NCBI RefSeq assembly: GCF_030689745.1
Contig: NZ_JAUYGL010000024.1
Coordinates: forward strand, 1-59,264
Origin: Devosia sp.
GTDB taxonomy: Bacteria; Pseudomonadota; Alphaproteobacteria; Rhizobiales; Devosiaceae
DNA: 59,264 bases
Direction: 5' to 3'
Below, piece by piece: positions 1 through 59,264 of the stretch. Each line of letters starts with the position of its first letter. Within the stretch, counting starts at the first letter, position 1. A program made the position numbers and the translations under genes. The notes under the pieces are model-generated. The model worked only from the letters and a program-made list of their open reading frames with translations, had not been told where the DNA came from and made no database searches.

Positions 1-49
1 TGGATGTGAAAGTTGCACATACAAAGGCAGATCGCTGAAAGGATATCCA

Positions 50-214
50 ATGCGAGCCTGGATCATGTCAGACCTACACATCGACACCCGCGACACTGCT
101 GTTCTCTCCTCTCATCCAGAGGCTGAGGTGATCATCATGGCTGGCGATCCTTGCGATGGCGATCACGATCCTTTCCCGTGGCTGCTGTCGACCTTACCGC
201 AATCGACGCACTGA
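50..214 (+). pseudogene. Truncated metallophosphoesterase, N-terminal fragment
   Basis: A 54-codon frame starts at ATG 50 after an AAGGAT ribosome-binding site. Its first 40 or so residues look like the start of a calcineurin-like metallophosphoesterase: SDLHID carries the metal-binding D-x-H motif and MAGDPCDG resembles the second metal motif GD. After that the frame runs into unrelated residues and stops at TGA 212-214. Full-length members have 230 or more residues and a later GNHE and two His motifs, none of which follow in any frame. This is therefore a 5' remnant, cut off at about position 175 by a deletion or insertion. Its presence near a tRNA integration footprint supports past rearrangement. 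The family assignment rests on few residues. Confidence 0.5.
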
Positions 215-226
215 AGCTGGCCAATG

Positions 227-337
227 TCAGGTCACCAGCAGCCATAGCGCCAACCCAACAATAAGCAGCATCCCTGTGCTAGCGAGCACTAGGCCTGCAA
301 TCGACCAGGATTGCGTTATCCTTTTTCGTTTGAGCAT
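227..337 (-). CDS. Possible 36-aa single-pass membrane peptide
   Basis: A short frame with ATG at 337 and TGA at 227-229. It begins with a basic segment (MLKRKR) followed by about 24 hydrophobic residues ending LWLLVT, which is the layout of a small inner-membrane protein with a cytoplasmic N-terminus. A GAGGGGG ribosome-binding site sits six bases upstream of the start. A perfect CtrA-type box (369-384) lies about 33 bp upstream and reads TTAA-N7-TTAAC on this strand. No family is recognised. The combination of ribosome-binding site, basic-hydrophobic design and regulatory box is the only support, and a chance frame cannot be excluded. Confidence 0.35.
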   Translation of the reverse strand: MLKRKRITQSWSIAGLVLASTGMLLIVGLALWLLVT

Positions 338-368
338 TGCATCCCCCTCGGCGCGAGATGTCCAACAC

Positions 369-384
369 GTTAACCCCGTATTAA
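369..384. promoter_or_regulatory. Perfect CtrA-type binding site
   Basis: The plus strand reads TTAA-CCCCGTA-TTAA and the minus strand TTAA-TACGGGG-TTAAC, matching the full alphaproteobacterial CtrA consensus TTAA-N7-TTAA(C). Plus-strand -10 candidate TAGAAT begins at 401, placing the second TTAA near the -35 position. On the minus strand it precedes the 36-aa frame. Binding is inferred from consensus only. Confidence 0.5.
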
Positions 385-409
385 TGGGGCCTCTTTTTAG
401 TAGAATTTG

Positions 410-521
410 CGTAGCTATGCCAGGCGGAACGTGGCCACGGCGCTTGAGGTCAGCAGGTTTTTAGGTCAAACTGACCTTGTTGACATTCAACTGGCCCAGG
501 GCGTCACCTGGGCCTTCTTTT
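410..521 (+). ncRNA. Candidate small RNA between CtrA box and terminator
   Basis: A possible promoter (TTAA box at 381-384, -10 TAGAAT at 401-406) is followed about 80 bases later by an intrinsic terminator at 493-521, with no convincing gene between. A perfect 6-bp inverted repeat (AGGTCA/TGACCT, 463-477) would form a hairpin. A 15-codon frame (417-464) exists but lacks a clear ribosome-binding site. A transcript of about 110 nt is predicted. No RNA family is recognised. Confidence 0.3.
493..521 (+). terminator. Rho-independent terminator
   Basis: GGCCCAGG and CCTGGGCC form an 8-bp perfect GC-rich stem around a 6-nt loop, followed by TTCTTTT. The T-run is only on the plus strand, so it ends a rightward transcript rather than the leftward mucR-like gene whose 3' end is at 542. 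Confidence 0.7.
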
Positions 522-541
522 GGAACCTGCAGCGACGGATA

Positions 542-1009
542 TTACGCGTCGACTTTCGGTTTCTTGGTCCGCTTCGTGGGCGCCACTGGCGTCGCCACGG
601 GCTTCCGGCCCAGTCCGCTGGATTTTGCCATCGATGAGCGCGCAGCGGAATAATTGGGTGCAACCATAGGGTAGTCCGACGGCAGGCCCCATTTCGCTCG
701 GTATTCATCTGGCGTCATGCCGAGCACGCTTAGGTGCCGCTTGAGCGATTTGAACTTCTTTCCATTATCCAGGCAGATAATGAAATCCGGGGTAATCGAT
801 CTTCTGATCGGCACGGCCGGCTTAAGCTGTTCCGCAACAGGCTGCACTTCGGCATCAGACAATGACCGCAGCGCCTGGTGCGTTTCAGCGATCAGCTTGG
901 GCAGATCAGTTGGCGATATGGAGTTCTTCGAGACAAACGCGGACACGATCTCTGTCACCTGCTCCAAACGATCGGCGGCAAGCAAGGCGCCTTCAGCAAC
1001 GTCATTCAT
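542..1009 (-). CDS. MucR/Ros family transcriptional regulator, zinc-ligand-depleted
   Basis: A 155-aa protein with the MucR/Ros C-terminal DNA-binding core: ITPDFIICLDNGKKFKSL and KRHL followed by GMTPDEYRAKWGLPSDYPMVAPNY. In this family the helix-turn-helix-like zinc finger usually holds a Cys, a second Cys or Asp, and two His. Here the first Cys and the KRHL His remain, the second ligand position is Asn, and the second His pair is replaced by Leu-Gly. MucR relatives lacking zinc ligands are known to keep DNA binding, so loss of function is not implied. The N-terminal half is helical and acidic and is probably the oligomerisation region. It lies in the accessory left end beside an XRE regulator, so it may be an element-borne paralogue of the chromosomal MucR. 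Confidence 0.9.
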   Translation of the reverse strand: MNDVAEGALLAADRLEQVTEIVSAFVSKNSISPTDLPKLIAETHQALRSLSDAEVQPVAEQLKPAVPIRRSITPDFIICLDNGKKFKSLKRHLSVLGMTPDEYRAKWGLPSDYPMVAPNYSAARSSMAKSSGLGRKPVATPVAPTKRTKKPKVDA

Positions 1010-1096
1010 TCAGTCGTCTTTCTTGAGATTTCAAGCGGCGGGGCAGGGGCGAAATACAGCGCGTCTGATGCTAGACAGCGCTAACATGTTTGTTGA

Positions 1097-1303
1097 TTAG
1101 GGCAACATCAAGCCTTCGGGAGAAACATCCAGCGCTTTGGCTAATTTCTCCACAATGTCCAGACTGACATTGCGCTGGCCGTTCTCGACCTCACTGAGAT
1201 AGGCGCGCTTCACCCCAGCCTCAAAGGCCAGTTGTTCTTGCGTCCAACCCTTGTCTTTTCGGGCTTGGCGAACATTGCGGCCAAAGGTTTCGATTAGCGT
1301 CAT
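1097..1303 (-). CDS. XRE-family helix-turn-helix regulator
   Basis: A 68-aa protein that is almost entirely one Cro/CI-type HTH domain: FGRNVRQARKDKGWTQEQLA, then a recognition helix region VKRAYLSEVENGQRN and the closing helices. ATG is at 1303. Single-domain XRE proteins of this size are typically phage-type, C-protein or antitoxin-like autoregulators. The 120-bp divergent region upstream carries two centred palindromes 50 bp apart (1337-1354 and 1385-1406), so autorepression and control of the rightward gene at 1423 is a reasonable inference. There is no partner toxin or methylase next to it. Confidence 0.85.
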   Translation of the reverse strand: MTLIETFGRNVRQARKDKGWTQEQLAFEAGVKRAYLSEVENGQRNVSLDIVEKLAKALDVSPEGLMLP

Positions 1304-1336
1304 GTCCGCAAACTCTGTTGCGGCTGGCTGCTTCTC

Positions 1337-1354
1337 TATCCCCTATAGGGGACA
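1337..1354. promoter_or_regulatory. Palindromic operator 1 of the XRE regulator
   Basis: TATCCCCTATAGGGGACA contains the perfect 12-bp palindrome CCCCTATAGGGG. It lies 34 bp upstream of the XRE start codon and resembles operator 2, with centres 50 bp apart. Assignment to the adjacent regulator is inferred from location. Confidence 0.6.
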
Positions 1355-1384
1355 TTTCGGTTTACACGTGATCTATCCACCACT

Positions 1385-1406
1385 AATGTCCCTAATAGTG
1401 GACATT
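1385..1406. promoter_or_regulatory. Palindromic operator 2 of the XRE regulator
   Basis: The core TGTCCCTAATAGTGGACA sits in a longer AATGTCC...GGACATT inverted repeat, 17 bp upstream of the secreted-protein start at 1423. It shares the plan TGTCC-C-TA-G-GGACA with operator 1, which suggests binding by the same dimer. Confidence 0.6.
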
Positions 1407-1422
1407 TGATGGCGAGGCACGC

Positions 1423-1674
1423 ATGCGAGGATTGGTAGTGGTGGCGATTTTGGTGGTGGCGATGTGTGGAAGCTGCGCTGCAGCAGATCTTGCTGTGGTC
1501 GCGACAATGGACAGTTCAGGTCCGACCCAAGCCAACGTGATCAATCCATATGACCTGCTGGACCTGACACCCGAACAGTTGGCCGAACGCTTCCCCAATT
1601 TGCCCGCATCGGAACTCGACAAGCTGGTGTTCAAGATTGCTGACATCAACTCCATGCGCACGCTTCCGCGCTAA
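1423..1674 (+). CDS. Small secreted or periplasmic protein of unknown function
   Basis: An 83-aa protein with an N-terminal hydrophobic segment (MRGLVVVAILVVAMCGSCAAA) that reads as a signal peptide with cleavage near AAA-DL; a Cys in CGSC could alternatively serve as a lipobox, though the fit is poor. The mature part is about 62 residues with an acidic stretch (LLDLTPEQLAERFPNLPASELDKL) likely to be helical. A GCGAGG ribosome-binding site lies just upstream. It is divergent from the XRE gene, with two palindromic operators between. No family recognised. Confidence 0.5.
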   Translation: MRGLVVVAILVVAMCGSCAAADLAVVATMDSSGPTQANVINPYDLLDLTPEQLAERFPNLPASELDKLVFKIADINSMRTLPR

Positions 1675-1912
1675 CCCCATAGCAGGCGACAGATCCCTCT
1701 GCGCGCTTGCTAACTTGCCCTGTTGGTTCGACGCCCTGTCTGGCCAGCAGGGCATTTTGCCAATCCGAGCACCACTGCTCGTACCCGTGCACGGTGCCCT
1801 AAGAAGCCTTAGATCACGCCTTAAAGAGTTCGCTGCTAACAGCTATGCTGCTAGCCAAAGCCAACGCAAACAGGGTTTCGCTGACGCATTGTATTTGCTA
1901 TCAAAATAGCGT
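1675..1912. other. Intergenic region before tRNA-Arg
   Basis: About 240 bp without a gene I can support. A 90-codon frame crosses it but overlaps the preceding gene and has no ribosome-binding site or recognisable composition. The tRNA promoter presumably lies at its right end. Confidence 0.5.
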
Positions 1913-1989
1913 GGTCTCGTAGCTCAGTTGGATAGAGCACAGGATTCCTAATCCTGGGGTCAGCAGTTCGAATCTGCTCGAGATCACCA
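1913..1989 (+). tRNA. tRNA-Arg (anticodon CCT)
   Basis: A 77-nt cloverleaf. The acceptor stem is GGTCTCG paired with CGAGATC, with one G-U pair. The D-arm is GCTC/GAGC. The anticodon stem CAGGA/TCCTG encloses loop TTCCTAA with anticodon CCT. The T-arm is AGCAG-TTCGAAT-CTGCT and an encoded CCA ends at 1989. It reads the rare AGG codon. A second copy of its 3' half follows at 2088-2133. Confidence 0.95.
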
Positions 1990-2087
1990 CCACAGTTTTC
2001 GGCACCAAATAGGCAAAGTTTTAGCACGTTGCTAGCACGCCCTAAAATTCATCATCAATTTCATGCGGTTAGACCCGCTGCGCGCAA

Positions 2088-2133
2088 ATTCCTAATCCTG
2101 GGGTCGTGGGTTCGAATCCCGCCGAGATCACCA
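2088..2133 (+). repeat. Displaced tRNA-Arg 3' half, candidate attachment-site remnant
   Basis: Repeats 1944-1989 at an exact 144-bp offset. The first 18 nt (anticodon loop and stem) are identical, the T-arm differs but keeps TTCGAAT with a compensated stem (GTGGG/CCCGC), and the acceptor 3' strand and CCA are identical. No 5' half precedes it. This is what a tyrosine-recombinase integration or excision at a tRNA 3' end leaves behind. No integrase lies in the window. Confidence 0.7.
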
Positions 2134-2251
2134 CCGCATGTCGCATTTGTCAGTCAGCAGGGCGTCGTGGTGTATGGAGCTGCCGCACCATGATTTGGCC
2201 TTGGTGCCGCTTTATCGGCCTGCCAGCCACTTTTGCCATCAGGATTGCTTC

Positions 2252-2746
2252 ATGCCCGCTCTGCGACACATCAAACCCGCCATTCTGCCGCTTGCGGCGC
2301 TTCTTGCCGCGCTGACGATTTCGGCCTGCTCCATGGGCGGCATGGCGGGCGGCAGCTCGGCGGCGGCTTTGGCCCCCGGCCTGTCAGCCCGCATGGACCA
2401 GCCCGGCGCCAGCCTGGACCGCGCCCAGGCCATTGCCATGATCAATGCCTATCGCGCCACCCAGGGCCGGCCGGCACTGACGCCCGATGCCGGGCTCGAC
2501 GGTACTGCCCAGGCTCTGGCCGACCAATATGCCCGCACCGGCACCCCGCCGCAGACCCCACAGGATCTGGCCGGCATGAAGCTGAGCGCCGGCTACGCTA
2601 CCTTTGCGGAAACCTTTTCGGGCTGGCGCAACAACCCAGCCGACGCAGCAGGGCTGACCAGCAGCGCCACCAGGGCCGGTATTGCCGTCAACTATAATGG
2701 CAGCTCGACCTATGGCACGCATTGGGTGCTGGTTCTTGCCCAGTGA
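2252..2746 (+). CDS. CAP (SCP/PR-1) domain lipoprotein
   Basis: About 164 aa when started at ATG 2252, which follows an AGGA ribosome-binding site and gives a clean lipoprotein signal: a hydrophobic run ending LTISAC with a lipobox Cys. An in-frame start exists further upstream but would bury this signal. The mature part resembles a short CAP domain: INAYRATQGRPALTPDAGLD, then LADQYARTG, TFAETFSGW and a C-terminal GTHWVLVLAQ, matching the HN-A-R and G-WVL signatures of bacterial CAP proteins. It is probably anchored in the periplasm or outer membrane. Its stop overlaps the likely TTG start of tusA. Confidence 0.75.
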   Translation: MPALRHIKPAILPLAALLAALTISACSMGGMAGGSSAAALAPGLSARMDQPGASLDRAQAIAMINAYRATQGRPALTPDAGLDGTAQALADQYARTGTPPQTPQDLAGMKLSAGYATFAETFSGWRNNPADAAGLTSSATRAGIAVNYNGSSTYGTHWVLVLAQ

Positions 2747-2957
2747 GATCATCGACGCATGCGGGCTCAAATGCCCGCTGCCGGTACTGAAAATGGAAAA
2801 GCGTCTTGCGAGCATGGCCTCGGGCGCCACGCTGACCGTGCTGGCCACCGACCCGATGGCCCGGATCGATATCCCGCTCTTCTGCCGTCAGCACGGCCAC
2901 GCCTGCAGCCTCGAAGCGGCGGCGGACACCATGCGCTTCACCATTGTGAAGGGCTAA
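2736..2957 (+). CDS. TusA-family sulfurtransferase (SirA-like)
   Basis: A 73-aa protein with the family signature DACGLKCPLPVLKMEK, whose CPxP Cys carries the persulfide, followed by the usual split beta-alpha core (ATLTVLATDP, IDIPLFCRQHGHA). TusA proteins shuttle sulfur for tRNA thiolation or molybdenum cofactor synthesis. The start is uncertain. TTG at 2736 gives the family-typical short N-terminus and overlaps the CAP gene stop by 11 bp, which suggests translational coupling; ATG 2682 would add 18 atypical residues encoded inside the CAP gene. Confidence 0.85.
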   Translation: MPSEIIDACGLKCPLPVLKMEKRLASMASGATLTVLATDPMARIDIPLFCRQHGHACSLEAAADTMRFTIVKG

Positions 2958-3023
2958 GGCCCAGCGGGATTTCAGCGAAGCTGGCGCCACTTTTGCGCGT
3001 CGAAAACCCGGCCCATCAAGAGC

Positions 3024-4217
3024 CTAGAGCCGATTGGGACGTGGCTGCGGAAAAGGGGCCGGCGAACTGGTGCTTGCCAGGCTGGGCCGCAGATCCCCGC
3101 TCAGCGCCATGTCATTGCCCGGCGCGGCAAAGCGCGGCAGATGGGCCGGGCGTGGGCGCGGCAGGCTGACCCCGACGGCGATGCGCCCCAGATCGGTCGC
3201 TACATAGGCGCGCGGCGCCACGTGATCATTGAGATAGCTCGGCTGGCCCTTCAGCCCGAGCGGAAACGCTGCCTCCTGCGCCGCCACATAGGCCTTGGCT
3301 TCCTTGCCGCAAATCTGCGGGCGCATGTTCACCGGCGGCACGCCAGGCTGGTTAGCCAGTGTCAGCACCTGCTGCCCGGTCGGCTGGGCGGCGCCCGAAA
3401 ACCCCTTCAGCAACAGTTCGGCGGCCCGTTCATTGCGATCCCGGGCGGATGCGCCGCCCAGCACGACCGCCAGCAGATTGCGGCCATTGCGCTCGACAGT
3501 CGCCACCATATTGAGCCCCGAGGCACAGACAAAGCCGGTCTTCATCCCCGTGGTGCCGGCAAATTTGGTCAGCAGGTCATTATTGGAATCCAGCTCGGCC
3601 GCACCCAGCTTCACCGCCTCGGTACCAAACATTGGCATGTATTGCGGAAAACTCTGCCTGATATAGAGCGAGAGCAGCGCCATATCGCGCGCCGAGCTGA
3701 ATTGGGCCGGGTCATGCAACCCGTGCGGATTGGTGTAGTGCGTGGCGGTCAACCCCATGCGGGCGGCCACATCGTTCATCTTGGCGACAAACCCGGCCTC
3801 ACTGCCGCCAACCGTTTCGGCAATGGCCATGGCCACGTCATTGGCCGATTTGACGACGAGAATATACAGCGCGTCCTTCAGTGTCAGCGCACTGCCCACC
3901 GCCAGCCCGGAGCGGGAGGGTGCCTGGCTGACGGCGTGCTTGGACAGCAGCACCGGGGTATCGAGCGTGATCGTGCCCTTGGCGATCTCCTCGAAGGTCA
4001 CATAGGCCGTCATCAGCTTGGTCAGCGAGGCCGGGTGCCAGGGCTGGCCGGCCTCCTGGGCATAGAGCACATCAAGCGTCTCCATATCGACCAGCAACAT
4101 CGGATTGGCCTGGGCCCGCCCCAGGCTGAGCACGGCAAGCAGGACCACAAGGGCAATCTGGCGAATAAACGACCGAACAAACGACAAGGACAAACAACTC
4201 CGACACAAGGCAGGCAT
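3024..4217 (-). CDS. dacC: D-alanyl-D-alanine carboxypeptidase (penicillin-binding protein, S11 family)
   Basis: A 397-aa protein starting at ATG 4217 behind a G-rich ribosome-binding site; the longer frame upstream adds 50 residues without signal character. A signal peptide precedes ANPMLLVD. The three active-site motifs are present: SLTK with nucleophile Ser64, SAN (VVKSANDVAM) and KTG (GMKTGF). It trims the terminal D-Ala from peptidoglycan pentapeptides in the periplasm. The tail after the catalytic domain ends in a proline-rich segment and does not look like an amphipathic PBP5 anchor. It is divergent from the SNase-like gene. Confidence 0.92.
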   Translation of the reverse strand: MPALCRSCLSLSFVRSFIRQIALVVLLAVLSLGRAQANPMLLVDMETLDVLYAQEAGQPWHPASLTKLMTAYVTFEEIAKGTITLDTPVLLSKHAVSQAPSRSGLAVGSALTLKDALYILVVKSANDVAMAIAETVGGSEAGFVAKMNDVAARMGLTATHYTNPHGLHDPAQFSSARDMALLSLYIRQSFPQYMPMFGTEAVKLGAAELDSNNDLLTKFAGTTGMKTGFVCASGLNMVATVERNGRNLLAVVLGGASARDRNERAAELLLKGFSGAAQPTGQQVLTLANQPGVPPVNMRPQICGKEAKAYVAAQEAAFPLGLKGQPSYLNDHVAPRAYVATDLGRIAVGVSLPRPRPAHLPRFAAPGNDMALSGDLRPSLASTSSPAPFPQPRPNRL

Positions 4218-4305
4218 AGCCCACCCCCCCTTAGCAGTGCCGACCGCCCGGCTCAACCAAGCGGACGCGCTGCTGACAGTGTTTTGAAGGCCCGCGTCGA
4301 CGGTG

Positions 4306-5169
4306 ATGATTTTTGCCGCATTTGCGTGCATGCTGAAGCCATTGTTTGCGGGGCCTGATTTGCGCACAACCAGTCTTGTTCAACTCGCCACGCTGGCGGC
4401 GCTCTCGTCAGTGTCGACTGCTGCCCTGGCCTGTCCCGAGCTGGCCATGGTGCCCGGCGGCGTGGTCGTTCAGGTCACCGACGGCGACACCGTGGTGCTT
4501 GATGACGGGCGCGTGGTGCGCATGATCGGCACCCAGGCGCCCAAGCTGGCGCTGGGTCGCGATGACTTTGACGCCTGGCCGCTGGCCCCCGAGGCCAAGC
4601 AGGCACTCGAGCTTCTGGTCCTCAACAAGACCGTGCAACTGGGCTTTGGCGGCGAAACCATCGACCGCTACGACCGCCAGCTGGCCCATGTGTTTGTCGA
4701 CACACCAGACGGCCCGGCCTGGGCGCAGCAGGCCATGGTCGCGCTGGGGCTGGCGCGCGTCTATTCATTTCCTGACAATCGCCAGTGTCTCGACTTGTTG
4801 TTCGCTGCCGAGGGCCGCGCGCGCCTGTCCGGCCTTGGCATCTGGCGTGATCCCTATTACAGCGTACGTGCGGCGGCCGCGCCCGGTGACGTGCTCACCC
4901 GGGCAGGCCATTACGAACTTGTCGAAGGCAGGGTTCTGTTGGCCGAGCAGCGCGCCGGACGGATCTACCTCAATTTCGGCCGGTTCTGGAAACAGGACTT
5001 CACCGCCGTGATCGAAGCGCCCGCAGTGAAACTGTTCACTGCCGATGGCGTTGATCCGTTGATACTGGAAGGCGCACTGGTGCGGGTGCGCGGATGGGTG
5101 GATGACCGGGATGGTCCACGCATCGAAATTACCCATCCCGAGCAGCTTGAGGTCTTGGCGATACAATGA
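4306..5169 (+). CDS. Secreted thermonuclease (SNase-like) domain protein
   Basis: About 287 aa with a hydrophobic N-terminal export segment ending near STAALACPE. It is followed by an SNase-type OB fold: VVQVTDGDTVVLDDGRVVRMIGTQAPKL, then a DRYDRQLAHVFV strand pair and AMVALGLARVY. The DGDT and DRYDRQ motifs correspond to conserved positions of staphylococcal nuclease. A roughly 90-residue C-terminal extension with beta character follows (VEGRVLLAEQRAGRIYLNFG). A GTG lies directly upstream of the ATG and the exact start is unsure. Its TGA overlaps the next gene's ATG (ATGA), so the two form an operon. Confidence 0.8.
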   Translation: MIFAAFACMLKPLFAGPDLRTTSLVQLATLAALSSVSTAALACPELAMVPGGVVVQVTDGDTVVLDDGRVVRMIGTQAPKLALGRDDFDAWPLAPEAKQALELLVLNKTVQLGFGGETIDRYDRQLAHVFVDTPDGPAWAQQAMVALGLARVYSFPDNRQCLDLLFAAEGRARLSGLGIWRDPYYSVRAAAAPGDVLTRAGHYELVEGRVLLAEQRAGRIYLNFGRFWKQDFTAVIEAPAVKLFTADGVDPLILEGALVRVRGWVDDRDGPRIEITHPEQLEVLAIQ

Positions 5170-6647
5170 TGGGTTCCGGGCATATCGCAAAGGGTTTGCG
5201 CGTCGGTCTGCTGGCCGTGTCGCTGCTGGCACTGTCGGCCTGCACGACTCTGACCAGTTCCAATATTGCCGTGAGCCAGACCGGCGACCGCCGGGCGCCC
5301 ACCGTGGTGCCCGAGGGTACCGATCCCGATGACGCGGTGATCGGCCGCCGCGAACATCCGCGCATTGTCGCCGCCTATGGCGGCATCTACTCTGATCGCC
5401 CCGCCGAAATCATGGTGGCACGTATTGTCGGACGCCTGCTGGCTGCCGCCGACCAGCCCAATGCGCAGTTCCAGGTGACCATCCTCGACACGTCCGAAGT
5501 CAACGCCTTTGCCCTGCCCGGCGGCTATATCTACGTGACACGCGGCATTCTGGCGCTGGCCAGCGACACCAGTGAACTGGCCGCCGTGCTGGCCCATGAA
5601 ATTGCCCACGTCACCCTGCGCCATGCCCGGGCCCGCACCGACCGCACCCGCACCACCGAAATCGTTGATCGCGTCATCACCAGCGTCTTTGGCGGCGACA
5701 CCTCCACCGACGCCACCGCCAACCGCACCCGTGAATCCCTGGCCGCCTTTGGCCAGAGCCAGGAACTTGAGTCCGATCGGGAAGGCATCAAGTTTTCCGG
5801 CAAGGCCGGCTATGACCCGCAGGCCGCTGCCCGCTTCCTGGGGGTTATGAGCCGTTTTGCCAGTTTCTCGGCGGGCGCCGGCCAGGGCACTGAAGGGTTC
5901 CTGTCCTCCCATCCCTCCACCCCGGCCCGCATTCAGAAGGCCATCGACATCGCCAGCTCCATGTTCGGCAAGGCTGGCCTGGGCGAGGTCGATCGCGATG
6001 GCTATCTGGCCTCGATTGCCGGTCTGACCTTTGGCGACAGCCCGGCCCAGGGTTCCATCATCGGCCGCCGCTTCGTGCATCCGGCGTCAAAATTCACCTT
6101 CACCGTGCCACAGGGCTATGCGCTGCAGAACGCGCAGAGCGCCGTGGTTGGGGTAGCCGGTGATGGCGAAGCCGTGCGCTTTGACAGCGCCGATGTACAA
6201 GCCAATGTGGCGCTGACTGATTATCTGAAATCGGGCTGGATCGCCGGGCTCAAGACCGACAGCGTCACCAGCCAGACCCGCAATGGCATCGACATGGCCT
6301 CGGGCGTCGCCCAGACTGACCAGTGGTTCTTCCGCGTCTCCGTGATGCGGCTGGACGGTCAGGTCTATCGCTTCATCTTCGCCGCCAAGGCCGACAGCAC
6401 GCGCTTTGCCCAGGGCGCCGCCGCCACGCTGGAGAGCTTCCGCCGCACCACGGCCAGCGATCTGGCCAATATCCGCAAGCTGGCGATCCGCATTGTCAGG
6501 GCCAAAGCCGGCGACACTGCCGAGAGCCTCGCCAAGCAGATGAACGCGATCAGTCGCGGTGCTGATCTGTTCTACATCATCAACAACCTCTATCCCGGCG
6601 ACCCGATTACGGTGGGTGAGCAGTACAAGATCGTCAGCCTGCAATAG
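5166..6647 (+). CDS. M48-family Zn metalloprotease lipoprotein with C-terminal LysM-like region
   Basis: 493 aa. The N-terminus carries a lipoprotein signal (LLALSACTTL). The M48 domain spans roughly residues 70-270: zinc motif HEIAHVTLRHA near residue 143 and the third ligand in ELESDREGIKF, with a later SSHPSTPARI typical of the family. The last 60 residues (AGDTAESLAKQMNAI ... LYPGDPITVGEQYKIV) resemble a LysM-like peptidoglycan-binding unit, as in YfgC/BepA-like relatives of Rhizobiales. A role in periplasmic outer-membrane protein quality control is likely. Translationally coupled to the SNase-like gene. Confidence 0.88.
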   Translation: MMGSGHIAKGLRVGLLAVSLLALSACTTLTSSNIAVSQTGDRRAPTVVPEGTDPDDAVIGRREHPRIVAAYGGIYSDRPAEIMVARIVGRLLAAADQPNAQFQVTILDTSEVNAFALPGGYIYVTRGILALASDTSELAAVLAHEIAHVTLRHARARTDRTRTTEIVDRVITSVFGGDTSTDATANRTRESLAAFGQSQELESDREGIKFSGKAGYDPQAAARFLGVMSRFASFSAGAGQGTEGFLSSHPSTPARIQKAIDIASSMFGKAGLGEVDRDGYLASIAGLTFGDSPAQGSIIGRRFVHPASKFTFTVPQGYALQNAQSAVVGVAGDGEAVRFDSADVQANVALTDYLKSGWIAGLKTDSVTSQTRNGIDMASGVAQTDQWFFRVSVMRLDGQVYRFIFAAKADSTRFAQGAAATLESFRRTTASDLANIRKLAIRIVRAKAGDTAESLAKQMNAISRGADLFYIINNLYPGDPITVGEQYKIVSLQ

Positions 6648-6833
6648 CTATTTGGCGTTGGCGGCTGCCAGCGCCTCGCTCGCGCCATTGTTGAACAGCT
6701 CTTCCAGACTATTGCCCAGCACCGCGAAGCTGCCGATAATAGCCACCGCGATCAGCATGGCGAGCAGCCCGTATTCGATGGCGGTCGCGCCCGATTCCTC
6801 GGTGAGGAATGTCCTGATCTTGCCTGCCAACAT
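6648..6833 (-). CDS. Flp/Fap type IVb pilin
   Basis: A 61-aa prepilin with the Flp signature: a short leader ending ESG, then ATAIEYGLLAMLIAVAIIG with Glu5 and Tyr6 of the mature pilin, and a small C-terminal tail. The start at ATG 6833 is chosen because GGGGGA sits six bases upstream; ATG 6839 is also possible. No tad/cpa assembly or prepilin peptidase genes are nearby, so this pilin is an orphan that would need a tad locus elsewhere. Its stop directly abuts that of the M48 protease gene. Confidence 0.9.
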   Translation of the reverse strand: MLAGKIRTFLTEESGATAIEYGLLAMLIAVAIIGSFAVLGNSLEELFNNGASEALAAANAK

Positions 6834-6864
6834 GTCCATTCCCCCAAGCTCCAATCCCGCTGCG

Positions 6865-7269
6865 CTAGAGCAGATCGCACAGGGCGGCGATCAATGGCGC
6901 GTCGGCCGGCGGCATGGGATAATCGCGCAGCGCCTGCGGGCGCACCCATTTGAGCGCGCTATGCTCCCGGGCCTGCGGCGTACCCTGCCATTTCCGGCAC
7001 ACATAGAGTGGCATCAACAGGTGAAATTTCTCGTAAGAGTGACTGGCAAATGAAACCGGTGCCAGGCAGGCGGTCTGGGTCGCTACACCCAGCTCTTCTT
7101 CCAGTTCGCGGATCAGCGCCGCTTCGGGCGTTTCTCCCGCTTCCACCTTGCCGCCAGGAAACTCCCAGAGCCCGGCCATGGCCTTGCCCTCGGGACGCCG
7201 CGCAATCAGCACCCGGCGATCCGCATCAACCAGCGCACAGGCAACGACCAGAAGTATCGATTGGCTCAT
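6865..7269 (-). CDS. mutT: MutT-type Nudix hydrolase (8-oxo-dGTP diphosphatase)
   Basis: 134 aa with a complete Nudix box, GGKVEAGETPEAALIRELEEELG (positions about 39-61, all catalytic Glu present), preceded by LWEFPGGK as in MutT. It sanitises oxidised guanine nucleotides, preventing A:T to C:G transversions. The start ATG overlaps the upstream GNAT gene stop (ATGA), giving an argJ-GNAT-mutT operon, an order common in Rhizobiales. Confidence 0.93.
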   Translation of the reverse strand: MSQSILLVVACALVDADRRVLIARRPEGKAMAGLWEFPGGKVEAGETPEAALIRELEEELGVATQTACLAPVSFASHSYEKFHLLMPLYVCRKWQGTPQAREHSALKWVRPQALRDYPMPPADAPLIAALCDLL

Positions 7270-8015
7270 GCGGTCCCCGGCAGTCGGTAATGATAGTCAT
7301 ATTGGTGGGCATAGCCCAGGCTCTGATAGAGCGCCTGCGCCCCCAGATTGTCCGCCTGCACATTGAGCGCGGCGACCCGCGCCCCGGCCGCATGGGCCCA
7401 GGCATGGCCGGTGCGCATCATGGCACCGGCATGGCCCTGGCGGCGCCGGCTGGCATCGGTCACCACATTGCCGGTAACGACAATGCCATCGGCGATGGCC
7501 ATCAGGGCGGTGGCGACCGGCGCGCCATCGTCATCATGAAGTACCACGCCGCAGGCTGCCACCGTCATCGCGGCCAGCAGCGCATCGAGCTTGCCGAGTC
7601 GTTCGTCATCATAGCCCGACAGCCGCTGCTGCACGGCGAGAAAGGCCGGATCGCGCACCTTGTAGATCTGTCCGCGCGGATCGGGTTCGCCGGCCGCAAG
7701 CTGCATGGCAAAGAGATAGCTCGCGTCGATGCTCCGCCAGCCCAAGCCATCCAGCGCGATGGCGAGGCCGGGGCCCGCCAGCGGCGTCATGCGGAAAACC
7801 GGCGGCAAACCGCGCGCCGAGAACCAGTCCACGGCATTGGCGATGCGGGCGTCAACGTCGCCTTCATCGCTCGGGTCGAGGCACTGCACCGAATTGGCCC
7901 GCTTGGTATAGCCATTGGCGGCGCGGCGCACCCAGCCGCCATCCCAGTCGACTTCGATACCGGGCCAGGCGGCGAGCCCGGCGCGTTCAAGAACGCTCGC
8001 GTCAGGCAGGCCCAT
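7266..8015 (-). CDS. GNAT-family N-acetyltransferase
   Basis: 249 aa. The C-terminal half holds the GNAT fold: acetyl-CoA-binding loop VVTDASRRRQGHAGAMM and the NVQADNLGAQALYQSLGY segment that closes the fold. The N-terminal half is a degenerate GNAT-like domain. The substrate is unknown. It lies 2 bp after argJ and overlaps mutT by 4 bp. The surrounding arginine gene does not prove an arginine role. Confidence 0.85.
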   Translation of the reverse strand: MGLPDASVLERAGLAAWPGIEVDWDGGWVRRAANGYTKRANSVQCLDPSDEGDVDARIANAVDWFSARGLPPVFRMTPLAGPGLAIALDGLGWRSIDASYLFAMQLAAGEPDPRGQIYKVRDPAFLAVQQRLSGYDDERLGKLDALLAAMTVAACGVVLHDDDGAPVATALMAIADGIVVTGNVVTDASRRRQGHAGAMMRTGHAWAHAAGARVAALNVQADNLGAQALYQSLGYAHQYDYHYRLPGTA

Positions 8016-8017
8016 GG

Positions 8018-9253
8018 CTAGCTCCGGTAATCGCCATTGATGGTGATGTAACCATGGGTCAGGTCGCAGGTGTAGACGGTCGCCTTGCCGGTGCCGAGCC
8101 CCAGGCTGGCCGTGATCTCGATCTCCTCGCCCCGCATATAGGCGCTGGTGGCGGCTTCATCATAGATCGGCGCGCGTTCACCATCCCTGGCCACCAGCAG
8201 GTCGCCAAAGCGGATCGCCAGCCTGTCGCGGTCAGCTGGCTCGCCCGCCTTGCCCACCGCCATCACCACGCGCCCCCAATTGGCGTCTTCCCCGGCAATG
8301 GCCGTCTTGACCAGCGGCGAGTCGGCGATCGACTTGGCGATGCGGAAGGCGCTGGCGTCAGTCACCGCGCCCTCGACATGAATGCAGACCTGCTTGGTGG
8401 CGCCTTCGCCATCGCGCACCACCTGAATGGCCAGGTCGAACAGCACATCGCGCAGCGCTTCGCCGAAGACCTCCGCACGCGGATCATCGAGACTCTCGAT
8501 CGGCTCGACCGCCGCCTTGCCGGTGGCAAAGGCCAGAAGCGTGTCCGAGGTGGAGGTGTCGCTATCGACCGTGATGGCATTGAAGCTGGTGGCGACATGG
8601 CGGGCCAGCAGCGCCTGCAGCACCGGGGCGGCAATCGGCATGTCGGTGACCACAAAGCTGAGCATGGTGGCCATGTCCGGCGCGATCATCCCCGATCCCT
8701 TGGCAATGCCGTTGATCTTGACCTCGACCCCGTCGATCTCGAGAATCGCGCCATTGAGCTTGGGAAAGGTGTCGGTGGTCATGATCGCCTTGGCTGGGTC
8801 CATCCAGGGCGTCGTGCCGAGCTGCGTCGCCATGCTGTCGAGCACGCCGGCAAATTTGTTGGCGTCGAGCGGCTCGCCGATCACCCCGGTGGAGGCCAGA
8901 AAGATCTCGTCCGTCGAGCAGCCCAGTGCCTTGGCGGCAAAATCGGCCGTCAGCTGCACGCTGGCGGCGCCCCTGGCGCCAGTAAAGGCATTGGCATTGC
9001 CCGAATTGACCACGAGGCCCCGGGCCAGGCCACCCGCCAGCTTGGCCTTGCACCAATCCACCGCCGCCGAGGAGCATTTCGACCTGGTGAGAACGCCAGC
9101 GACAGTGGTGCCGGCGTCGAACGCCATCAGCAGCACATCGGTGCGGTTCTGGTATTTGATGCCCGCTGCAGCCGTGACAAAGCGCACGCCGGCTATGGCC
9201 GGCAGGTCCGGATAAGATTTGGGGGCGAGCGGGGAAACCGGATGGGCAGCCAT
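8018..9253 (-). CDS. argJ: Bifunctional glutamate N-acetyltransferase / amino-acid acetyltransferase
   Basis: 411 aa from ATG 9253. ArgJ transfers acetyl from N-acetylornithine to glutamate, closing the cyclic arginine pathway, and in some species also acetylates glutamate from acetyl-CoA. The protein self-cleaves before Thr in MATMLSF, here Thr196, giving alpha and beta chains. Other conserved segments are [17 protein letters not shown] and the C-terminal [11 protein letters not shown]. It heads the operon with GNAT and mutT. A longer frame exists upstream of 9253 but is not family-like. Confidence 0.96.
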
Positions 9254-9374
9254 GGTGAAGTCCTCATGCGACGTGGCAAGGGTTTGCCCGAAACGTACGG
9301 CAATCGCAAGACATGCCAAAGCGCCGCCTGTAGTGCGGTTGTCGTTTTGTCAGGGTTCGCTCTGGCTAGAGCGA

Positions 9375-9434
9375 TGGTGGCGAGGCGCTTGCCTCGATCA
9401 ATTGTTAGAGTGTGAGGCAATTGCCTCGCCACCA
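9375..9434. repeat. Long inverted repeat (21-bp arms)
   Basis: TGGTGGCGAGGCGCTTGCCTC (9375-9395) and GAGGCAATTGCCTCGCCACCA (9414-9434) are complementary at 19 of 21 positions around an 18-nt loop. The short GAGGC/GCCTC units recur within each arm. No T-run follows. It could be a REP- or MITE-like element. Confidence 0.7.
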
Positions 9435-9657
9435 TATCGGGATTTTTTGCAGGTCCGGTTCAGGCGGTACCACTATTGCAGGCCCGGCTGCCGAGTTTCC
9501 AACCCGCACGAGGAAGGCGACCCCTCCTCCCCGACAATTCCCACGACCATCACTCGTCATGACTGGGCTCTGACGTGGGCAACGTGGAACAGTATGCAGC
9601 AGGTGAAGCTGGCGGGGACAAGTTTTATCGAGGGACGAAATCTGCCCGGTCGCCGGG

Positions 9658-9688
9658 CGTCACCCTCGGGTCAAGCCCGAGGGTGACG
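9658..9688. repeat. Dispersed intergenic palindrome, copy 1
   Basis: CGTCACCCTCGGG and CCCGAGGGTGACG form a perfect 13-bp stem around TCAAG. An inverted copy lies at 10734-10764, so the TetR module between them is flanked by opposing copies. Confidence 0.8.
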
Positions 9689-9766
9689 ATCGAGTGCGGG
9701 AGGGACCAAAGGCCCCAGGCGCCGGAATGGCGGATGCGCTCCCGGCGTAGCGATGGCTGGAGGTCG

Positions 9767-10012
9767 TCAGGCCGTCGCGGCAGTGGATTTCCTCTTGCCG
9801 GCGATGAAGGCGCCGAAATACCGGCTGATGAAGGGCACGATCAGCATGACGATGGTGGTGGCCATGAAGGGGACCAGCACCAGGCTGCGCTGCCACATTT
9901 CCCAGCCGGGGGTCAGCGGCATCAGGATGTAGAGATAGAGGGTGACGATGGGATAGACGGCCAGGCTCATGACCAGTGCCATGCGCAGCCTGGAGGCAAG
10001 GGAGGGTTGCAT
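9767..10012 (-). CDS. Small two-TM membrane protein, possibly DUF2798
   Basis: 81 aa with two predicted membrane helices (ALVMSLAVYPIVTLYLYIL and LVLVPFMATTIVMLIVPFI) separated by a short polar loop and ending in a basic tail. The layout and the RSLVLVPFM motif resemble DUF2798, but I am not certain. A strong AGGAG site precedes ATG 10012. It is divergent from a TetR gene with a 40-bp palindrome between, so it is the likely repressed target. Confidence 0.7.
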   Translation of the reverse strand: MQPSLASRLRMALVMSLAVYPIVTLYLYILMPLTPGWEMWQRSLVLVPFMATTIVMLIVPFISRYFGAFIAGKRKSTAATA

Positions 10013-10029
10013 TTACGATGCTCCTAATA

Positions 10030-10069
10030 GAAACGGTACGTTCCGTTACGTATCGGAACGGCACGTTTC
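10030..10069. promoter_or_regulatory. 40-bp palindromic TetR operator
   Basis: Two 17-nt arms (10030-10046 and 10053-10069), each starting GAAACG on its own strand and including GTTCCG, flank a 6-nt palindromic centre TACGTA. Symmetry is exact about 10049.5 with a few mismatches. It lies between divergent start codons and probably overlaps both promoters. Confidence 0.75.
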
Positions 10070-10114
10070 GTTCAAGTGCTTTCTTTCGCGTTTCTTTTGA
10101 CCCATATTGGGGCC

Positions 10115-10711
10115 ATGAACGAAGACACCAACGAGCGCCGCCGGTCTATCGGCGCACGCCGCAACCCCGAGACGGAACAGGCCATTCTCGAAGCCGCCGA
10201 GGCGATCATGGCCGAGGAGGGGATCGCCGGCTTCTCCATCGACGCCGTGGCCAGGCGGGCGCGGGCGGGAAAGCCGACCATCTACAAGTGGTGGCCGGGC
10301 AAGACGGCCTTGCTGCTTGACGTCTATCACCGGCACAAGCCCGCCTCGGTTCATATGGATACGGGCACCGTGGAGGGTGACGTGTTCGCCTTCCTGACCG
10401 GGGTGTTTGCTCATTGGGGCGATACCGGCGCGGGACAGGTGTTTCGCTTCGTGATTGCCGAAGCGCAGCGCGACGCGGTGGCGGCGGCGGCGCTGGCTGA
10501 ATATTCAGCGGAGCGGCGCATCCAGAGCGGGAGAGTTTTCCAGCGCGGCGTCGAGCGGGGCGAGTTGCGCTCCGATGTCGATGTGGGGCTGTGTGCGGAC
10601 ATGCTGGCCGGGTTCATCTGGCAGCGGCTGCTGACCGGGCGGATCGAGCGCGATCCTGAACAGTTGCGGCTGGTGGCGCGGCAGATGGTGCAGGGGCTGC
10701 TGGCGCCCTAG
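10115..10711 (+). CDS. TetR/AcrR-family transcriptional regulator
   Basis: 198 aa from ATG 10115. The N-terminal HTH is typical: AILEAAEAIMAEEGIAGFSI then DAVARRARAGKPTIYKWWPGK, the YKWWPGK recognition-helix variant being common in TetR proteins with a TetR_C_11-like ligand domain. The rest is helical. It probably represses the divergent two-TM gene and itself through the palindrome at 10030-10069. The ligand is unknown. The module interrupts the ppiC-argJ neighbourhood. Confidence 0.92.
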   Translation: MNEDTNERRRSIGARRNPETEQAILEAAEAIMAEEGIAGFSIDAVARRARAGKPTIYKWWPGKTALLLDVYHRHKPASVHMDTGTVEGDVFAFLTGVFAHWGDTGAGQVFRFVIAEAQRDAVAAAALAEYSAERRIQSGRVFQRGVERGELRSDVDVGLCADMLAGFIWQRLLTGRIERDPEQLRLVARQMVQGLLAP

Positions 10712-10733
10712 CGCGGCGCCAATGGCCACCGGA

Positions 10734-10764
10734 CGTCACCCTCGGGCTTGACGCGGGGGTGACG
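10734..10764. repeat. Dispersed intergenic palindrome, copy 2 (inverted)
   Basis: CGTCACCCTCGGG, loop CTTGA, then CGCGGGGGTGACG with two mismatches in the right arm. The loop is the reverse complement of copy 1, so the copies face opposite ways around 9767-10711. Confidence 0.8.
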
Positions 10765-10800
10765 ATCCGGAGTAGCGGCGACGTGCGGTGTCGTCAGCGC

Positions 10801-11739
10801 TTACTGCGCCGGCGCCTCGCCGGCGGTCGCTTCGGTTTCGGTCTGTGCCGCAACAGCGGCGGCCAGATCGGCATCAGGAATGTCGATCGCCACCCCTTCC
10901 ATCAGCCTTGCGACGGTGTCGTCAAAGCTGGTCATCAGCAATTGCTGCTGCAGCTGCGGGGCCAACTGCTCAAATGTCGGCGGCGCTGACTGGCGCTTTT
11001 CTTCCAGACGAATGACATGCCAGCCGAACTGGCTCTCCACCGGCTCGGACACCTGGCCGATATCGCTCAGCCCATAGGCCGCCGTCTCGAACGGCGCCAC
11101 CATCATGCCCTTGCTGAAAAAGCCCAGATCGCCGCCATTGGCAGCGCCCGGATCGATCGACTTTTCCTTGGCCAGCTCGGCGAAATCGGCGCCGCCGTCA
11201 AGCTGCTCCTTGATCGCCTTGGCTTCGTCTTCGCTTGGCACCAGAATGTGGCTGGCCCGGATTTCCTCGGTCGGCTGGAAATCGGCGACGCTCTTGTCAT
11301 AGGCTGCCCGCACCGCCTCTTCAGTGATGCCCTTGGCAATGGTATCGGCAAAATAGGCGCGGCGCAGCGAACGATCCTTGAGATAGTCGAGGCGCTGCTG
11401 GAACAGCGGCGTATCGGCCATGCCGGCGTCGGCACCGGCCTTGGCCATCACCTTCATGTCGATCAGCACCCGCAACAGGAACGGCTTGCGCTGCGCGGGC
11501 GGCATCTGCTGCAGTTCCTGGCTCAGATCTTCAGCAGCAAAGCCCAGATCAGCCTCGGTGATCGGGGCACCATCAACGGTGGCTACCACGGCTTCGGGCG
11601 ACACTGCGGCCGGTGCGGCATCCTGAGCCGGTGCAGCTGGTGCGGCATCCTGCGCCAGAACCGGGGTCAGCGCCGTCGCCGCCACCATGGTGGCAATAAC
11701 GCTCGCGGTGCGGGCAAGGCGCAGGGGGGAAAACTTCAT
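10801..11739 (-). CDS. Periplasmic PpiC-type peptidyl-prolyl cis-trans isomerase
   Basis: 312 aa from ATG 11739 behind AAGGAG. A signal peptide ends near PVLAQD and is followed by a low-complexity Ala/Pro linker with a repeated DAAPAA unit. A SurA-like N-terminal chaperone region (ITEADLGFAAEDL) precedes a complete parvulin domain: IRASHILVPSEDEAKAI, LAKEKSIDPGAANGGDLGFFSKG and FGWHVIRLEEKR. It helps fold exported and outer-membrane proteins. It is divergent from secA, a pairing conserved in Rhizobiales and consistent with joint work in export. Confidence 0.92.
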   Translation of the reverse strand: MKFSPLRLARTASVIATMVAATALTPVLAQDAAPAAPAQDAAPAAVSPEAVVATVDGAPITEADLGFAAEDLSQELQQMPPAQRKPFLLRVLIDMKVMAKAGADAGMADTPLFQQRLDYLKDRSLRRAYFADTIAKGITEEAVRAAYDKSVADFQPTEEIRASHILVPSEDEAKAIKEQLDGGADFAELAKEKSIDPGAANGGDLGFFSKGMMVAPFETAAYGLSDIGQVSEPVESQFGWHVIRLEEKRQSAPPTFEQLAPQLQQQLLMTSFDDTVARLMEGVAIDIPDADLAAAVAAQTETEATAGEAPAQ

Positions 11740-12116
11740 CAGGTCGATCTCCTTGGCCGGTGCCAACGGGCAGCGTCCCGGCGTATTGATGGCTGGCAAA
11801 CAGGTGCCACTATATAGTCGGGTGACTGGCTGACACGACAAGGGGGCCAAATTGCGCCACAGGCCATTTTGTCAGCAACCAAAGCGGGCAAAGCACCATT
11901 TCGGTCCGGTTTTCGGCAGGCCAAAACAGGTGTGGCTGATTTCGGCGACGTTGACAAGACAGGGGCCCGCTCTTACATCTCACGCGCTTTTCCGTCGCTC
12001 GGCGGGGATACATGAATTCAAAGCCGGAAAGGCTTTCTCATCGCGCTGACGATGGCCTGGCGGAGCCTGTCCGCTTCCCCAACCGCGCCCCGATGAGTCA
12101 TCGAAGGACCTGACAT
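11740..12116. other. Divergent promoter region of ppiC and secA
   Basis: About 377 bp. On the plus strand TTGACA at 11951 with TACATC 17 bp later is the best promoter candidate for secA, though the -10 is poor. A small hairpin AAAGCC-GGAA-AGGCTTT at about 12021-12037 lies in the predicted secA leader. No gene is apparent. Confidence 0.4.
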
Positions 12117-14873
12117 ATGGCACTTGCTGCGCTCGCCCGGCGGATTTTCGGGTCTACCTCCGATCGGCACGTCAAGCGGTACCACGGCAAGGTTGCCGCC
12201 ATCAACGCGCTGGAGACAGAACTCGAGCAACTCAGCGACGAAGCGCTGCAGGCCCGCACTGCCCAGTTCAAGCAGCAACTTGAACAGGGCGCCGATCTTG
12301 ACGATCTGATTGTCCCCGCTTTCGCCACCGTGCGCGAAGCGTCCAAGCGCGTGCTCGGCATGCGCCATTTCGACGTGCAGTTGATCGGCGGCATGGTGAT
12401 GAATGAGCGCGGTATCGCCGAGATGCGTACCGGTGAAGGCAAGACCCTGGTGGCAACGCTGCCAATGTATCTCAACGCCCTGACCGGCAAGGGCGCCCAT
12501 CTGCTCACCGTCCACGACTATCTGTTCAAGCGCGACGCCGCCTGGATGGGCCATGTCTACAATTTCCACGGCCTGACCACCGTCACCATCGTGCATGGCA
12601 TGACCGATATGGAGCGCAAGGCCGCCTACGCCGCCGACATCACCTACGGCACCAATAACGAGCTCGGCTTCGACTATCTGCGCGACAATATGAAATATAC
12701 CCGCGAGCAGATGGTGCAGCGTGGCCATGTCTTCGCCATCGTCGATGAGGTGGACTCCATCCTGATCGACGAGGCGCGCACACCCCTGATCATCTCGGGC
12801 CCCTCGGAAGACCGCTCCACGCTCTACACCACGCTTGATGCCCTGATGCCGATCATCGAGGAGGGTGATTTCGAGCTCGACGAAAAACAGCGCGCCGCCA
12901 CCTTTACCGATGCCGGCATCGAAAAGCTCGAGGCCCGGCTGGCCGCCGACGGCCTGCTCAAGGGCGATTCCATGTATGACGTGGAAAACGTCGCCCTGGT
13001 GCACCACGCCAATTCGGCCCTGCGCGCCCACAAGCTGTTCCGCAAGGACAAGGACTACATCGTCCGCGACACGCCTGAGGGCGGTGAAGTGGTGATCATT
13101 GATGAGTTCTCGGGCCGCATGATGCCGGGCCGCCGCTATTCGGAAGGCCTGCACCAGGCCCTCGAAGCCAAGGAACACGTCAAGATCCAGCCGGAAAACC
13201 AGACCCTGGCCTCGATCACCTTCCAGAACTATTTCCGCCTCTATGAAAAGCTTGCCGGCATGACCGGTACGGCAGCCACCGAGGCCGAGGAATTCGCCGA
13301 CATCTACAAGCTCGACGTGGTGACCATCCCCACCAACCTGCCGGTGATGCGCGTCGATGATGAAGACGCCATCTTCCGCACCGCCGAGGAGAAATTCGAC
13401 GCCATCGCCACGCTGATCAAGGAATGCCAGGATCGCAACCAGCCCGTACTGGTCGGCACCACCTCGATCGAGAAGTCGGAAATGCTGGCCGACCTGCTGC
13501 GCAAGAAGAATGTCGGCAGCATGAACGTGCTCAATGCCCGTCATCATGAGCAGGAAGCCTTCATCGTCGCCGATGCCGGCCTGCCCGGCGCCATCACCAT
13601 CGCCACCAATATGGCTGGTCGCGGCACCGATATCCAGCTTGGCGGCAATCTCGAAATGCGCATCGAGCGCGAAACCGCGGGCCTCGAAGGGGAAGCCCGC
13701 GAGGCCAAGATCGCCGATATCAAAACCACCATCGCCGCCGACAAGGCCAAGGCGCTGGCCGCTGGCGGGCTGATGGTGATCGGTACCGAGCGCCATGAAA
13801 GCCGCCGCATCGACAACCAGTTGCGCGGCCGTTCCGGCCGTCAGGGCGACCCGGGCCATTCGGCCTTCTTCCTGAGTCTGCAGGACGATCTGATGCGCAT
13901 CTTCCCGGTCGAAAGCATGGATTCCATGCTCGGCAAGCTGGGGCTCGAACAGGGCGAATCGATCACCCATCCCTGGGTGTCCAAGGCCATCGAACGCGCG
14001 CAGGGCAAGGTGGAAGCCCGCAATTTCGACATCCGCAAGAACATCCTGAAATATGACGACGTGATGAACGATCAGCGCAAGGTGATCTTCGAGCAGCGTC
14101 TCGAAATGATGGACGCCGAGGACATCAGCGAGATCGTCATCGATATGCGGCACGACGTGATCGACAACATCGTCGCCAAGGCCATTCCACCCCGCTCCTA
14201 TCCCGAGCAGTGGAAGGCCGAGCAATTGCAGGCCGCCGCCAAGACCTATCTCAATATCGACGTGCCGGTGAGCGAATGGGTCGCCGAGGAAGGGATTGAT
14301 GCCGAGACGGTCACCCAGCGCCTGATCGAAGCCGCCGATGCCCAGACCGCCGCCAAGGAGGCGCGCACCATTGCCGCCATGCAGGCAGCCGGCTCGGCCA
14401 ATCCGGCCGTCATGCGCCAGGTGGAAAAATCCATCGTGCTGCAATCGATCGACGGGCTGTGGCGCGAACATCTGGTGACGCTCGACCATCTCTCCAAGGT
14501 GGTGGGTTGGCGCGGCATTGCCCAGCGCGATCCGCTCACCGAATACAAGCAGGAAGCCTATGAGCTGTTCCAGAGCCTGCTGGAAAACCTGCGCGAGCTG
14601 GTGACGACCCAGCTCAGTCATGTCGAGCTGCAGCCGCGCCCGGTAGCACCGCCCGCGCCTGACCTGACTGGCCTGCGCGAGACCCATATCGACCCGCTGA
14701 CCGGCGAGAACGACGCAAGCGGCGACGACACCGTCTACGACGCCGTGGCGGGCGCCGACAGCGATGCCGCGCTGCGGCCGGTTGATCCCAAGCTGCTGGT
14801 TGGCGTGGCCCGCAACGCCCCCTGCCCCTGTGGCTCGGGCAAGAAGTTCAAGCACTGCCACGGCCAGTTCTAG
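12117..14873 (+). CDS. secA: Preprotein translocase ATPase SecA
   Basis: 918 aa, a normal alphaproteobacterial length. SecA drives unfolded preproteins through SecYEG by ATP hydrolysis. The first helicase domain has the Walker A-type motif MRTGEGKTL near residue 103 and Walker B-type [16 protein letters not shown]; the preprotein cross-linking domain follows, then the second helicase domain with [14 protein letters not shown] and [20 protein letters not shown]. The C-terminus ends in the SecB/lipid-binding zinc motif [17 protein letters not shown] 12117 follows a purine-rich AAGGACCTG. An intrinsic terminator is at 14892. Confidence 0.98.
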
Positions 14874-14891
14874 CCGCAGGCTGCGATAGTC

Positions 14892-14922
14892 AAAGGCCCG
14901 GGAGCGATCTCGGGCCTTTTTT
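14892..14922 (+). terminator. Rho-independent terminator of secA
   Basis: AAAGGCCCG and CGGGCCTTT form a 9-bp stem followed by a run of T, 18 bp after the secA stop. Confidence 0.9.
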
Positions 14923-14942
14923 ATGTGTCGCTCGGCAAGCGC

Positions 14943-16301
14943 CTAGACCAGCGCGGTGATGGTTTTCTTCTTCCACACCAGCATGTACCAGGCGCCCTGC
15001 AGCACCATCATCATGGTGAAGCTGGCGGCATAGGCCACCCAGATTCCGGTCAGTCCCAGGCTGGTCTGGCTCAGCCAGATGGCGCCCGGCAGCTCAATGC
15101 CCAAAATGCAGGCCAGCGACAGCACCATGGGCGCCAGCACCGTGCCGCTGGAACGCATCACCCCCGAGAACACGACGCTCCAGCCAAAGGCGATGACGCT
15201 CCACAGCACCACATGCAGCAGCGTCGCGGTCATCTCGATCACCGCCGGATCGGTGATGAACAGCGCCACCAGATGCCCGCTGAACAGATAGGCCAGCAGC
15301 ACCAGCGTGCCGGTGATGATACCATTGAGCAGCAGCGCCGTGCGGGTGATGGCCCCGAGCTGGTGGATCTGCCCGGCGCCGATCGCCTGCGCCCCGAATA
15401 TCGAGGCAGCAATGCCGATCGACATGGCCGGGAACTGCACATAGCTCATCACCTGCCCCAGGGCGCCATAGGCGGCCGTCGCGTCAGAACCGAAGCGGTT
15501 GACCAACCCGACAATGACGATACCCGCCACCGATGACACCACCATCTGCAGCCCTGCCGGCACGCCCAGCCGCAGGATCAGTCCAAGCAGCTTGAAGTCG
15601 GGTCGCAGCATGGCGCCCAGCAGCTGGGCATCAGGCGCCAGGGGCATCTTCCGCGCCCGCATGAAGAGGAACAGGAAGGTCAGCACGCTGGCAAAGCCGG
15701 CAATGAAGGCCACTGCCGCCGCATTGACCCCCAACTGCGGCAGGCCGAACCAGCCCAGGATCAGTGCCGGCGTCACCACCAGGGTAACGGCCAGCGACAG
15801 GATCAGCGCAAACAGCGGCGTCATGGTATCGCCAACGCCGCGCAGCACCGAGGTCACCACGATGAAAACAAAGAAGCCCGGCATGCCGATCAGCATGATG
15901 CGGGCATAGCCCACCGTCAGGGGCAGGATATTGGCCGGCACCCCCAGCAGGCCCATGATCTGCTCGGTCCACACCCCGCCGATCACCGCCACCACCAGCC
16001 CGAGCGCAATGGCGGTGACCAGCGTCGTACCGGCCACCTGCTTGACCTTGTCGAGTTTGCGCGCCCCCCAGGCCTGGCCGATCAGAATGGTCGACCCCGC
16101 CGACAGGCCGATGAGGAAACTGAGCAGGAAAAACAGGATCGGAAAGAAGGTGGCAACCGCCGCCAGCGCTTCGACACCGATCAGCTGCCCGATATAGATC
16201 GAACTGACCGTGCCAGAGAGCGCCTGCAGGATATTGGCCGCCATCAGCGGCACCAGGAAGCTGGCAAAGCGTTGCCACAGCGGCCGGGATTGGGGGATCA
16301 T
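14943..16301 (-). CDS. MATE-family efflux transporter
   Basis: 452 aa with about 12 hydrophobic segments. Family signatures include the N-terminal LMAANILQALSGTVSSIYIG, LSAGSTILIGQAWGA, and RIMLIGMPGFFVF with GVGDTMTPLF. MATE proteins export cationic drugs or metabolites using sodium or proton gradients. The substrate cannot be told from sequence. It converges with secA. Confidence 0.93.
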   Translation of the reverse strand: MIPQSRPLWQRFASFLVPLMAANILQALSGTVSSIYIGQLIGVEALAAVATFFPILFFLLSFLIGLSAGSTILIGQAWGARKLDKVKQVAGTTLVTAIALGLVVAVIGGVWTEQIMGLLGVPANILPLTVGYARIMLIGMPGFFVFIVVTSVLRGVGDTMTPLFALILSLAVTLVVTPALILGWFGLPQLGVNAAAVAFIAGFASVLTFLFLFMRARKMPLAPDAQLLGAMLRPDFKLLGLILRLGVPAGLQMVVSSVAGIVIVGLVNRFGSDATAAYGALGQVMSYVQFPAMSIGIAASIFGAQAIGAGQIHQLGAITRTALLLNGIITGTLVLLAYLFSGHLVALFITDPAVIEMTATLLHVVLWSVIAFGWSVVFSGVMRSSGTVLAPMVLSLACILGIELPGAIWLSQTSLGLTGIWVAYAASFTMMMVLQGAWYMLVWKKKTITALV

Positions 16302-16617
16302 CTGAACACTCCAGGAAATCGCTTGACCAGAAATCGCGTCATGATGCGCACCACATCACGGGCCCGGTTGCAAGCCGCCGCCAAACAGGGTTCGGGGCCG
16401 ATCCAGGGGCCACAGCGGCAGGCTGGGAGACGGGTGCGGGAGGCTTGAAAACGATACGGGCGCTGTCCTTAGGCCCGGGCCGCCTACCCGTCAATGCCCC
16501 ATTGCCGGTCCCGTTGCGGCGCCCCATCAGCGCCGGCAATGGCAGTGATCACCAGATGTCATCGCCGCACACCGATTTGCCGGTGCGCTCGCCGCCCCCG
16601 AACGCTATGGAAAGGCC
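16302..16617. other. Intergenic region between divergent MATE and azlC genes
   Basis: About 315 bp. GGAAAG just before 16618 is the azlC ribosome-binding site. I see no other gene, repeat or clear operator. Confidence 0.5.
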
Positions 16618-17340
16618 ATGAGCCGTATCGCCCCGCCCGCCCCCCGTTTTGCCGACCAGTTCTATGCCGGCGCCCGCGCCTGCCTGCCCGTGGTCATTTC
16701 GGTGGCCGCCTATGGTCTGGTCTGGGGCGTGCTGGCGCGGGGCGCCGGCCTGAGCCTGCTTGAAGTGATGCTGATGAGCGGGCTGGTATTTGCCGGCGCC
16801 GCCCAGTTCGTGGCGCTCGACCTGTGGACCATAACCCCGGCCACTCTGCCCATCGGCCCGCTGATCATCGCCGCACTGATCATCAATCTGCGCTATCTGC
16901 TGCTCACCGCCACCCTGCGCCCGCTGTTCAAACCCGATTCGGGCGTGAAGGATGCGCTGAAGATGGCGCTGGTGACCGACGAAAACTGGGCCATGACCGT
17001 GCTCGAAATGAAACGGGGCCGCGGCAGCGTCGGCTTTCTCATGGGTGGCGGCGCTCTGGCCTATGTCTGCTGGATGGCCACCACCATGACCGGCCATATT
17101 CTGGGCTCGGTGATTGATGACCCGGCCCGCTATGGCCTCGACTTCGCCTTTACCGCCACCTTCCTGGTGCTGCTGCTGGGGATGTGGAAATCCAGGGCCG
17201 ATCTGCTGCCCTGGGCGGTCGCAGCGCTCAGCGCCATCATCGCCTCGCGGCTGGTCGATGGCAGCTGGCATATCCTGATCGGCGGCCTGGTGGGCAGTCT
17301 GGCCGGGGCCCTTGCCGACAAGGTACGCCATGTGGACTAG
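16618..17340 (+). CDS. azlC: AzlC-family branched-chain amino-acid exporter, large subunit
   Basis: 240 aa, with multiple membrane helices and the family pattern: VVISVAAYGLVWGVLARGAGL, LMSGLVFAGAAQFVALDLW, and NLRYLLLTATLRP. AzlC pairs with small AzlD to export branched-chain amino acids or analogues. The azlD start lies 11 bp inside this gene, so the two are coupled. Confidence 0.92.
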   Translation: MSRIAPPAPRFADQFYAGARACLPVVISVAAYGLVWGVLARGAGLSLLEVMLMSGLVFAGAAQFVALDLWTITPATLPIGPLIIAALIINLRYLLLTATLRPLFKPDSGVKDALKMALVTDENWAMTVLEMKRGRGSVGFLMGGGALAYVCWMATTMTGHILGSVIDDPARYGLDFAFTATFLVLLLGMWKSRADLLPWAVAALSAIIASRLVDGSWHILIGGLVGSLAGALADKVRHVD

Positions 17341-17638
17341 CCCCGAAGCCCTTTATGCCATTGCCGGCATGGCGCTGGTCAGCTTTGCCGTCAAGGCGGC
17401 TGGCCTGCTGCTGGCCAATCGCCTGCCCCGGCACGGCTTTGCCGCCGCCTGGCTCAGCCACATTCCGGGCGCCGTGCTGGCGGCGCTGGTGGCGCCAGCC
17501 CTGGTCACCGGCAGCCTGGCCGAGATCATCGCCGCTGCCGCCACCGCCCTGGTCTATCTGGCCAGCCGGAACCTCTTTGCCGCCATGGCCTGCGGCGTGT
17601 TCTGCGTCTATCTCGCCCGGCTGGCGCTCGGCGCCTAA
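17330..17638 (+). CDS. azlD: AzlD-family small subunit of the branched-chain amino-acid exporter
   Basis: 102 aa from ATG 17330, overlapping the azlC stop. Three to four hydrophobic helices; AzlD hallmarks are the early IAGMALVSFAVKAAGLL, the LSHIPGAVLAALVAPAL segment and a C-terminal YLASRNLFAAMACGV. It forms the exporter with AzlC. Confidence 0.9.
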   Translation: MWTSPEALYAIAGMALVSFAVKAAGLLLANRLPRHGFAAAWLSHIPGAVLAALVAPALVTGSLAEIIAAAATALVYLASRNLFAAMACGVFCVYLARLALGA

Positions 17639-17693
17639 ACCCGCAAACAGCCAGTTGCAGCGCAACCCGACCTGCGCTAGAGACTTGCCTCGT

Positions 17694-17777
17694 GCCCTCC
17701 TGGCGGAATGGTAGACGCAGAGGATTCAAAATCCTCCGCTGCGAGGCGTGCCGGTTCGAGTCCGGCGGAGGGCACCA
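17694..17777 (+). tRNA. tRNA-Leu (anticodon CAA)
   Basis: 84 nt with a type II variable arm. The acceptor stem GCCCTCC/GGAGGGC is perfect, anticodon stem GAGGA/TCCTC encloses TTCAAAA (anticodon CAA), and the T-arm contains GGTTCGAGTCC. CCA is encoded. Confidence 0.95.
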
Positions 17778-17868
17778 CTTTCACCTCAAGAGCGTCGTCG
17801 TCAGGCGAAGATGGGCCCGGCCAGCGTCGTAGCCGCCTGCCCAAGGTGGGCGCGGCGGCGCAGCCTCG

Positions 17869-18345
17869 CTATTTTTGGGCGATGGCGATCTTGCGTTCCG
17901 CCGGTTTCGTGCCGGGCTTTTTCGGCATGGTGACGGTCAACACACCCTTGTCGAATTTGGCACTGATGGCCGCCTCATCCACATTTGGCGGCACCGGCAT
18001 CGTCCGTTCGAAGCGGCCATAGCGGCGTTCCACGAGATGGAAGTCGTCTTTGTCGTCCTTCTTTTCCATCTTCTTTTCGCCTCTGAGCAGGAGCATGCCG
18101 CTTTGGGTGGAGAGGTCGAAATCCTGCTCGGTCATGCCGGGCAACTCGGCTGTCAGCACAATGGCGGTGTCGTTTTCGACCACGTCAATGGACGGCGACA
18201 GGAATTTGTCGAACCCCTTGCCATCGGTCTTGCTGATGTGGCGGCCAAAAAACGATTCCAGCGCAGAATCCATTTCCTTGCGAAACTCTACGAAAGGCCC
18301 CTCTGACCAGAGGCTCGGCAGAAAACCGGACGATTTATCGTTCAT
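17869..18345 (-). CDS. Hsp20-family small heat-shock protein
   Basis: 158 aa from ATG 18345 behind GGAGG. The alpha-crystallin domain runs from PSIDVVENDTAIVLTAELPGM to KFDKGVLTVTMPKKP; the ELPG and GVLTVTMPK motifs are diagnostic. It is an ATP-independent holdase for unfolding proteins. The N-terminal arm (WSEGPFVEFRKEMDSAL) is helical as usual. A stress-controlled promoter is expected but I cannot point to one. Confidence 0.93.
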   Translation of the reverse strand: MNDKSSGFLPSLWSEGPFVEFRKEMDSALESFFGRHISKTDGKGFDKFLSPSIDVVENDTAIVLTAELPGMTEQDFDLSTQSGMLLLRGEKKMEKKDDKDDFHLVERRYGRFERTMPVPPNVDEAAISAKFDKGVLTVTMPKKPGTKPAERKIAIAQK

Positions 18346-18523
18346 GTCATCCTCCATCCATGCGCGCTCACGACGCGACTGGAAAGCAGTGTCGGACCGG
18401 CCGGCGGCGATGTCATTGATATGGGTCAAAGTCCGGCTTGTGGGCCGCTCCCGGCGAGCTCTGCGGCCTGCGCATATTGGGGCGGACCACCATGCTCATC
18501 GCGCATGGCGTTAACCTTATTCC

Positions 18524-18539
18524 TTACCGGAGACTTAAC
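18524..18539 (+). promoter_or_regulatory. Near-consensus CtrA-type box upstream of porin gene
   Basis: TTAC-CGGAGAC-TTAAC differs from TTAA-N7-TTAAC at one base. A further lone TTAAC sits at 18511. It lies 57 bp before the porin start, a plausible promoter distance. Confidence 0.35.
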
Positions 18540-18595
18540 GGTTTCCGTCGCATTTTACCGGAAAGTTCACCACGCCCTTGCCCAGGAGGTCTTCC

Positions 18596-19270
18596 ATGAA
18601 GCGCCAGGCCCTTTCCGTTGCAGCCCTGCTGCTCTTCGTTCCCGCCGTCCACGCCGCCGATCTGGGTTGGAACAGTGGCACCAGCACCATGTATTCGCCG
18701 ACCCCGGCCGCCGGCTGGGAAGGGTTTTATGCCGGCATCAACGCCGGTTATGGCTGGGGCAATGTGGCCCGGCAGCCGGCTGGCGGCGCCAGGACCGAAC
18801 ACAATTCCGGCGGCTGGCAGCTTGGCGGCCAGGCCGGCTACAATATGGATATGGGTGGCTTCGTGCTGGGCGCCGAGGGCGATCTGCAATTCGCCTCGAT
18901 CGGCTATGAAGAAGATCAGGGTATCGCCGGCAAATTCAAATCCGGCATGGATCTCTACGGTACCATTCGTGGCCGTGCCGGCATGACGTTTGGCACCGTG
19001 ATGCCCTATGTCACCGGCGGTTTCGCCGCCGGCCGCGGCAGCGCCAGCGTCACAAGCACAAGCAATGTCGTGACCTCGCAGTCCGCAGCCCATGTCGGCT
19101 GGACCCTTGGCGTCGGCCTTGAAGCACAGGCCACCGACAAGATCACCGTCAAGGCCGAGTATCTCTATGTCGATCTGGGCACCCAGGCCTATAATGGCCT
19201 GCCCGGCGGCAATCAGGACATCACGCAGCGCTTCGGCGTGGTCCGGGCCGGCCTCAACTACAAGTTCTAG
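18596..19270 (+). CDS. Outer-membrane beta-barrel protein (Omp25/31-like)
   Basis: 224 aa from ATG 18596 behind AGGAGG. A signal peptide ends AVHA-ADLGW. The mature protein has the eight-stranded Omp25/31 pattern: GFYAGINAGYGWGN, GWQLGGQAGYNMDMGGFVLGAEGDLQF, RGRAGMTFGTVMPYVTGGFAAG, and a closing strand GVVRAGLNYKF with terminal Phe for BAM recognition. Such proteins are abundant Rhizobiales surface proteins. A near-consensus CtrA box lies upstream. Confidence 0.92.
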   Translation: MKRQALSVAALLLFVPAVHAADLGWNSGTSTMYSPTPAAGWEGFYAGINAGYGWGNVARQPAGGARTEHNSGGWQLGGQAGYNMDMGGFVLGAEGDLQFASIGYEEDQGIAGKFKSGMDLYGTIRGRAGMTFGTVMPYVTGGFAAGRGSASVTSTSNVVTSQSAAHVGWTLGVGLEAQATDKITVKAEYLYVDLGTQAYNGLPGGNQDITQRFGVVRAGLNYKF

Positions 19271-19323
19271 TCTTGCCCGCACCCACCGCGCCGGGCCATG
19301 CTCGGCACGGTGGAGGGTTGAAC

Positions 19324-20157
19324 ATGGGCACAGCAGGCATGGTGCGCACCGGAACGGCCGGCTGGGTTTTCGCCCCTTGGCGCGGCACGTTTTATCCTGA
19401 CGGTCTGGTGCAGAAAGACGAGCTGGCCTATGCCAGCTCGCGCCTGGGCAGTATCGAGATCAACGCCACGTTCCGCGCCAACCAGAAGCCGGCCAGCTTC
19501 GCCAAATGGGGTGAGCAGACCCGCACGGGCTTTGTGTTTTCCATCAAGGGCCCGCAGCTGGTCACCCATATCAGGCGGCTGCAGCACTGCGAGATCGAGC
19601 TCGCCAATTTCTTCGCTTCCGGCCCCCTGGCCCTGGGCAGCAAACTCGGCCCCTTTATCTGGCAATTGCCGCCCAGCCTGAGTTTTGACGCAGCAGTGCT
19701 GGGCGATTTTCTTGACCTGCTGCCCAAGACCATTCCCGACTATGTGGCGCTGGCCGGCAAGTCGGATGGGCGGCTCAAGAGCGATCCCTATCTGCAGGCC
19801 GAAGGCGTCGGCCCGATCCGCCACGCCATCGAATTGCGCCACCCCAGTCTCGATGACCCCGCCGTCAATGCCCTGCTGGCCGCGCACAATGTGGCGCGGG
19901 TGATCGCCGATACCGCCGACAACCCGCACCGCACGCTGACCGCCGACTTTGCCTATTGCCGCCTGCAAGGCCCGGCCCATGACGCCACCCAGGGCTACCA
20001 GCCCGCCGATATTGCCAGCTGGGCGGAAACGATGGGCGGCTGGACGGCAGCGGGCAAGGACGTGTTTGCCTATTTCGTGCATGAGGACAAACTGCACGCC
20101 CCCGCCAACGCCATCGCCCTGCGTCAGGCCCTCGGCATCACCCTGCCCGGCGATTGA
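19324..20157 (+). CDS. DUF72 family protein
   Basis: 277 aa with the TIM-barrel DUF72 pattern: RTGTAGWVFAPWRGTFYPDGL, YASSRLGSIEINATFRANQKPASFAKW, FVFSIKGPQLVTHIRRL, FIWQLPPSLSFD, and the late YCRLQGP and VFAYFVHEDKLHAPANAIAL. The function of the family is not established. ATG 19324 is chosen because GAGG lies upstream. Confidence 0.9.
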   Translation: MGTAGMVRTGTAGWVFAPWRGTFYPDGLVQKDELAYASSRLGSIEINATFRANQKPASFAKWGEQTRTGFVFSIKGPQLVTHIRRLQHCEIELANFFASGPLALGSKLGPFIWQLPPSLSFDAAVLGDFLDLLPKTIPDYVALAGKSDGRLKSDPYLQAEGVGPIRHAIELRHPSLDDPAVNALLAAHNVARVIADTADNPHRTLTADFAYCRLQGPAHDATQGYQPADIASWAETMGGWTAAGKDVFAYFVHEDKLHAPANAIALRQALGITLPGD

Positions 20158-20241
20158 TCAAAACCACGTTTCCCGGCTGGTCCTTGCGCCCCGGGCAGGC
20201 TAATCATTTCCCTGTCTCAAGCGTCACCCGAAAGACCTCCC

Positions 20242-20751
20242 ATGCCGGCATCACTCCTGCACCCGCTCGACAAGAAATCAGCCGGCCTCGCCTTCATTCT
20301 GGGACTGGCAACGATTTGGGGCGCCTGGATCAGCCAGCTCGTATTCGGCCTGTTCCCCTGCGAACTCTGCCTGGAACAGCGCATGGCCTATTATTATGGC
20401 CTGCCCCTGCTGCTGGTGGTGCTGATGACCTGGAACCGCCTGCCGCTGACCGTCTGGTACATTGCCATGGCCATCGTCACCGCGATTTTTGTCTGGAGCG
20501 TTTACATGGGCAGCTATCACGCCGGCGTCGAATGGGGCTTCTGGCCCGGCCCGACCGCCTGCACCGGCGTTGGTGAGGCCATGGATTTTGGGGCCCTGAG
20601 CAGCATGACCCCGGTGATTGGCTGCGATGTGGTGCAGTTCCGCTTCCTGGGCCTGTCGCTGGCCGGCTATAATGCGCTGATCTCGCTGGCCATCGTGGGG
20701 CTGCTCGGCCTGTCGATCTGGGCCCAGGCGCGGCGGCCAAAGCGGGGCTAG
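20242..20751 (+). CDS. dsbB: Disulfide bond formation protein B
   Basis: 169 aa, four membrane helices. The first redox pair is in the periplasmic CELC (Cys40, Cys43) and the second pair is Cys107 and Cys128 in the next periplasmic loop. DsbB re-oxidises DsbA and passes electrons to quinone. The EQRMAYYYG after the first pair is the usual quinone-side motif. Its stop overlaps that of the convergent parE-like gene. Confidence 0.9.
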   Translation: MPASLLHPLDKKSAGLAFILGLATIWGAWISQLVFGLFPCELCLEQRMAYYYGLPLLLVVLMTWNRLPLTVWYIAMAIVTAIFVWSVYMGSYHAGVEWGFWPGPTACTGVGEAMDFGALSSMTPVIGCDVVQFRFLGLSLAGYNALISLAIVGLLGLSIWAQARRPKRG

Positions 20752-21044
20752 TCGCCGAGGGCCCGCTCAATATCCATCGCCGTCGACAGAATGCGCAGGA
20801 CCTGAACCCGGTCCTCTGCCACGGCATGAAGGATGGCATATCGGCCATGCGGCCGACGACGGATGGCCTGCCTTTCAAAGCCAGGCAGGACCGGATAGCG
20901 CCGAGCCCGATCGGCCAGACCCTCGCACGCCTCTTGCAACTCGTCGACAAAGCTGAAGGCTCGATCGGGATTGTCGGCGGCGATATAGAGCGCGATATCG
21001 AGCAAGTCGCTTTCGGCCTGCTCGGACAGTTCCACTCGGATCAC
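20748..21044 (-). CDS. parE: ParE/RelE-family toxin
   Basis: 98 aa. It begins VELSEQAESDLLDIALYIA and ends DRVQVLRILSTAMD, the ParE plan with the conserved RARRYPVLPGFERQAIRRRPHGRYAILH core. ParE toxins inhibit DNA gyrase. The antitoxin overlaps upstream by 4 bp (ATGA), the normal order antitoxin-toxin. A RelE-type ribonuclease activity is less likely given the fold motif. Confidence 0.88.
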   Translation of the reverse strand: MIRVELSEQAESDLLDIALYIAADNPDRAFSFVDELQEACEGLADRARRYPVLPGFERQAIRRRPHGRYAILHAVAEDRVQVLRILSTAMDIERALGD

Positions 21045-21304
21045 GACGCCTTCTTGGCCGCCGCTTCCTCTATGCGTTTTCGAACCCGCTTAAACACCTC
21101 ATCGGCGGAATGGACCCGACCGGCATCGATGTCGTCCTGCCCCACCTGAATTTTAGCGGCGAGTTCGCGAAATCGCGCCTCGCGCTCCTGCACCAGGCGC
21201 ACGCCTTCGCGCAGCACTTCGCTTTTGGAATTATAGCGGCCGGTCGCGACGAGCTCGCTGACCGCCTGTTCAAGGGCTTCGCCCAGTTCTGCACTGATCG
21301 CCAT
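21041..21304 (-). CDS. parD: ParD-family antitoxin
   Basis: 87 aa from ATG 21304 behind GGAGG. The N-terminal ribbon-helix-helix ISAELGEALEQAVSELVATGRYNSKSEVLREGVRLVQERE is diagnostic of ParD; the C-terminal helix (DEVFKRVRKRIEE) would wrap the toxin. It neutralises the downstream ParE and represses its own promoter, probably at the palindrome 21329-21345. Confidence 0.9.
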   Translation of the reverse strand: MAISAELGEALEQAVSELVATGRYNSKSEVLREGVRLVQEREARFRELAAKIQVGQDDIDAGRVHSADEVFKRVRKRIEEAAAKKAS

Positions 21305-21328
21305 GAAGTGACCTCCGGAATGCGCCAA

Positions 21329-21345
21329 CCAATAATAGTTATTGG
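21329..21345. promoter_or_regulatory. Palindromic operator of parDE
   Basis: CCAATAATAGTTATTGG is a perfect 7-3-7 palindrome 25 bp upstream of parD, AT-rich against the local background. Ribbon-helix-helix antitoxins bind such sites. Confidence 0.6.
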
Positions 21346-21366
21346 CAGGCTTGCCGGCAAGGGACC

Positions 21367-21924
21367 CTAGGGCTCGAGCTCGATGTCCCAGTATAGATAA
21401 TCCAGCCAGCTCTGGTGCAGATGATTGGGCGGGAAGGCCCGGCCATTATTGTGCAGATCATGCACGCTGGGATGGTAGGGCGCCTGATGGGGAAACATGC
21501 GGATCTCGCTCGGCATCCGGTTGGCCTTGCGCAGATTGCACGGCGCGCAGGCGGCCACCACGTTCTCCCAGGTCGTCTGTCCGCCCTTGGAACGGGGAAT
21601 GACATGGTCAAAGGTCAGATCTTCGCGCGAGCCGCAATACTGGCAGGTGAAGCGATCGCGCAGGAAGACGTTGAAGCGGGTGAACGCCGGATTGCGCGCC
21701 GGCTTGACGTAATCGCGCAGCGACACCACGCTGGGCAACCGCATCTCAAAGCTGGGTGAGTGGATGATGGTATCGTACTGGCTGACGATATTGACGCGAT
21801 CCAGACACACCGCCTTGATCGCGTCCTGCCAGGACCAGAGCGATAGCGGGTAGTAGCTGAGAGGCCGGAAATCGGCATTCAGCACCAGCGCGGGACAGGC
21901 CTCAGGCGACACGTGGATGGTCAC
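21367..21924 (-). CDS. HNH endonuclease domain protein
   Basis: 185 aa. The zinc-bound HNH module is clear: CQYC (Cys94, Cys97), catalytic DH in LTFDHVIPRSKGG (Asp106, His107), WENVVAACAPCN with Cys126 and Cys129. The N-terminal half (ALVLNADFRPLSYYPLSLWSWQDAIKAV) is typical of a widely conserved single-copy HNH family in alphaproteobacteria whose role is unknown. Nothing nearby suggests restriction, intron or phage context. Confidence 0.9.
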   Translation of the reverse strand: MTIHVSPEACPALVLNADFRPLSYYPLSLWSWQDAIKAVCLDRVNIVSQYDTIIHSPSFEMRLPSVVSLRDYVKPARNPAFTRFNVFLRDRFTCQYCGSREDLTFDHVIPRSKGGQTTWENVVAACAPCNLRKANRMPSEIRMFPHQAPYHPSVHDLHNNGRAFPPNHLHQSWLDYLYWDIELEP

Positions 21925-22011
21925 TTGAGTCTCCCGGAAAGAGAATCGCGTAAGTCCATATCTCCTTTATACTATGCCCTTTGTGTCAGGGCTGTGAAGC
22001 GGGGATCGCGC

Positions 22012-22671
22012 TTATTTTGCGGCGACCCGGGCGATGAACTGGCTGGCAAATTCTAGCCCATCCGGGGCGATGCCATGTCCGGTGCCGGGGCTGACATGAT
22101 AGTGCACCGGCACACCGGCCAGCCGCAGCGCGATGTCGGCATCAGCACTGCGCTCGGGGTCAACCACCGTATCGGCATCGCCATGCACCAGGCACACGGG
22201 CGGTTGCGCCAACCCCGGCTGACCAAAGCCCTCGGGCGGCAGAAACGCCCCGGAGAACGCAACAATCCCCATCAGCCGCTCAGGCAGCGACAGGCCGACA
22301 TGCAGCGCCATCATGGCGCCCTGGCTGAAGCCGACCAGCAGGGTCTGTTCCGGCGCGATCCCGGTCTGCGCCCACAGATCGGTCAGAAATTCGAGCAGCA
22401 CCGGCCGTGCCCTGGTGCAGCCAGTCTGCCGGCTGGCCAGCTTGTTGCCGACAAAATCCACCGCGAACCACTGAAAGCCATCGGCCAGACCCTCACAGCG
22501 CTGCGGCGCATTGGGCGAAATGAACACCGCATCGGGCAGCACATCCTGCCAGTGGGGCGCCAGCCCGATCAGATCGGCGCCATTGGAGCCATAGCCATGC
22601 AGCAGCACCACCGCCTGTTGCGGCGCACCGCCCGATCTGGGGGGCAGCATGGGGCCGGAGAGCTTGGTCAC
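22012..22671 (-). CDS. Phospholipase/carboxylesterase family alpha/beta hydrolase
   Basis: 219 aa if started at GTG 22671, which overlaps the upstream gene's TGA. ATG at residue 8 is the alternative. Features: VVLLHGYGSNGADLI oxyanion loop, nucleophile elbow VGFSQGAMMAL, acid in LVHGDADTVVDP and His in GTGHGIAPDG, completing a Ser-Asp-His triad. Members hydrolyse small esters or lysophospholipids. The physiological substrate is unknown. Coupled to the glycosylase gene. Confidence 0.88.
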   Translation of the reverse strand: MTKLSGPMLPPRSGGAPQQAVVLLHGYGSNGADLIGLAPHWQDVLPDAVFISPNAPQRCEGLADGFQWFAVDFVGNKLASRQTGCTRARPVLLEFLTDLWAQTGIAPEQTLLVGFSQGAMMALHVGLSLPERLMGIVAFSGAFLPPEGFGQPGLAQPPVCLVHGDADTVVDPERSADADIALRLAGVPVHYHVSPGTGHGIAPDGLEFASQFIARVAAK

Positions 22672-23327
22672 AGGGCAATTCCTTCCTGGTCGCGCAGCGC
22701 CGCAAAATAGCGCCAGAATAGCAGCGCCGCTGCTGAACGATGCGGCGTCCACGCTGCGGCAAGGCCGATCATGTCCTTGATCGTCGGCCGAGCGTCAAGG
22801 GCCAGCCCATGCTGCACCGATTTGAGCAGCGCCAGATCGCCGGCCGGGAACACATCGGGATGCCCGGCGCAAAACATCAGATAGACTTCCGCGGTCCACG
22901 GCCCGATCCCTTTATGCGCCGTCAGATAGGCCACCGCCTCACGGGCCGGCAGGGTTTCGAGATGGTCGAAATCCAGCTCGCCCGCCACCATTGCCTCGGC
23001 AATCACCCGCACCGCACGAAACTTGCTGCCCGAAAAGCCCGCTCCCCGCACGGTCTCCTCGCTGAGCTGCAGATAGCTGGCCGGATCAAGCGCCCCCGGC
23101 AGCTGTTCGAAGCGGCTCCAGATGGCGCGCGCACTGGCCACCGAAACCTGCTGGCCGGTAATGACCTTGGCGATGCCGGCAAAGCCCGGCGTGGTGGTGC
23201 GTGGCAGCACCACCCCGGCGCGCGCCCGTACCGGCACCAGCCGAGGATCAATCTTGACCAGCCCATCAAGATGAAACGCAATGACCTCGACACTGTCCAG
23301 ACGCGGTGACGGGACAATTGTTGTCAT
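22668..23327 (-). CDS. DNA-3-methyladenine glycosylase II (AlkA-like)
   Basis: 219 aa from ATG 23327, close to the size of short alphaproteobacterial AlkA relatives. The HhH-GPD motif is KGIGPWTAEVYLMF with the catalytic Asp in VFPAGDLALL. It excises alkylated purines, starting base-excision repair. The N-terminal domain (FAGIAKVITGQQVSVASARAI) matches the family. Divergent from GluQRS with a 14-bp gap; no LexA or Ada box is evident. Confidence 0.88.
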   Translation of the reverse strand: MTTIVPSPRLDSVEVIAFHLDGLVKIDPRLVPVRARAGVVLPRTTTPGFAGIAKVITGQQVSVASARAIWSRFEQLPGALDPASYLQLSEETVRGAGFSGSKFRAVRVIAEAMVAGELDFDHLETLPAREAVAYLTAHKGIGPWTAEVYLMFCAGHPDVFPAGDLALLKSVQHGLALDARPTIKDMIGLAAAWTPHRSAAALLFWRYFAALRDQEGIAL

Positions 23328-23341
23328 GCTAGAAGGCGCCC

Positions 23342-24202
23342 GTGTCGAAAAAACCATCCCACCATCCTGTCCTGCGCTTTGCCCCCAGTCCCAATGGCCT
23401 GCTCCATCTCGGCCATGCCTTTTCCGCGCTGGTAACCTGGCAGGCTGCCCGGGCCCTGGGTGGCACCAGCTTGCTGCGGATCGAAGACATCGACACCGAA
23501 CGCTGTAAACCCGAATTCGTCGACGCCATCTTTTCTGATCTGGCCTGGCTGGGCCTCGACTGGCCGACCCCGGTCATGCTGCAGTCCGAACGGCTCGATG
23601 TCTATGCGGATGCCGGCAACCATTTGCGCCATGCCGATCTGCTTTACCCCTGCTTCTGCAGCCGCAGCGACATTGCCGCGCTGTCCAGCGCAACCGATCC
23701 CGATGGCGCCCCGCTCTATGCCGGCACCTGCCGGCAGCTCGATCGTGGCCAGCAGATTGAACGGCTGCAACGCGGCGATCCGGTGCAGTTCCGGCTCGAT
23801 TCGCAAACGGCACTGGACCGCGTCGGCATGCTGACTTATTCGGTCGTGGGGCCGCTGATTACCGACCGGCCACAGATCCGCTATGCCCTGCCCGAACGCT
23901 GGGGCGACGTGGTGTTGCAGCGCAAGGGTATCCCAACCAGCTACCACCTCAGCGTCGTTGTCGACGACGCCGCGCAGGCCATCACCCATGTCACCCGGGG
24001 CCGCGACCTGGAGGCCGCCACGGACCTGCATGTGCTGCTGCAAATGCTGCTGGGTCTGCCCACCCCGATCTATCATTTCCACCGGCTGATCCTGGCCGAC
24101 GACGGCAAGAAGCTGGCCAAATCCAAGGGTTCGCCATCCCTGGCGAGCCTGCGCGATGCGGGCTGGACGCCCGACGATGTGCGCCGGGCCCTGGGGCTCT
24201 AG
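23342..24202 (+). CDS. gluQ: Glutamyl-Q tRNA(Asp) synthetase
   Basis: 286 aa, starting with GTG. It is a glutamyl-tRNA synthetase catalytic core without the anticodon domain, the GluQRS plan. RFAPSPNGLLHLGH carries the HIGH-like motif (His22, His25), and the KMSKS-like motif is KKLAKS near residue 257. A zinc site is suggested by CFCSR and YAGTCR. It attaches glutamate to queuosine at position 34 of tRNA-Asp. A queuosine-precursor transporter occurs at 45017-45652. Confidence 0.93.
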   Translation: MSKKPSHHPVLRFAPSPNGLLHLGHAFSALVTWQAARALGGTSLLRIEDIDTERCKPEFVDAIFSDLAWLGLDWPTPVMLQSERLDVYADAGNHLRHADLLYPCFCSRSDIAALSSATDPDGAPLYAGTCRQLDRGQQIERLQRGDPVQFRLDSQTALDRVGMLTYSVVGPLITDRPQIRYALPERWGDVVLQRKGIPTSYHLSVVVDDAAQAITHVTRGRDLEAATDLHVLLQMLLGLPTPIYHFHRLILADDGKKLAKSKGSPSLASLRDAGWTPDDVRRALGL

Positions 24203-24588
24203 CGCTTCTGCCGGCCGATCGGCCCCAAATGGGTGAAGCCGAACCCCTCGGTTGATTTGAGACCATAGCCCAGCATCCGGTCGAACCCCGCATGGGCCAG
24301 CCACAGCGCGCCCAGTCCCGCGAGCAGCGGCAGGCCGAGGGTCGAGCCGACCGCCATCAGCACCAGGCCCAGGCCATAAAGATGGACGCTGTTATAAACC
24401 ACCGCGCCCACCTTGCGGCCCAGCCCATAGGCGGCAAAGCTGAGGTCAGGGGCAAAGAACAGCGCCAGGGCGCTCCACCAGGCCAGCCCCGTATCGATCC
24501 GGGCAAACAGCGCCAGGGCCGCCCCGAACACCAGCGCCCCCTCCGCCCGCTGCCAGAGCACCACGCCCGTCGTTTCTTCCGCTCTCAT
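24199..24588 (-). CDS. DUF4260 family membrane protein
   Basis: About 129 aa with three to four membrane helices and the family ending LAHAGFDRMLGYGLKSTEGFGFTHLG. ATG 24588 is preferred because AAGGAC sits seven bases upstream; ATG 24594 is too close to it. It follows the NAD-dependent epimerase gene by 10 bp and is probably co-transcribed. Function unknown. Stop overlaps the convergent gluQ stop. Confidence 0.85.
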   Translation of the reverse strand: MRAEETTGVVLWQRAEGALVFGAALALFARIDTGLAWWSALALFFAPDLSFAAYGLGRKVGAVVYNSVHLYGLGLVLMAVGSTLGLPLLAGLGALWLAHAGFDRMLGYGLKSTEGFGFTHLGPIGRQKR

Positions 24589-24598
24589 CGCCATGTCC

Positions 24599-25546
24599 TT
24601 ACGCTGCTCTGCGAGTCTGGAGCCGTTCGCCCAGCGTGGCCGCCACGGCCGCGTCGAACGGGGTCGCAAAATCGGCGCCCAGCAGGGCGTCGAGCCGGCT
24701 GTCGACCAGCTCCATTGGATTGTTCCACAAATAGCGCATCTTGACGATCTCGCGCACGACACCATTGACCAATCCCATGGCGCGCAGGGCCAGCCACGGC
24801 ATGGGCGCCACTTGGAGCGGCGCCCCCCATCCCTTGATCACGGCGTCCATCATTTGCCTGTTGGTGACAAAATGCCCGGCGAAGTGAAAATTCTCGAAGG
24901 CACCCAGCGTGTCGCGTTGCGCGCCGAGCACCGCGAAGGCGCGGCCCAGATCGGGCAGATAGGCCCAGGCATGCGCCAGGTCGAGATCCGCCAGATGCAG
25001 AACCCTGCCCTTGCCGATATCCATCAACATGGCCTGATCGAACCAGTCGCCGGTACTGTGGGGACCATAGAAGTCGCCGGCCCGCACGATGATGGTCTGG
25101 AACTTGCCCGCCCGTGACGCGGCAGCCAGCATCTCCTCCTGCCGCACCCTGATGGCGCCGCGCGGCGTCTGCGGCACCTGCGGTGTGTGCGGCGTCATGC
25201 GCCGGTCGCTGGCGGCGTAATTATACACATTGCCCGGAAACATCAGTGTTTTGCCGCTATTGCCCATAGCGGCAATCACCGTCGCCAGCTGCGCCTCGGC
25301 GCGGCCCTTGTCCCATTTGTCATAGGGCAGGTTCAGCGCGTTGACGACGATATCGGCCTGGGCGATGGCGGCGGTGACATCGTCCAGCCGGCCGGCATCA
25401 CCCTTGACGAATTCCACCCCGGGGATCGGTTGTCGATTGGTGCGGCCAAAGCCGCGCACGGTAAATCCGGCAGCGTTGAACGCCACCGCCGCGTGATGGC
25501 CGATATGGCCATTGATACCCAGAACCGTAATATTGCCTTTACTCAT
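24599..25546 (-). CDS. NAD(P)-dependent epimerase/dehydratase-like protein
   Basis: 315 aa from ATG 25546 behind GGAGAG. An extended-SDR/NmrA-like Rossmann start ITVLGINGHIGHHAAVAFNAAG holds the cofactor-binding glycines. The classical YxxxK pair is not clear, though a later MFPGNVYNYAA lies in the substrate region. The NmrA-type regulatory role and an oxidoreductase role are both possible. It is divergent from a LysR regulator that likely controls it, and co-directional with DUF4260. Confidence 0.85.
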   Translation of the reverse strand: MSKGNITVLGINGHIGHHAAVAFNAAGFTVRGFGRTNRQPIPGVEFVKGDAGRLDDVTAAIAQADIVVNALNLPYDKWDKGRAEAQLATVIAAMGNSGKTLMFPGNVYNYAASDRRMTPHTPQVPQTPRGAIRVRQEEMLAAASRAGKFQTIIVRAGDFYGPHSTGDWFDQAMLMDIGKGRVLHLADLDLAHAWAYLPDLGRAFAVLGAQRDTLGAFENFHFAGHFVTNRQMMDAVIKGWGAPLQVAPMPWLALRAMGLVNGVVREIVKMRYLWNNPMELVDSRLDALLGADFATPFDAAVAATLGERLQTRRAA

Positions 25547-25632
25547 GACCGCTCTCCATTGCTGGTGTCGGCAATTTGGCCTATTCATTTCCGTCATGAA
25601 ATTAGCCACGATCGCAGAATAGGTATTCAATA

Positions 25633-26523
25633 ATGAATAGGGAGCCAGACTGGGCATTGTGGCGCAGCTTTGCGGCAGTGGTGGCCAATGGCTCGCTGTC
25701 AGCTGCGGGCCGTGAGTTGGGCATCAGCCAGCCCACCGTGGGCCGCCACATTGAAACCCTCGAAGCCGATCTTGGCCTTGCCCTGTTCGAGCGCACGCTG
25801 AGCGGCCTCAAACCCAACAGCATCGCGCTGCGCCTGTACGAGCCGGTGTCAGAGGCCCAGTCGGCGCTGGCCGGGGCGGCCATCATGGCCGAAGGCGCCC
25901 AGGCCGAATGGGGGGGCACGGTCCGCCTCACCGCAAGTGCGGTGATTTCCAACTATGTATTGCCGCAATTGCTCGGACCGATTCGCGAGCGCTACCCCGG
26001 CATCGCTATCGAAACGGTGCCCTCTGATTCTGCCGAAAACCTGCTGCTGCGCGAGGCCGATATCGCCATCCGCATGTTTCGCCCGACGCAGCTGGAACTG
26101 ATCTCCCGCCATCTCGGCGACCTGCCCCTGGTCGCAACCGCCCGGCAAAGCTACCTCGACCGGCGCGGTACGCCGCGTCAGGCCGCCGACCTCTACCACC
26201 ACGATCTGATCGGGTTTGATCGCTCCGACGCCATCATTGCCCACGCCCGGACGCTCGGCCTGGTGCTGCGGCGCGACCAATTTGCCCTGCGCTCGGACGA
26301 TCAGCCGCACCTGTGGGAGTTGATCAAGGCGGGGCTGGGTATAGGATTTGCACAGGCCCGGCTGGTGCATGATACGCCCGGCATGGTCGCCTTGCCCATC
26401 GATCTGTCCATTCCCCCGCTGCCGGTCTGGCTGACCACCCACAGGGAATTGTTCACCTCGCACCGAATTCGTGCCATCTATGATGCGCTGGCCGACGGGC
26501 TCGTTGCGTATATAGTTGGCTAG
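25633..26523 (+). CDS. LysR-family transcriptional regulator
   Basis: 296 aa. The N-terminal winged HTH is WALWRSFAAVVANGSLSAAG then LGISQPTVGRHIETLEADLG, followed by a periplasmic-binding-like effector domain with VRLTASAVISNYVLPQLL and DIAIRMFRPTQ. It lies back to back with the epimerase gene, the usual arrangement for a LysR regulator and target; the 87-bp gap should contain the T-N11-A site. The effector is unknown. Confidence 0.94.
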   Translation: MNREPDWALWRSFAAVVANGSLSAAGRELGISQPTVGRHIETLEADLGLALFERTLSGLKPNSIALRLYEPVSEAQSALAGAAIMAEGAQAEWGGTVRLTASAVISNYVLPQLLGPIRERYPGIAIETVPSDSAENLLLREADIAIRMFRPTQLELISRHLGDLPLVATARQSYLDRRGTPRQAADLYHHDLIGFDRSDAIIAHARTLGLVLRRDQFALRSDDQPHLWELIKAGLGIGFAQARLVHDTPGMVALPIDLSIPPLPVWLTTHRELFTSHRIRAIYDALADGLVAYIVG

Positions 26524-26542
26524 CCAGCTTCTGTAGGAAAAC

Positions 26543-26743
26543 ATGCAAATCGCCCTCAATATCGCCGTCGCGCTTGCCCTGATGTTCGTCGTGGTTGTCC
26601 TGGGCCTGGGCCTGTGGAACATGGTCAAAGGCGGTTCGGGCAATACCAGCCAGCGCCTGATGCGCCTGCGCGTGCTGGGTCAGGCCGTTGCCCTGGCACT
26701 GCTGCTGGGCGTCCTGTTTCTTTCCGGCGGCGGTAGGGGTTAA
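26543..26743 (+). CDS. Twin transmembrane helix small protein (HIG1-like)
   Basis: 66 aa with two helices (ALNIAVALALMFVVVVLGLGLWNM and VLGQAVALALLLGVLFLSG) around a basic loop with NTSQRLMRLRV. This matches HIG1-domain small proteins of alphaproteobacteria, related to respiratory-complex factors in mitochondria. It lies 6 bp before the adenosyltransferase gene, an arrangement common in Rhizobiales. Confidence 0.85.
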   Translation: MQIALNIAVALALMFVVVVLGLGLWNMVKGGSGNTSQRLMRLRVLGQAVALALLLGVLFLSGGGRG

Positions 26744-26748
26744 CCAGC

Positions 26749-27342
26749 ATGATCAAGATCAATCGCATCTATACTAGGCAGGGCGACAGTGGCAGCACCG
26801 GGCTGGTGCGGGGTCCCCGGCGCCCGAAATATGATCTGCGGGTGGAAGCCTATGGCACGGTTGAAGAGGCCAATGCCTGCGTCGGCGTGGCCCGCATTCA
26901 TTCGGGTGCGCAACCCAAGATCGACAAACTCCTGAGCCGTATCCAGAACGATCTGTTCGATGTCGGATCCGATCTGGCGACCCCCGGCGCCGACGATACC
27001 GACACGGACCACCCCACGCTGCGCGTCCGCCCGATCCAGACCGAGGCGCTGGAAAAAATGATCGACCAGTACAATGAGTCGATCGCGCCACTGAACAGCT
27101 TCGTGCTGCCGGGTGGGACGCCGCTGGCGGCCGCCCTGCATGTGGCCCGCACCGTGACCCGGCGCGCCGAGCGCATCACCGTGGAGCTGGCGGCGAACGA
27201 ACCCGATACCAATCCTGAAACCCTGCGTTACCTCAACCGGCTCTCGGATCTGCTGTTTGTGCTGTCGCGGGTTGCCAATGCCAATGGCACGGCCGATGTG
27301 CTGTGGGTGCCCGGCAGCAATAGCGATCTGAAAAAGGGCTGA
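26749..27342 (+). CDS. Cob(I)yrinic acid a,c-diamide adenosyltransferase (PduO type)
   Basis: 197 aa. N-terminal IYTRQGDSGSTGLVRGPRRPK is the ATP-binding motif, with Gln where most members have Thr (TRTGDxGTTGL). Conserved helices: VEAYGTVEEANACVGVARI, VARTVTRRAERITVEL and the C-terminal YLNRLSDLLFVLSRVAN. It adenosylates cob(I)alamin to make coenzyme B12. The Thr-to-Gln change is notable but need not abolish activity. No cobalamin riboswitch is seen upstream. Confidence 0.92.
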   Translation: MIKINRIYTRQGDSGSTGLVRGPRRPKYDLRVEAYGTVEEANACVGVARIHSGAQPKIDKLLSRIQNDLFDVGSDLATPGADDTDTDHPTLRVRPIQTEALEKMIDQYNESIAPLNSFVLPGGTPLAAALHVARTVTRRAERITVELAANEPDTNPETLRYLNRLSDLLFVLSRVANANGTADVLWVPGSNSDLKKG

Positions 27343-27372
27343 GACTGTCCGGTGGCCGGCGGTCCCATGGCG

Positions 27373-27388
27373 TTAATCGCCGGTTAAC
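27373..27388 (+). promoter_or_regulatory. Perfect CtrA-type binding site upstream of yjfB-like gene
   Basis: TTAA-TCGCCGG-TTAAC, a full consensus match on the plus strand. A TAGAAT -10 candidate lies at 27453 and the gene starts at 27494. The box is further from that -10 than usual, so a second, closer promoter or another role is possible. Confidence 0.5.
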
Positions 27389-27493
27389 GCCGCAGACTCG
27401 CGATCAGGAGCAATACCACCATTCATTGCAGGATTTGTTTACACCTGCCCGGTAGAATCAGCACCTGGACCATGATCGAAAAGGAGGTCCGCC

Positions 27494-27676
27494 ATGAATA
27501 CTGACCTCTCGACCCAGATGCTGTCCATGAACGCGGCCTCGCTGCAGAACAGCGTCCAGATCGCCGTGTTCAAGAAGCAGCACGACATGCAGAGTGATCT
27601 GCTCAATACCCTGATGCAGACCGCCCTGTCCGCGCCGCCGCCCGGCCAGGGCCTCAAGATCGACAAGCAGGCCTGA
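27494..27676 (+). CDS. YjfB-family putative motility protein
   Basis: 60 aa. The YjfB pattern is visible: LSTQMLSMNAASLQNSVQIAVFKKQHDMQSDLLNTLMQ, ending with a proline-rich tail. The ribosome-binding site AAGGAGGT (27481-27488) is a full match to the 16S anti-Shine-Dalgarno, suggesting high translation. A perfect CtrA box lies 106 bp upstream; CtrA controls motility genes in this class. Function is not established. Confidence 0.85.
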   Translation: MNTDLSTQMLSMNAASLQNSVQIAVFKKQHDMQSDLLNTLMQTALSAPPPGQGLKIDKQA

Positions 27677-27707
27677 CCTCGGCGCACCGTATCGGGAGCA
27701 CCAGACC

Positions 27708-27923
27708 ATGAGCAGTGATCTGTCCGTCAGCCCCATCGTCATGATCAATCGCATCGCCGCGCGCGAAGTGGCGTCCGACGACGTGCATCTGGCCAAGGTC
27801 GCCGAACTGCGCATGCGCCTTGCCACAGCCGAGAGCGCGCAGCAGGCCCGCGCCGCCTTGTTCGATCCCAGCCCTGCTCTACCGCCCGCGCTCACCGGCG
27901 CCGACGTCGACCGACTGGTCTAG
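27708..27923 (+). CDS. Small protein of unknown function following yjfB
   Basis: 71 aa, no signal peptide or membrane segment. A charged helical middle ([28 protein letters not shown]) and a proline-rich stretch ([14 protein letters not shown]) are visible. It starts 32 bp after the yjfB stop behind GGGAGCA and may be co-transcribed. Its stop overlaps the convergent tlpA-like stop. Not recognised. Confidence 0.6.
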
Positions 27924-28588
27924 CGCGCCGCCTGCAGCCCGATCAGGGCTTCAACCACCGCTTCGCCATCGGCTGTGTTCCACTCCGCTGGCCCCTGCAG
28001 CACGCCCAGCTCACAGCCATTTTCATCCAGCACCAGCGTCGCCGGCAGGCCGACCGCGACCGCCTGCTGCTTGAGGCGATCGAAAGCGGCAAAGGTGTTG
28101 TCGGCATAGAGCGGCAGGTTGGCGAATGTGTTGTCGGCGAGGAATTTCTCGGCCTTCACCAGGCCATTTTCCCCGATATCGAGATTGATCGGCAGCACCA
28201 TGAAGCTGTCGGAATTATACTTGGTGGCCAGTGCGTCGAGCGCCGGCATCTCCTCGCGGCATGGCACGCACCAGCTGGCCCAGAAATTGACCAGCAGCGC
28301 CTTGCCCCTGAAATCGGCAATGGTCAGCGCGGTACCTGCGGCATCCTTGAACGCCAGGGTGGCATAACCGCGCCCTTCGCCAGTGCCATTGAGCGCGGCC
28401 AGTTCACCCACCGCCGCCGCATCAATGGCCGCGGCAGCGTCTGCCTGCACCGGACATTCCCGGGCCACCCCGGCATTGCCGAGCCACACCCACGCCGCTA
28501 TAGCTACGGCCAATCCCGCCACCCCCAGCGTGACCAGCAGCCGAACCCGGCTGGAAGCTCCGGGGCGAGGCGCGTGCGTATCGGTCAT
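27920..28588 (-). CDS. TlpA-like membrane-anchored thiol:disulfide oxidoreductase
   Basis: 222 aa from ATG 28588. One N-terminal membrane anchor ([19 protein letters not shown]) and a periplasmic thioredoxin fold with FWASWCVPC (Cys107, Cys110) and the cis-Pro region [14 protein letters not shown]. TlpA reduces apocytochrome c or copper-site thiols for cytochrome oxidase assembly. An extra Cys pair (Cys45 and the late NGC) could form a structural disulfide. Divergent from argH with a 21-bp gap. Confidence 0.9.
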
Positions 28589-28609
28589 AACAGGTCTCCG
28601 AGGTATTCG

Positions 28610-30058
28610 ATGAGCAACAAAATGTGGGGCGGCCGGTTTGCTACCGGTCCCGACGCCATCATGGAGGAAATCAACGCCTCGATCGGTTTCGATCAGCGCC
28701 TGTTCCGCCAGGATATTGCCGGATCGATCGCCCATGCCACAATGCTCGCCGAGACGGGCATTCTGACGCAGGACGATCGCCAGACCATTATTGCCGGTCT
28801 AACCGAGGTGCTCGCCGAAATCGAGAGCGGCAGTTTCACGTTCTCGCGGGCGCTTGAAGACATTCACATGAATGTGGAAAGCCGGCTGCGCGAAAAGATC
28901 GGCGATGCGGCCGGCAGGCTGCACACCGCCCGCTCGCGCAACGATCAGGTGGCGACCGATTTCAAGCTCTATGTTCGCGACACCATTGATACGCTGGTGG
29001 CCCAGATCGCCGCCCTGCAACTGGCACTGGTGACCAGGGCCGAAGATGAAGCCGAGACCATCATGCCCGGCTTCACCCATTTGCAGAATGCCCAGCCGGT
29101 GACCTTCGGCCACCATTTGCTGGCCTATGTGGAAATGCTCGGCCGCGATGCCGGCCGCCTGCTCGACGCCCGCAAGCGGCTCAATGAAAGCCCGCTCGGT
29201 TCGGCCGCGCTGGCCGGCACGCCCTACCCCATCGATCGCTCCATGACCGCCGAAAAGCTCGGCTTTGACCGCCTCACCGCCAATTCGCTCGATGCCGTCT
29301 CGGACCGCGACTTCATCCTCGAAACCCTGGCAGCAGCATCCATTTGCGCCATGCATCTGTCGCGGTTCGCCGAGGAGATGGTGATCTGGAGTTCGGCCCA
29401 GTTCGGCTTCATCAAGCTGAGCGACAAATTCACCACCGGCTCCTCGATCATGCCGCAAAAGCGCAATCCGGACGCCGCCGAACTGGTACGCGCCAAGATC
29501 GGCCGCATTGTCGGCGCGCTGACCAGCCTGCTGATGGTGATGAAGGGGCTGCCGCTCGCCTATTCCAAGGACATGCAGGAAGACAAGGAAGTCGCCTTTG
29601 ATGCCCTTGATGCCCTGTCGCTGTCGCTGGCGGCGATGACCGGCATGGTCGGCGACCTGACGGCCAATCGCGAGGCCATGCGCGCCTCGGCCACCGCCGG
29701 CTTCTCCACCGCCACCGACATTGCCGACTGGCTGGTGCGCGAACTCGATATTCCGTTCCGCGATGCCCACCACATTACCGGACAGATCGTCGCTCTGGCC
29801 GAGCAGAAGAATTGCGGGCTGGAAGGGCTGACCATCGAAGATTTCAAATCCATCGATCAGCGCATCGACAGCCGCATCCACAAGGTGCTGACCGTCGAGG
29901 CCTCGGTCGCCGCCCGCCAGAGCTATGGCGGCACCGCGCCCGCCAATGTGCTGACCCAGGCGGCGCGCTGGAAGAGCGAACTCACCGGCCAGCCGCATGA
30001 GCCCAGGCCACTGGCGCGCAAAAAGCATGGCGGCCATGGTGATGGCGGGGTTGCTTAG
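28610..30058 (+). CDS. argH: Argininosuccinate lyase
   Basis: 482 aa from ATG 28610. It cleaves argininosuccinate to arginine and fumarate, the last step of arginine synthesis. Superfamily signature [20 protein letters not shown] holds the catalytic Ser loop; others are MWGGRF at the start, [10 protein letters not shown] and [12 protein letters not shown]. The last 20 residues are basic and divergent. The small lipoprotein gene and lysA that often follow argH are replaced here by ChaC and then lysA. Confidence 0.97.
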
Positions 30059-30107
30059 GCCGCGCCGCCACCTAGATTGATCTCTGCACGAATCTGGAAG
30101 TGAAGTG

Positions 30108-30827
30108 ATGATCGGCAGACAGCGACAGATGCGCCTCACCCAGCGTCATGTCGACTATCTGCAGCCAGAGTGTGTCTCTGACCAGATGCCGCCACCGCCC
30201 GCAGGCATGCGCGCGGCAACGCCGGAGGACCATCAGGCCACGATTGCCGACCTGCTCGGTTCCCAGCGCCATGGCGACGAACTCTGGGTGTTCGCCTATG
30301 GTTCGCTGATCTGGAAACCGGCCTGCGACTTTGTCGAAATGCGCACTGCACTGGTGCATGGCTGGCACCGCGCCTTCTGCCTGGGCTGGAATACCCGCTT
30401 TCGCGGCTCGGACGAAAATCCGGGCCTGATGCTGGCACTTGATCGCGGCGGTGCCTGCAATGGCGTGCTCTATCGATTGCCGCCCGACCGCATTGACGAC
30501 AGCATGACCCGCCTGCTCGAGCGCGAGATGGGTTGGCTGCCATCGGCCTTCCCTCCCCGCTGGGTCAATGCCCGAACCGGCGAGCGCACCATCCGCGCCC
30601 TGACCTTCTGCATTGATCGTCACTCCGGCCGCTATGTGACCGGACTGCCCCCCGAGCGGATCGCCGCGGTTCTGGCCACTGCGGTGGGCAATCGCGGCTC
30701 GATGGCCGAATATCTCTATGCTACCGTCCGTCACCTCGAAGAAGCCGGCATTCACGACCCCCATCTCTGGCATTTGCAGGCACTGGTGGCCGCCCAGATT
30801 GAAGCTGCTTATGAGCCGAACCGATAA
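30108..30827 (+). CDS. ChaC-family gamma-glutamylcyclotransferase, paralogue 1
   Basis: 239 aa. ChaC enzymes cleave the gamma-glutamyl bond of glutathione to 5-oxoproline and Cys-Gly. The substrate loop VFAYGSLIWKPACDF and WHRAFCLGW are conserved, with the catalytic Glu in the EREM segment and an RALTFCID strand later. An N-terminal extension of about 60 residues precedes the core. A second, shorter ChaC lies at 36796-37356. Confidence 0.9.
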   Translation: MIGRQRQMRLTQRHVDYLQPECVSDQMPPPPAGMRAATPEDHQATIADLLGSQRHGDELWVFAYGSLIWKPACDFVEMRTALVHGWHRAFCLGWNTRFRGSDENPGLMLALDRGGACNGVLYRLPPDRIDDSMTRLLEREMGWLPSAFPPRWVNARTGERTIRALTFCIDRHSGRYVTGLPPERIAAVLATAVGNRGSMAEYLYATVRHLEEAGIHDPHLWHLQALVAAQIEAAYEPNR

Positions 30828-30869
30828 GTCGTGCTTTCGTTTTGCGCCGCGCTGGACTAGAGCATGACC

Positions 30870-30995
30870 ATCCTCCCTTGTCCCCTTGCGGGACAAGGTG
30901 GCGCGCAGCGCCGGATGAGGGGTCCGAGAGGGTGGACAGAACCCTTTACCCGCCCTTCGGGCACCCTCTCCCGCAAGGGAAGATGGAAGGCAGGA
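30870..30995. repeat. RIME-like intergenic mosaic repeat
   Basis: About 125 bp of stacked hairpins: CTTGTCCC/GGGACAAG (30877-30897), GGCGC/GCGCC around GCA (30900-30912), and CGCCCTTCGGGC with CCCTCTCCCGCAAGGG. The order and wording match the rhizobial intergenic mosaic elements. It lies directly before lysA and may shape its leader. No coding. Confidence 0.7.
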
Positions 30996-31005
30996 ATCGA
31001 CGCAT

Positions 31006-32265
31006 ATGGTCCACCATTTCGAACACCGTGACGGCACGCTTTATGCCGAGGACGTCAATCTGAACGATCTGGCAGACAAGGTCGGCACCCCGTTCTACGT
31101 CTATTCCAGCGCCACCTTGCGCCGGCACGTGCGGGTGGTGAAGGCCGCGTTTGAGGGCATCCCGACCCTGCTGGCCTATGCCATGAAGGCCAATTCCAAT
31201 CAGGCTGTGCTCAAGCTGATGGCATCCGAAGGCGCTGGCGCCGACGTGGTGTCGCTGGGCGAACTCGAACGCGCCCTGGCCGCCGGCATTCCGCCCGAGA
31301 TGATTGTATTCTCCGGCGTCGCCAAGACCATTACCGAGATGCGCCGCGGCCTGAGCGCCGGCATCAAGTGTTTCAACGTCGAGAGCGAGCCCGAACTGGA
31401 GCGCCTCTCCATGGTGGCTTCGGAAATGGGCATGACCGCCTCTGTCTCGGTGCGCATCAACCCCGATGTCGATGCCCGCACCCATGCCAAGATTTCTACC
31501 GGCATGGCCGACAGCAAGTTCGGCATTCCCTTGTCGCGCGCCCGCGAGGTCTATCGCCGCATTGCCGCACTGCCGGGCGTGGAGGCCGTAGGCGTTGACA
31601 TGCATATCGGCAGCCAGCTGACCGATCTCGAACCCTTCGGCAATGCCTTTGGCTTGCTGGCTGAGCTGGTAAAGGCGTTACGGGCCGATGGCCACGATAT
31701 TCGCCATGTCGATATCGGTGGCGGTCTCGGCATTCCCTATCACCACAACCAGGAAGCCCCGCCGCACCCGGAGGCCTATGCCGCCGTGGTGCGCGACAAG
31801 ATCGGCCAGCTCGGCTGCACCCTGGTGATCGAGCCGGGCCGGCTGCTGGTGGGCAATGCCGGCATCATGGTAACCAAGGTGGAATACGTCAAACAGGGCA
31901 GCACCAGCTTCATCATCGTTGACGCGGCGATGAATGATCTGCTGCGCCCCACGCTGTATGAAGCCCATCACGACGTGGTGCCGGTGAACTATTCCAACCT
32001 GCCCCCGATCACCGCCGATATCGTCGGTCCGGTCTGCGAAACCGGCGATTATCTCGCCAAGGGCCGCACCATGGCCGGTGTGCAGGAGGGTGATCTGCTC
32101 TCCATCATGAGTGCGGGCGCCTATGGCGCGGTGATGGCCTCGACCTATAATTCCCGGCTGTTGATCCCTGAAGTGCTGGTTGACGGTGACAAATTTCATG
32201 TCATCCGCCCGCGCAAGTCGCTGGCGGAACTGATCGCGCTCGACAGCGTGCCCGACTGGGTCTAG
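31006..32265 (+). CDS. lysA: Diaminopimelate decarboxylase
   Basis: 419 aa. It decarboxylates meso-diaminopimelate to lysine. PLP binds Lys61 in AYAMKANSN; other conserved segments are FNVESEPEL, HIGSQLTDLEPF, GGGLGIPY, EPGRLLVG and the active-site CETGDYLAKGR. The stop codon shares the bases CTAG with the convergent receiver gene. Confidence 0.97.
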   Translation: MVHHFEHRDGTLYAEDVNLNDLADKVGTPFYVYSSATLRRHVRVVKAAFEGIPTLLAYAMKANSNQAVLKLMASEGAGADVVSLGELERALAAGIPPEMIVFSGVAKTITEMRRGLSAGIKCFNVESEPELERLSMVASEMGMTASVSVRINPDVDARTHAKISTGMADSKFGIPLSRAREVYRRIAALPGVEAVGVDMHIGSQLTDLEPFGNAFGLLAELVKALRADGHDIRHVDIGGGLGIPYHHNQEAPPHPEAYAAVVRDKIGQLGCTLVIEPGRLLVGNAGIMVTKVEYVKQGSTSFIIVDAAMNDLLRPTLYEAHHDVVPVNYSNLPPITADIVGPVCETGDYLAKGRTMAGVQEGDLLSIMSAGAYGAVMASTYNSRLLIPEVLVDGDKFHVIRPRKSLAELIALDSVPDWV

Positions 32266-32672
32266 GGCTCGCGCGCCTGCCGGGCCAGCGAAACCACCTC
32301 GACTGGCTTGCCGGCCAGCGCATCGTCGATCTTGGCGAGCAGCTCGGCCAGGGTGAACGGCTTGACAATCACATCATAGATCAGCGCATCGAGCCCATGG
32401 GCCCGTTCGCGCTGATCGGCAAAGCCGGTCATCAGCACAATGATGATGTCGGGATATTTGGCCGCCACATCGAGCGCCAGCGCAATGCCATCCATGATGG
32501 GCATCTTGATATCGCTGAGCAGCAGGTCGAACCGGCCGCCTTCGGCATCCACCGTTTCCGCGGCGAGGCCGCCATCTTCTTCGGCGACGACGTCATGGCC
32601 CTTCATGGTCAGGGCGCTGACCACAAAGGCACGAACCGAAGGATCGTCTTCGGCAACAAGAATGCGGGCCAT
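32262..32672 (-). CDS. CpdR-like single-domain response regulator
   Basis: 136 aa, one receiver domain only: acidic pair Asp9-Asp10, phospho-acceptor Asp54 in LLSDIKMP, Thr82 and Lys104 in VKPF. CpdR in Caulobacter and Sinorhizobium controls ClpXP degradation of cell-cycle regulators, and this protein has the same length and context-type. Assignment is by similarity, and other stand-alone receivers are possible. ATGA overlap with the zinc-ribbon gene upstream. Confidence 0.85.
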   Translation of the reverse strand: MARILVAEDDPSVRAFVVSALTMKGHDVVAEEDGGLAAETVDAEGGRFDLLLSDIKMPIMDGIALALDVAAKYPDIIIVLMTGFADQRERAHGLDALIYDVIVKPFTLAELLAKIDDALAGKPVEVVSLARQAREP

Positions 32673-33616
32673 CAACGATGCTCCGGATTGGCAGTTGGGA
32701 GGGCGGCGGCAGCGCCGGGATCAGATTGCCCGGCAGCACCGGGACGGGTGGATGCGCCGGCCGACCGGACGGTCTTGCCCGTGAGCCGCGCACCACCGGC
32801 AAAACTCAGCCGTACCCGCGACGCCTCGCCGGGCGGCAGGGTCAACTGGGTTTCAAAGGTCGAACGCTCGCCAATCATCAGATCGCGGACCGCTGGCCGC
32901 ACACTCCACTGATAGATGCCCTGCCCGTTCGGGCCGATCAGGGTAACGACCACGGAAGGCACTGGCACCGGGACGGGTGACAGGCCGACGATCTGGGCGG
33001 AGACGATCAGCACTTCCTTGCCATTGCGCAGCGTCTGCATCGAGCTCACATTGGAAAAATCCAGACCAACGACATTGATCTGCAGCCCGACCGCCTCATA
33101 AATGCCGGCCATCGCCGGAAAGCGCTGCACCACCTGCACCCGGCCCCAATAGGCGTAGGCCAGGACCGCCACCAGCGCGACACCCCAGATGATCCGCAGC
33201 GCCAGGCGCAAGCGCTCCACCGGTTGCTCCTCGCTCACGCTTTCTTCGCGCGAAAAGGCCTTGCGCCGCTTGCGCACCACGGCCGGATCAAGCCTGCCGG
33301 CCGCCGACTGACCGCGCGACTGGTCGTCCTCGAGGTCGTCCTTCTTGGTCTTTTTGGGCTTGGTGGCTTTTTCTTTGCCGGGTTTGCCGGCCGCAGCCGT
33401 TGCCACTTTCTCCTCGGCGCTCAGGGCATCGTCCAGAGCATCTTCGGCAAGCGCCTGCTCGGCCTGGCGGATCGCGGGCGGCGGCTCGTCCGGCTCGATC
33501 GGCCCCTGATCCCAGGCCTGCTGACAATGCGCACACTGCACCTTGCGACCAGCCGAGCCGATGGCCTCGTAGGTCACCTGATACTTGGTCTGGCAATGTG
33601 GACAGGAGATGATCAT
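32672..33616 (-). CDS. MJ0042/DUF3426 zinc-ribbon membrane protein
   Basis: 314 aa. The N-terminal zinc ribbon CPHCQTKY...CAHCQQAW (residues 5-35) is diagnostic of MJ0042. A Lys/Glu-rich linker follows, one membrane helix near 137-157 (IIWGVALVAVLAYAYWG), then a DUF3426-like beta domain outside (VLIVSAQIVGLSPVPVPVPSVVVTLIG) and a Pro/Ala tail. Function not known. Co-transcribed with the receiver gene and divergent from ftsEX. Confidence 0.88.
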   Translation of the reverse strand: MIISCPHCQTKYQVTYEAIGSAGRKVQCAHCQQAWDQGPIEPDEPPPAIRQAEQALAEDALDDALSAEEKVATAAAGKPGKEKATKPKKTKKDDLEDDQSRGQSAAGRLDPAVVRKRRKAFSREESVSEEQPVERLRLALRIIWGVALVAVLAYAYWGRVQVVQRFPAMAGIYEAVGLQINVVGLDFSNVSSMQTLRNGKEVLIVSAQIVGLSPVPVPVPSVVVTLIGPNGQGIYQWSVRPAVRDLMIGERSTFETQLTLPPGEASRVRLSFAGGARLTGKTVRSAGASTRPGAAGQSDPGAAAALPTANPEHR

Positions 33617-33838
33617 GGAGCCAGACTATTGGTGCAGATGCGAAAATGACGTCGTTCAAATTACCCGCAGGGTGTTAAGACTCCTCAAACTTGCGACCAG
33701 CCGGGCGCCATCCACCACATTTGTGCCGCTTTATTGCGGCCAAGCACGGTGTGTGCGGTTTCGATACTGCGCCGCTGTTATGATGCGGCCCATGCCTGAT
33801 TCGTCCCAACCACGCCGAGCAATGGGGAGCCCCCAATC

Positions 33839-34501
33839 TTGATCGAATTTTCCGATGTAGGATTGCGCTACGGCAATGGCCCCGAGGTGCTGCGCGATTT
33901 GACGTTTTCCGTCGAACCGGGCTCCTTCCATTTCCTGACCGGTCCGTCGGGCGCCGGCAAGACCAGCCTGCTGCGCCTGCTGCTGCTGGCTCTCAAGCCA
34001 TCGCGCGGCCAAGTCACCATGTTTGATGAGGACGTCAGCAATCTCAACCAGGACCGGCTGCTGCAAATGCGCCGCCATATCGGCATTGTGTTCCAGGAAT
34101 TTCGCCTGCTCGACCATCTGACCACCTTCGAGAATGTGGCGCTGCCGCTGCGTGTACTGGGTCAACCCGAGAGCGAGTACCGCCCCAATGTCACCGAATT
34201 GCTCGAATGGGTGGGGCTGGGCGAACGCATGAATGCACCGCCATCCCTGCTATCTGGCGGCGAGAAACAGCGCGCTGCCATTGCCCGCGCCGTCATCGCC
34301 CGCCCCAAAGTGCTGCTGGCCGACGAACCGACCGGCAATGTTGACCCCGATCTGTCCAGCCGGCTGGTGCACCTGTTTGCCGAACTCAACCGCACGCTGG
34401 GCATGACCATCATTCTGGCGACCCACGAACTGCCGCTGCTCGACAAGTTCAACTATCCGCGCATGCTGCTGAGCAAAGGGGAACTGACGATCCATGATTG
34501 A
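33839..34501 (+). CDS. ftsE: Cell-division ABC transporter ATP-binding protein FtsE
   Basis: 220 aa. Walker A GPSGAGKTS, ABC signature LSGGEKQR and Walker B VLLADEPTGNVD are all present. FtsEX links divisome constriction to periplasmic cell-wall hydrolases. The start is TTG 33839, with GGGGAG upstream and no in-frame ATG near. It overlaps ftsX by 8 bp. Confidence 0.95.
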   Translation: MIEFSDVGLRYGNGPEVLRDLTFSVEPGSFHFLTGPSGAGKTSLLRLLLLALKPSRGQVTMFDEDVSNLNQDRLLQMRRHIGIVFQEFRLLDHLTTFENVALPLRVLGQPESEYRPNVTELLEWVGLGERMNAPPSLLSGGEKQRAAIARAVIARPKVLLADEPTGNVDPDLSSRLVHLFAELNRTLGMTIILATHELPLLDKFNYPRMLLSKGELTIHD

Positions 34502-35423
34502 GCGCGTTCTCGCCCTGTTGCCGCGCCATGGCGGCGCTGCCCCCATCGTTCCCGAAAAGAGCGTCGCGGGGCGGACCCTGTTGCTGCTGATTACCATTAT
34601 GGGCTTTCTGTCGGCGGTGACGCTGGGCGGGGTGGTGCTGGTGCAGAAATCGGCCATTGCCTGGTCATCCGATGTCGGGCGCGAGGTGACCATTCAGATC
34701 CGCCCCGTGGCTGGCGAGGTGATGGAATCCAATCTGCGCACGGCGGTTTCCCTGGCCGAAACCACCGCCGGGGTTGCCTCGGCTCGCGCCCTGACCCTGC
34801 AGGAAAGCGAGAAACTGCTGGAGCCATGGCTCGGGGCCGGGCTTGACCTGACGGCCATCGAAATTCCCCGCCTGGTGGTGGTGCAACTCTCAGACCCCCA
34901 AGATGCCGACCTTGCCGGGCTGGAGCGCAATCTGGCAGCCGTCAAGGGCGCCAGTCTCGACACCCATGCTGCCTGGCGCCAGCAACTCAACACCATGGCC
35001 GGCACCATCGTGCTCTCGGGCCTGCTGGTGCTGCTGCTGATCGGCGCCGCAACCGTGCTGGCCATTATCTTCGCCACCCGGGGCGCCATGGCCACCAACC
35101 GGGAGATCGTCGATGTGCTGCACTATATCGGCGCCTCCAACAGGTTCATTGCCGGCGAGTTTCAGGGCCGGTTTCTGTCAATCGGTCTGCAAGGTGGACT
35201 GCTGGGCGCTGTTGCCGCCTTGCTGTTTTTCGTCCTGATCGGCATGGCGGCTGGCAATATGCTGTCGAGCGAGGCCGGGGCCCAGGTTGGCGTGCTGTTC
35301 GGACGTTTTGCCTTGGGCTTTGACGGCTTGCTCAGTATTGCCGCGGTGATCCCGGTGATCGCGGCGTTGACCGCCATCACCTCGCGCCACACCGTGCGGC
35401 GCTATCTGGTGCAGACCTCCTGA
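34494..35423 (+). CDS. ftsX: Cell-division protein FtsX
   Basis: 309 aa, four membrane helices with the large periplasmic loop after the first, as in FtsX. N-terminal LLLLITIMGFLSAVTLGGVVL, then the extracellular domain, then GTIVLSGLLVLLLIGAATVLAIIFATRGAMATNREIVDVLHYIGAS, the conserved cytoplasmic coupling helix. It partners FtsE. Confidence 0.92.
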   Translation: MIERVLALLPRHGGAAPIVPEKSVAGRTLLLLITIMGFLSAVTLGGVVLVQKSAIAWSSDVGREVTIQIRPVAGEVMESNLRTAVSLAETTAGVASARALTLQESEKLLEPWLGAGLDLTAIEIPRLVVVQLSDPQDADLAGLERNLAAVKGASLDTHAAWRQQLNTMAGTIVLSGLLVLLLIGAATVLAIIFATRGAMATNREIVDVLHYIGASNRFIAGEFQGRFLSIGLQGGLLGAVAALLFFVLIGMAAGNMLSSEAGAQVGVLFGRFALGFDGLLSIAAVIPVIAALTAITSRHTVRRYLVQTS

Positions 35424-35519
35424 ACTGCGCGTTTAGCGCCCGCCGCCGGGCCGTCCGGCCTCGCCAAAACCGTTGCCGCCCGCTATGACGCTGGCAGCAG
35501 CCCCAGGGAGAAATTGAGC

Positions 35520-36326
35520 ATGGTCATTCAGGCAATTCGCACCGCGGTATTTTATGCGCTGTTTATCGGCCAGACCATCGTGATCGCCCTCGTGCTCGGC
35601 ACCATCGCCCTGATTTCCGGCCGGACCCGGGCAAGCTGGGCCATTGCCGTGTACTGGGGCACCTCCACGCTGCGCATTCTGCGCTGGCTGACCGGCGTCA
35701 GGACCAAGGTCAGCGGCCAGGAAAACATCCCCGAGGGCGGCTGCATCATTGCCGCCAAACACCAGAGCGACTGGGATGTGTTTTCGATTTTCCCCCATAC
35801 CGGCCGGCCGGCCTACATCATCAAGGCCGAGTTGATGCGCATTCCCTTCTTCGGCTGGGCGGCGCGTTCGCTCGACTGCATCGAGGTGGACCGCAAGAAG
35901 GGCGCCAAGGCGATCCCCGCCATGATGGCCCAGGCTCATGCCGCCATCGCGCGCGGCTGCCGCATCGTCATCTTCCCCGAAGGCACGCGCCGCGCGCCCC
36001 TGGCACCGCCCGATTACCGGCAGGGAATTGTGCGTCTATATATGGAACTGAACGTACCGGTGGTGCCGGTGGCGCTCAATTCCGGCCTGTTCTGGGGGCG
36101 CAACAGCCCGATCATCTGGCCCGGCACCGCCGAAGCCAAATTTCTGCCGCCCATTGAGGCTGGACTGTCCGCTGACGTTTTCGTCGAGCGACTCAAAAAA
36201 GCCATCGAAACCGAATCCAATGCCCTGGCCCTCAAAGCCGAGGCCCAAGGCTTGTCGCGCCCGATTGGCCCCGAATTGCGGGCCCGGTTCGATGCGCTCA
36301 AGCAGCAATCGTCCGGAACGCCCTGA
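35520..36326 (+). CDS. plsC: 1-acyl-sn-glycerol-3-phosphate acyltransferase
   Basis: 268 aa from ATG 35520. Acyltransferase motif I is HQSDWD (His81, Asp86) and motif III is FPEGTRRAPL; an N-terminal membrane anchor precedes. It acylates lysophosphatidic acid to phosphatidic acid. It follows ftsX by 96 bp, a neighbourhood often conserved in Rhizobiales. Confidence 0.93.
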   Translation: MVIQAIRTAVFYALFIGQTIVIALVLGTIALISGRTRASWAIAVYWGTSTLRILRWLTGVRTKVSGQENIPEGGCIIAAKHQSDWDVFSIFPHTGRPAYIIKAELMRIPFFGWAARSLDCIEVDRKKGAKAIPAMMAQAHAAIARGCRIVIFPEGTRRAPLAPPDYRQGIVRLYMELNVPVVPVALNSGLFWGRNSPIIWPGTAEAKFLPPIEAGLSADVFVERLKKAIETESNALALKAEAQGLSRPIGPELRARFDALKQQSSGTP

Positions 36327-36390
36327 TCCACTACATATTGACGAAACAACCGAACGGCACCATACATATAGTTACCAAGCCACGGACGGC

Positions 36391-36424
36391 TTGACATCCA
36401 CTGCATTTTGTTCTATTTTTGTTC
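36391..36424 (+). promoter_or_regulatory. Sigma-70 promoter overlapped by perfect LexA (SOS) box
   Basis: TTGACA (36391-36396), 17-bp spacer, TATTTT (36414-36419). The alphaproteobacterial SOS box GTTCTATTTTTGTTC (36410-36424), a perfect GTTC-N7-GTTC, covers the -10, so LexA would block RNA polymerase. It lies 33 bp before ATG 36458. Confidence 0.8.
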
Positions 36425-36457
36425 CAATGCAAAGCATCGCTATCGGGATGGCGTCAT

Positions 36458-36799
36458 ATGATCGGAAATTGCCGCACAGTCGTGACCCATAATTTCATCC
36501 GGCACAGCCACTGGCAGGGCCGCTCCGGTCGTGACTATGACCTTGCCATCGAAAATTTCGAACATTTCTCCATGGACGATACCGCGCTCTACCTGATCGC
36601 CAAGGGCAGCCACGTGCTCTGGGTCGGATCAACCAGCGAACTGGTCGGTGATCACCTCAGCCGCTCACGCTTCCGTCTGGCGCTCGATTGCGCCGACCGC
36701 GTGTATCGCTTGCTGACACCGGGCGCTGCTGGCGAGCGGCTCTCGACCATCTGGGATCTGGAAGGCGCGCACCCCCTGGCGGGCGCGCAGGCGGCCTAA
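36458..36799 (+). CDS. Uncharacterised protein with predicted SOS (LexA) control
   Basis: 113 aa from ATG 36458, chosen because GGGATGG lies upstream and the LexA-box promoter ends just before it. The N-terminal 25 residues are basic (HNFIRHSHWQGRSGRDYD). A compact mixed beta/alpha core follows: DDTALYLIAKGSHVLWVGSTSELVG then SRSRFRLALDCADRVYRLL. There is no signal peptide, membrane segment or nuclease motif I can name. I do not recognise the family. Its role may relate to DNA damage given the promoter, but that is inference. Its stop overlaps the convergent ChaC gene. Confidence 0.75.
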   Translation: MIGNCRTVVTHNFIRHSHWQGRSGRDYDLAIENFEHFSMDDTALYLIAKGSHVLWVGSTSELVGDHLSRSRFRLALDCADRVYRLLTPGAAGERLSTIWDLEGAHPLAGAQAA

Positions 36800-37356
36800 G
36801 CGGCCGTTGACGCCTCTTCGCGCAGCAGGTCGGCCAGTGTCTGCAACTGCCGATCAGTGATACCCAGCAACTGCAGGTGGCTGGCGGTATTGAGCACATA
36901 GTCAATATTGCGCCCCGACAGGCCGACCCCGGCGCGGACCATGGCCAATTGCTGCTCCAGTGTCAGCTTGCCGGCAAATTGTTCGTGTCGCTCATCAACC
37001 ACGAAGGTCAGCGCCCGGATCGCCCGGCCATCGGCCAGACGCACCGGTCGGGTCACATCCCGATAGACTTTGGTCACCTGTTCGCGCTGCTCGAGATAAG
37101 CCCGCACCGCGCCCCAGTCACTGCTTGCCACCTCAAAGGCCATGCCGCGGCACGAGCCGCCGCGCGCCAGTCCGAACACCAGACCCGGCCGCTCCAGTGT
37201 GCCGCGATGATGGTGCGAGACAATCGACAGGCTGCGATGGGCACCGCGCAACAGGCCCTGCTGGGCGCCGATATGGGCAAACCCGGGATTCCAGATCAGC
37301 GACCCGTAGCCGAACACCCAATATGTGCTGTCGTTACTCTGTTCTGCCATTGCCAT
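36796..37356 (-). CDS. ChaC-family gamma-glutamylcyclotransferase, paralogue 2
   Basis: 186 aa, close to the size of bacterial ChaC. WVFGYGSLIWNPGF is the substrate-binding loop; the catalytic Glu lies in YLEQREQVTKVYRD and the RALTFVVDE strand follows. It degrades glutathione or a related gamma-glutamyl compound. It lacks the 60-residue N-terminal extension of the copy at 30108 and differs in sequence, so the two are old paralogues. Confidence 0.92.
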   Translation of the reverse strand: MAMAEQSNDSTYWVFGYGSLIWNPGFAHIGAQQGLLRGAHRSLSIVSHHHRGTLERPGLVFGLARGGSCRGMAFEVASSDWGAVRAYLEQREQVTKVYRDVTRPVRLADGRAIRALTFVVDERHEQFAGKLTLEQQLAMVRAGVGLSGRNIDYVLNTASHLQLLGITDRQLQTLADLLREEASTAA

Positions 37357-37509
37357 ACCCTGACCAGAAATCTAGGCAATCCTGCCCGCCGAAACAATTG
37401 CCATCCTGCCATAGCGGCCCTGCACTGCCGGCGCGACCCGGTTTGAACCAACACCGCGACGGCCCGCGCCAATAGCGCTTTGTCGCAGCCAACGCTAAGA
37501 ATGCCAGCC

Positions 37510-38481
37510 ATGAAGAAACGAATCATTATTCTGGGCAGTTTTGTGCTGGCCGTCCTCGCCCTGTGGAGCCTGGCCTGGTTCGTACTGGCCGGGCTGGTCA
37601 AGCAGCAGATCACCGCTCAGGCGCAAGCCGACGGCACTACCGCGCCCCAGATCAGCTGCGGCACGCTGACCGTCGGCGGCTTCCCGTTCCGCTTTGACGT
37701 CGATTGCGACCAGGCGCGTCTGGTCAGCGGTGATTCGATCGTCGCCCTGCGCGGCCTGCGCGCCAGTGTGCGCATCTATGCGCCCACCCATGTGCTGGCC
37801 TCGGCGCTGGGCCCACTCCAGCTCACCGACACGTTCACCGGCTCGCGCAATCAGCTGAGTTGGTCAGGGCTGGAAGCCAGCCTGCGTCTTGCCGATTGGC
37901 GGATCGCCCGCGCCTCGGTATCGGCCAGGGATATCATCTGGTCCGACACGCTGGTGGGTGAAAGCCTGATCGCCCAGGCTCCCCTGGCCGAACTGCATTT
38001 GTTCGATATCCCCGAACAGCACGACGCTGCACGCCGCACCACCGCACTGGCCGGCTATCTGCTGGCCAGCGATCTGGCCTATCCCGGCCTGACCCTGAGC
38101 GACACCAATGCCGAACTGCAGGTGGAACTCTCCGGCCTACCCGACGATGTGCGCAATTGGGGTGAGCCCGATCTCTTGCCCAGACTGCAGGCGGCCGATG
38201 GCCAGCTCAGGCTGGTGGCGATCCGCGGCACCGATGCCAGCGCGACACTGGACGCCAGCGGCGCCCTGATGCTCGACCCGCAGGGGCAGCTCGATGGCCA
38301 GATCAGCATCAGCTCGACCGGCGTGGCCGAACGCATAGGGCCGCTGCTGGAAGAGCCCTGGCGCACTCTGGTGCTCGGCACGCCCGCCACCGACGGCAGT
38401 TATGCCAACCAGCTCAACTTCCGCGCCGGTGGGGTGTTTTCAGGACTGGTGCCGATCGCCGCCATCGGTCCGCTCTATTAG
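37510..38481 (+). CDS. DUF2125 domain membrane-anchored protein
   Basis: 323 aa. A single N-terminal anchor (IIILGSFVLAVLALWSLAWFVLAG) and a long beta-rich periplasmic domain with GTLTVGGFPFRFDVDCDQARLV, the DUF2125 signature, and late LLDPQGQLDGQISIS-like repeats. Function unknown, possibly envelope related. ATG 37501 is an alternative start. Converges on tyrA with a 4-bp overlap. Confidence 0.87.
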   Translation: MKKRIIILGSFVLAVLALWSLAWFVLAGLVKQQITAQAQADGTTAPQISCGTLTVGGFPFRFDVDCDQARLVSGDSIVALRGLRASVRIYAPTHVLASALGPLQLTDTFTGSRNQLSWSGLEASLRLADWRIARASVSARDIIWSDTLVGESLIAQAPLAELHLFDIPEQHDAARRTTALAGYLLASDLAYPGLTLSDTNAELQVELSGLPDDVRNWGEPDLLPRLQAADGQLRLVAIRGTDASATLDASGALMLDPQGQLDGQISISSTGVAERIGPLLEEPWRTLVLGTPATDGSYANQLNFRAGGVFSGLVPIAAIGPLY

Positions 38482-39449
38482 GCGTCGTCGCCGCCACCAT
38501 GTTCGCGGATAAATGGCACGTCCGGGATCGGCGGCGATTCGTGCGGCCGGCCGAAATCGGGCGCGGCGGTTTCCTGCCCGGCCGAAATGATCGAGCGGCG
38601 AATTTCCCGGGTCCGGGTAAACATCGCCTCCAGCGCTGGGCCGTCACCGGTACGCACGGCGCGCTGCAACACCGACAAATCCTCGGAGAACCGGCCCAGC
38701 ATTTCCAGCACCGCCTCGCGATTGGTCAGGAACACGTCGCGCCACATCACCGGATCTGACGCTGCGATGCGGGTAAAATCGCGGAAACCTGACGCAGAGA
38801 ACTTGATCACCTCCGACTGGGTCGCCGCTTCCAGATCCGCCACCGTGCCCACGATATTGTAGGCCACCAGATGGGGAATGTGACTGGTGATGGCCAGCAC
38901 CATGTCATGGTGGTCGGCCTCCATGATTTCGACCTGGCTGCCCATGGCCCGCCAGAAGGCGCTCAACTTCGCGGTCAGGGCGGGATCGACCTCGGGACCC
39001 GGCGTCAACACGCACCAGCGCCCGGCAAACAATTCGGCAAAGCCCGCCGACGGCCCCGAATGCTCGGTGCCGGCAATCGGGTGGCCTGGAATCAGACTTA
39101 CCCCGGCCGGAATATGCGGCGCCAGCGCCTTGACCACATGACCTTTGACCGAGCCCACATCGGAGACAATGGCGCCCGGCTGCAGCGCCGGCGCAATTGC
39201 CTTGATGACGCTCTCATAGGCCCCAACCGGCGTACACAAGATCACCAGATCGGCGCCCCGTACCGCTTCGGCGGCATCAAGGGTATAGATATCGCCCAGC
39301 CCCAGTTCGCGCGCCTCGTCCAGCGTGCCCTGCTGGCGCGTGGCAATGGCAATCACCTCGACCAGGCCCTGTCGCCGCGCGGCCAGGGCAATTGAGGAAC
39401 CGATCAGGCCAATGCCGATCAGAGCGAGCTTGCGAAACTGTGCACTCAT
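38478..39449 (-). CDS. tyrA: Prephenate/arogenate dehydrogenase
   Basis: 323 aa. The Rossmann start LALIGIGLIGSSIALAARRQG binds NAD(P). Conserved TyrA segments: ILCTPVGAYESV, SDVGSVKGHV, PGHPIAGTEHSGP and the helical C-terminus with HHDMVLAITSHIPHLVAYNIV. It makes the tyrosine precursor by oxidative decarboxylation; prephenate or arogenate preference cannot be read from sequence here. ATGA overlap with hisC. Confidence 0.94.
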   Translation of the reverse strand: MSAQFRKLALIGIGLIGSSIALAARRQGLVEVIAIATRQQGTLDEARELGLGDIYTLDAAEAVRGADLVILCTPVGAYESVIKAIAPALQPGAIVSDVGSVKGHVVKALAPHIPAGVSLIPGHPIAGTEHSGPSAGFAELFAGRWCVLTPGPEVDPALTAKLSAFWRAMGSQVEIMEADHHDMVLAITSHIPHLVAYNIVGTVADLEAATQSEVIKFSASGFRDFTRIAASDPVMWRDVFLTNREAVLEMLGRFSEDLSVLQRAVRTGDGPALEAMFTRTREIRRSIISAGQETAAPDFGRPHESPPIPDVPFIREHGGGDDA

Positions 39450-40540
39450 GCGATTTGAACCAATGCCTTGAGGATGCCAACGACGCCGCGCATCGCCTGT
39501 TCGGAGCCGATGGAAATGCGCAGGCCGTGCGGGATGCCATAGGAATTGCCGATTTCACGGACCACCAGCCCCCGCTCCATCAGCGTGTCGAAGGCCAGTT
39601 GGGCATGTTCGGAATCGGGGAACAGCACCATGACGAAATTGCCCTGGCTGGGCACGACATGCATGTGGTTGGAATCCAGCTCCTGGGTGATCCAGTCCCG
39701 CCACTGCGCATTGTGCGCCTTGAGGCGGGCGGTGAATTCCGTGTCGCGCACCGCTGCCGCCCCTGCCAACTGCCCGGGCAGATTGACATTGAACGGTCCG
39801 CGAATGCGGTTGATGGCATCAATCACTGCGGCGGGTCCCACCATCCAGCCAACCCGGGCCGCCGCCAGACCCATTTTCGACAGCGTCCGCACCATCACCA
39901 CATTGCTGGCCTGGGTCGCAAGATCGAGGCCCACCGAATAGTCGGCAGCCGTAACATATTCCGCATAGGCGCTATCGATCACCAGCAGAATATCCGGGCG
40001 CAGGCCGGCATGCAGCCGCCGCACTTCGGCATCGCTGAGATAGGTGCCGGTGGGATTGTTCGGATTGGCCAGCCAGACAATTTTGGTTTTGGGCGTCACC
40101 GCCGCCAGCAACAGATCGACATCGGCCGTGTAGTCGGTCTCCTCGACCATGACGATCGACGCACCGGCCGCCTTGGTGATGATCGGATACACCGAAAAAC
40201 CATAGCGGTTCATCACCGCCTCATCGCCTTCGCCCAGATAGCACTGCGCGAGCAGGTGCAGCAGGTCACCAGAACCATTGCCGCACACGATCCGCTCGGC
40301 GGCCACGCCATGTACGTCGGACAGCGCCGTCCGCAGCAGGTTCGATGAGCCTTCGGGATAGATTTCCAGATGCTCAGACGCCGCGCGAAAGGCGGCGACT
40401 GCCTTGGGGCTGGCCCCCAGCGGGCTTTCATTGGCCGAAAGCTTGACGGCATGGCTGCCCGCCGCGCCGGCCTTGCCGGGCACATAGGCCGCAATATCGA
40501 GAATACCAGGCTGCGGAAGGGGGCGAATATCGTCTGCCAT
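39446..40540 (-). CDS. hisC: Histidinol-phosphate/aromatic aminotransferase
   Basis: 364 aa from ATG 40540. A fold-type I aminotransferase: LSANESPLGASPKAV, CGNGSGDLL, ANPNNPTGTYL, and PLP Lys in LSKMGLAAARVGW. HisC enzymes act in histidine synthesis and often on aromatic 2-oxoacids; the coupling to tyrA here suggests the aromatic role, a common Rhizobiales arrangement. A separate hisC may exist elsewhere. Confidence 0.93.
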   Translation of the reverse strand: MADDIRPLPQPGILDIAAYVPGKAGAAGSHAVKLSANESPLGASPKAVAAFRAASEHLEIYPEGSSNLLRTALSDVHGVAAERIVCGNGSGDLLHLLAQCYLGEGDEAVMNRYGFSVYPIITKAAGASIVMVEETDYTADVDLLLAAVTPKTKIVWLANPNNPTGTYLSDAEVRRLHAGLRPDILLVIDSAYAEYVTAADYSVGLDLATQASNVVMVRTLSKMGLAAARVGWMVGPAAVIDAINRIRGPFNVNLPGQLAGAAAVRDTEFTARLKAHNAQWRDWITQELDSNHMHVVPSQGNFVMVLFPDSEHAQLAFDTLMERGLVVREIGNSYGIPHGLRISIGSEQAMRGVVGILKALVQIA

Positions 40541-40894
40541 GATGCCAGTTCTGGGTGGAAAAACCGCGCGGACCATAGTCAAACTGCTCGGTCTTGGCAA
40601 AGCGCTTCTCACGTTCGGGCCGTGCCCGCCTCCAATTGCCATCGCCTTGCGTTCTGTCCTGGAACAGGACGGTCAATCGGCTTATCGTGAATTTGTCCGG
40701 CGCCAAGCCAGCCGGGCCGGGCTGCCAGGCAAGAACGGGCCAGAAAAATCGCTGCCGCAGCGATTAACGCTTTGCTAACAAAACGACGCCAAAGCCACAC
40801 AATTCATCCCCTGTTAGGCAAGCTGAAGCGGCCCGAGCCGTTCTGGCCAACGAGGACACCGCACCCGACAGCTCTTGTGGCTATCGCCGCCAGC

Positions 40895-40976
40895 TACCCA
40901 CCACCCCTAGCGGTGAACAAAACAGGATTTTGTGATTCGCACCGATTCGGTGCCGTTTCGTTCGCGCCTTGTTCCA
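40895..40976. repeat. Dispersed intergenic repeat, copy A
   Basis: Shares about 80 bp with 47301-47385. The ungapped 63-bp part from GTGAACAAA onward is about two-thirds identical, with GTGAACAAA-N-C-N-GGATTTTG and a GATTCG...TTTCGTTC block best conserved. Contains hairpin GCACC-GATTC-GGTGC. Confidence 0.6.
40960..40974. promoter_or_regulatory. LexA-like box, GTTC-N7-GTTC
   Basis: GTTC-GCGCCTT-GTTC, 106 bp upstream of the helicase start. It matches the spacing rule but lies inside the dispersed repeat, and copy B has lost the second half-site, so function is doubtful. Confidence 0.35.
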
Positions 40977-41079
40977 TCCCTTAAGCCCGATGACAAAAAC
41001 GTCGCACTGGCTGTCCTTTGTTGGCACAGCCCATCGTGCCACTCGCAACTGTCGCACGGACCACCTACATTGGCTCGAA

Positions 41080-44000
41080 ATGAGTTTCCCGCCCGCCCAG
41101 TCGGTCAAGGCAATCCTTGGCCCCACCAATACCGGCAAGACCTATTTTGCCATTGAACGCATGCTGGCCCATCCCACCGGGATGATCGGCCTGCCTTTGC
41201 GTTTGCTGGCCCGCGAAGTCTATCAGCGCTGCGTCGAGCGGGTGGGCGAACAGGCTGTCGCGCTGATCACCGGCGAGGAACGCATCGTCCCCGCCAAGCC
41301 GCGCTACTGGGTCTGTACCGTGGAGGCCATGCCCACCGATATTCGCGTCGATTGCCTGGCCATCGACGAAATCCAGACCGCGACCGACTTTGATCGTGGC
41401 CATGTGTTTACCGACCGCATCCTGCATGCGCGCGGCAGGCACGAAACCCTGCTGCTGGGTGCCGCCACCATGGCGCCGCTGATCCGCAGGCTGTTGCCCG
41501 ATGCCGAGATCATCGACCGGCCGCGCTTCAGCCAGCTCACCTATTCGGGCTCCCGCAAGATTTCGCGCCAGCCGGCCCGTTCGGCCATTGTCGCCTTTTC
41601 GAGCCGTCAGGTTTACGCCATTGCCGAACTGATCCGCCGCGAACGCGGTGGCGCGGCCGTGGTGATGGGGGCGCTCAGCCCGCGCACGCGCAATGCCCAG
41701 GTCGAGCTCTATCAGAATGGCGATGTCGATTTTCTCGTCGCCACCGATGCCATCGGCATGGGGCTCAATCTCGATATCCACCATGTCGCCTTCGCCGACG
41801 ACAGCAAGTTTGATGGCCGCACCAGCCGTCCACTGACCCCCGCCGAACTTGGTCAGATCGCCGGCCGGGCCGGTCGCCACGCCCGCAATGGCACCTTTGG
41901 CGTTACCGCCGGCACCGAAGGATTCGACGAAGAAATGGTCGTGGCGCTCGAATCGCACGACTTTGCGCCCATCAAAGTGCTGCAATGGCGCAACAATCGG
42001 CTGGATTATTCATCCATCCCGGCCCTGCTCAACAGTCTCGAAGCCACTGCCCAGGACCGCAATCTGACCCGCGTTCCCATTGCCACCGATCAGCGCGCCC
42101 TCGAATTCGTCGCCCGCAATGAGGCCGGCAAACTGGCGCGTGGCCTCGATGGCGCCCGTTTGCTCTGGGAATGTTGCCAAATCCCTGACTATCAGGGCAT
42201 TTCACCGGCCAATCACGGCGAAATCGTCACCCGTATTTACTCCGACTTAGTCAAGCATGCGAAGGTTGACGCGGATTGGATTGCCGAGCAGGTCCGCTTT
42301 TGCGACAATGCGAGCGGCGACATCGACACCTTGAGCAACCGGATCAAGCAGATTCGCACATGGACCTTCGTCGCCAACCGCAAAAACTGGCTTGCAGACC
42401 CTTCACATTGGCGCGAAAAGACCCGAGACATTGAGGACCGACTGAGTGACGCGCTGCACGAGCGACTAACTCAACGCTTCGTCGACCGGCGCACCAGCGT
42501 GTTGCTTCGTCACCTGAAAGACAAACGTATGGCATCTCCCGAGATCAATGAGCGCGGCGAAGTACGGCTGGAAGGCCATCTCATCGGCACGCTCGAAGGC
42601 TTCCGCTTCACCCTGGCCCGCAACGATGGCGACGCCGACATCAAGAATCTGCGGTCCGCCGCCGATCAGGTTGTGGCGCCCGAAATCCACCACCGGGCCG
42701 ATCGCCTGGCTGGCGCGCCCAATGAAGAACTTGTGCTGGCCACCGATGGTCGCATGCGCTGGAAAGGCGATATCGTCGCCGAACTGGTCGAGGGCGATAC
42801 GCTGTATCGGCCGCGCCTGCTGATTCTGGCCGATGAGACGCTGACCGGAACCGATCTTGAACGGGTGCAGCATCGCCTGAACCTGTGGCTGCGCCACCAC
42901 GTCAACACCATTCTCGAATCCGTCATGGCGCTCGAAGCGCCGGCAGATCTTGACGGTACCGCGCGCGGCATTGCCTTTCAGCTGTTCGAGCATCTCGGGC
43001 TGATCCCGCGCAGCCAGGTCGCCGATGAGGTAAAGAACCTCGACCAGGACGTCCGCGGCAAGATGCGCAAGCTAGGCATCAAGTTTGGCGCCTATCACAT
43101 CTACCTGCCGCTTTCGCTCAAGCCCGCCCCGCGCGAACTGGCGCTGATTCTGTTCGCGCTGAAGAATGGCGGCATTCGCCAGCCCGGCGTCACCGATATT
43201 CCCCATATCGTGCTGTCGGGTCGCACCAGCTTTCTCGTTGATCCCGAAGTCGACACCCGGCTTTACGAGATCGCCGGCTTCAAGGTCGCTGGCAAGCGCG
43301 CCGTGCGGGTCGACATTCTCGAACGCCTGGCCGACATCATCCGCCCCTTGATCGCCCTCGATCCAACCCGCCACCAGGGCGAAGTGCCCGCCGGGGCGGC
43401 CGAAGGCAATGGCTTCCGCGTCACCGTGGAAATGACCTCGCTGCTGGGCTGCTCGGGCGAAGACTTTGCCTCGATCCTCAATTCGCTTGGCTATCGCGTC
43501 AAACGCACGCCAAAAATCGCCGCGCCCGTCACGCCGGCCGAAGCCAGTGCCGAAGCGCCCGCGCTCGAGGAAACCCTGGCCGAAAACCCCGTCACCACCG
43601 ACGCTGCTGAGGAAGCGCCAACCACAGCGCTGGCGGACGAGGCGACGCCGGCCCAGGACGCAGCCATTCCGGCCACCACCATTGTCGAGGCTGCGCCAGA
43701 GACCGAGGCACTGGCTGGCGAAACCGCCCCGACCCCACCGGCCGAACCCGAGTTCGACGAAATCTGGTCGCCCAGCGGCAAGCGTCCCGAGGCCAAGCGG
43801 CATGAAAGCCGCCGCCGGCCCGAGGGCGAGCCGCGGCAGCGCCCCAACCGTTCGCAGGCCCCGCGCCGCCCTGAAGGGGAAGTGCAGGATCTGACCAAGG
43901 CGCAGCACCTCAATCCCAAGGCCAGGCCGGAAGGCCGGCCGCGCAATGAGAATCGCCGGCCGGACAGCCAGAAGGGCGAACGCGCCAAGTTCCAGCAGCC

Positions 44001-44085
44001 GCGTGAAGAAAAGCGCGACAAGGTCTTTGATCCCGATAGCCCCTTCGCCAAGCTTGCTGCCCTGCGCGACAGCAAGGTGAACTAG
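41080..44085 (+). CDS. SUV3-like superfamily 2 helicase with disordered C-terminal tail
   Basis: 1001 aa from ATG 41080. SF2 core: Walker A GPTNTGKT (about residue 13), DEIQ box in CLAIDEIQTATDFDRGH, then ATDAIGMGLNLDIHHVAF and QIAGRAGRHARNGTFG (motif VI). This is the SUV3/mitochondrial-degradosome type of RNA helicase common in alphaproteobacteria. Residues from about 845 are low in complexity: an Ala/Glu/Thr-rich stretch, then an Arg/Pro-rich tail with repeated RRPEGE-like units, likely an RNA- or partner-binding tail. The S4 gene overlaps its 3' vicinity. Confidence 0.92.
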   Translation: MSFPPAQSVKAILGPTNTGKTYFAIERMLAHPTGMIGLPLRLLAREVYQRCVERVGEQAVALITGEERIVPAKPRYWVCTVEAMPTDIRVDCLAIDEIQTATDFDRGHVFTDRILHARGRHETLLLGAATMAPLIRRLLPDAEIIDRPRFSQLTYSGSRKISRQPARSAIVAFSSRQVYAIAELIRRERGGAAVVMGALSPRTRNAQVELYQNGDVDFLVATDAIGMGLNLDIHHVAFADDSKFDGRTSRPLTPAELGQIAGRAGRHARNGTFGVTAGTEGFDEEMVVALESHDFAPIKVLQWRNNRLDYSSIPALLNSLEATAQDRNLTRVPIATDQRALEFVARNEAGKLARGLDGARLLWECCQIPDYQGISPANHGEIVTRIYSDLVKHAKVDADWIAEQVRFCDNASGDIDTLSNRIKQIRTWTFVANRKNWLADPSHWREKTRDIEDRLSDALHERLTQRFVDRRTSVLLRHLKDKRMASPEINERGEVRLEGHLIGTLEGFRFTLARNDGDADIKNLRSAADQVVAPEIHHRADRLAGAPNEELVLATDGRMRWKGDIVAELVEGDTLYRPRLLILADETLTGTDLERVQHRLNLWLRHHVNTILESVMALEAPADLDGTARGIAFQLFEHLGLIPRSQVADEVKNLDQDVRGKMRKLGIKFGAYHIYLPLSLKPAPRELALILFALKNGGIRQPGVTDIPHIVLSGRTSFLVDPEVDTRLYEIAGFKVAGKRAVRVDILERLADIIRPLIALDPTRHQGEVPAGAAEGNGFRVTVEMTSLLGCSGEDFASILNSLGYRVKRTPKIAAPVTPAEASAEAPALEETLAENPVTTDAAEEAPTTALADEATPAQDAAIPATTIVEAAPETEALAGETAPTPPAEPEFDEIWSPSGKRPEAKRHESRRRPEGEPRQRPNRSQAPRRPEGEVQDLTKAQHLNPKARPEGRPRNENRRPDSQKGERAKFQQPREEKRDKVFDPDSPFAKLAALRDSKVN

Positions 44086-44088
44086 CAC

Positions 44089-44496
44089 TTGCCGGGGCCT
44101 GTCGAGCCCGCCGCCCGCAAGGAGCGGCTCGACAGGTTCCTGTTCTTTGCGCGCGCCATAAAGTCGCGCACCCTGGCGCAGAAATTCATCGAATCCGGTG
44201 CCGTTCGGGTCAATTCCGAGCGCACCGATCGCAGCGATTTCAAAATCGGTGCCGGCGATGTGCTGACCATGGCGCTGCACAATCGCATTGTGGTCTGGCG
44301 CATCGTCGCCCCGGGCAGCCGTCGCGGCCCCGCCACCGAAGCGCAGGGGCTGTATGAGGATCTGTCGCCGCCCGCCCTGCCCAAGGCCGAACAATCGCCC
44401 TATGAGGCTGCCATCGCCCCGCGCGATGCGGGCACCGGCCGTCCCACCAAAAAGCAGCGACGCGACACGGACCGCCTGCAGGACGGGTCCGACTGA
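44089..44496 (+). CDS. S4-domain RNA-binding protein (Hsp15-like)
   Basis: 135 aa. An S4 domain runs RLDRFLFFARAIKSRTLAQKFIESGAVRVNSERT to GDVLTMAL, as in Hsp15, which binds stalled 50S subunits. A basic tail ends KKQRRDTDRLQD. The start is TTG 44089, three bases after the helicase stop; no ATG fits, and an AAGGTG ribosome-binding site lies inside the helicase gene. Likely co-transcribed with the helicase. Confidence 0.87.
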   Translation: MPGPVEPAARKERLDRFLFFARAIKSRTLAQKFIESGAVRVNSERTDRSDFKIGAGDVLTMALHNRIVVWRIVAPGSRRGPATEAQGLYEDLSPPALPKAEQSPYEAAIAPRDAGTGRPTKKQRRDTDRLQDGSD

Positions 44497-44651
44497 GCTG
44501 TGGCAAATGGTTCCGCGGATGGACGGATTCGCGCCAAACCCTGCCTCCGGCTGACCTTGCAGCCCACCTGAAAAGAGTTTAGCACCGGACTGTTGAGATC
44601 ACTCCGGTTGCGCCGCCTGGCGCGCCGGCTTCTATGCGGGATTGCCCCTGG

Positions 44652-44990
44652 ATGACCTACATCGTCACCGACAATTGCATCGTCTGCAAATACACCGACT
44701 GCGTTGAAGTCTGTCCCGTGGACTGCTTCTACGAAGGCGAGAACATGCTGGTGATCCATCCGGACGAGTGTATCGACTGCGGCGTGTGCGAACCCGAGTG
44801 CCCGGCCGAGGCCATCAGCCCTGACACCGAAAGCGGGCTCGACCACTGGCTGGAGATCAACACCAAATACGCCTCGATCTGGCCCAATCTCACCGAACGG
44901 CGCGATCCCATGCCCGAGGCCAAGGAGCGGGACGGCGAGACGGGCAAGTTTGAAAAATACTTCTCGGAAAAGCCCGGCGAAGGCGACTGA
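44652..44990 (+). CDS. fdxA: 7Fe ferredoxin FdxA
   Basis: 112 aa. Two cysteine clusters: [17 protein letters not shown] and [12 protein letters not shown], matching the [3Fe-4S][4Fe-4S] seven-iron ferredoxins. The C-terminal 45 residues are the usual acidic extension. ATG 44652 gives [10 protein letters not shown] redox carrier; partner not known. In Rhizobiales it commonly follows the helicase/S4 pair. Confidence 0.95.
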
Positions 44991-45016
44991 TCGAGCTCAG
45001 CCGCCCCGCGGCAAGT

Positions 45017-45652
45017 TCAGACTGCCAAAGCGTCGCGGCCGGCCAGCCGGTCCCGCAGCGTCTTGTAGGGCACCAGCAGCAACACGGCGAGCACCAGCTT
45101 CACGGTGAAGTCGCCCAGGCCCAGTGACACCCACAACTCGACCTCGGGACCCACGCCCAGTAGCGGGGCCGGAAATGCCAGTGAACCATCCTCGCGGCCA
45201 AACAGGGTGTCGAGTACGCCGAACGGCGCGGCAAAGGCCAGCGAAAAGAAGATCACCGTATCCATTGCCGAGCCGAACAGCGATGACACCACCGGGGCCT
45301 TCCACCACGCACTGGTGCGCAGGCGGTTGAATATGGTGATGTCGAGCAATTGCGCCGTCAGGAACGCCGTGCCCGAGGCAATGGCGATGCGCGGCGTCGC
45401 CAGATAGATCGAGATCAGCACCGCAACCGCAAAACCGGCCAGCACCGCCTGCCGGGCCCGCGCCGGGCCAAAGCTGCGATTGGTCAGGTCGGTGACCAGA
45501 AAGGCGATTGGATAGGTAAAGGCCCCCCAGGTGAGAATGTCTCCCAGATGGATGGAGCCAAGCTGGAAATCGACGGGGAACTGGACCAGGAAATTGGAGG
45601 CCGCGACAACAACGACCATGGCGGCAATGGCCACCCAAAAGCGAGCAAGCAT
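45017..45652 (-). CDS. Queuosine-precursor transporter (YhhQ/VUT family)
   Basis: 211 aa with six or so membrane helices. VUT family motifs: AASNFLVQFPV near the start, WGAFTYPIAFLVTDLTNRSFGPARAR, SIYLATPRIAIASGTAFLTAQLLDI and GSAMDTVIFFSLAF. YhhQ imports queuosine precursors preQ0/preQ1. GluQRS in the same window modifies queuosine-containing tRNA-Asp. Confidence 0.9.
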   Translation of the reverse strand: MLARFWVAIAAMVVVVAASNFLVQFPVDFQLGSIHLGDILTWGAFTYPIAFLVTDLTNRSFGPARARQAVLAGFAVAVLISIYLATPRIAIASGTAFLTAQLLDITIFNRLRTSAWWKAPVVSSLFGSAMDTVIFFSLAFAAPFGVLDTLFGREDGSLAFPAPLLGVGPEVELWVSLGLGDFTVKLVLAVLLLVPYKTLRDRLAGRDALAV

Positions 45653-45776
45653 CAGAATGCACCTCTATGAGCCGCTCACTGGCAGTAGACCAGGGCGGGA
45701 TGTGCCGAGATTGGCACAAAACAAAACCGCGCGGAGCTTAACCCCACGCGGTCAATTCGTCACCGGGACAGGTCGC

Positions 45777-46061
45777 TCAGGCAGCCAGAGCTGCGCGAAC
45801 TTCCTTCTTGATGCCCTGAGCCAGCGTCGACAGCGTGTCGTCGTTCTGCTTGAGCAGGAAGGCATCCAGCCCGCCGCGGTGTTCAACCGAACGCAGGGCG
45901 TACGCACTGATGCGCAGCTTGACGGAGCGGTTCAACGCTTCCGACATCAGCGTCACTTTCACCAGGTTCGGAAGGAACCGGCGACGAGTGCGATTGAGAG
46001 CGTGCGAAACGTTGTTGCCAACCATAACGCCCTTGCCAGTAAGTTCACAGCGCCGTGCCAT
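45777..46061 (-). CDS. rpmB: 50S ribosomal protein L28
   Basis: 94 aa from ATG 46061: [29 protein letters not shown] is diagnostic. ATG 46067 is six bases upstream; the AGGA at nine bases favours 46061. A GC-rich hairpin (GCGGGG/CCCCGC, 46094-46111) lies in its leader. Confidence 0.97.
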
Positions 46062-46260
46062 GGTCATGTATCCTGTTGCAAAAGGCCTCTCATGCGGGGA
46101 TCGAGCCCCGCAACGGGCCTAGCTGTCCTGAAATCTGAGGGCTCTTTAGAGAATATGGGCGGCCCCGTCAAGACAAACGCCAGCTCAATCCAGCGCGAGC
46201 GGCTTGCGCCGGACCATTGCAGACGGCACTTTCAGACCTTAGTCCGATTCGCGCCGCCCA

Positions 46261-47061
46261 TTGCAGAGACGCCCGACCTTGACCCAGCTCCGTTTCGCCG
46301 CCTTTGCCGCACTCGCCCTGTTCGCCAGCCTGCCCGCCAGCGCGGCCCCGGTCGAGGCCCGAGCCAGCTATATCCTGACCCTGGGCGGCATCAATATCGC
46401 CAGCATGGATGTCGATCTCAGGGATGACGACACCAGCTATAGTCTGGACCTGTCCGCCAATGTTGCGGGCATGGGCGCCATTGTCGCCAGCGGCACCGCC
46501 AAGGCCAGCGCCTCGGGCGTCTCGCGCGGGGGCAAGCTCGCCGCCCGTGCCTTCAGTCTGCAAACCCGCGCCCGTGGTGACAGTTTCGATGTCGCCGTCA
46601 CCTTTGCCGGTGGCGATGTCGGCACCTTCAAGGTCGAGCCGCCCATCATCGACAATTATGACCGCGTGCCGCTCGAACGCAGCCATCTGAGCGGTGTCAG
46701 CGATTTTCTGTCGGCCTTTGTGTTCAAGGGCGGCTCGTTGGACGCCAGCCTGTGCGCGCGCAAGGTCGGCATCTTCACCGGCGTTGAACGCTTCAACCTG
46801 GCGATGGCCTTTGCCGGCACCGACGAGGCGACCTCCCCCCGCACCGGCTATCAGGGCCCGGTGGTACTGTGCTCGCTCGACTACATCCCCGTATCGGGCC
46901 ATTTCACCACATCCGAAATCACCAATTATCTCGCCGATAGCGACCGCATCATCATCTGGTATGCCCCGCTCGGCCCCACCGGCTATTTCATCCCCTATCG
47001 GGTACTGCTGGGCACCAATATGGGCGATCTGTCCATGGTCCTGACCGGCATGCGCTTCTAG
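46261..47061 (+). CDS. DUF3108 domain exported protein
   Basis: 266 aa with TTG starts possible at 46261 or 46279; neither has a good ribosome-binding site. A signal peptide (LRFAAFAALALFASLPASA) precedes a beta-rich domain with SYILTLGGINIASMDVDL and KVEPPIIDNYDRVPLERSHLSGV, the DUF3108 pattern. Function unknown; periplasmic location is likely. Confidence 0.85.
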   Translation: MQRRPTLTQLRFAAFAALALFASLPASAAPVEARASYILTLGGINIASMDVDLRDDDTSYSLDLSANVAGMGAIVASGTAKASASGVSRGGKLAARAFSLQTRARGDSFDVAVTFAGGDVGTFKVEPPIIDNYDRVPLERSHLSGVSDFLSAFVFKGGSLDASLCARKVGIFTGVERFNLAMAFAGTDEATSPRTGYQGPVVLCSLDYIPVSGHFTTSEITNYLADSDRIIIWYAPLGPTGYFIPYRVLLGTNMGDLSMVLTGMRF

Positions 47062-47440
47062 CGCCGCGTCCCGCTTCGGGACGGTCAATCGCTTTATTGC
47101 TAAGATGCAGCTTGCGGGCCCCCGATAGCGGGGCCCGAACTGTTAACGCGCTGTCACAATCAGGGCGGGGCGCCGGCAGGATCATCGCAAGCTTTGCGCC
47201 GATCGGACCAATCTTCATGCTTTGCTCATCAAGATGAACGTCATCTGCGTGATTTTGCCTGCCCCCGTGGCCACATCGCGCCGCTAGTGCCGCGCCCTGA
47301 CCCACACCCCCAGATACAGTAGTGAACAAAGCCGGATTTTGACCCCAGACCTGATTCGACCTTGGTTCGTTCCCGCTTTGGTGCAGGCATGAACAGGCGC
47401 GCGCGCCGCAGCCGCCAAACGTGCCGAAATGGTACAGGCC
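47062..47440. other. Intergenic region between convergent DUF3108 and methyltransferase genes
   Basis: About 380 bp. Contains the hairpin CGGGCCCC/GGGGCCCG (47115-47137), a short GTCCCGCTTCGGGAC hairpin at 47067, and dispersed repeat copy B (47301-47385). No gene supported. Confidence 0.55.
47301..47385. repeat. Dispersed intergenic repeat, copy B
   Basis: Pairs with 40895-40976 at about two-thirds identity without gaps over 63 bp. The second GTTC half-site is degenerate (GGTG). Confidence 0.6.
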
Positions 47441-48172
47441 TCACCCCTGCCGCGCGGTCGCTGCACTCATGCCCGGCACCCGGACGAATCGCTCCTCGCG
47501 CTGGCGACGCGGAATGGCCGGAAACGCCTGCTTGCGGGCGCGCACACAGATCACCCCGCTCATGGCCGGGCCAAACACCCGCCCCAGCCGCTCGAACAGC
47601 CGGGTGGATTTGAGCACGAACGAACTCTGGAACGGCGGCACGAACAGCCCGGCGCGCCAGGACACCGGCACAAAGCCATGCTCGCGCAGCAGCTTGTCGA
47701 GCTGGCCACCCGAATAGGGGCTGCCCTGCCCGAACGGGGTATTGTCGCGCTGGGCCCAGATGCCCCGCCGTCGCGGCACCACCAGAATCAGATCGCCATT
47801 GGGCGCGGTGATCCGCCACAATTCGCGCATCAGCTCCTCGGCATCGGCCACATGCTCGATGGCGTGAATGGCGATGGTCAGATCGATCGCCGCGTCGGTC
47901 AGCGGCATTTCCAGCGGATCGCACAGCACCGTGTGCGACGGCCCCTCGCGCGGCCAGGCCGAGGCCCCCTGCCGCGAGGGCATGAAGGCCAGTACCCGTT
48001 CAGCCTGATCGAGCGTGAAGCGCAGATAGGGGGTGGCAAAGCCCAGCCCCAGCACACGCTTGCCCTGCACATCATGGGCCAGCGCAACCACCTGCTCGCG
48101 CACCAGCGCCCGCGCGATCCGGCCCAGCGGCGAGCGATAAAAGCCAATCAGGCGTTGAACGTCAGCGGTCAT
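47441..48172 (-). CDS. Class I SAM-dependent methyltransferase
   Basis: 243 aa from ATG 48172. Motif I is degraded (KRVLGLGFATPYL), later VLCDPLEMPLTDAAIDLTIAIHAIEHVADAEELMRELWRI matches the methyltransferase type 11 fold. Some members of this neighbourhood are called ubiquinone/menaquinone methyltransferases but the substrate is unknown. Divergent from gloB. Confidence 0.87.
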   Translation of the reverse strand: MTADVQRLIGFYRSPLGRIARALVREQVVALAHDVQGKRVLGLGFATPYLRFTLDQAERVLAFMPSRQGASAWPREGPSHTVLCDPLEMPLTDAAIDLTIAIHAIEHVADAEELMRELWRITAPNGDLILVVPRRRGIWAQRDNTPFGQGSPYSGGQLDKLLREHGFVPVSWRAGLFVPPFQSSFVLKSTRLFERLGRVFGPAMSGVICVRARKQAFPAIPRRQREERFVRVPGMSAATARQG

Positions 48173-48277
48173 GATCACAACTCTGCCGGTTTCGGCCCAA
48201 CTTGTCTAATCGCTGGTTGTTATCTCGTCTCGCTCTCCCTAGCTTGCAGGCAATGGTGATGATGCGGAGTGATGGTT

Positions 48278-49045
48278 GTGACGGTGATTGTGGATGTGTT
48301 TGGCGCGCGCGACGATAACTTCGGCTATCTGGTGCACGATACCGCTACCGGGCGCACGGCAGCGATTGACGCCCCCGATGCCGCCGCCATCCGCAATGCC
48401 CTGCTGCAGCGCGGCTGGGATCTGAGCGACATCTTCGTCACCCACCACCATATCGACCATGTTGAGGCCATTCCCGAGCTCAAGGCCGAGTTTGGCGCCC
48501 GCGTGGTGGGGCCACGCGCCGAAGCCGACAAGATTGCCGACCTAGATGTCCTGGTGGGCGGCGGCGACACGGTAACGCTGGGCGAAACCAGCTTCGATGT
48601 TTACGACACGCCCGGCCACACGCTGGGCCACATCGTATTCCACGAGCCGGTCGGCAAGCATCTGTTCAGCGCCGATGCGTTGTTCTCGCTCGGCGTCGGC
48701 CGCATGTTCGAGGGCACGCCAGGGCCCATGTGGGAAGCGCTCAAGGTGTTGCGCGCCCTACCCGACGACACGCTGGTCTATTGCGGCCACGAATATACCG
48801 CCAGCAACGCCAAATTCGCGCTGTCGATTGATCCCGACAATGCCGCGCTGCAGCAGCGCGCCGCCGAGGTGGCCCAATTGCGGGCCGCCGGACGACCCAC
48901 GATTCCCTTCGCGCTGGGTCAGGACAAGGCGGCCAATCCATTCCTGCGCGCCGATGACCCGGCTCTGGCCCGCCACTATGGCCTTGCGGGCGCCGATCCG
49001 GCCGAGGTGTTTGCCGCCATCCGCAAGGGCAAGGACAACTTCTAG
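48278..49045 (+). CDS. gloB: Hydroxyacylglutathione hydrolase (glyoxalase II)
   Basis: 255 aa from GTG 48278, eight bases after GGAG; ATG 48272 is too close to it. The metallo-beta-lactamase motif THHHIDH lies near residue 54; DTPGHTLGHI, FSADALFSLGVGR and YCGHEYTASN supply further metal ligands and the glutathione site. It hydrolyses S-lactoylglutathione to D-lactate and glutathione in methylglyoxal detoxification. The closing ADDP segment is typical. Confidence 0.95.
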   Translation: MTVIVDVFGARDDNFGYLVHDTATGRTAAIDAPDAAAIRNALLQRGWDLSDIFVTHHHIDHVEAIPELKAEFGARVVGPRAEADKIADLDVLVGGGDTVTLGETSFDVYDTPGHTLGHIVFHEPVGKHLFSADALFSLGVGRMFEGTPGPMWEALKVLRALPDDTLVYCGHEYTASNAKFALSIDPDNAALQQRAAEVAQLRAAGRPTIPFALGQDKAANPFLRADDPALARHYGLAGADPAEVFAAIRKGKDNF

Positions 49046-49179
49046 CCCCAGCCCCAAAGCAGCATTGGTCAGGTTCAATCGGCGCCTTGCGGGCGCCGGT
49101 TTTCTAGTGCGCGACCCCAGCCGGACGCCGATCACCTCACTTTGATGTTAACTATGCCGCGTTTTACCGTCGTAATTGC

Positions 49180-49195
49180 TTAACAAAGCGTTACC
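49180..49195 (+). promoter_or_regulatory. Near-consensus CtrA-type box
   Basis: TTAA-CAAAGCG-TTACC, one base from TTAA-N7-TTAAC, in an unusually AT-rich gap 96 bp before the small gene at 49291. Confidence 0.3.
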
Positions 49196-49241
49196 ATCTG
49201 GCACACCGATTGCTCTTAAAGGGATAGTGGGCCAGATAATG

Positions 49242-49258
49242 TGTCTCAGTTTGAGACA
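49242..49258. promoter_or_regulatory. TGTCTCA-N3-TGAGACA palindrome
   Basis: A perfect 7-bp inverted repeat 33 bp before ATG 49291; a related CGAGAC occurs at about 49271-49276. Likely an operator for the small downstream gene. No regulator is assigned. Confidence 0.4.
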
Positions 49259-49290
49259 GCCTGGCCCGTTTCGAGACAAACGAGGCGAAT

Positions 49291-49542
49291 ATGGCCAGTA
49301 GTGAAACACCCCAGCCCGGCCTTCCCGTGACCACGCAGCCGGCCACCCCCCGTCCCTCGCTGGCGCGCAGCCAGACCGGGGCCGCCTTTGTCAGCCAGCT
49401 GCTGGCCGCCCGCGCCAACCTGCCCGCCCAGCGCCTGCGCCGCCGTGGCAGCAGCGAAGGCGCCATCGGCGCCTATGCCGACGGCGCCAAGGTCGCCGTC
49501 AAGCGCATGCCGGCGGGGTTTCGCAAGAGCGTGATGGCTTGA
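49291..49542 (+). CDS. Small basic protein of unknown function
   Basis: 83 aa, Pro/Thr-rich start (ETPQPGLPVTTQPATPRPS) then a basic helix (RANLPAQRLRRRGSS) and a C-terminal ADGAKVAVKRMPAGFRKSVMA. No signal or membrane segment. Preceded by a palindrome and an AT-rich promoter-like gap with a near CtrA box. Not recognised. Confidence 0.55.
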   Translation: MASSETPQPGLPVTTQPATPRPSLARSQTGAAFVSQLLAARANLPAQRLRRRGSSEGAIGAYADGAKVAVKRMPAGFRKSVMA

Positions 49543-49650
49543 CGGTGTCAATTCCCGGTCTGCGCACCAACAGCAAGCCCGCATGGGCGCTTGATCTGCG
49601 TCAAGTGCCGGCGTCGCGGCCCTGCTAGGGTAAGCTAGTTCACCTGACAT

Positions 49651-50310
49651 ATGAGGGCTGAAATGGTTGACGTGGCTTCTCCCGCTCCCCGCGCGGTCCG
49701 CCTGGACATCGACTATCCTGGCAAGATGGATCGGCTGTCCACCTTCTTTCGGCCGATCTGGGCCATTCCCATCCTGATCATTCTCGGGCTGCTATCGGGT
49801 GCCGGCAACAGCCGTTACGTCACAGAAGCGGGCCGGGTGGTCGAATCCAGCGCCGGCGGCATCACCGCTGGCCTGTTCGCGGCCACGCTGCTGATGCTCC
49901 TGTTCCGGCAACGCTATCCACGCTGGTGGTTCGATTTCGCCCTGGAGCTGGGCCGCTTCGGCGCGCGCGTGGCCAGCTACTTGCTGCTGCTGACGGACCG
50001 CTACCCGTCCACCACCGAGGCACAGTCGGTCCACCTCGACGTCGCCTATCCTGACGCCGAACATGATCTCAACCGCTGGCTGCCGCTGGTCAAATGGCTG
50101 CTCGCCCTGCCCCACTACATCGTCTTGCTCGTGCTCGGCGCAGCAGTCGTGCTGGTGACCATCATTGCCTGGTTCGCCATCCTGCTGACCGGCAGCTATC
50201 CGCGCGGCATGTTCGACTTCGTCGTCGGTGTCGGGCGCTGGGCGGTGCGGGTCTGGGCCTATGCCTTCCTGCTCGCCACCGATGACTATCCGCCCTTCAG
50301 CCTGCAATAG
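49651..50310 (+). CDS. DUF4389 membrane protein
   Basis: 219 aa with two copies of the DUF4389 layout: RLSTFFRPIWAIPILIILGLLSG near the start and LNRWLPLVKWLLALPHYIVLLVL later, followed by FAILLTGSYPRGMFDFVVGVGRWAVRVWAYAFLLATDDYPPFSL, the family ending. Function unknown. An N-terminal M at 49651 or the ATG at 49663 may be the start. Confidence 0.87.
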   Translation: MRAEMVDVASPAPRAVRLDIDYPGKMDRLSTFFRPIWAIPILIILGLLSGAGNSRYVTEAGRVVESSAGGITAGLFAATLLMLLFRQRYPRWWFDFALELGRFGARVASYLLLLTDRYPSTTEAQSVHLDVAYPDAEHDLNRWLPLVKWLLALPHYIVLLVLGAAVVLVTIIAWFAILLTGSYPRGMFDFVVGVGRWAVRVWAYAFLLATDDYPPFSLQ

Positions 50311-50328
50311 CGCCAGCGCACCGGCCCG

Positions 50329-50778
50329 CTAGTTCATCGTGACATCGCGGTGTGCGCTGGTGATTGACACCGTAAACCCGGCGACCACATCGATCAGCGC
50401 CATCACCATGAGCAGGAAGAACACCGAACTCGCGGCGGCCCCTACCAGCAGGAATTCGATCAGAAATGCCACGAACAGCACCATGGAGAGCATGTGCTCG
50501 GTGATGGAATTGCGCCCGCTATTGGTGGCTTTCAACACTTCGAAAAACAGCATGATGATGCCGATGACCAACAGGAAATCGCCGGCAGTGATCGCCCAGG
50601 GCGTGCCCGACACCATGGGGATGGTGAACAGGCCCTGGCCCCAGCCGAGCGGCGCGCCGGCATAGAACAGGAAGGCCACCACATTGTAGAGCACAAAGGG
50701 CACCACCAGCAGCGGCGGCACGAACCGCCCATTGCGGCGTGGCGAGCGATGGGTGGGCATGATCACGGTTTCGGTCAT
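50329..50778 (-). CDS. Four-TM membrane protein of unknown function
   Basis: 149 aa, about four hydrophobic helices (VPPLLVVPFVLYNVVAFLFYAG, FLLVIGIIMLFFEVL, LSMVLFVAFLIEFLLVGAAASSVFFLLMVMALIDVVAG). Cytoplasmic basic N-terminus. Not assigned. It converges with DUF4389. Confidence 0.75.
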   Translation of the reverse strand: MTETVIMPTHRSPRRNGRFVPPLLVVPFVLYNVVAFLFYAGAPLGWGQGLFTIPMVSGTPWAITAGDFLLVIGIIMLFFEVLKATNSGRNSITEHMLSMVLFVAFLIEFLLVGAAASSVFFLLMVMALIDVVAGFTVSITSAHRDVTMN

Positions 50779-50928
50779 GGCAAGGGCCTCGGGTTGCGGA
50801 CGTCAGCATGGCAGAGCCAGGTGACGCCGTGAAGCAAAACCAACGCGGGCCCGCCCTGCCCGCTCCCCTGAGTGGCCCGGGCCGGTCGTCCCCTCGCCCC
50901 CCAGGGAGAGAGGACGAACGACAAGCGG

Positions 50929-52329
50929 TTACGACTTCAGTTTGAGGGGACCGACCATTTGTTCGGGCTTCACTTCAGCGTCGAATTCTTCGCCGCTGAG
51001 CAGGCCCAGTGCGATGGCTTCTTCGCGCAGCGTCGTACCGTTCCGGTGCGCCGTCTTGGCGATCTTGGCGGCATTGTCATAGCCGATGCGCCGGTTGAGC
51101 GCGGTCACCAGCATCAGCGACTTGTCGACCAGTTCCTGAATGCGCGCGCGATCGGGCTCGATGCCGACCGCGCAATGGTCGTTGAATGACTGGGCCGCAT
51201 CGGCCAGCAGCCGCACCGACTGCAGGAAATTATAGGCAATCACCGGCTTGAACACGTTGAGCTCAAAATTGCCCTGACTGGCGGCAAAGCCGATCGCCGC
51301 ATCATTGCCCATCACCTGGGCCGCCACCATGGTCATGGCTTCCGACTGGGTCGGATTGACCTTGCCCGGCATGATCGAGCTGCCCGGCTCGTTCTCCGGA
51401 ATGGTCAGCTCGCCCAGCCCCGAACGCGGGCCGGAGGCCAGCCAGCGCACGTCATTGGCAATCTTCATGAAGGCGACGGCAAGCTGCTTGAGCGCCCCCG
51501 AAGAGCCCACAAAGGCATCGTGGCCGGCCAGCAGCGCGAACTTGTTGGGACCGGTCACGAAATCACGCCCGGTCAGCGTGGCGATCTCCTCGGCCACCGC
51601 AACGGCGTAATCGGGATGGGCATTGAGCCCGGTGCCGACCGCTGTTCCACCCAGCGCCAGTTCCTTGAGCTGGGGCAGCGTCGCCTTGATATTGGCCAGT
51701 GCATAGTCGATCTGCGCCACCCAGCCGGAAATCTCCTGGCCCAGCGTCAACGGCGTCGCATCCTGCAAATGGGTGCGGCCGATCTTGACCACGTCCATAT
51801 AGGCTTCCGCCTTGGCCGCCAGCGTGTCGCGCAGCAGCATGACGCGCTTGAACAGATAGCCTTCAATGGCCTCGACCGCCGCAATGTGCATGGCGGTGGG
51901 ATAGGTATCGTTGGACGACTGGCTCATATTGACGTGGTCATTGGGGTGCACGGGCGTTTTCGAGCCCATGGTGCCGCCGGCCAGTTCGATGCCGCGATTG
52001 GAGATCACCTCGTTGACGTTCATGTTGGACTGGGTGCCCGAGCCGGTCTGCCACACCACCAGCGGGAAATGCGCTGCCAGCTTGCCGGCAATCACTTCAT
52101 CGGCCGCCGCGACGATCAGGTCGCGCGTGGTCTCATCAAGCAGGCCCAGCTTGTGATTGGCCAGCGCCGCGGCCTTTTTCAGAACGCCGAAGGCGGTGAT
52201 GATCTCGCGCGGCATCTTTTCGCCGCCAATGTCGAAATTGGCCAGGCTGCGCGCGGTCTGGGCGCCATAATATTTGTCGGCGGGCACATTGATGGTGCCC
52301 ATGGTGTCCGATTCAACGCGCATCGTCAT
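50929..52329 (-). CDS. fumC: Class II fumarate hydratase
   Basis: 466 aa from ATG 52329 behind GGAG. Signature [16 protein letters not shown] carries the catalytic Ser loop. Others: [37 protein letters not shown] and [16 protein letters not shown] with the catalytic His. It interconverts fumarate and malate without an iron-sulfur cluster. argH in this window belongs to the same superfamily. Confidence 0.96.
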
Positions 52330-52372
52330 GGCAATCTCCGGGAATTGGGGCCGCGCCGAACCGCGGCAAGGC

Positions 52373-52410
52373 AAAGAAAAACGGCCGACCCCGTCAGAGG
52401 GTCGACCGTT
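52373..52410 (-). terminator. Rho-independent terminator of rpmF
   Basis: On the minus strand ACGGTCGACCC/GGGGTCGGCCGT forms a stem followed by TTTTCTTT. It lies between rpmF and fumC and ends the rpmF transcript. Confidence 0.85.
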
Positions 52411-52455
52411 GGCATATCAGAAGGGAGCGCATCGCGCTGCCAGACTCAAGAACTA

Positions 52456-52635
52456 CTACTTCTTGACTTCAAAAACTTGACGACCGCGATACATGCCGGA
52501 CTTGAGGTCGACGTGATGCGGGCGACGCAGCTCGCCCGAATCCTTGTCTTCGACATAGGTGGGGGCGGACAGAGCGTCATGCGAACGGCGGAAGCCGCGC
52601 TTCATCGGCGAGGTCTTGCGTTTTGGCACTGCCAT
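52456..52635 (-). CDS. rpmF: 50S ribosomal protein L32
   Basis: 59 aa from ATG 52635: [20 protein letters not shown] is diagnostic, with GGAG nine bases upstream. The usual C-terminal region [13 protein letters not shown] follows. The stop is TAG at 52456-52458, with a second in-frame TAG directly after it. Confidence 0.97.
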
Positions 52636-52793
52636 GATCGGTACTCCGAATTCAATATCGTTGCGCCGCCAGAGCGGCCCAGAGACTTATCTCTGATGGG
52701 GTTGCTGGGCTCTATAGAGGAACTCCGAGCCCTTGGCTAGAGGCTTGATGCTGACTCTGGCCAACAAATCCAGCACCGCCCAAAGCCGCCAGG

Positions 52794-53507
52794 CTAGAGC
52801 GCCAGCTGGCCATTCCTGCCGACGCAATTGGCCCGCTCTCCGTAGTCCTGTACCCGGCGCGCGATGATCCCGGCAATCCGCACCATGCCCGCCGAGGGCC
52901 GCCCCGGCTGACGCAGCATGGGATTGGGCAGCGCGGTGACCAGCAGCGTTGCGGTGCGCCAGTCCAGATCTTGTGGTTCAATGCCAAAGGCCCGCTCAGC
53001 CCCCGCCGCAATGCCGAACTGGCCCTCGGGGCCCCATTCGGCAATGTTGAGGTAGATCTCCATGATGCGTTTTTTCGGCAGCACCAGATCGATATAGACC
53101 GCCAGCGGCACCTCGAGCGCCTTGCGCAACACACTTTGCCCATTCCACAGGAACAGATTGCGCGCCACCTGCATGGTGATGGTGGAGGCGCCGCGCGCAT
53201 CCTCGCCCGCCATGAAACGGGCCACCTCATCGCGCAGCGCTGCCACATCAACCCCCCAATGGCGGCAGAACTGCCCGTCTTCCGACAGCACCACCGCCGC
53301 CTTGAGCCGGTCGGAAATGTCGTCGATAGACCGCCATTGCCGCTCCATCGGCCGGCCGGTGAGCAGGCGCGACAGCATGGGTACCGAGACAGGATTCACC
53401 ACCAGATAGAGCGGGGTGAGCACTGCGGGCACGGCCATGACGAGGGCCAGCGCCATGCCCAGATTGCGCAACAGCGCCCAGATGCCGGTGAGTTTGCGTC
53501 GTGCCAT
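52794..53507 (-). CDS. mtgA: Monofunctional biosynthetic peptidoglycan transglycosylase
   Basis: 237 aa from ATG 53507 behind GGAAAGG. Glycosyltransferase family 51 motifs: AVVLSEDGQFCRHWGVD with catalytic Glu76, GASTITMQVARNLFL, LEVPLAVYIDLVLPKKRIMEIYLNIAEWG. A single N-terminal membrane anchor. It polymerises lipid II into glycan strands. Confidence 0.94.
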   Translation of the reverse strand: MARRKLTGIWALLRNLGMALALVMAVPAVLTPLYLVVNPVSVPMLSRLLTGRPMERQWRSIDDISDRLKAAVVLSEDGQFCRHWGVDVAALRDEVARFMAGEDARGASTITMQVARNLFLWNGQSVLRKALEVPLAVYIDLVLPKKRIMEIYLNIAEWGPEGQFGIAAGAERAFGIEPQDLDWRTATLLVTALPNPMLRQPGRPSAGMVRIAGIIARRVQDYGERANCVGRNGQLAL

Positions 53508-53641
53508 GGCCTTTCCATAGCCATCCCGACCGGTACACGGAAGGCACAAAGGTGCGGTTTTGCCCATCGGCATGCGCTTGTGGCGCCTTGCCCCGCTACG
53601 ATGGCTTGCCGCCCCGCCACCAAACCGGCTAGCAACAGATC

Positions 53642-54544
53642 ATGTATGATTTTTCTGCCGATATGCGCGATTGCGCTACCGAGATTGAGGTGGCGCTGGG
53701 CAATCTGCTCAGTACCGCCAAACTGTCTGGCCCCGGCCCTGCCGCCGAGCGGCTGGTCGCTGCCATGCGCCATGGCAGCCTTGCCGGTGGCAAGCGCCTG
53801 CGCCCCCTGCTGGTGCGCCAGGCCGCCGCCATCTTCGCCGTACCTACCGCCAGGGCGCTGACCGCCGGGCTCGCCGTTGAACTGGTCCACTGCTATTCGC
53901 TGATCCATGACGATCTGCCGGCCATGGACGATGACGATCTGCGCCGCGGTCGGCCCACCGTGCACAAGGCGTTTGACGAGGCCACCGCCATCCTGGCCGG
54001 CGACGCCTTGCTTACCGAAGCCTTTGCCCTGCTGGCCGCGCCCGACTGTCACCCCGATCCGGCCATCCGCATTGCCCTGGTCGCCGAACTGGCCCGCGGC
54101 GCCGGTGGTGGTGGCATGGTGGGCGGCCAGATGCGCGACATCGAGGGCGAACAGGGCGGCTTTTCCGGCGACGACATTTCCACCATGCAGGCCATGAAGA
54201 CCGGCGCGCTGATCCGCGCCAGCGTGCGCATGGGCGCCCTGTTGGGTGGCGCCGATGCAAGGGGGCTGGCCGTGTTGACCGCCTATGCCGAGGCCGCCGG
54301 GCGGGCCTTCCAGCTGGCCGACGATATTCTGGACGTCACCGCCTCGGCGGCCGCCATGGGCAAGGCCACGGGCAAGGATGCCGAGATGGGCAAGCAGACC
54401 CTGGTTACCACGCTGGGCGTTGAGGGGGCCCGCCAGCACTTGAACGAAACCGTCAGCACGGCGTTGTCAGCCCTGCGCACCTTCGGCCCCAAGGCCGACG
54501 GATTGCGCGCCACCGCGCGCTATTTCGCCAGTCGGGAGCACTAG
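53642..54544 (+). CDS. ispA: Polyprenyl synthetase (geranyl/farnesyl diphosphate synthase)
   Basis: 300 aa. First Asp-rich motif DDLPAMD (Asp90, Asp91, Asp96), second DDILD (Asp227, Asp228, Asp231), plus GGKRLRPLL and the GKDAEMGKQTLV region. It condenses IPP with DMAPP or GPP; chain length is inferred from family resemblance. ispG, of the same supply pathway, lies 2 kb downstream and is interrupted. Confidence 0.93.
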   Translation: MYDFSADMRDCATEIEVALGNLLSTAKLSGPGPAAERLVAAMRHGSLAGGKRLRPLLVRQAAAIFAVPTARALTAGLAVELVHCYSLIHDDLPAMDDDDLRRGRPTVHKAFDEATAILAGDALLTEAFALLAAPDCHPDPAIRIALVAELARGAGGGGMVGGQMRDIEGEQGGFSGDDISTMQAMKTGALIRASVRMGALLGGADARGLAVLTAYAEAAGRAFQLADDILDVTASAAAMGKATGKDAEMGKQTLVTTLGVEGARQHLNETVSTALSALRTFGPKADGLRATARYFASREH

Positions 54545-54548
54545 AGCC

Positions 54549-55187
54549 TTGGCCATCCTTTCCAGCGTCAATATCGGTCAGGCCGAGCCCATTCCGGGCA
54601 AGAAAACCGCCCAGACCGGCATCTTCAAGCGCCCCGTTGCGGGCGAAGTGGAACTGACCCGCGAAGGTCTCGCCGGCGACGCCATTCTCGACCGGCGTCA
54701 TCACGGCGGCAAGGATCAGGCGGTCTATCTCTATTTCGCCGATGACTATGCCTGGTGGTCCACCACACTCGGGGCCGAAATCGACCCCGGGGTGTTTGGC
54801 GAGAACCTGACCATTGGCGGCGTCGAGGGCCGCAACGTCGCCATTGGCGACCGCTTCATCATCGATGAGGTGGTGCTCGAAGTCACCTCGCACCGCACCC
54901 CCTGCCTGACCCTGGCTGCCCGCATGGGCGACCCGAAATTTGCCAAGCGCTTTCACCAGGCCGGCCGGCCCGGCGCCTATTGCCGGGTGCTCAAGCCCGG
55001 GACCGTGCATAGCGGTGAACCGGTGCGGCACGAACCCTTTGCGGGCGAGCGCATCACCGTGGCCGAGCTGATGGCGCTCGACGGGGTGCGCGAACTCGAC
55101 CCCGATTTCATGCGGCGCGCCCTCAAGGCGCCGCTGCACCACAAAACCCGCGAGGACTATCAACACCGCCTCGCCCGCCTGTTCTGA
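54549..55187 (+). CDS. MOSC-domain protein (YiiM-like)
   Basis: 212 aa, starting TTG 54549. MOSC pattern: REGLAGDAILDRRHHGGKDQAVYLYFADDYAWW, GVFGENLTIGG and ITVAELMALDGV. YiiM-type proteins detoxify N-hydroxylated bases with molybdenum cofactor. The conserved Cys in SHRTPCLTLAARM is present. Lies 4 bp after ispA and is probably co-transcribed. Confidence 0.9.
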   Translation: MAILSSVNIGQAEPIPGKKTAQTGIFKRPVAGEVELTREGLAGDAILDRRHHGGKDQAVYLYFADDYAWWSTTLGAEIDPGVFGENLTIGGVEGRNVAIGDRFIIDEVVLEVTSHRTPCLTLAARMGDPKFAKRFHQAGRPGAYCRVLKPGTVHSGEPVRHEPFAGERITVAELMALDGVRELDPDFMRRALKAPLHHKTREDYQHRLARLF

Positions 55188-55197
55188 GAGTATTCCG

Positions 55198-55665
55198 ATG
55201 AGCCTGCAGTCCGTTCAAGCCGATCTCGCCGCCCGCGCCCCTGAGCTCGTGGTGGAAGTCACCGCCGATTCCACCGCCACCGTGCAGACCGCGGCGCTGG
55301 TGCATGGCGTCGAACCCGGCCAGATCGCCAAGACCCTGTGCATCCGCGTCGGTGGCGAAGTGCTGCTCCTGGTGACGCGCGGCGATGCCCGGCTCGACAA
55401 CCAGAAATCCAAGGCCGCCTTTGGTGGCCGCCCGCGCATGCTGGGCGCCGAAGAGGTCGCGCAACTGACCAGCCACGAGGTCGGCGGCGTCTGTCCCTTT
55501 GGCCTGCCCGCCGCCCTGCCGATCTGGCTCGATACATCGCTGCAGATTTATGATCTGGTGATCCCGGCCGGCGGCGATACCCATGCCTCGGTCCGCGTCT
55601 CGGTCAACCGGCTCGCCGAACTGTGCGGCAATCGCTGGGTCGATGCGTGCCAACCGCCGCTCTAG
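55198..55665 (+). CDS. YbaK/ProX-like aminoacyl-tRNA deacylase
   Basis: 155 aa. YbaK signatures: TVQTAALVHGVEPGQIAKTLCIRVGG, LLLVTRGDARLDNQK, and VGGVCPFGLPAALPIWLDTSL. It hydrolyses mischarged tRNA; the exact tRNA specificity is not determined. Third gene of the ispA-MOSC-ybaK run with short gaps. Confidence 0.92.
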   Translation: MSLQSVQADLAARAPELVVEVTADSTATVQTAALVHGVEPGQIAKTLCIRVGGEVLLLVTRGDARLDNQKSKAAFGGRPRMLGAEEVAQLTSHEVGGVCPFGLPAALPIWLDTSLQIYDLVIPAGGDTHASVRVSVNRLAELCGNRWVDACQPPL

Positions 55666-55735
55666 GTTTTTGATTGGTCGCGTTTTCGAACCGCACAGTG
55701 AAGTCACTTCTGCAGAAAACGCTTAGGAGTCTGCC

Positions 55736-56095
55736 ATGCTGATCATTCTGATTTTCATCACCGTCATCAGCGCCCTCGTGACCACCGGCTTTTCGCTGGC
55801 CGCCCTGTTCTTTCCCGGCCTGATCGTGCGCGATGGCGAGGCCACGCCCACCGCAAGGGTATTTGCGCTCTATGGCCTGGCCCGCTCGGTGGCCTTGCTG
55901 CTGGTGGTGCTGTGGGCCGCCTTCCGCGCCGACGCCACCGCATTGATCTGGCTGGGCACGCTGGCCGGCATCATCCTGCTCGCCGACGCTGCCGTGGGCA
56001 CCCAGACCGGCGACAAGCTGAAAATCTGGGCCCCGCTCGGCCTGGGCCTGGCCCAATTGCTGGTGGTCGTGCTGGCGATGTGGTTCGTCGCGTAA
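55736..56095 (+). CDS. Small four-TM membrane protein
   Basis: 119 aa, about four helices (LIILIFITVISALVTTGFSLAAL, VFALYGLARSVALLLVVLWAAF, ALIWLGTLAGIILLADAAVG, LGLGLAQLLVVVLAMWFV). An AGGAGTC ribosome-binding site precedes the ATG. Not assigned. Confidence 0.75.
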   Translation: MLIILIFITVISALVTTGFSLAALFFPGLIVRDGEATPTARVFALYGLARSVALLLVVLWAAFRADATALIWLGTLAGIILLADAAVGTQTGDKLKIWAPLGLGLAQLLVVVLAMWFVA

Positions 56096-56167
56096 GTCGC
56101 GCGAACCTTTGTCGCGGGCAGGTCATTGGAACGGCGGGGCCGGGAGAACCAGCCCCACCACGCAAAC

Positions 56168-57409
56168 CTACTCCGCCGCGTCCCGCTTGCCGGCGCCGAA
56201 CTTCTTTTCGATATAGTCCGCCACCATCAGCTTGAACTGCTCGGCCACATCGGCGCCGCGCAATGTGGCGACCTTCTGGCCATCGACAAACACCGGCGCG
56301 GCCGGGGTTTCGCCGGTGCCGGGCAGGGAAATGCCGATATTGGCGTGCTTGCTCTCACCCGGCCCGTTGACGATGCAGCCCATCACCGCCACCGACAGCG
56401 TTTCGACGCCCGGATAGCGTTCTTTCCATTCCGGCATCGAGCGCGACAGATGTTCCTCGATGTCCTGGGCCAGCGTCTGGAACGTCGTCGAGGTGGTGCG
56501 GCCACAGCCGGGGCACGCCGCCACTGTCGGCACGAACTGGCGGAAGCCCATGGTCTGCAGCAATTCGCGCGCCACCTTGACCTCGGTGGTGCGATCACCA
56601 CCCGGCTCGGGGGTCAGCGAAATGCGGATGGTGTCGCCAATGCCCTGCTGCAGCAAGATGCCCAGCGCCGCCGATGACGCCACCACGCCCTTGGTGCCCA
56701 TGCCCGCCTCGGTGAGGCCGAGATGCAGCGCATAATCGCAGCGCGCCGCCAGATCCTGATAGACCGCGATCAGATGCTGCACGTCCGATACCTTGGTGGA
56801 GAGGATGATCTTGTCGCGCCCCAAACCGATCTCCTCGGCCCGTTGCGCGCTCAGCAGCGCCGACTGGATGATCGCCTCGCGCTGCACTGCAGCGGCGCCC
56901 AGCGGACTGCCGGCAGCAGCGTTTTCATCCATCAGTCGTGTCAGCAGCTCCTCGTCGAGCGACCCCCAGTTCACCCCGATGCGCACCGGCTTGTCATATT
57001 TCAGCGCCAGCTCGATCAGCGTCGAAAACTGCGTGTCGCGCTTGGCCTTGAAGCCGACATTGCCCGGATTGATGCGTTATTTGGCCAGCGCCTCGGCGCA
57101 GGCCGGATGATCGGTGAGCAGCTTGTGGCCAATATAGTGGAAATCCCCCACCAGCGGCACGTCATAGCCCAGCACGGCCAGGCGATCGCGGATGATCGGC
57201 ACGGCGGCCGCCGCCTCGTCGCGATCCACCGTGATACGGACGATTTCCGAGCCGGCCCGCGCCAGCGCCATCACCTGGCGTACTGTCGCCTCGATATCGG
57301 CGGTATCGGTATTGGTCATCGATTGTACGACAATGGGGGCGCCGCCGCCCACCATTACGCCGCCGACATTCACACCCACCGCCTGCCTGCGCATCGCCGG
57401 ACCAGCCAT
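56168..57409 (-). pseudogene. ispG: ispG (4-hydroxy-3-methylbut-2-enyl diphosphate synthase) with in-frame TAA
   Basis: A 413-codon gene from ATG 57409 (GAGGTG upstream) to the stop at 56168, broken by one TAA at 57077-57079. Both halves are in the same frame. Before it the protein reads [10 protein letters not shown] and after it [14 protein letters not shown]; the family has Tyr there (KYRINPGN), so one base at 57077 changes TAC or TAT to TAA. Downstream holds [13 protein letters not shown] and [16 protein letters not shown], the iron-sulfur ligands. IspG is a normally essential MEP-pathway enzyme. The interruption may be a sequencing error or a real mutation. Confidence 0.92.
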
Positions 57410-57534
57410 CAAACACCTCACTCGTTCGCGCACAGAAATAGGCCCATGATGATGACGGCGCAATGTCTGTCGAATGTGTTCGTCAGAAGAGCCTGTGCCC
57501 TTGAACCAAGCCAGGGCGTGCCCATTTATACTGC

Positions 57535-57858
57535 ATGATCAAAACGCTCCTCCCCCGCATCGTTCTGTTTCGCAAGGAAGTTGTGCTGCTCTGGCAGGCG
57601 TTCTTTGCCCCCGAAACGCCGTTTTACCTGAAGGCTGCGACGGCGTTTACCGCCTTCTACCTGCTCAATCCGTTTGACCTCATCCCCGATGTCATCCCGG
57701 TGCTGGGCTGGGTCGATGACTTGATCCTGGTGCCCCTGATGGTCAGTTGGATCGTCAGTCGGCTGCCGGTAAAGGCCAAGGCCGACCACCGCGAGCGCAA
57801 TGATCGTCGCGGCGACGCTGCTGGCCCGACCATCGATGGCCGCGCGCGTCGCCTCTAG
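57535..57858 (+). CDS. YkvA family (DUF1232) protein
   Basis: 107 aa with the DUF1232 core [38 protein letters not shown] and a basic C-terminal tail. Probably membrane associated. Function unknown. It lies 125 bp from the divergent ispG start. Confidence 0.9.
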
Positions 57859-57959
57859 GCTGAATCACCTGTGCCGATAAGATTTTAGCGGCTTTTATGT
57901 CATATCGTTAGATGAGAAGGACTACCGTTCGGCAGTCCCTTGCAAAATCGACGATCCCC

Positions 57960-59129
57960 ATGAACGAAACAATACCGCGGCTGGTCCTCAATCTGATTGG
58001 TCCGGGCACGATATCGGTGTTTGGCCTGGGGTTTGTGGGCGCCTGGCTGATCGACCGCAAACGGGTTTACCTGCTGGCTCTTGCCACTGCCTGCCTGATG
58101 TTCGGCACTGGCATGGTGGTGCAGGTGTTTCACCTGCCCCCCGACTTTGCCATCAATGCGCTGGTCAGCAATCTCTGCTACACCATAGCCGTCCTGATGG
58201 TTTCCCATGGCCTGTTGCGGCGATCCGGCGGCGCGCTTGCGCCATGGTTCGCTGCTGTCACCCTGGCGTTGACCAGCGGACTGATCGCCTATTTTTGCTA
58301 TGTCGACCGGGACGTGCAGGCGCGCATCTACGTGCAGAATTTCGGCTTCGGCGCAATCCTGCTGCTCACCGCCATCCAGCTGCGGTCTCTGGTTCATGGC
58401 CGCCTGATCGACCGGGTTCTGTTCTGGACCCTGCTCGTCTTTTCAGTGCAGTTCTTCCCGCGCACCCTGCTGACCGCGGCAAGCATGCGACAGGGCGCCG
58501 ATCCAGCTGGCTTTGGTCAGTCCATGTTCTGGCAGGCCCTGCAACTGTCCCTTGCCGTGCTTGGCGCGGCGCTGGCCCTGACCATGCTGATCGCCGCATT
58601 GACCGATGTCATCGAAGACATGCGGCACGAACGCGATATCGATGAGCTCACCGGCGTGCGCAACCGGCGCGGCTTCGAGCAATTGGCCGAACGCCTCCTC
58701 AGCCGCACCGGCGCGTCGGCACCCAGTCTGATCATTGCCGATATCGACCACTTCAAGCAGATCAATGACGGCTATGGACACGCGTTGGGCGACGCGGTTC
58801 TGCACAGATTCGGCACCATGCTGGCCACCAGTGTCCGCGGCTCGGACGTCGTCTTCCGGATCGGTGGCGAGGAGTTCGCCATTCTGCTGCCCGAGGAGGA
58901 CGGCAAAGCCGGCGAGCTCATCGCCCGGCTGCAGAACAACATCGCCCAGACCGACTTTGCCCTGCCCGACAGCGCGCAAACCATCACGGCAAGCTTCGGG
59001 GTCGCCGTCGCATTGCCCGGCGAATCCCGGCAATCCTGGTATGCGCGCGCCGACAAGGCGCTTTATGCCGCCAAGCACCAGGGCCGGGACCGCGCCATAT
59101 TTGCCGGACCGGCGGCGGCGCTGACCTGA
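57960..59129 (+). CDS. Membrane diguanylate cyclase (GGDEF)
   Basis: About 389 aa from ATG 57960; an in-frame ATG 57912 adds an atypical 16 residues. Five to six membrane helices (residues about 8-215) precede a GGDEF domain: DIDELTGVRNRRGFEQL, ADIDHFKQINDGYGHALGD, active site GGEEF near residue 301, with the inhibitory I-site RGSD five residues before it. It makes cyclic di-GMP and is probably product-inhibited. The N-terminal sensing part is unassigned. Confidence 0.92.
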   Translation: MNETIPRLVLNLIGPGTISVFGLGFVGAWLIDRKRVYLLALATACLMFGTGMVVQVFHLPPDFAINALVSNLCYTIAVLMVSHGLLRRSGGALAPWFAAVTLALTSGLIAYFCYVDRDVQARIYVQNFGFGAILLLTAIQLRSLVHGRLIDRVLFWTLLVFSVQFFPRTLLTAASMRQGADPAGFGQSMFWQALQLSLAVLGAALALTMLIAALTDVIEDMRHERDIDELTGVRNRRGFEQLAERLLSRTGASAPSLIIADIDHFKQINDGYGHALGDAVLHRFGTMLATSVRGSDVVFRIGGEEFAILLPEEDGKAGELIARLQNNIAQTDFALPDSAQTITASFGVAVALPGESRQSWYARADKALYAAKHQGRDRAIFAGPAAALT

Positions 59130-59138
59130 CTCCGCCGG

Positions 59139-59264
59139 CTATTCAAATCTTACCAGCAGATCCTTGGCGTCGATCTGATCGCCCGGCTTGACCAGCACTT
59201 CGGCAATCACCCCGTCGATTTCGGCATGGATGGCGGTTTCCATCTTCATCGCCTCGATCGAGCA
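59139..59264 (-). CDS. Biotinyl/lipoyl carrier C-terminus, probably pyruvate carboxylase (partial)
   Basis: Partial at the window's right edge, 41 residues plus TAG. EAMKMETAIHAEIDGVIAEV is a biotin-attachment motif with Lys in AMKM, followed by VKPGDQIDAKDLLVRF. Wording and the immediate stop fit the C-terminus of Rhizobiales pyruvate carboxylase; the alternative is an acyl-CoA carboxylase alpha subunit. Confidence 0.75.
   Translation of the reverse strand, partial: CSIEAMKMETAIHAEIDGVIAEVLVKPGDQIDAKDLLVRFE

Follow-up and report, generated by a model that had tools for sequence, protein, structure and literature searches.

A lone in-frame TAA in an otherwise intact and conserved ispG of a draft Devosia genome is probably a consensus error

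Introduction

A base or indel error in a draft assembly can disrupt an essential gene and leave what looks like a pseudogene. In a literature search on premature stops in essential genes as sequencing errors of draft genomes, we found no bacterial case by title.

The IspG/GcpE family (HMBPP synthase; PF04551) has been described in some detail. In E. coli, IspG holds its 4Fe-4S cluster with Cys270, Cys273, Cys305, and Glu312, and its gene is described as essential, the deletion strain having been built with a mevalonate operon for viability; in T. thermophilus IspG, Arg110 is among the substrate-binding residues (PMC11218510). For another enzyme of the MEP pathway, DXR-I, a substitute is known in DXR-II, which within the alphaproteobacteria comes mainly from Rhizobiales (PMC3847144); the main text of that paper has no occurrence of Devosia.

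Here, we analyze an ispG gene with an internal stop codon in a window of 59264 bases, the whole of contig C181 in a draft genome of 4,252,303 bases and 241 contigs (G000) with a listed completeness of 99.98% and contamination of 1.88%.

Results

In the assembly, ispG is not one continuous frame, as codon 111 is TAA (Table 1). An earlier note on this DNA had described a lone in-frame TAA in an otherwise undamaged gene, standing at a Tyr of the family and one base from a Tyr codon, and both points are borne out by our analysis. The minus-strand translation gives a frame of 413 codons that reads EALAK, stop, RINPGN at the site, with no frameshift and no second lesion in ispG from 56168 to 57409. 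At the position equivalent to codon 111, all 109 of the other IspG loci compared have Tyr and none has a stop; these loci comprise the 29 best-scoring from relatives' genomes and 80 named loci, with some genomes possibly in both.

The PF04551 profile matches the gene along its whole length above the curated cut-off (E 9.4e-113; 376.9 bits; positions 4 to 341 of 343) and spans the stop, with one TAA inside the match, and the NCBIfam ispG models match parts of the gene on both sides. From the translation and its alignment to the structures 4s38 and 2y0f, the part downstream of the stop contains the remaining barrel and the 4Fe-4S domain. The three Cys and one Glu that serve as cluster ligands are present in this part, in the motifs CPGC and GCIVNGPGE, within the region aligned to 4s38, and their spacing agrees with that of E. 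coli Cys270, Cys273, Cys305, and Glu312 (PMC11218510).

Table 1. Positions of ispG and its parts in the window
Feature	Position	Strand	Description	Basis
ispG (gcpE)	56168..57409	minus	413 codons and normal terminal stop, one internal stop	translation, PF04551, NCBIfam
Internal TAA, codon 111	57077..57079	minus	Tyr in relatives	
N-terminal 110 codons	57080..57409	minus	first part of the TIM barrel	NCBIfam NF001540 profile positions 10-109
Downstream part	56168..57076	minus	302 codons and stop, begins RINPGN	PDB 4s38 and 2y0f residues 110-403
First candidate restart, GTG, codon 142	56984..56986	minus	272-aa ORF	

We found ispG in 59 of 61 genomes (G000 and 60 relatives), and among the 60 matches listed the window's gene alone has a stop inside. 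The other imperfections in this set are a gene in two pieces in G026 and a partial gene in G044. Within the genus, ispG was matched in 36 of 37 genomes, G000 included, the genome without a match being 62% complete, and two of the 36 genes are interrupted, the window's by the stop and that of G026 by a frameshift. The 25 residues on each side of the stop are identical to those of the G021 and G024 orthologues (the values for G027 are 1.00 and 0.92), so the ispG frame across the stop is not due to chance. The nearest named loci are from Devosia, with 95% identity to the ispG of Devosia sp. FKR38 over the 302 downstream residues, in a set of genomes where we saw no second one of the same species and which may exclude records very near the window. 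On this basis, the genome probably belongs to Devosia or near it.

Two other genomes in this set drew our attention. In G026, a single contig of 91% listed completeness, a frameshift near residue 153 divides the ispG gene (L180; G026:C1:2206501-2208500). An assembly of this kind would suit indel errors, and our guess is that this frameshift is likewise an artefact. In G042, a genome of the same order (2.3 Mb, listed as 96% complete), DXR-I is present and an ispG match is absent, which may be an assembly gap.

With codon 111 omitted, dN/dS was 0.064 to 0.135 between the window's ispG and six close orthologues and 0.047 to 0.130 among the six orthologues (15 pairs). Full-length gapless matches were available for 33 of 110 loci, including the window's own, and two of the eight orthologues chosen (L018 and L025) were dropped for a one-position gap. 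The ratio for the window's gene is higher than that for L014 with all five partners that they have in common (L061, L063, L024, L015, and L062), and a three-point split gives branches with dN of 0.023 and dS of 0.222 for the window's gene, 0.012 and 0.324 for L014, and 0.021 and 0.261 for L061. This excess in dN/dS is small, with values far below 1, and is not decay. Besides the stop, the window's gene has private changes at residues 281 and 295, at columns where the other 25 of the 26 close sequences do not vary. With the stop included, the counts of private changes in these 26 sequences are 4, 3, 3, 3, 2, and then 1 or 0, and the window's gene has 3; in a wider set of 104 distinct sequences, it has 2. 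This count is among the higher ones and is not exceptional. Overall, ispG is under strong purifying selection, and this constraint, together with the lack of a second lesion, means that the stop is either fresh or unreal. An old pseudogene was considered and rejected, as there is no further lesion, dN/dS remains in the range given above, and constraint is not relaxed.

The earlier note had also raised rescue by a second ispG or by the mevalonate pathway. A profile search of G000 returned one PF04551 match, which speaks against the former, and HMG-CoA reductase, the sole mevalonate enzyme searched, was not found in G000 by a search that matched 5 of 14 control genomes, which speaks against the latter. 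The MEP enzymes searched besides IspG were IspF, IspH, DXR-I, and DRL. G000 has one match each for ispH, ispF, and DRL_cat (PF21135), none with a stop inside where matched, and the DRL_cat match (L181; G000:C82:6121-6612) lies in an open frame of 499 codons without a stop. DXR-I was not found in G000. When 41 genomes were searched, DXR-I was matched in 0 and DRL_cat in all of the 25 genus genomes, G000 included, while the 16 other genomes, from the same order, had DXR-I in 15 and DRL in 8. The genus matches are putative DRL, as PF21135 may also match related oxidoreductases (DLO families; PMC3847144). The presence of DRL across the genus would explain the missing DXR-I, and decay of the MEP pathway, a candidate that the missing DXR-I had suggested, was rejected on this genus-wide pattern. 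With one ispG, no HMG-CoA reductase found, and stop-free IspF, IspH, and DRL, the cell therefore appears dependent on ispG. The MEP pathway is probably its only isoprenoid route, with this ispG as the sole copy.

Among 305 domain matches listed for three large families in the assembly (ABC, 150, from the 150 of 258 candidates that were scored; BPD, 111; MFS, 44), 302 are free of stops and three were flagged with one. Two of these, in MFS, are matches that overrun the end of an intact gene. The third, in BPD (L169; G000:C220:1-20), is a TAG in a permease gene cut by a contig edge, at the fifth codon from that edge, and is perhaps an edge artefact. The assembly thus looks clean where sampled, which lowers the prior for an error at the ispG site and argues slightly against one. 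The ispG stop lies 2.2 kb from the end of its contig and not at the edge. In 54 supported window genes, counted after dropping matches below 60% identity or containing a stop, 2.56% of single substitutions create a stop. With assumed error rates and an assumed coding share of 0.88, the expected number of nonsense errors genome-wide is about 10 at 1e-4 per base, about 1 at 1e-5, and 0.1 at 1e-6. One error of this kind is thus nothing unusual, and this stop was chosen by a scan seeking oddities of its kind.

We also compared the window with the open reading frames of three relatives and found 260 distinct stop sites within the matches. Filtering by codon-position GC leaves 5 of the 260, all antisense to open reading frames with matches in relatives; the control is weak, because the filter lets through just 559 of 1177 positions within genes and loses the ispG site as well. 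Stops are held by 7 of 57 kept matches for G021, 9 of 60 for G024, and 11 of 50 for G027, with ispG in each set, and from their coordinates we judged the others to be antisense or upstream-extended frames. Among the matches listed, and by this weak control, no other convincing stop falls within a sense gene of the window. A candidate frameshift at 11800 was rejected, since we judged the foldase-like gene there (named by eye) to be intact, with a spurious extension upstream in one relative.

We considered two ways in which the gene could still give a working enzyme with the TAA in place. A functional IspG split into two fragments, the second starting from the GTG at 56986, has in its favor the 272-codon open frame that begins there. 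The earlier note had placed a restart ATG at 56986; the codon is actually GTG (56986-56984, codon 142), the first in-frame restart after the stop. Residues 111 to 141 are in neither fragment, and these include R112, directly after the stop, which the alignment pairs with Arg110 of the T. thermophilus enzyme. A split IspG is therefore implausible, and we regard it as having almost no chance of being correct. Our analysis supports the doubt cast on reinitiation in the earlier note, now for the GTG, and sharpens the reason to the loss of residues 111 to 141. Suppression or programmed readthrough of the TAA could yield full-length IspG and would fit the intact, conserved frame downstream of the stop, yet several results make it very unlikely. 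All 47 tRNA genes found in G000 with the Rfam tRNA model were read with ARAGORN, and none of these has a stop anticodon (TTA, CTA, or TCA), which leaves the suppressor tRNA suggested in the earlier note without a candidate among them. This list is incomplete and the assembly has gaps, since tRNA-Ile(GAT) and tRNA-Ala(TGC) are missing from the 47, and our guess is that their absence reflects unassembled rRNA operons. TAA terminates 7 of the 54 supported window genes and is therefore in use as a stop. In addition, a fold of 171 bases of RNA at the stop is no better than shuffles (z -0.25), and the stop is common to no other locus examined (0 of 109). There is a similarly slim chance that the stop is genuine and is tolerated through efficient TAA readthrough, or through a suppressor, or a source of isoprenoids, that has gone unrecognised and lies beyond the assembled contigs.

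Discussion

The stop is present in the assembled sequence; apart from it, the gene is intact and conserved, and rescue was not found. We consider it likely that the TAA is a single-base consensus error in this draft assembly, and we infer that the living organism itself lacks the stop. In this case, the consensus would have miscalled one base of Tyr codon 111, giving TAA at 57077-57079, and the organism would very probably keep an ordinary, intact, single-copy ispG that supplies the HMBPP synthase of the MEP pathway. The error is favored by the apparent dependence of the cell on ispG, the strong constraint on the gene, the single lesion, and the lack of a stop-reading tRNA among the 47 found. 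Set against it are the clean look of the assembly where sampled, the position of the site away from the contig edge, and a dN/dS on the high side. The options in the earlier note were an error, a rescued nonsense allele, or readthrough; the error now leads, and our searches support neither rescue nor readthrough. Nothing points to a new mechanism.

After a consensus error, we place second a genuine nonsense allele that arose very recently in the sequenced cells, which we think unlikely. It could belong to a lineage that is in the minority or dying out, to a mixed population if the genome is a MAG, or to a mutant sustained by leaky readthrough or feeding. One substitution in an otherwise intact gene would suffice, a young mutation and an error look the same in sequence, and the slightly raised number of amino-acid changes in the window's gene is no counterargument. 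Against such an allele are the one ispG match, the failure to find HMG-CoA reductase, and the naming of ispG as essential in E. coli (PMC11218510). It is more doubtful still, to the point of being highly improbable, that the strain can do without ispG because of another route or an unrelated synthase. The missing DXR-I was at first suggestive of pathway decay, but all 25 genus genomes searched lack DXR-I and have DRL, and the same single PF04551 match and unmatched HMG-CoA reductase (one mevalonate enzyme searched) argue against dispensability. If the stop is the consensus error that we favor, it matters only as a warning against inferring gene loss from a solitary stop when the gene is essential and the genome a draft. 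If it were real, it would be striking, because a second ispG, HMG-CoA reductase, and a suppressor tRNA were all not found.

Compared with the IspG/GcpE proteins described previously (PF04551; 4s38 and 2y0f), the window's gene belongs to the same family over its whole length, its downstream part aligns with 4s38 without gaps over 294 residues, and it differs by one internal TAA in the assembled sequence. DXR-II/DRL (PF21135), matched in this genus, whose searched genomes gave no DXR-I, is not part of the lesion. The window's ispG is probably also comparable to assembly-error pseudogenes: as in these, it is a normally essential gene, found in a single copy, with a lone lesion, strong constraint, and no rescue found.
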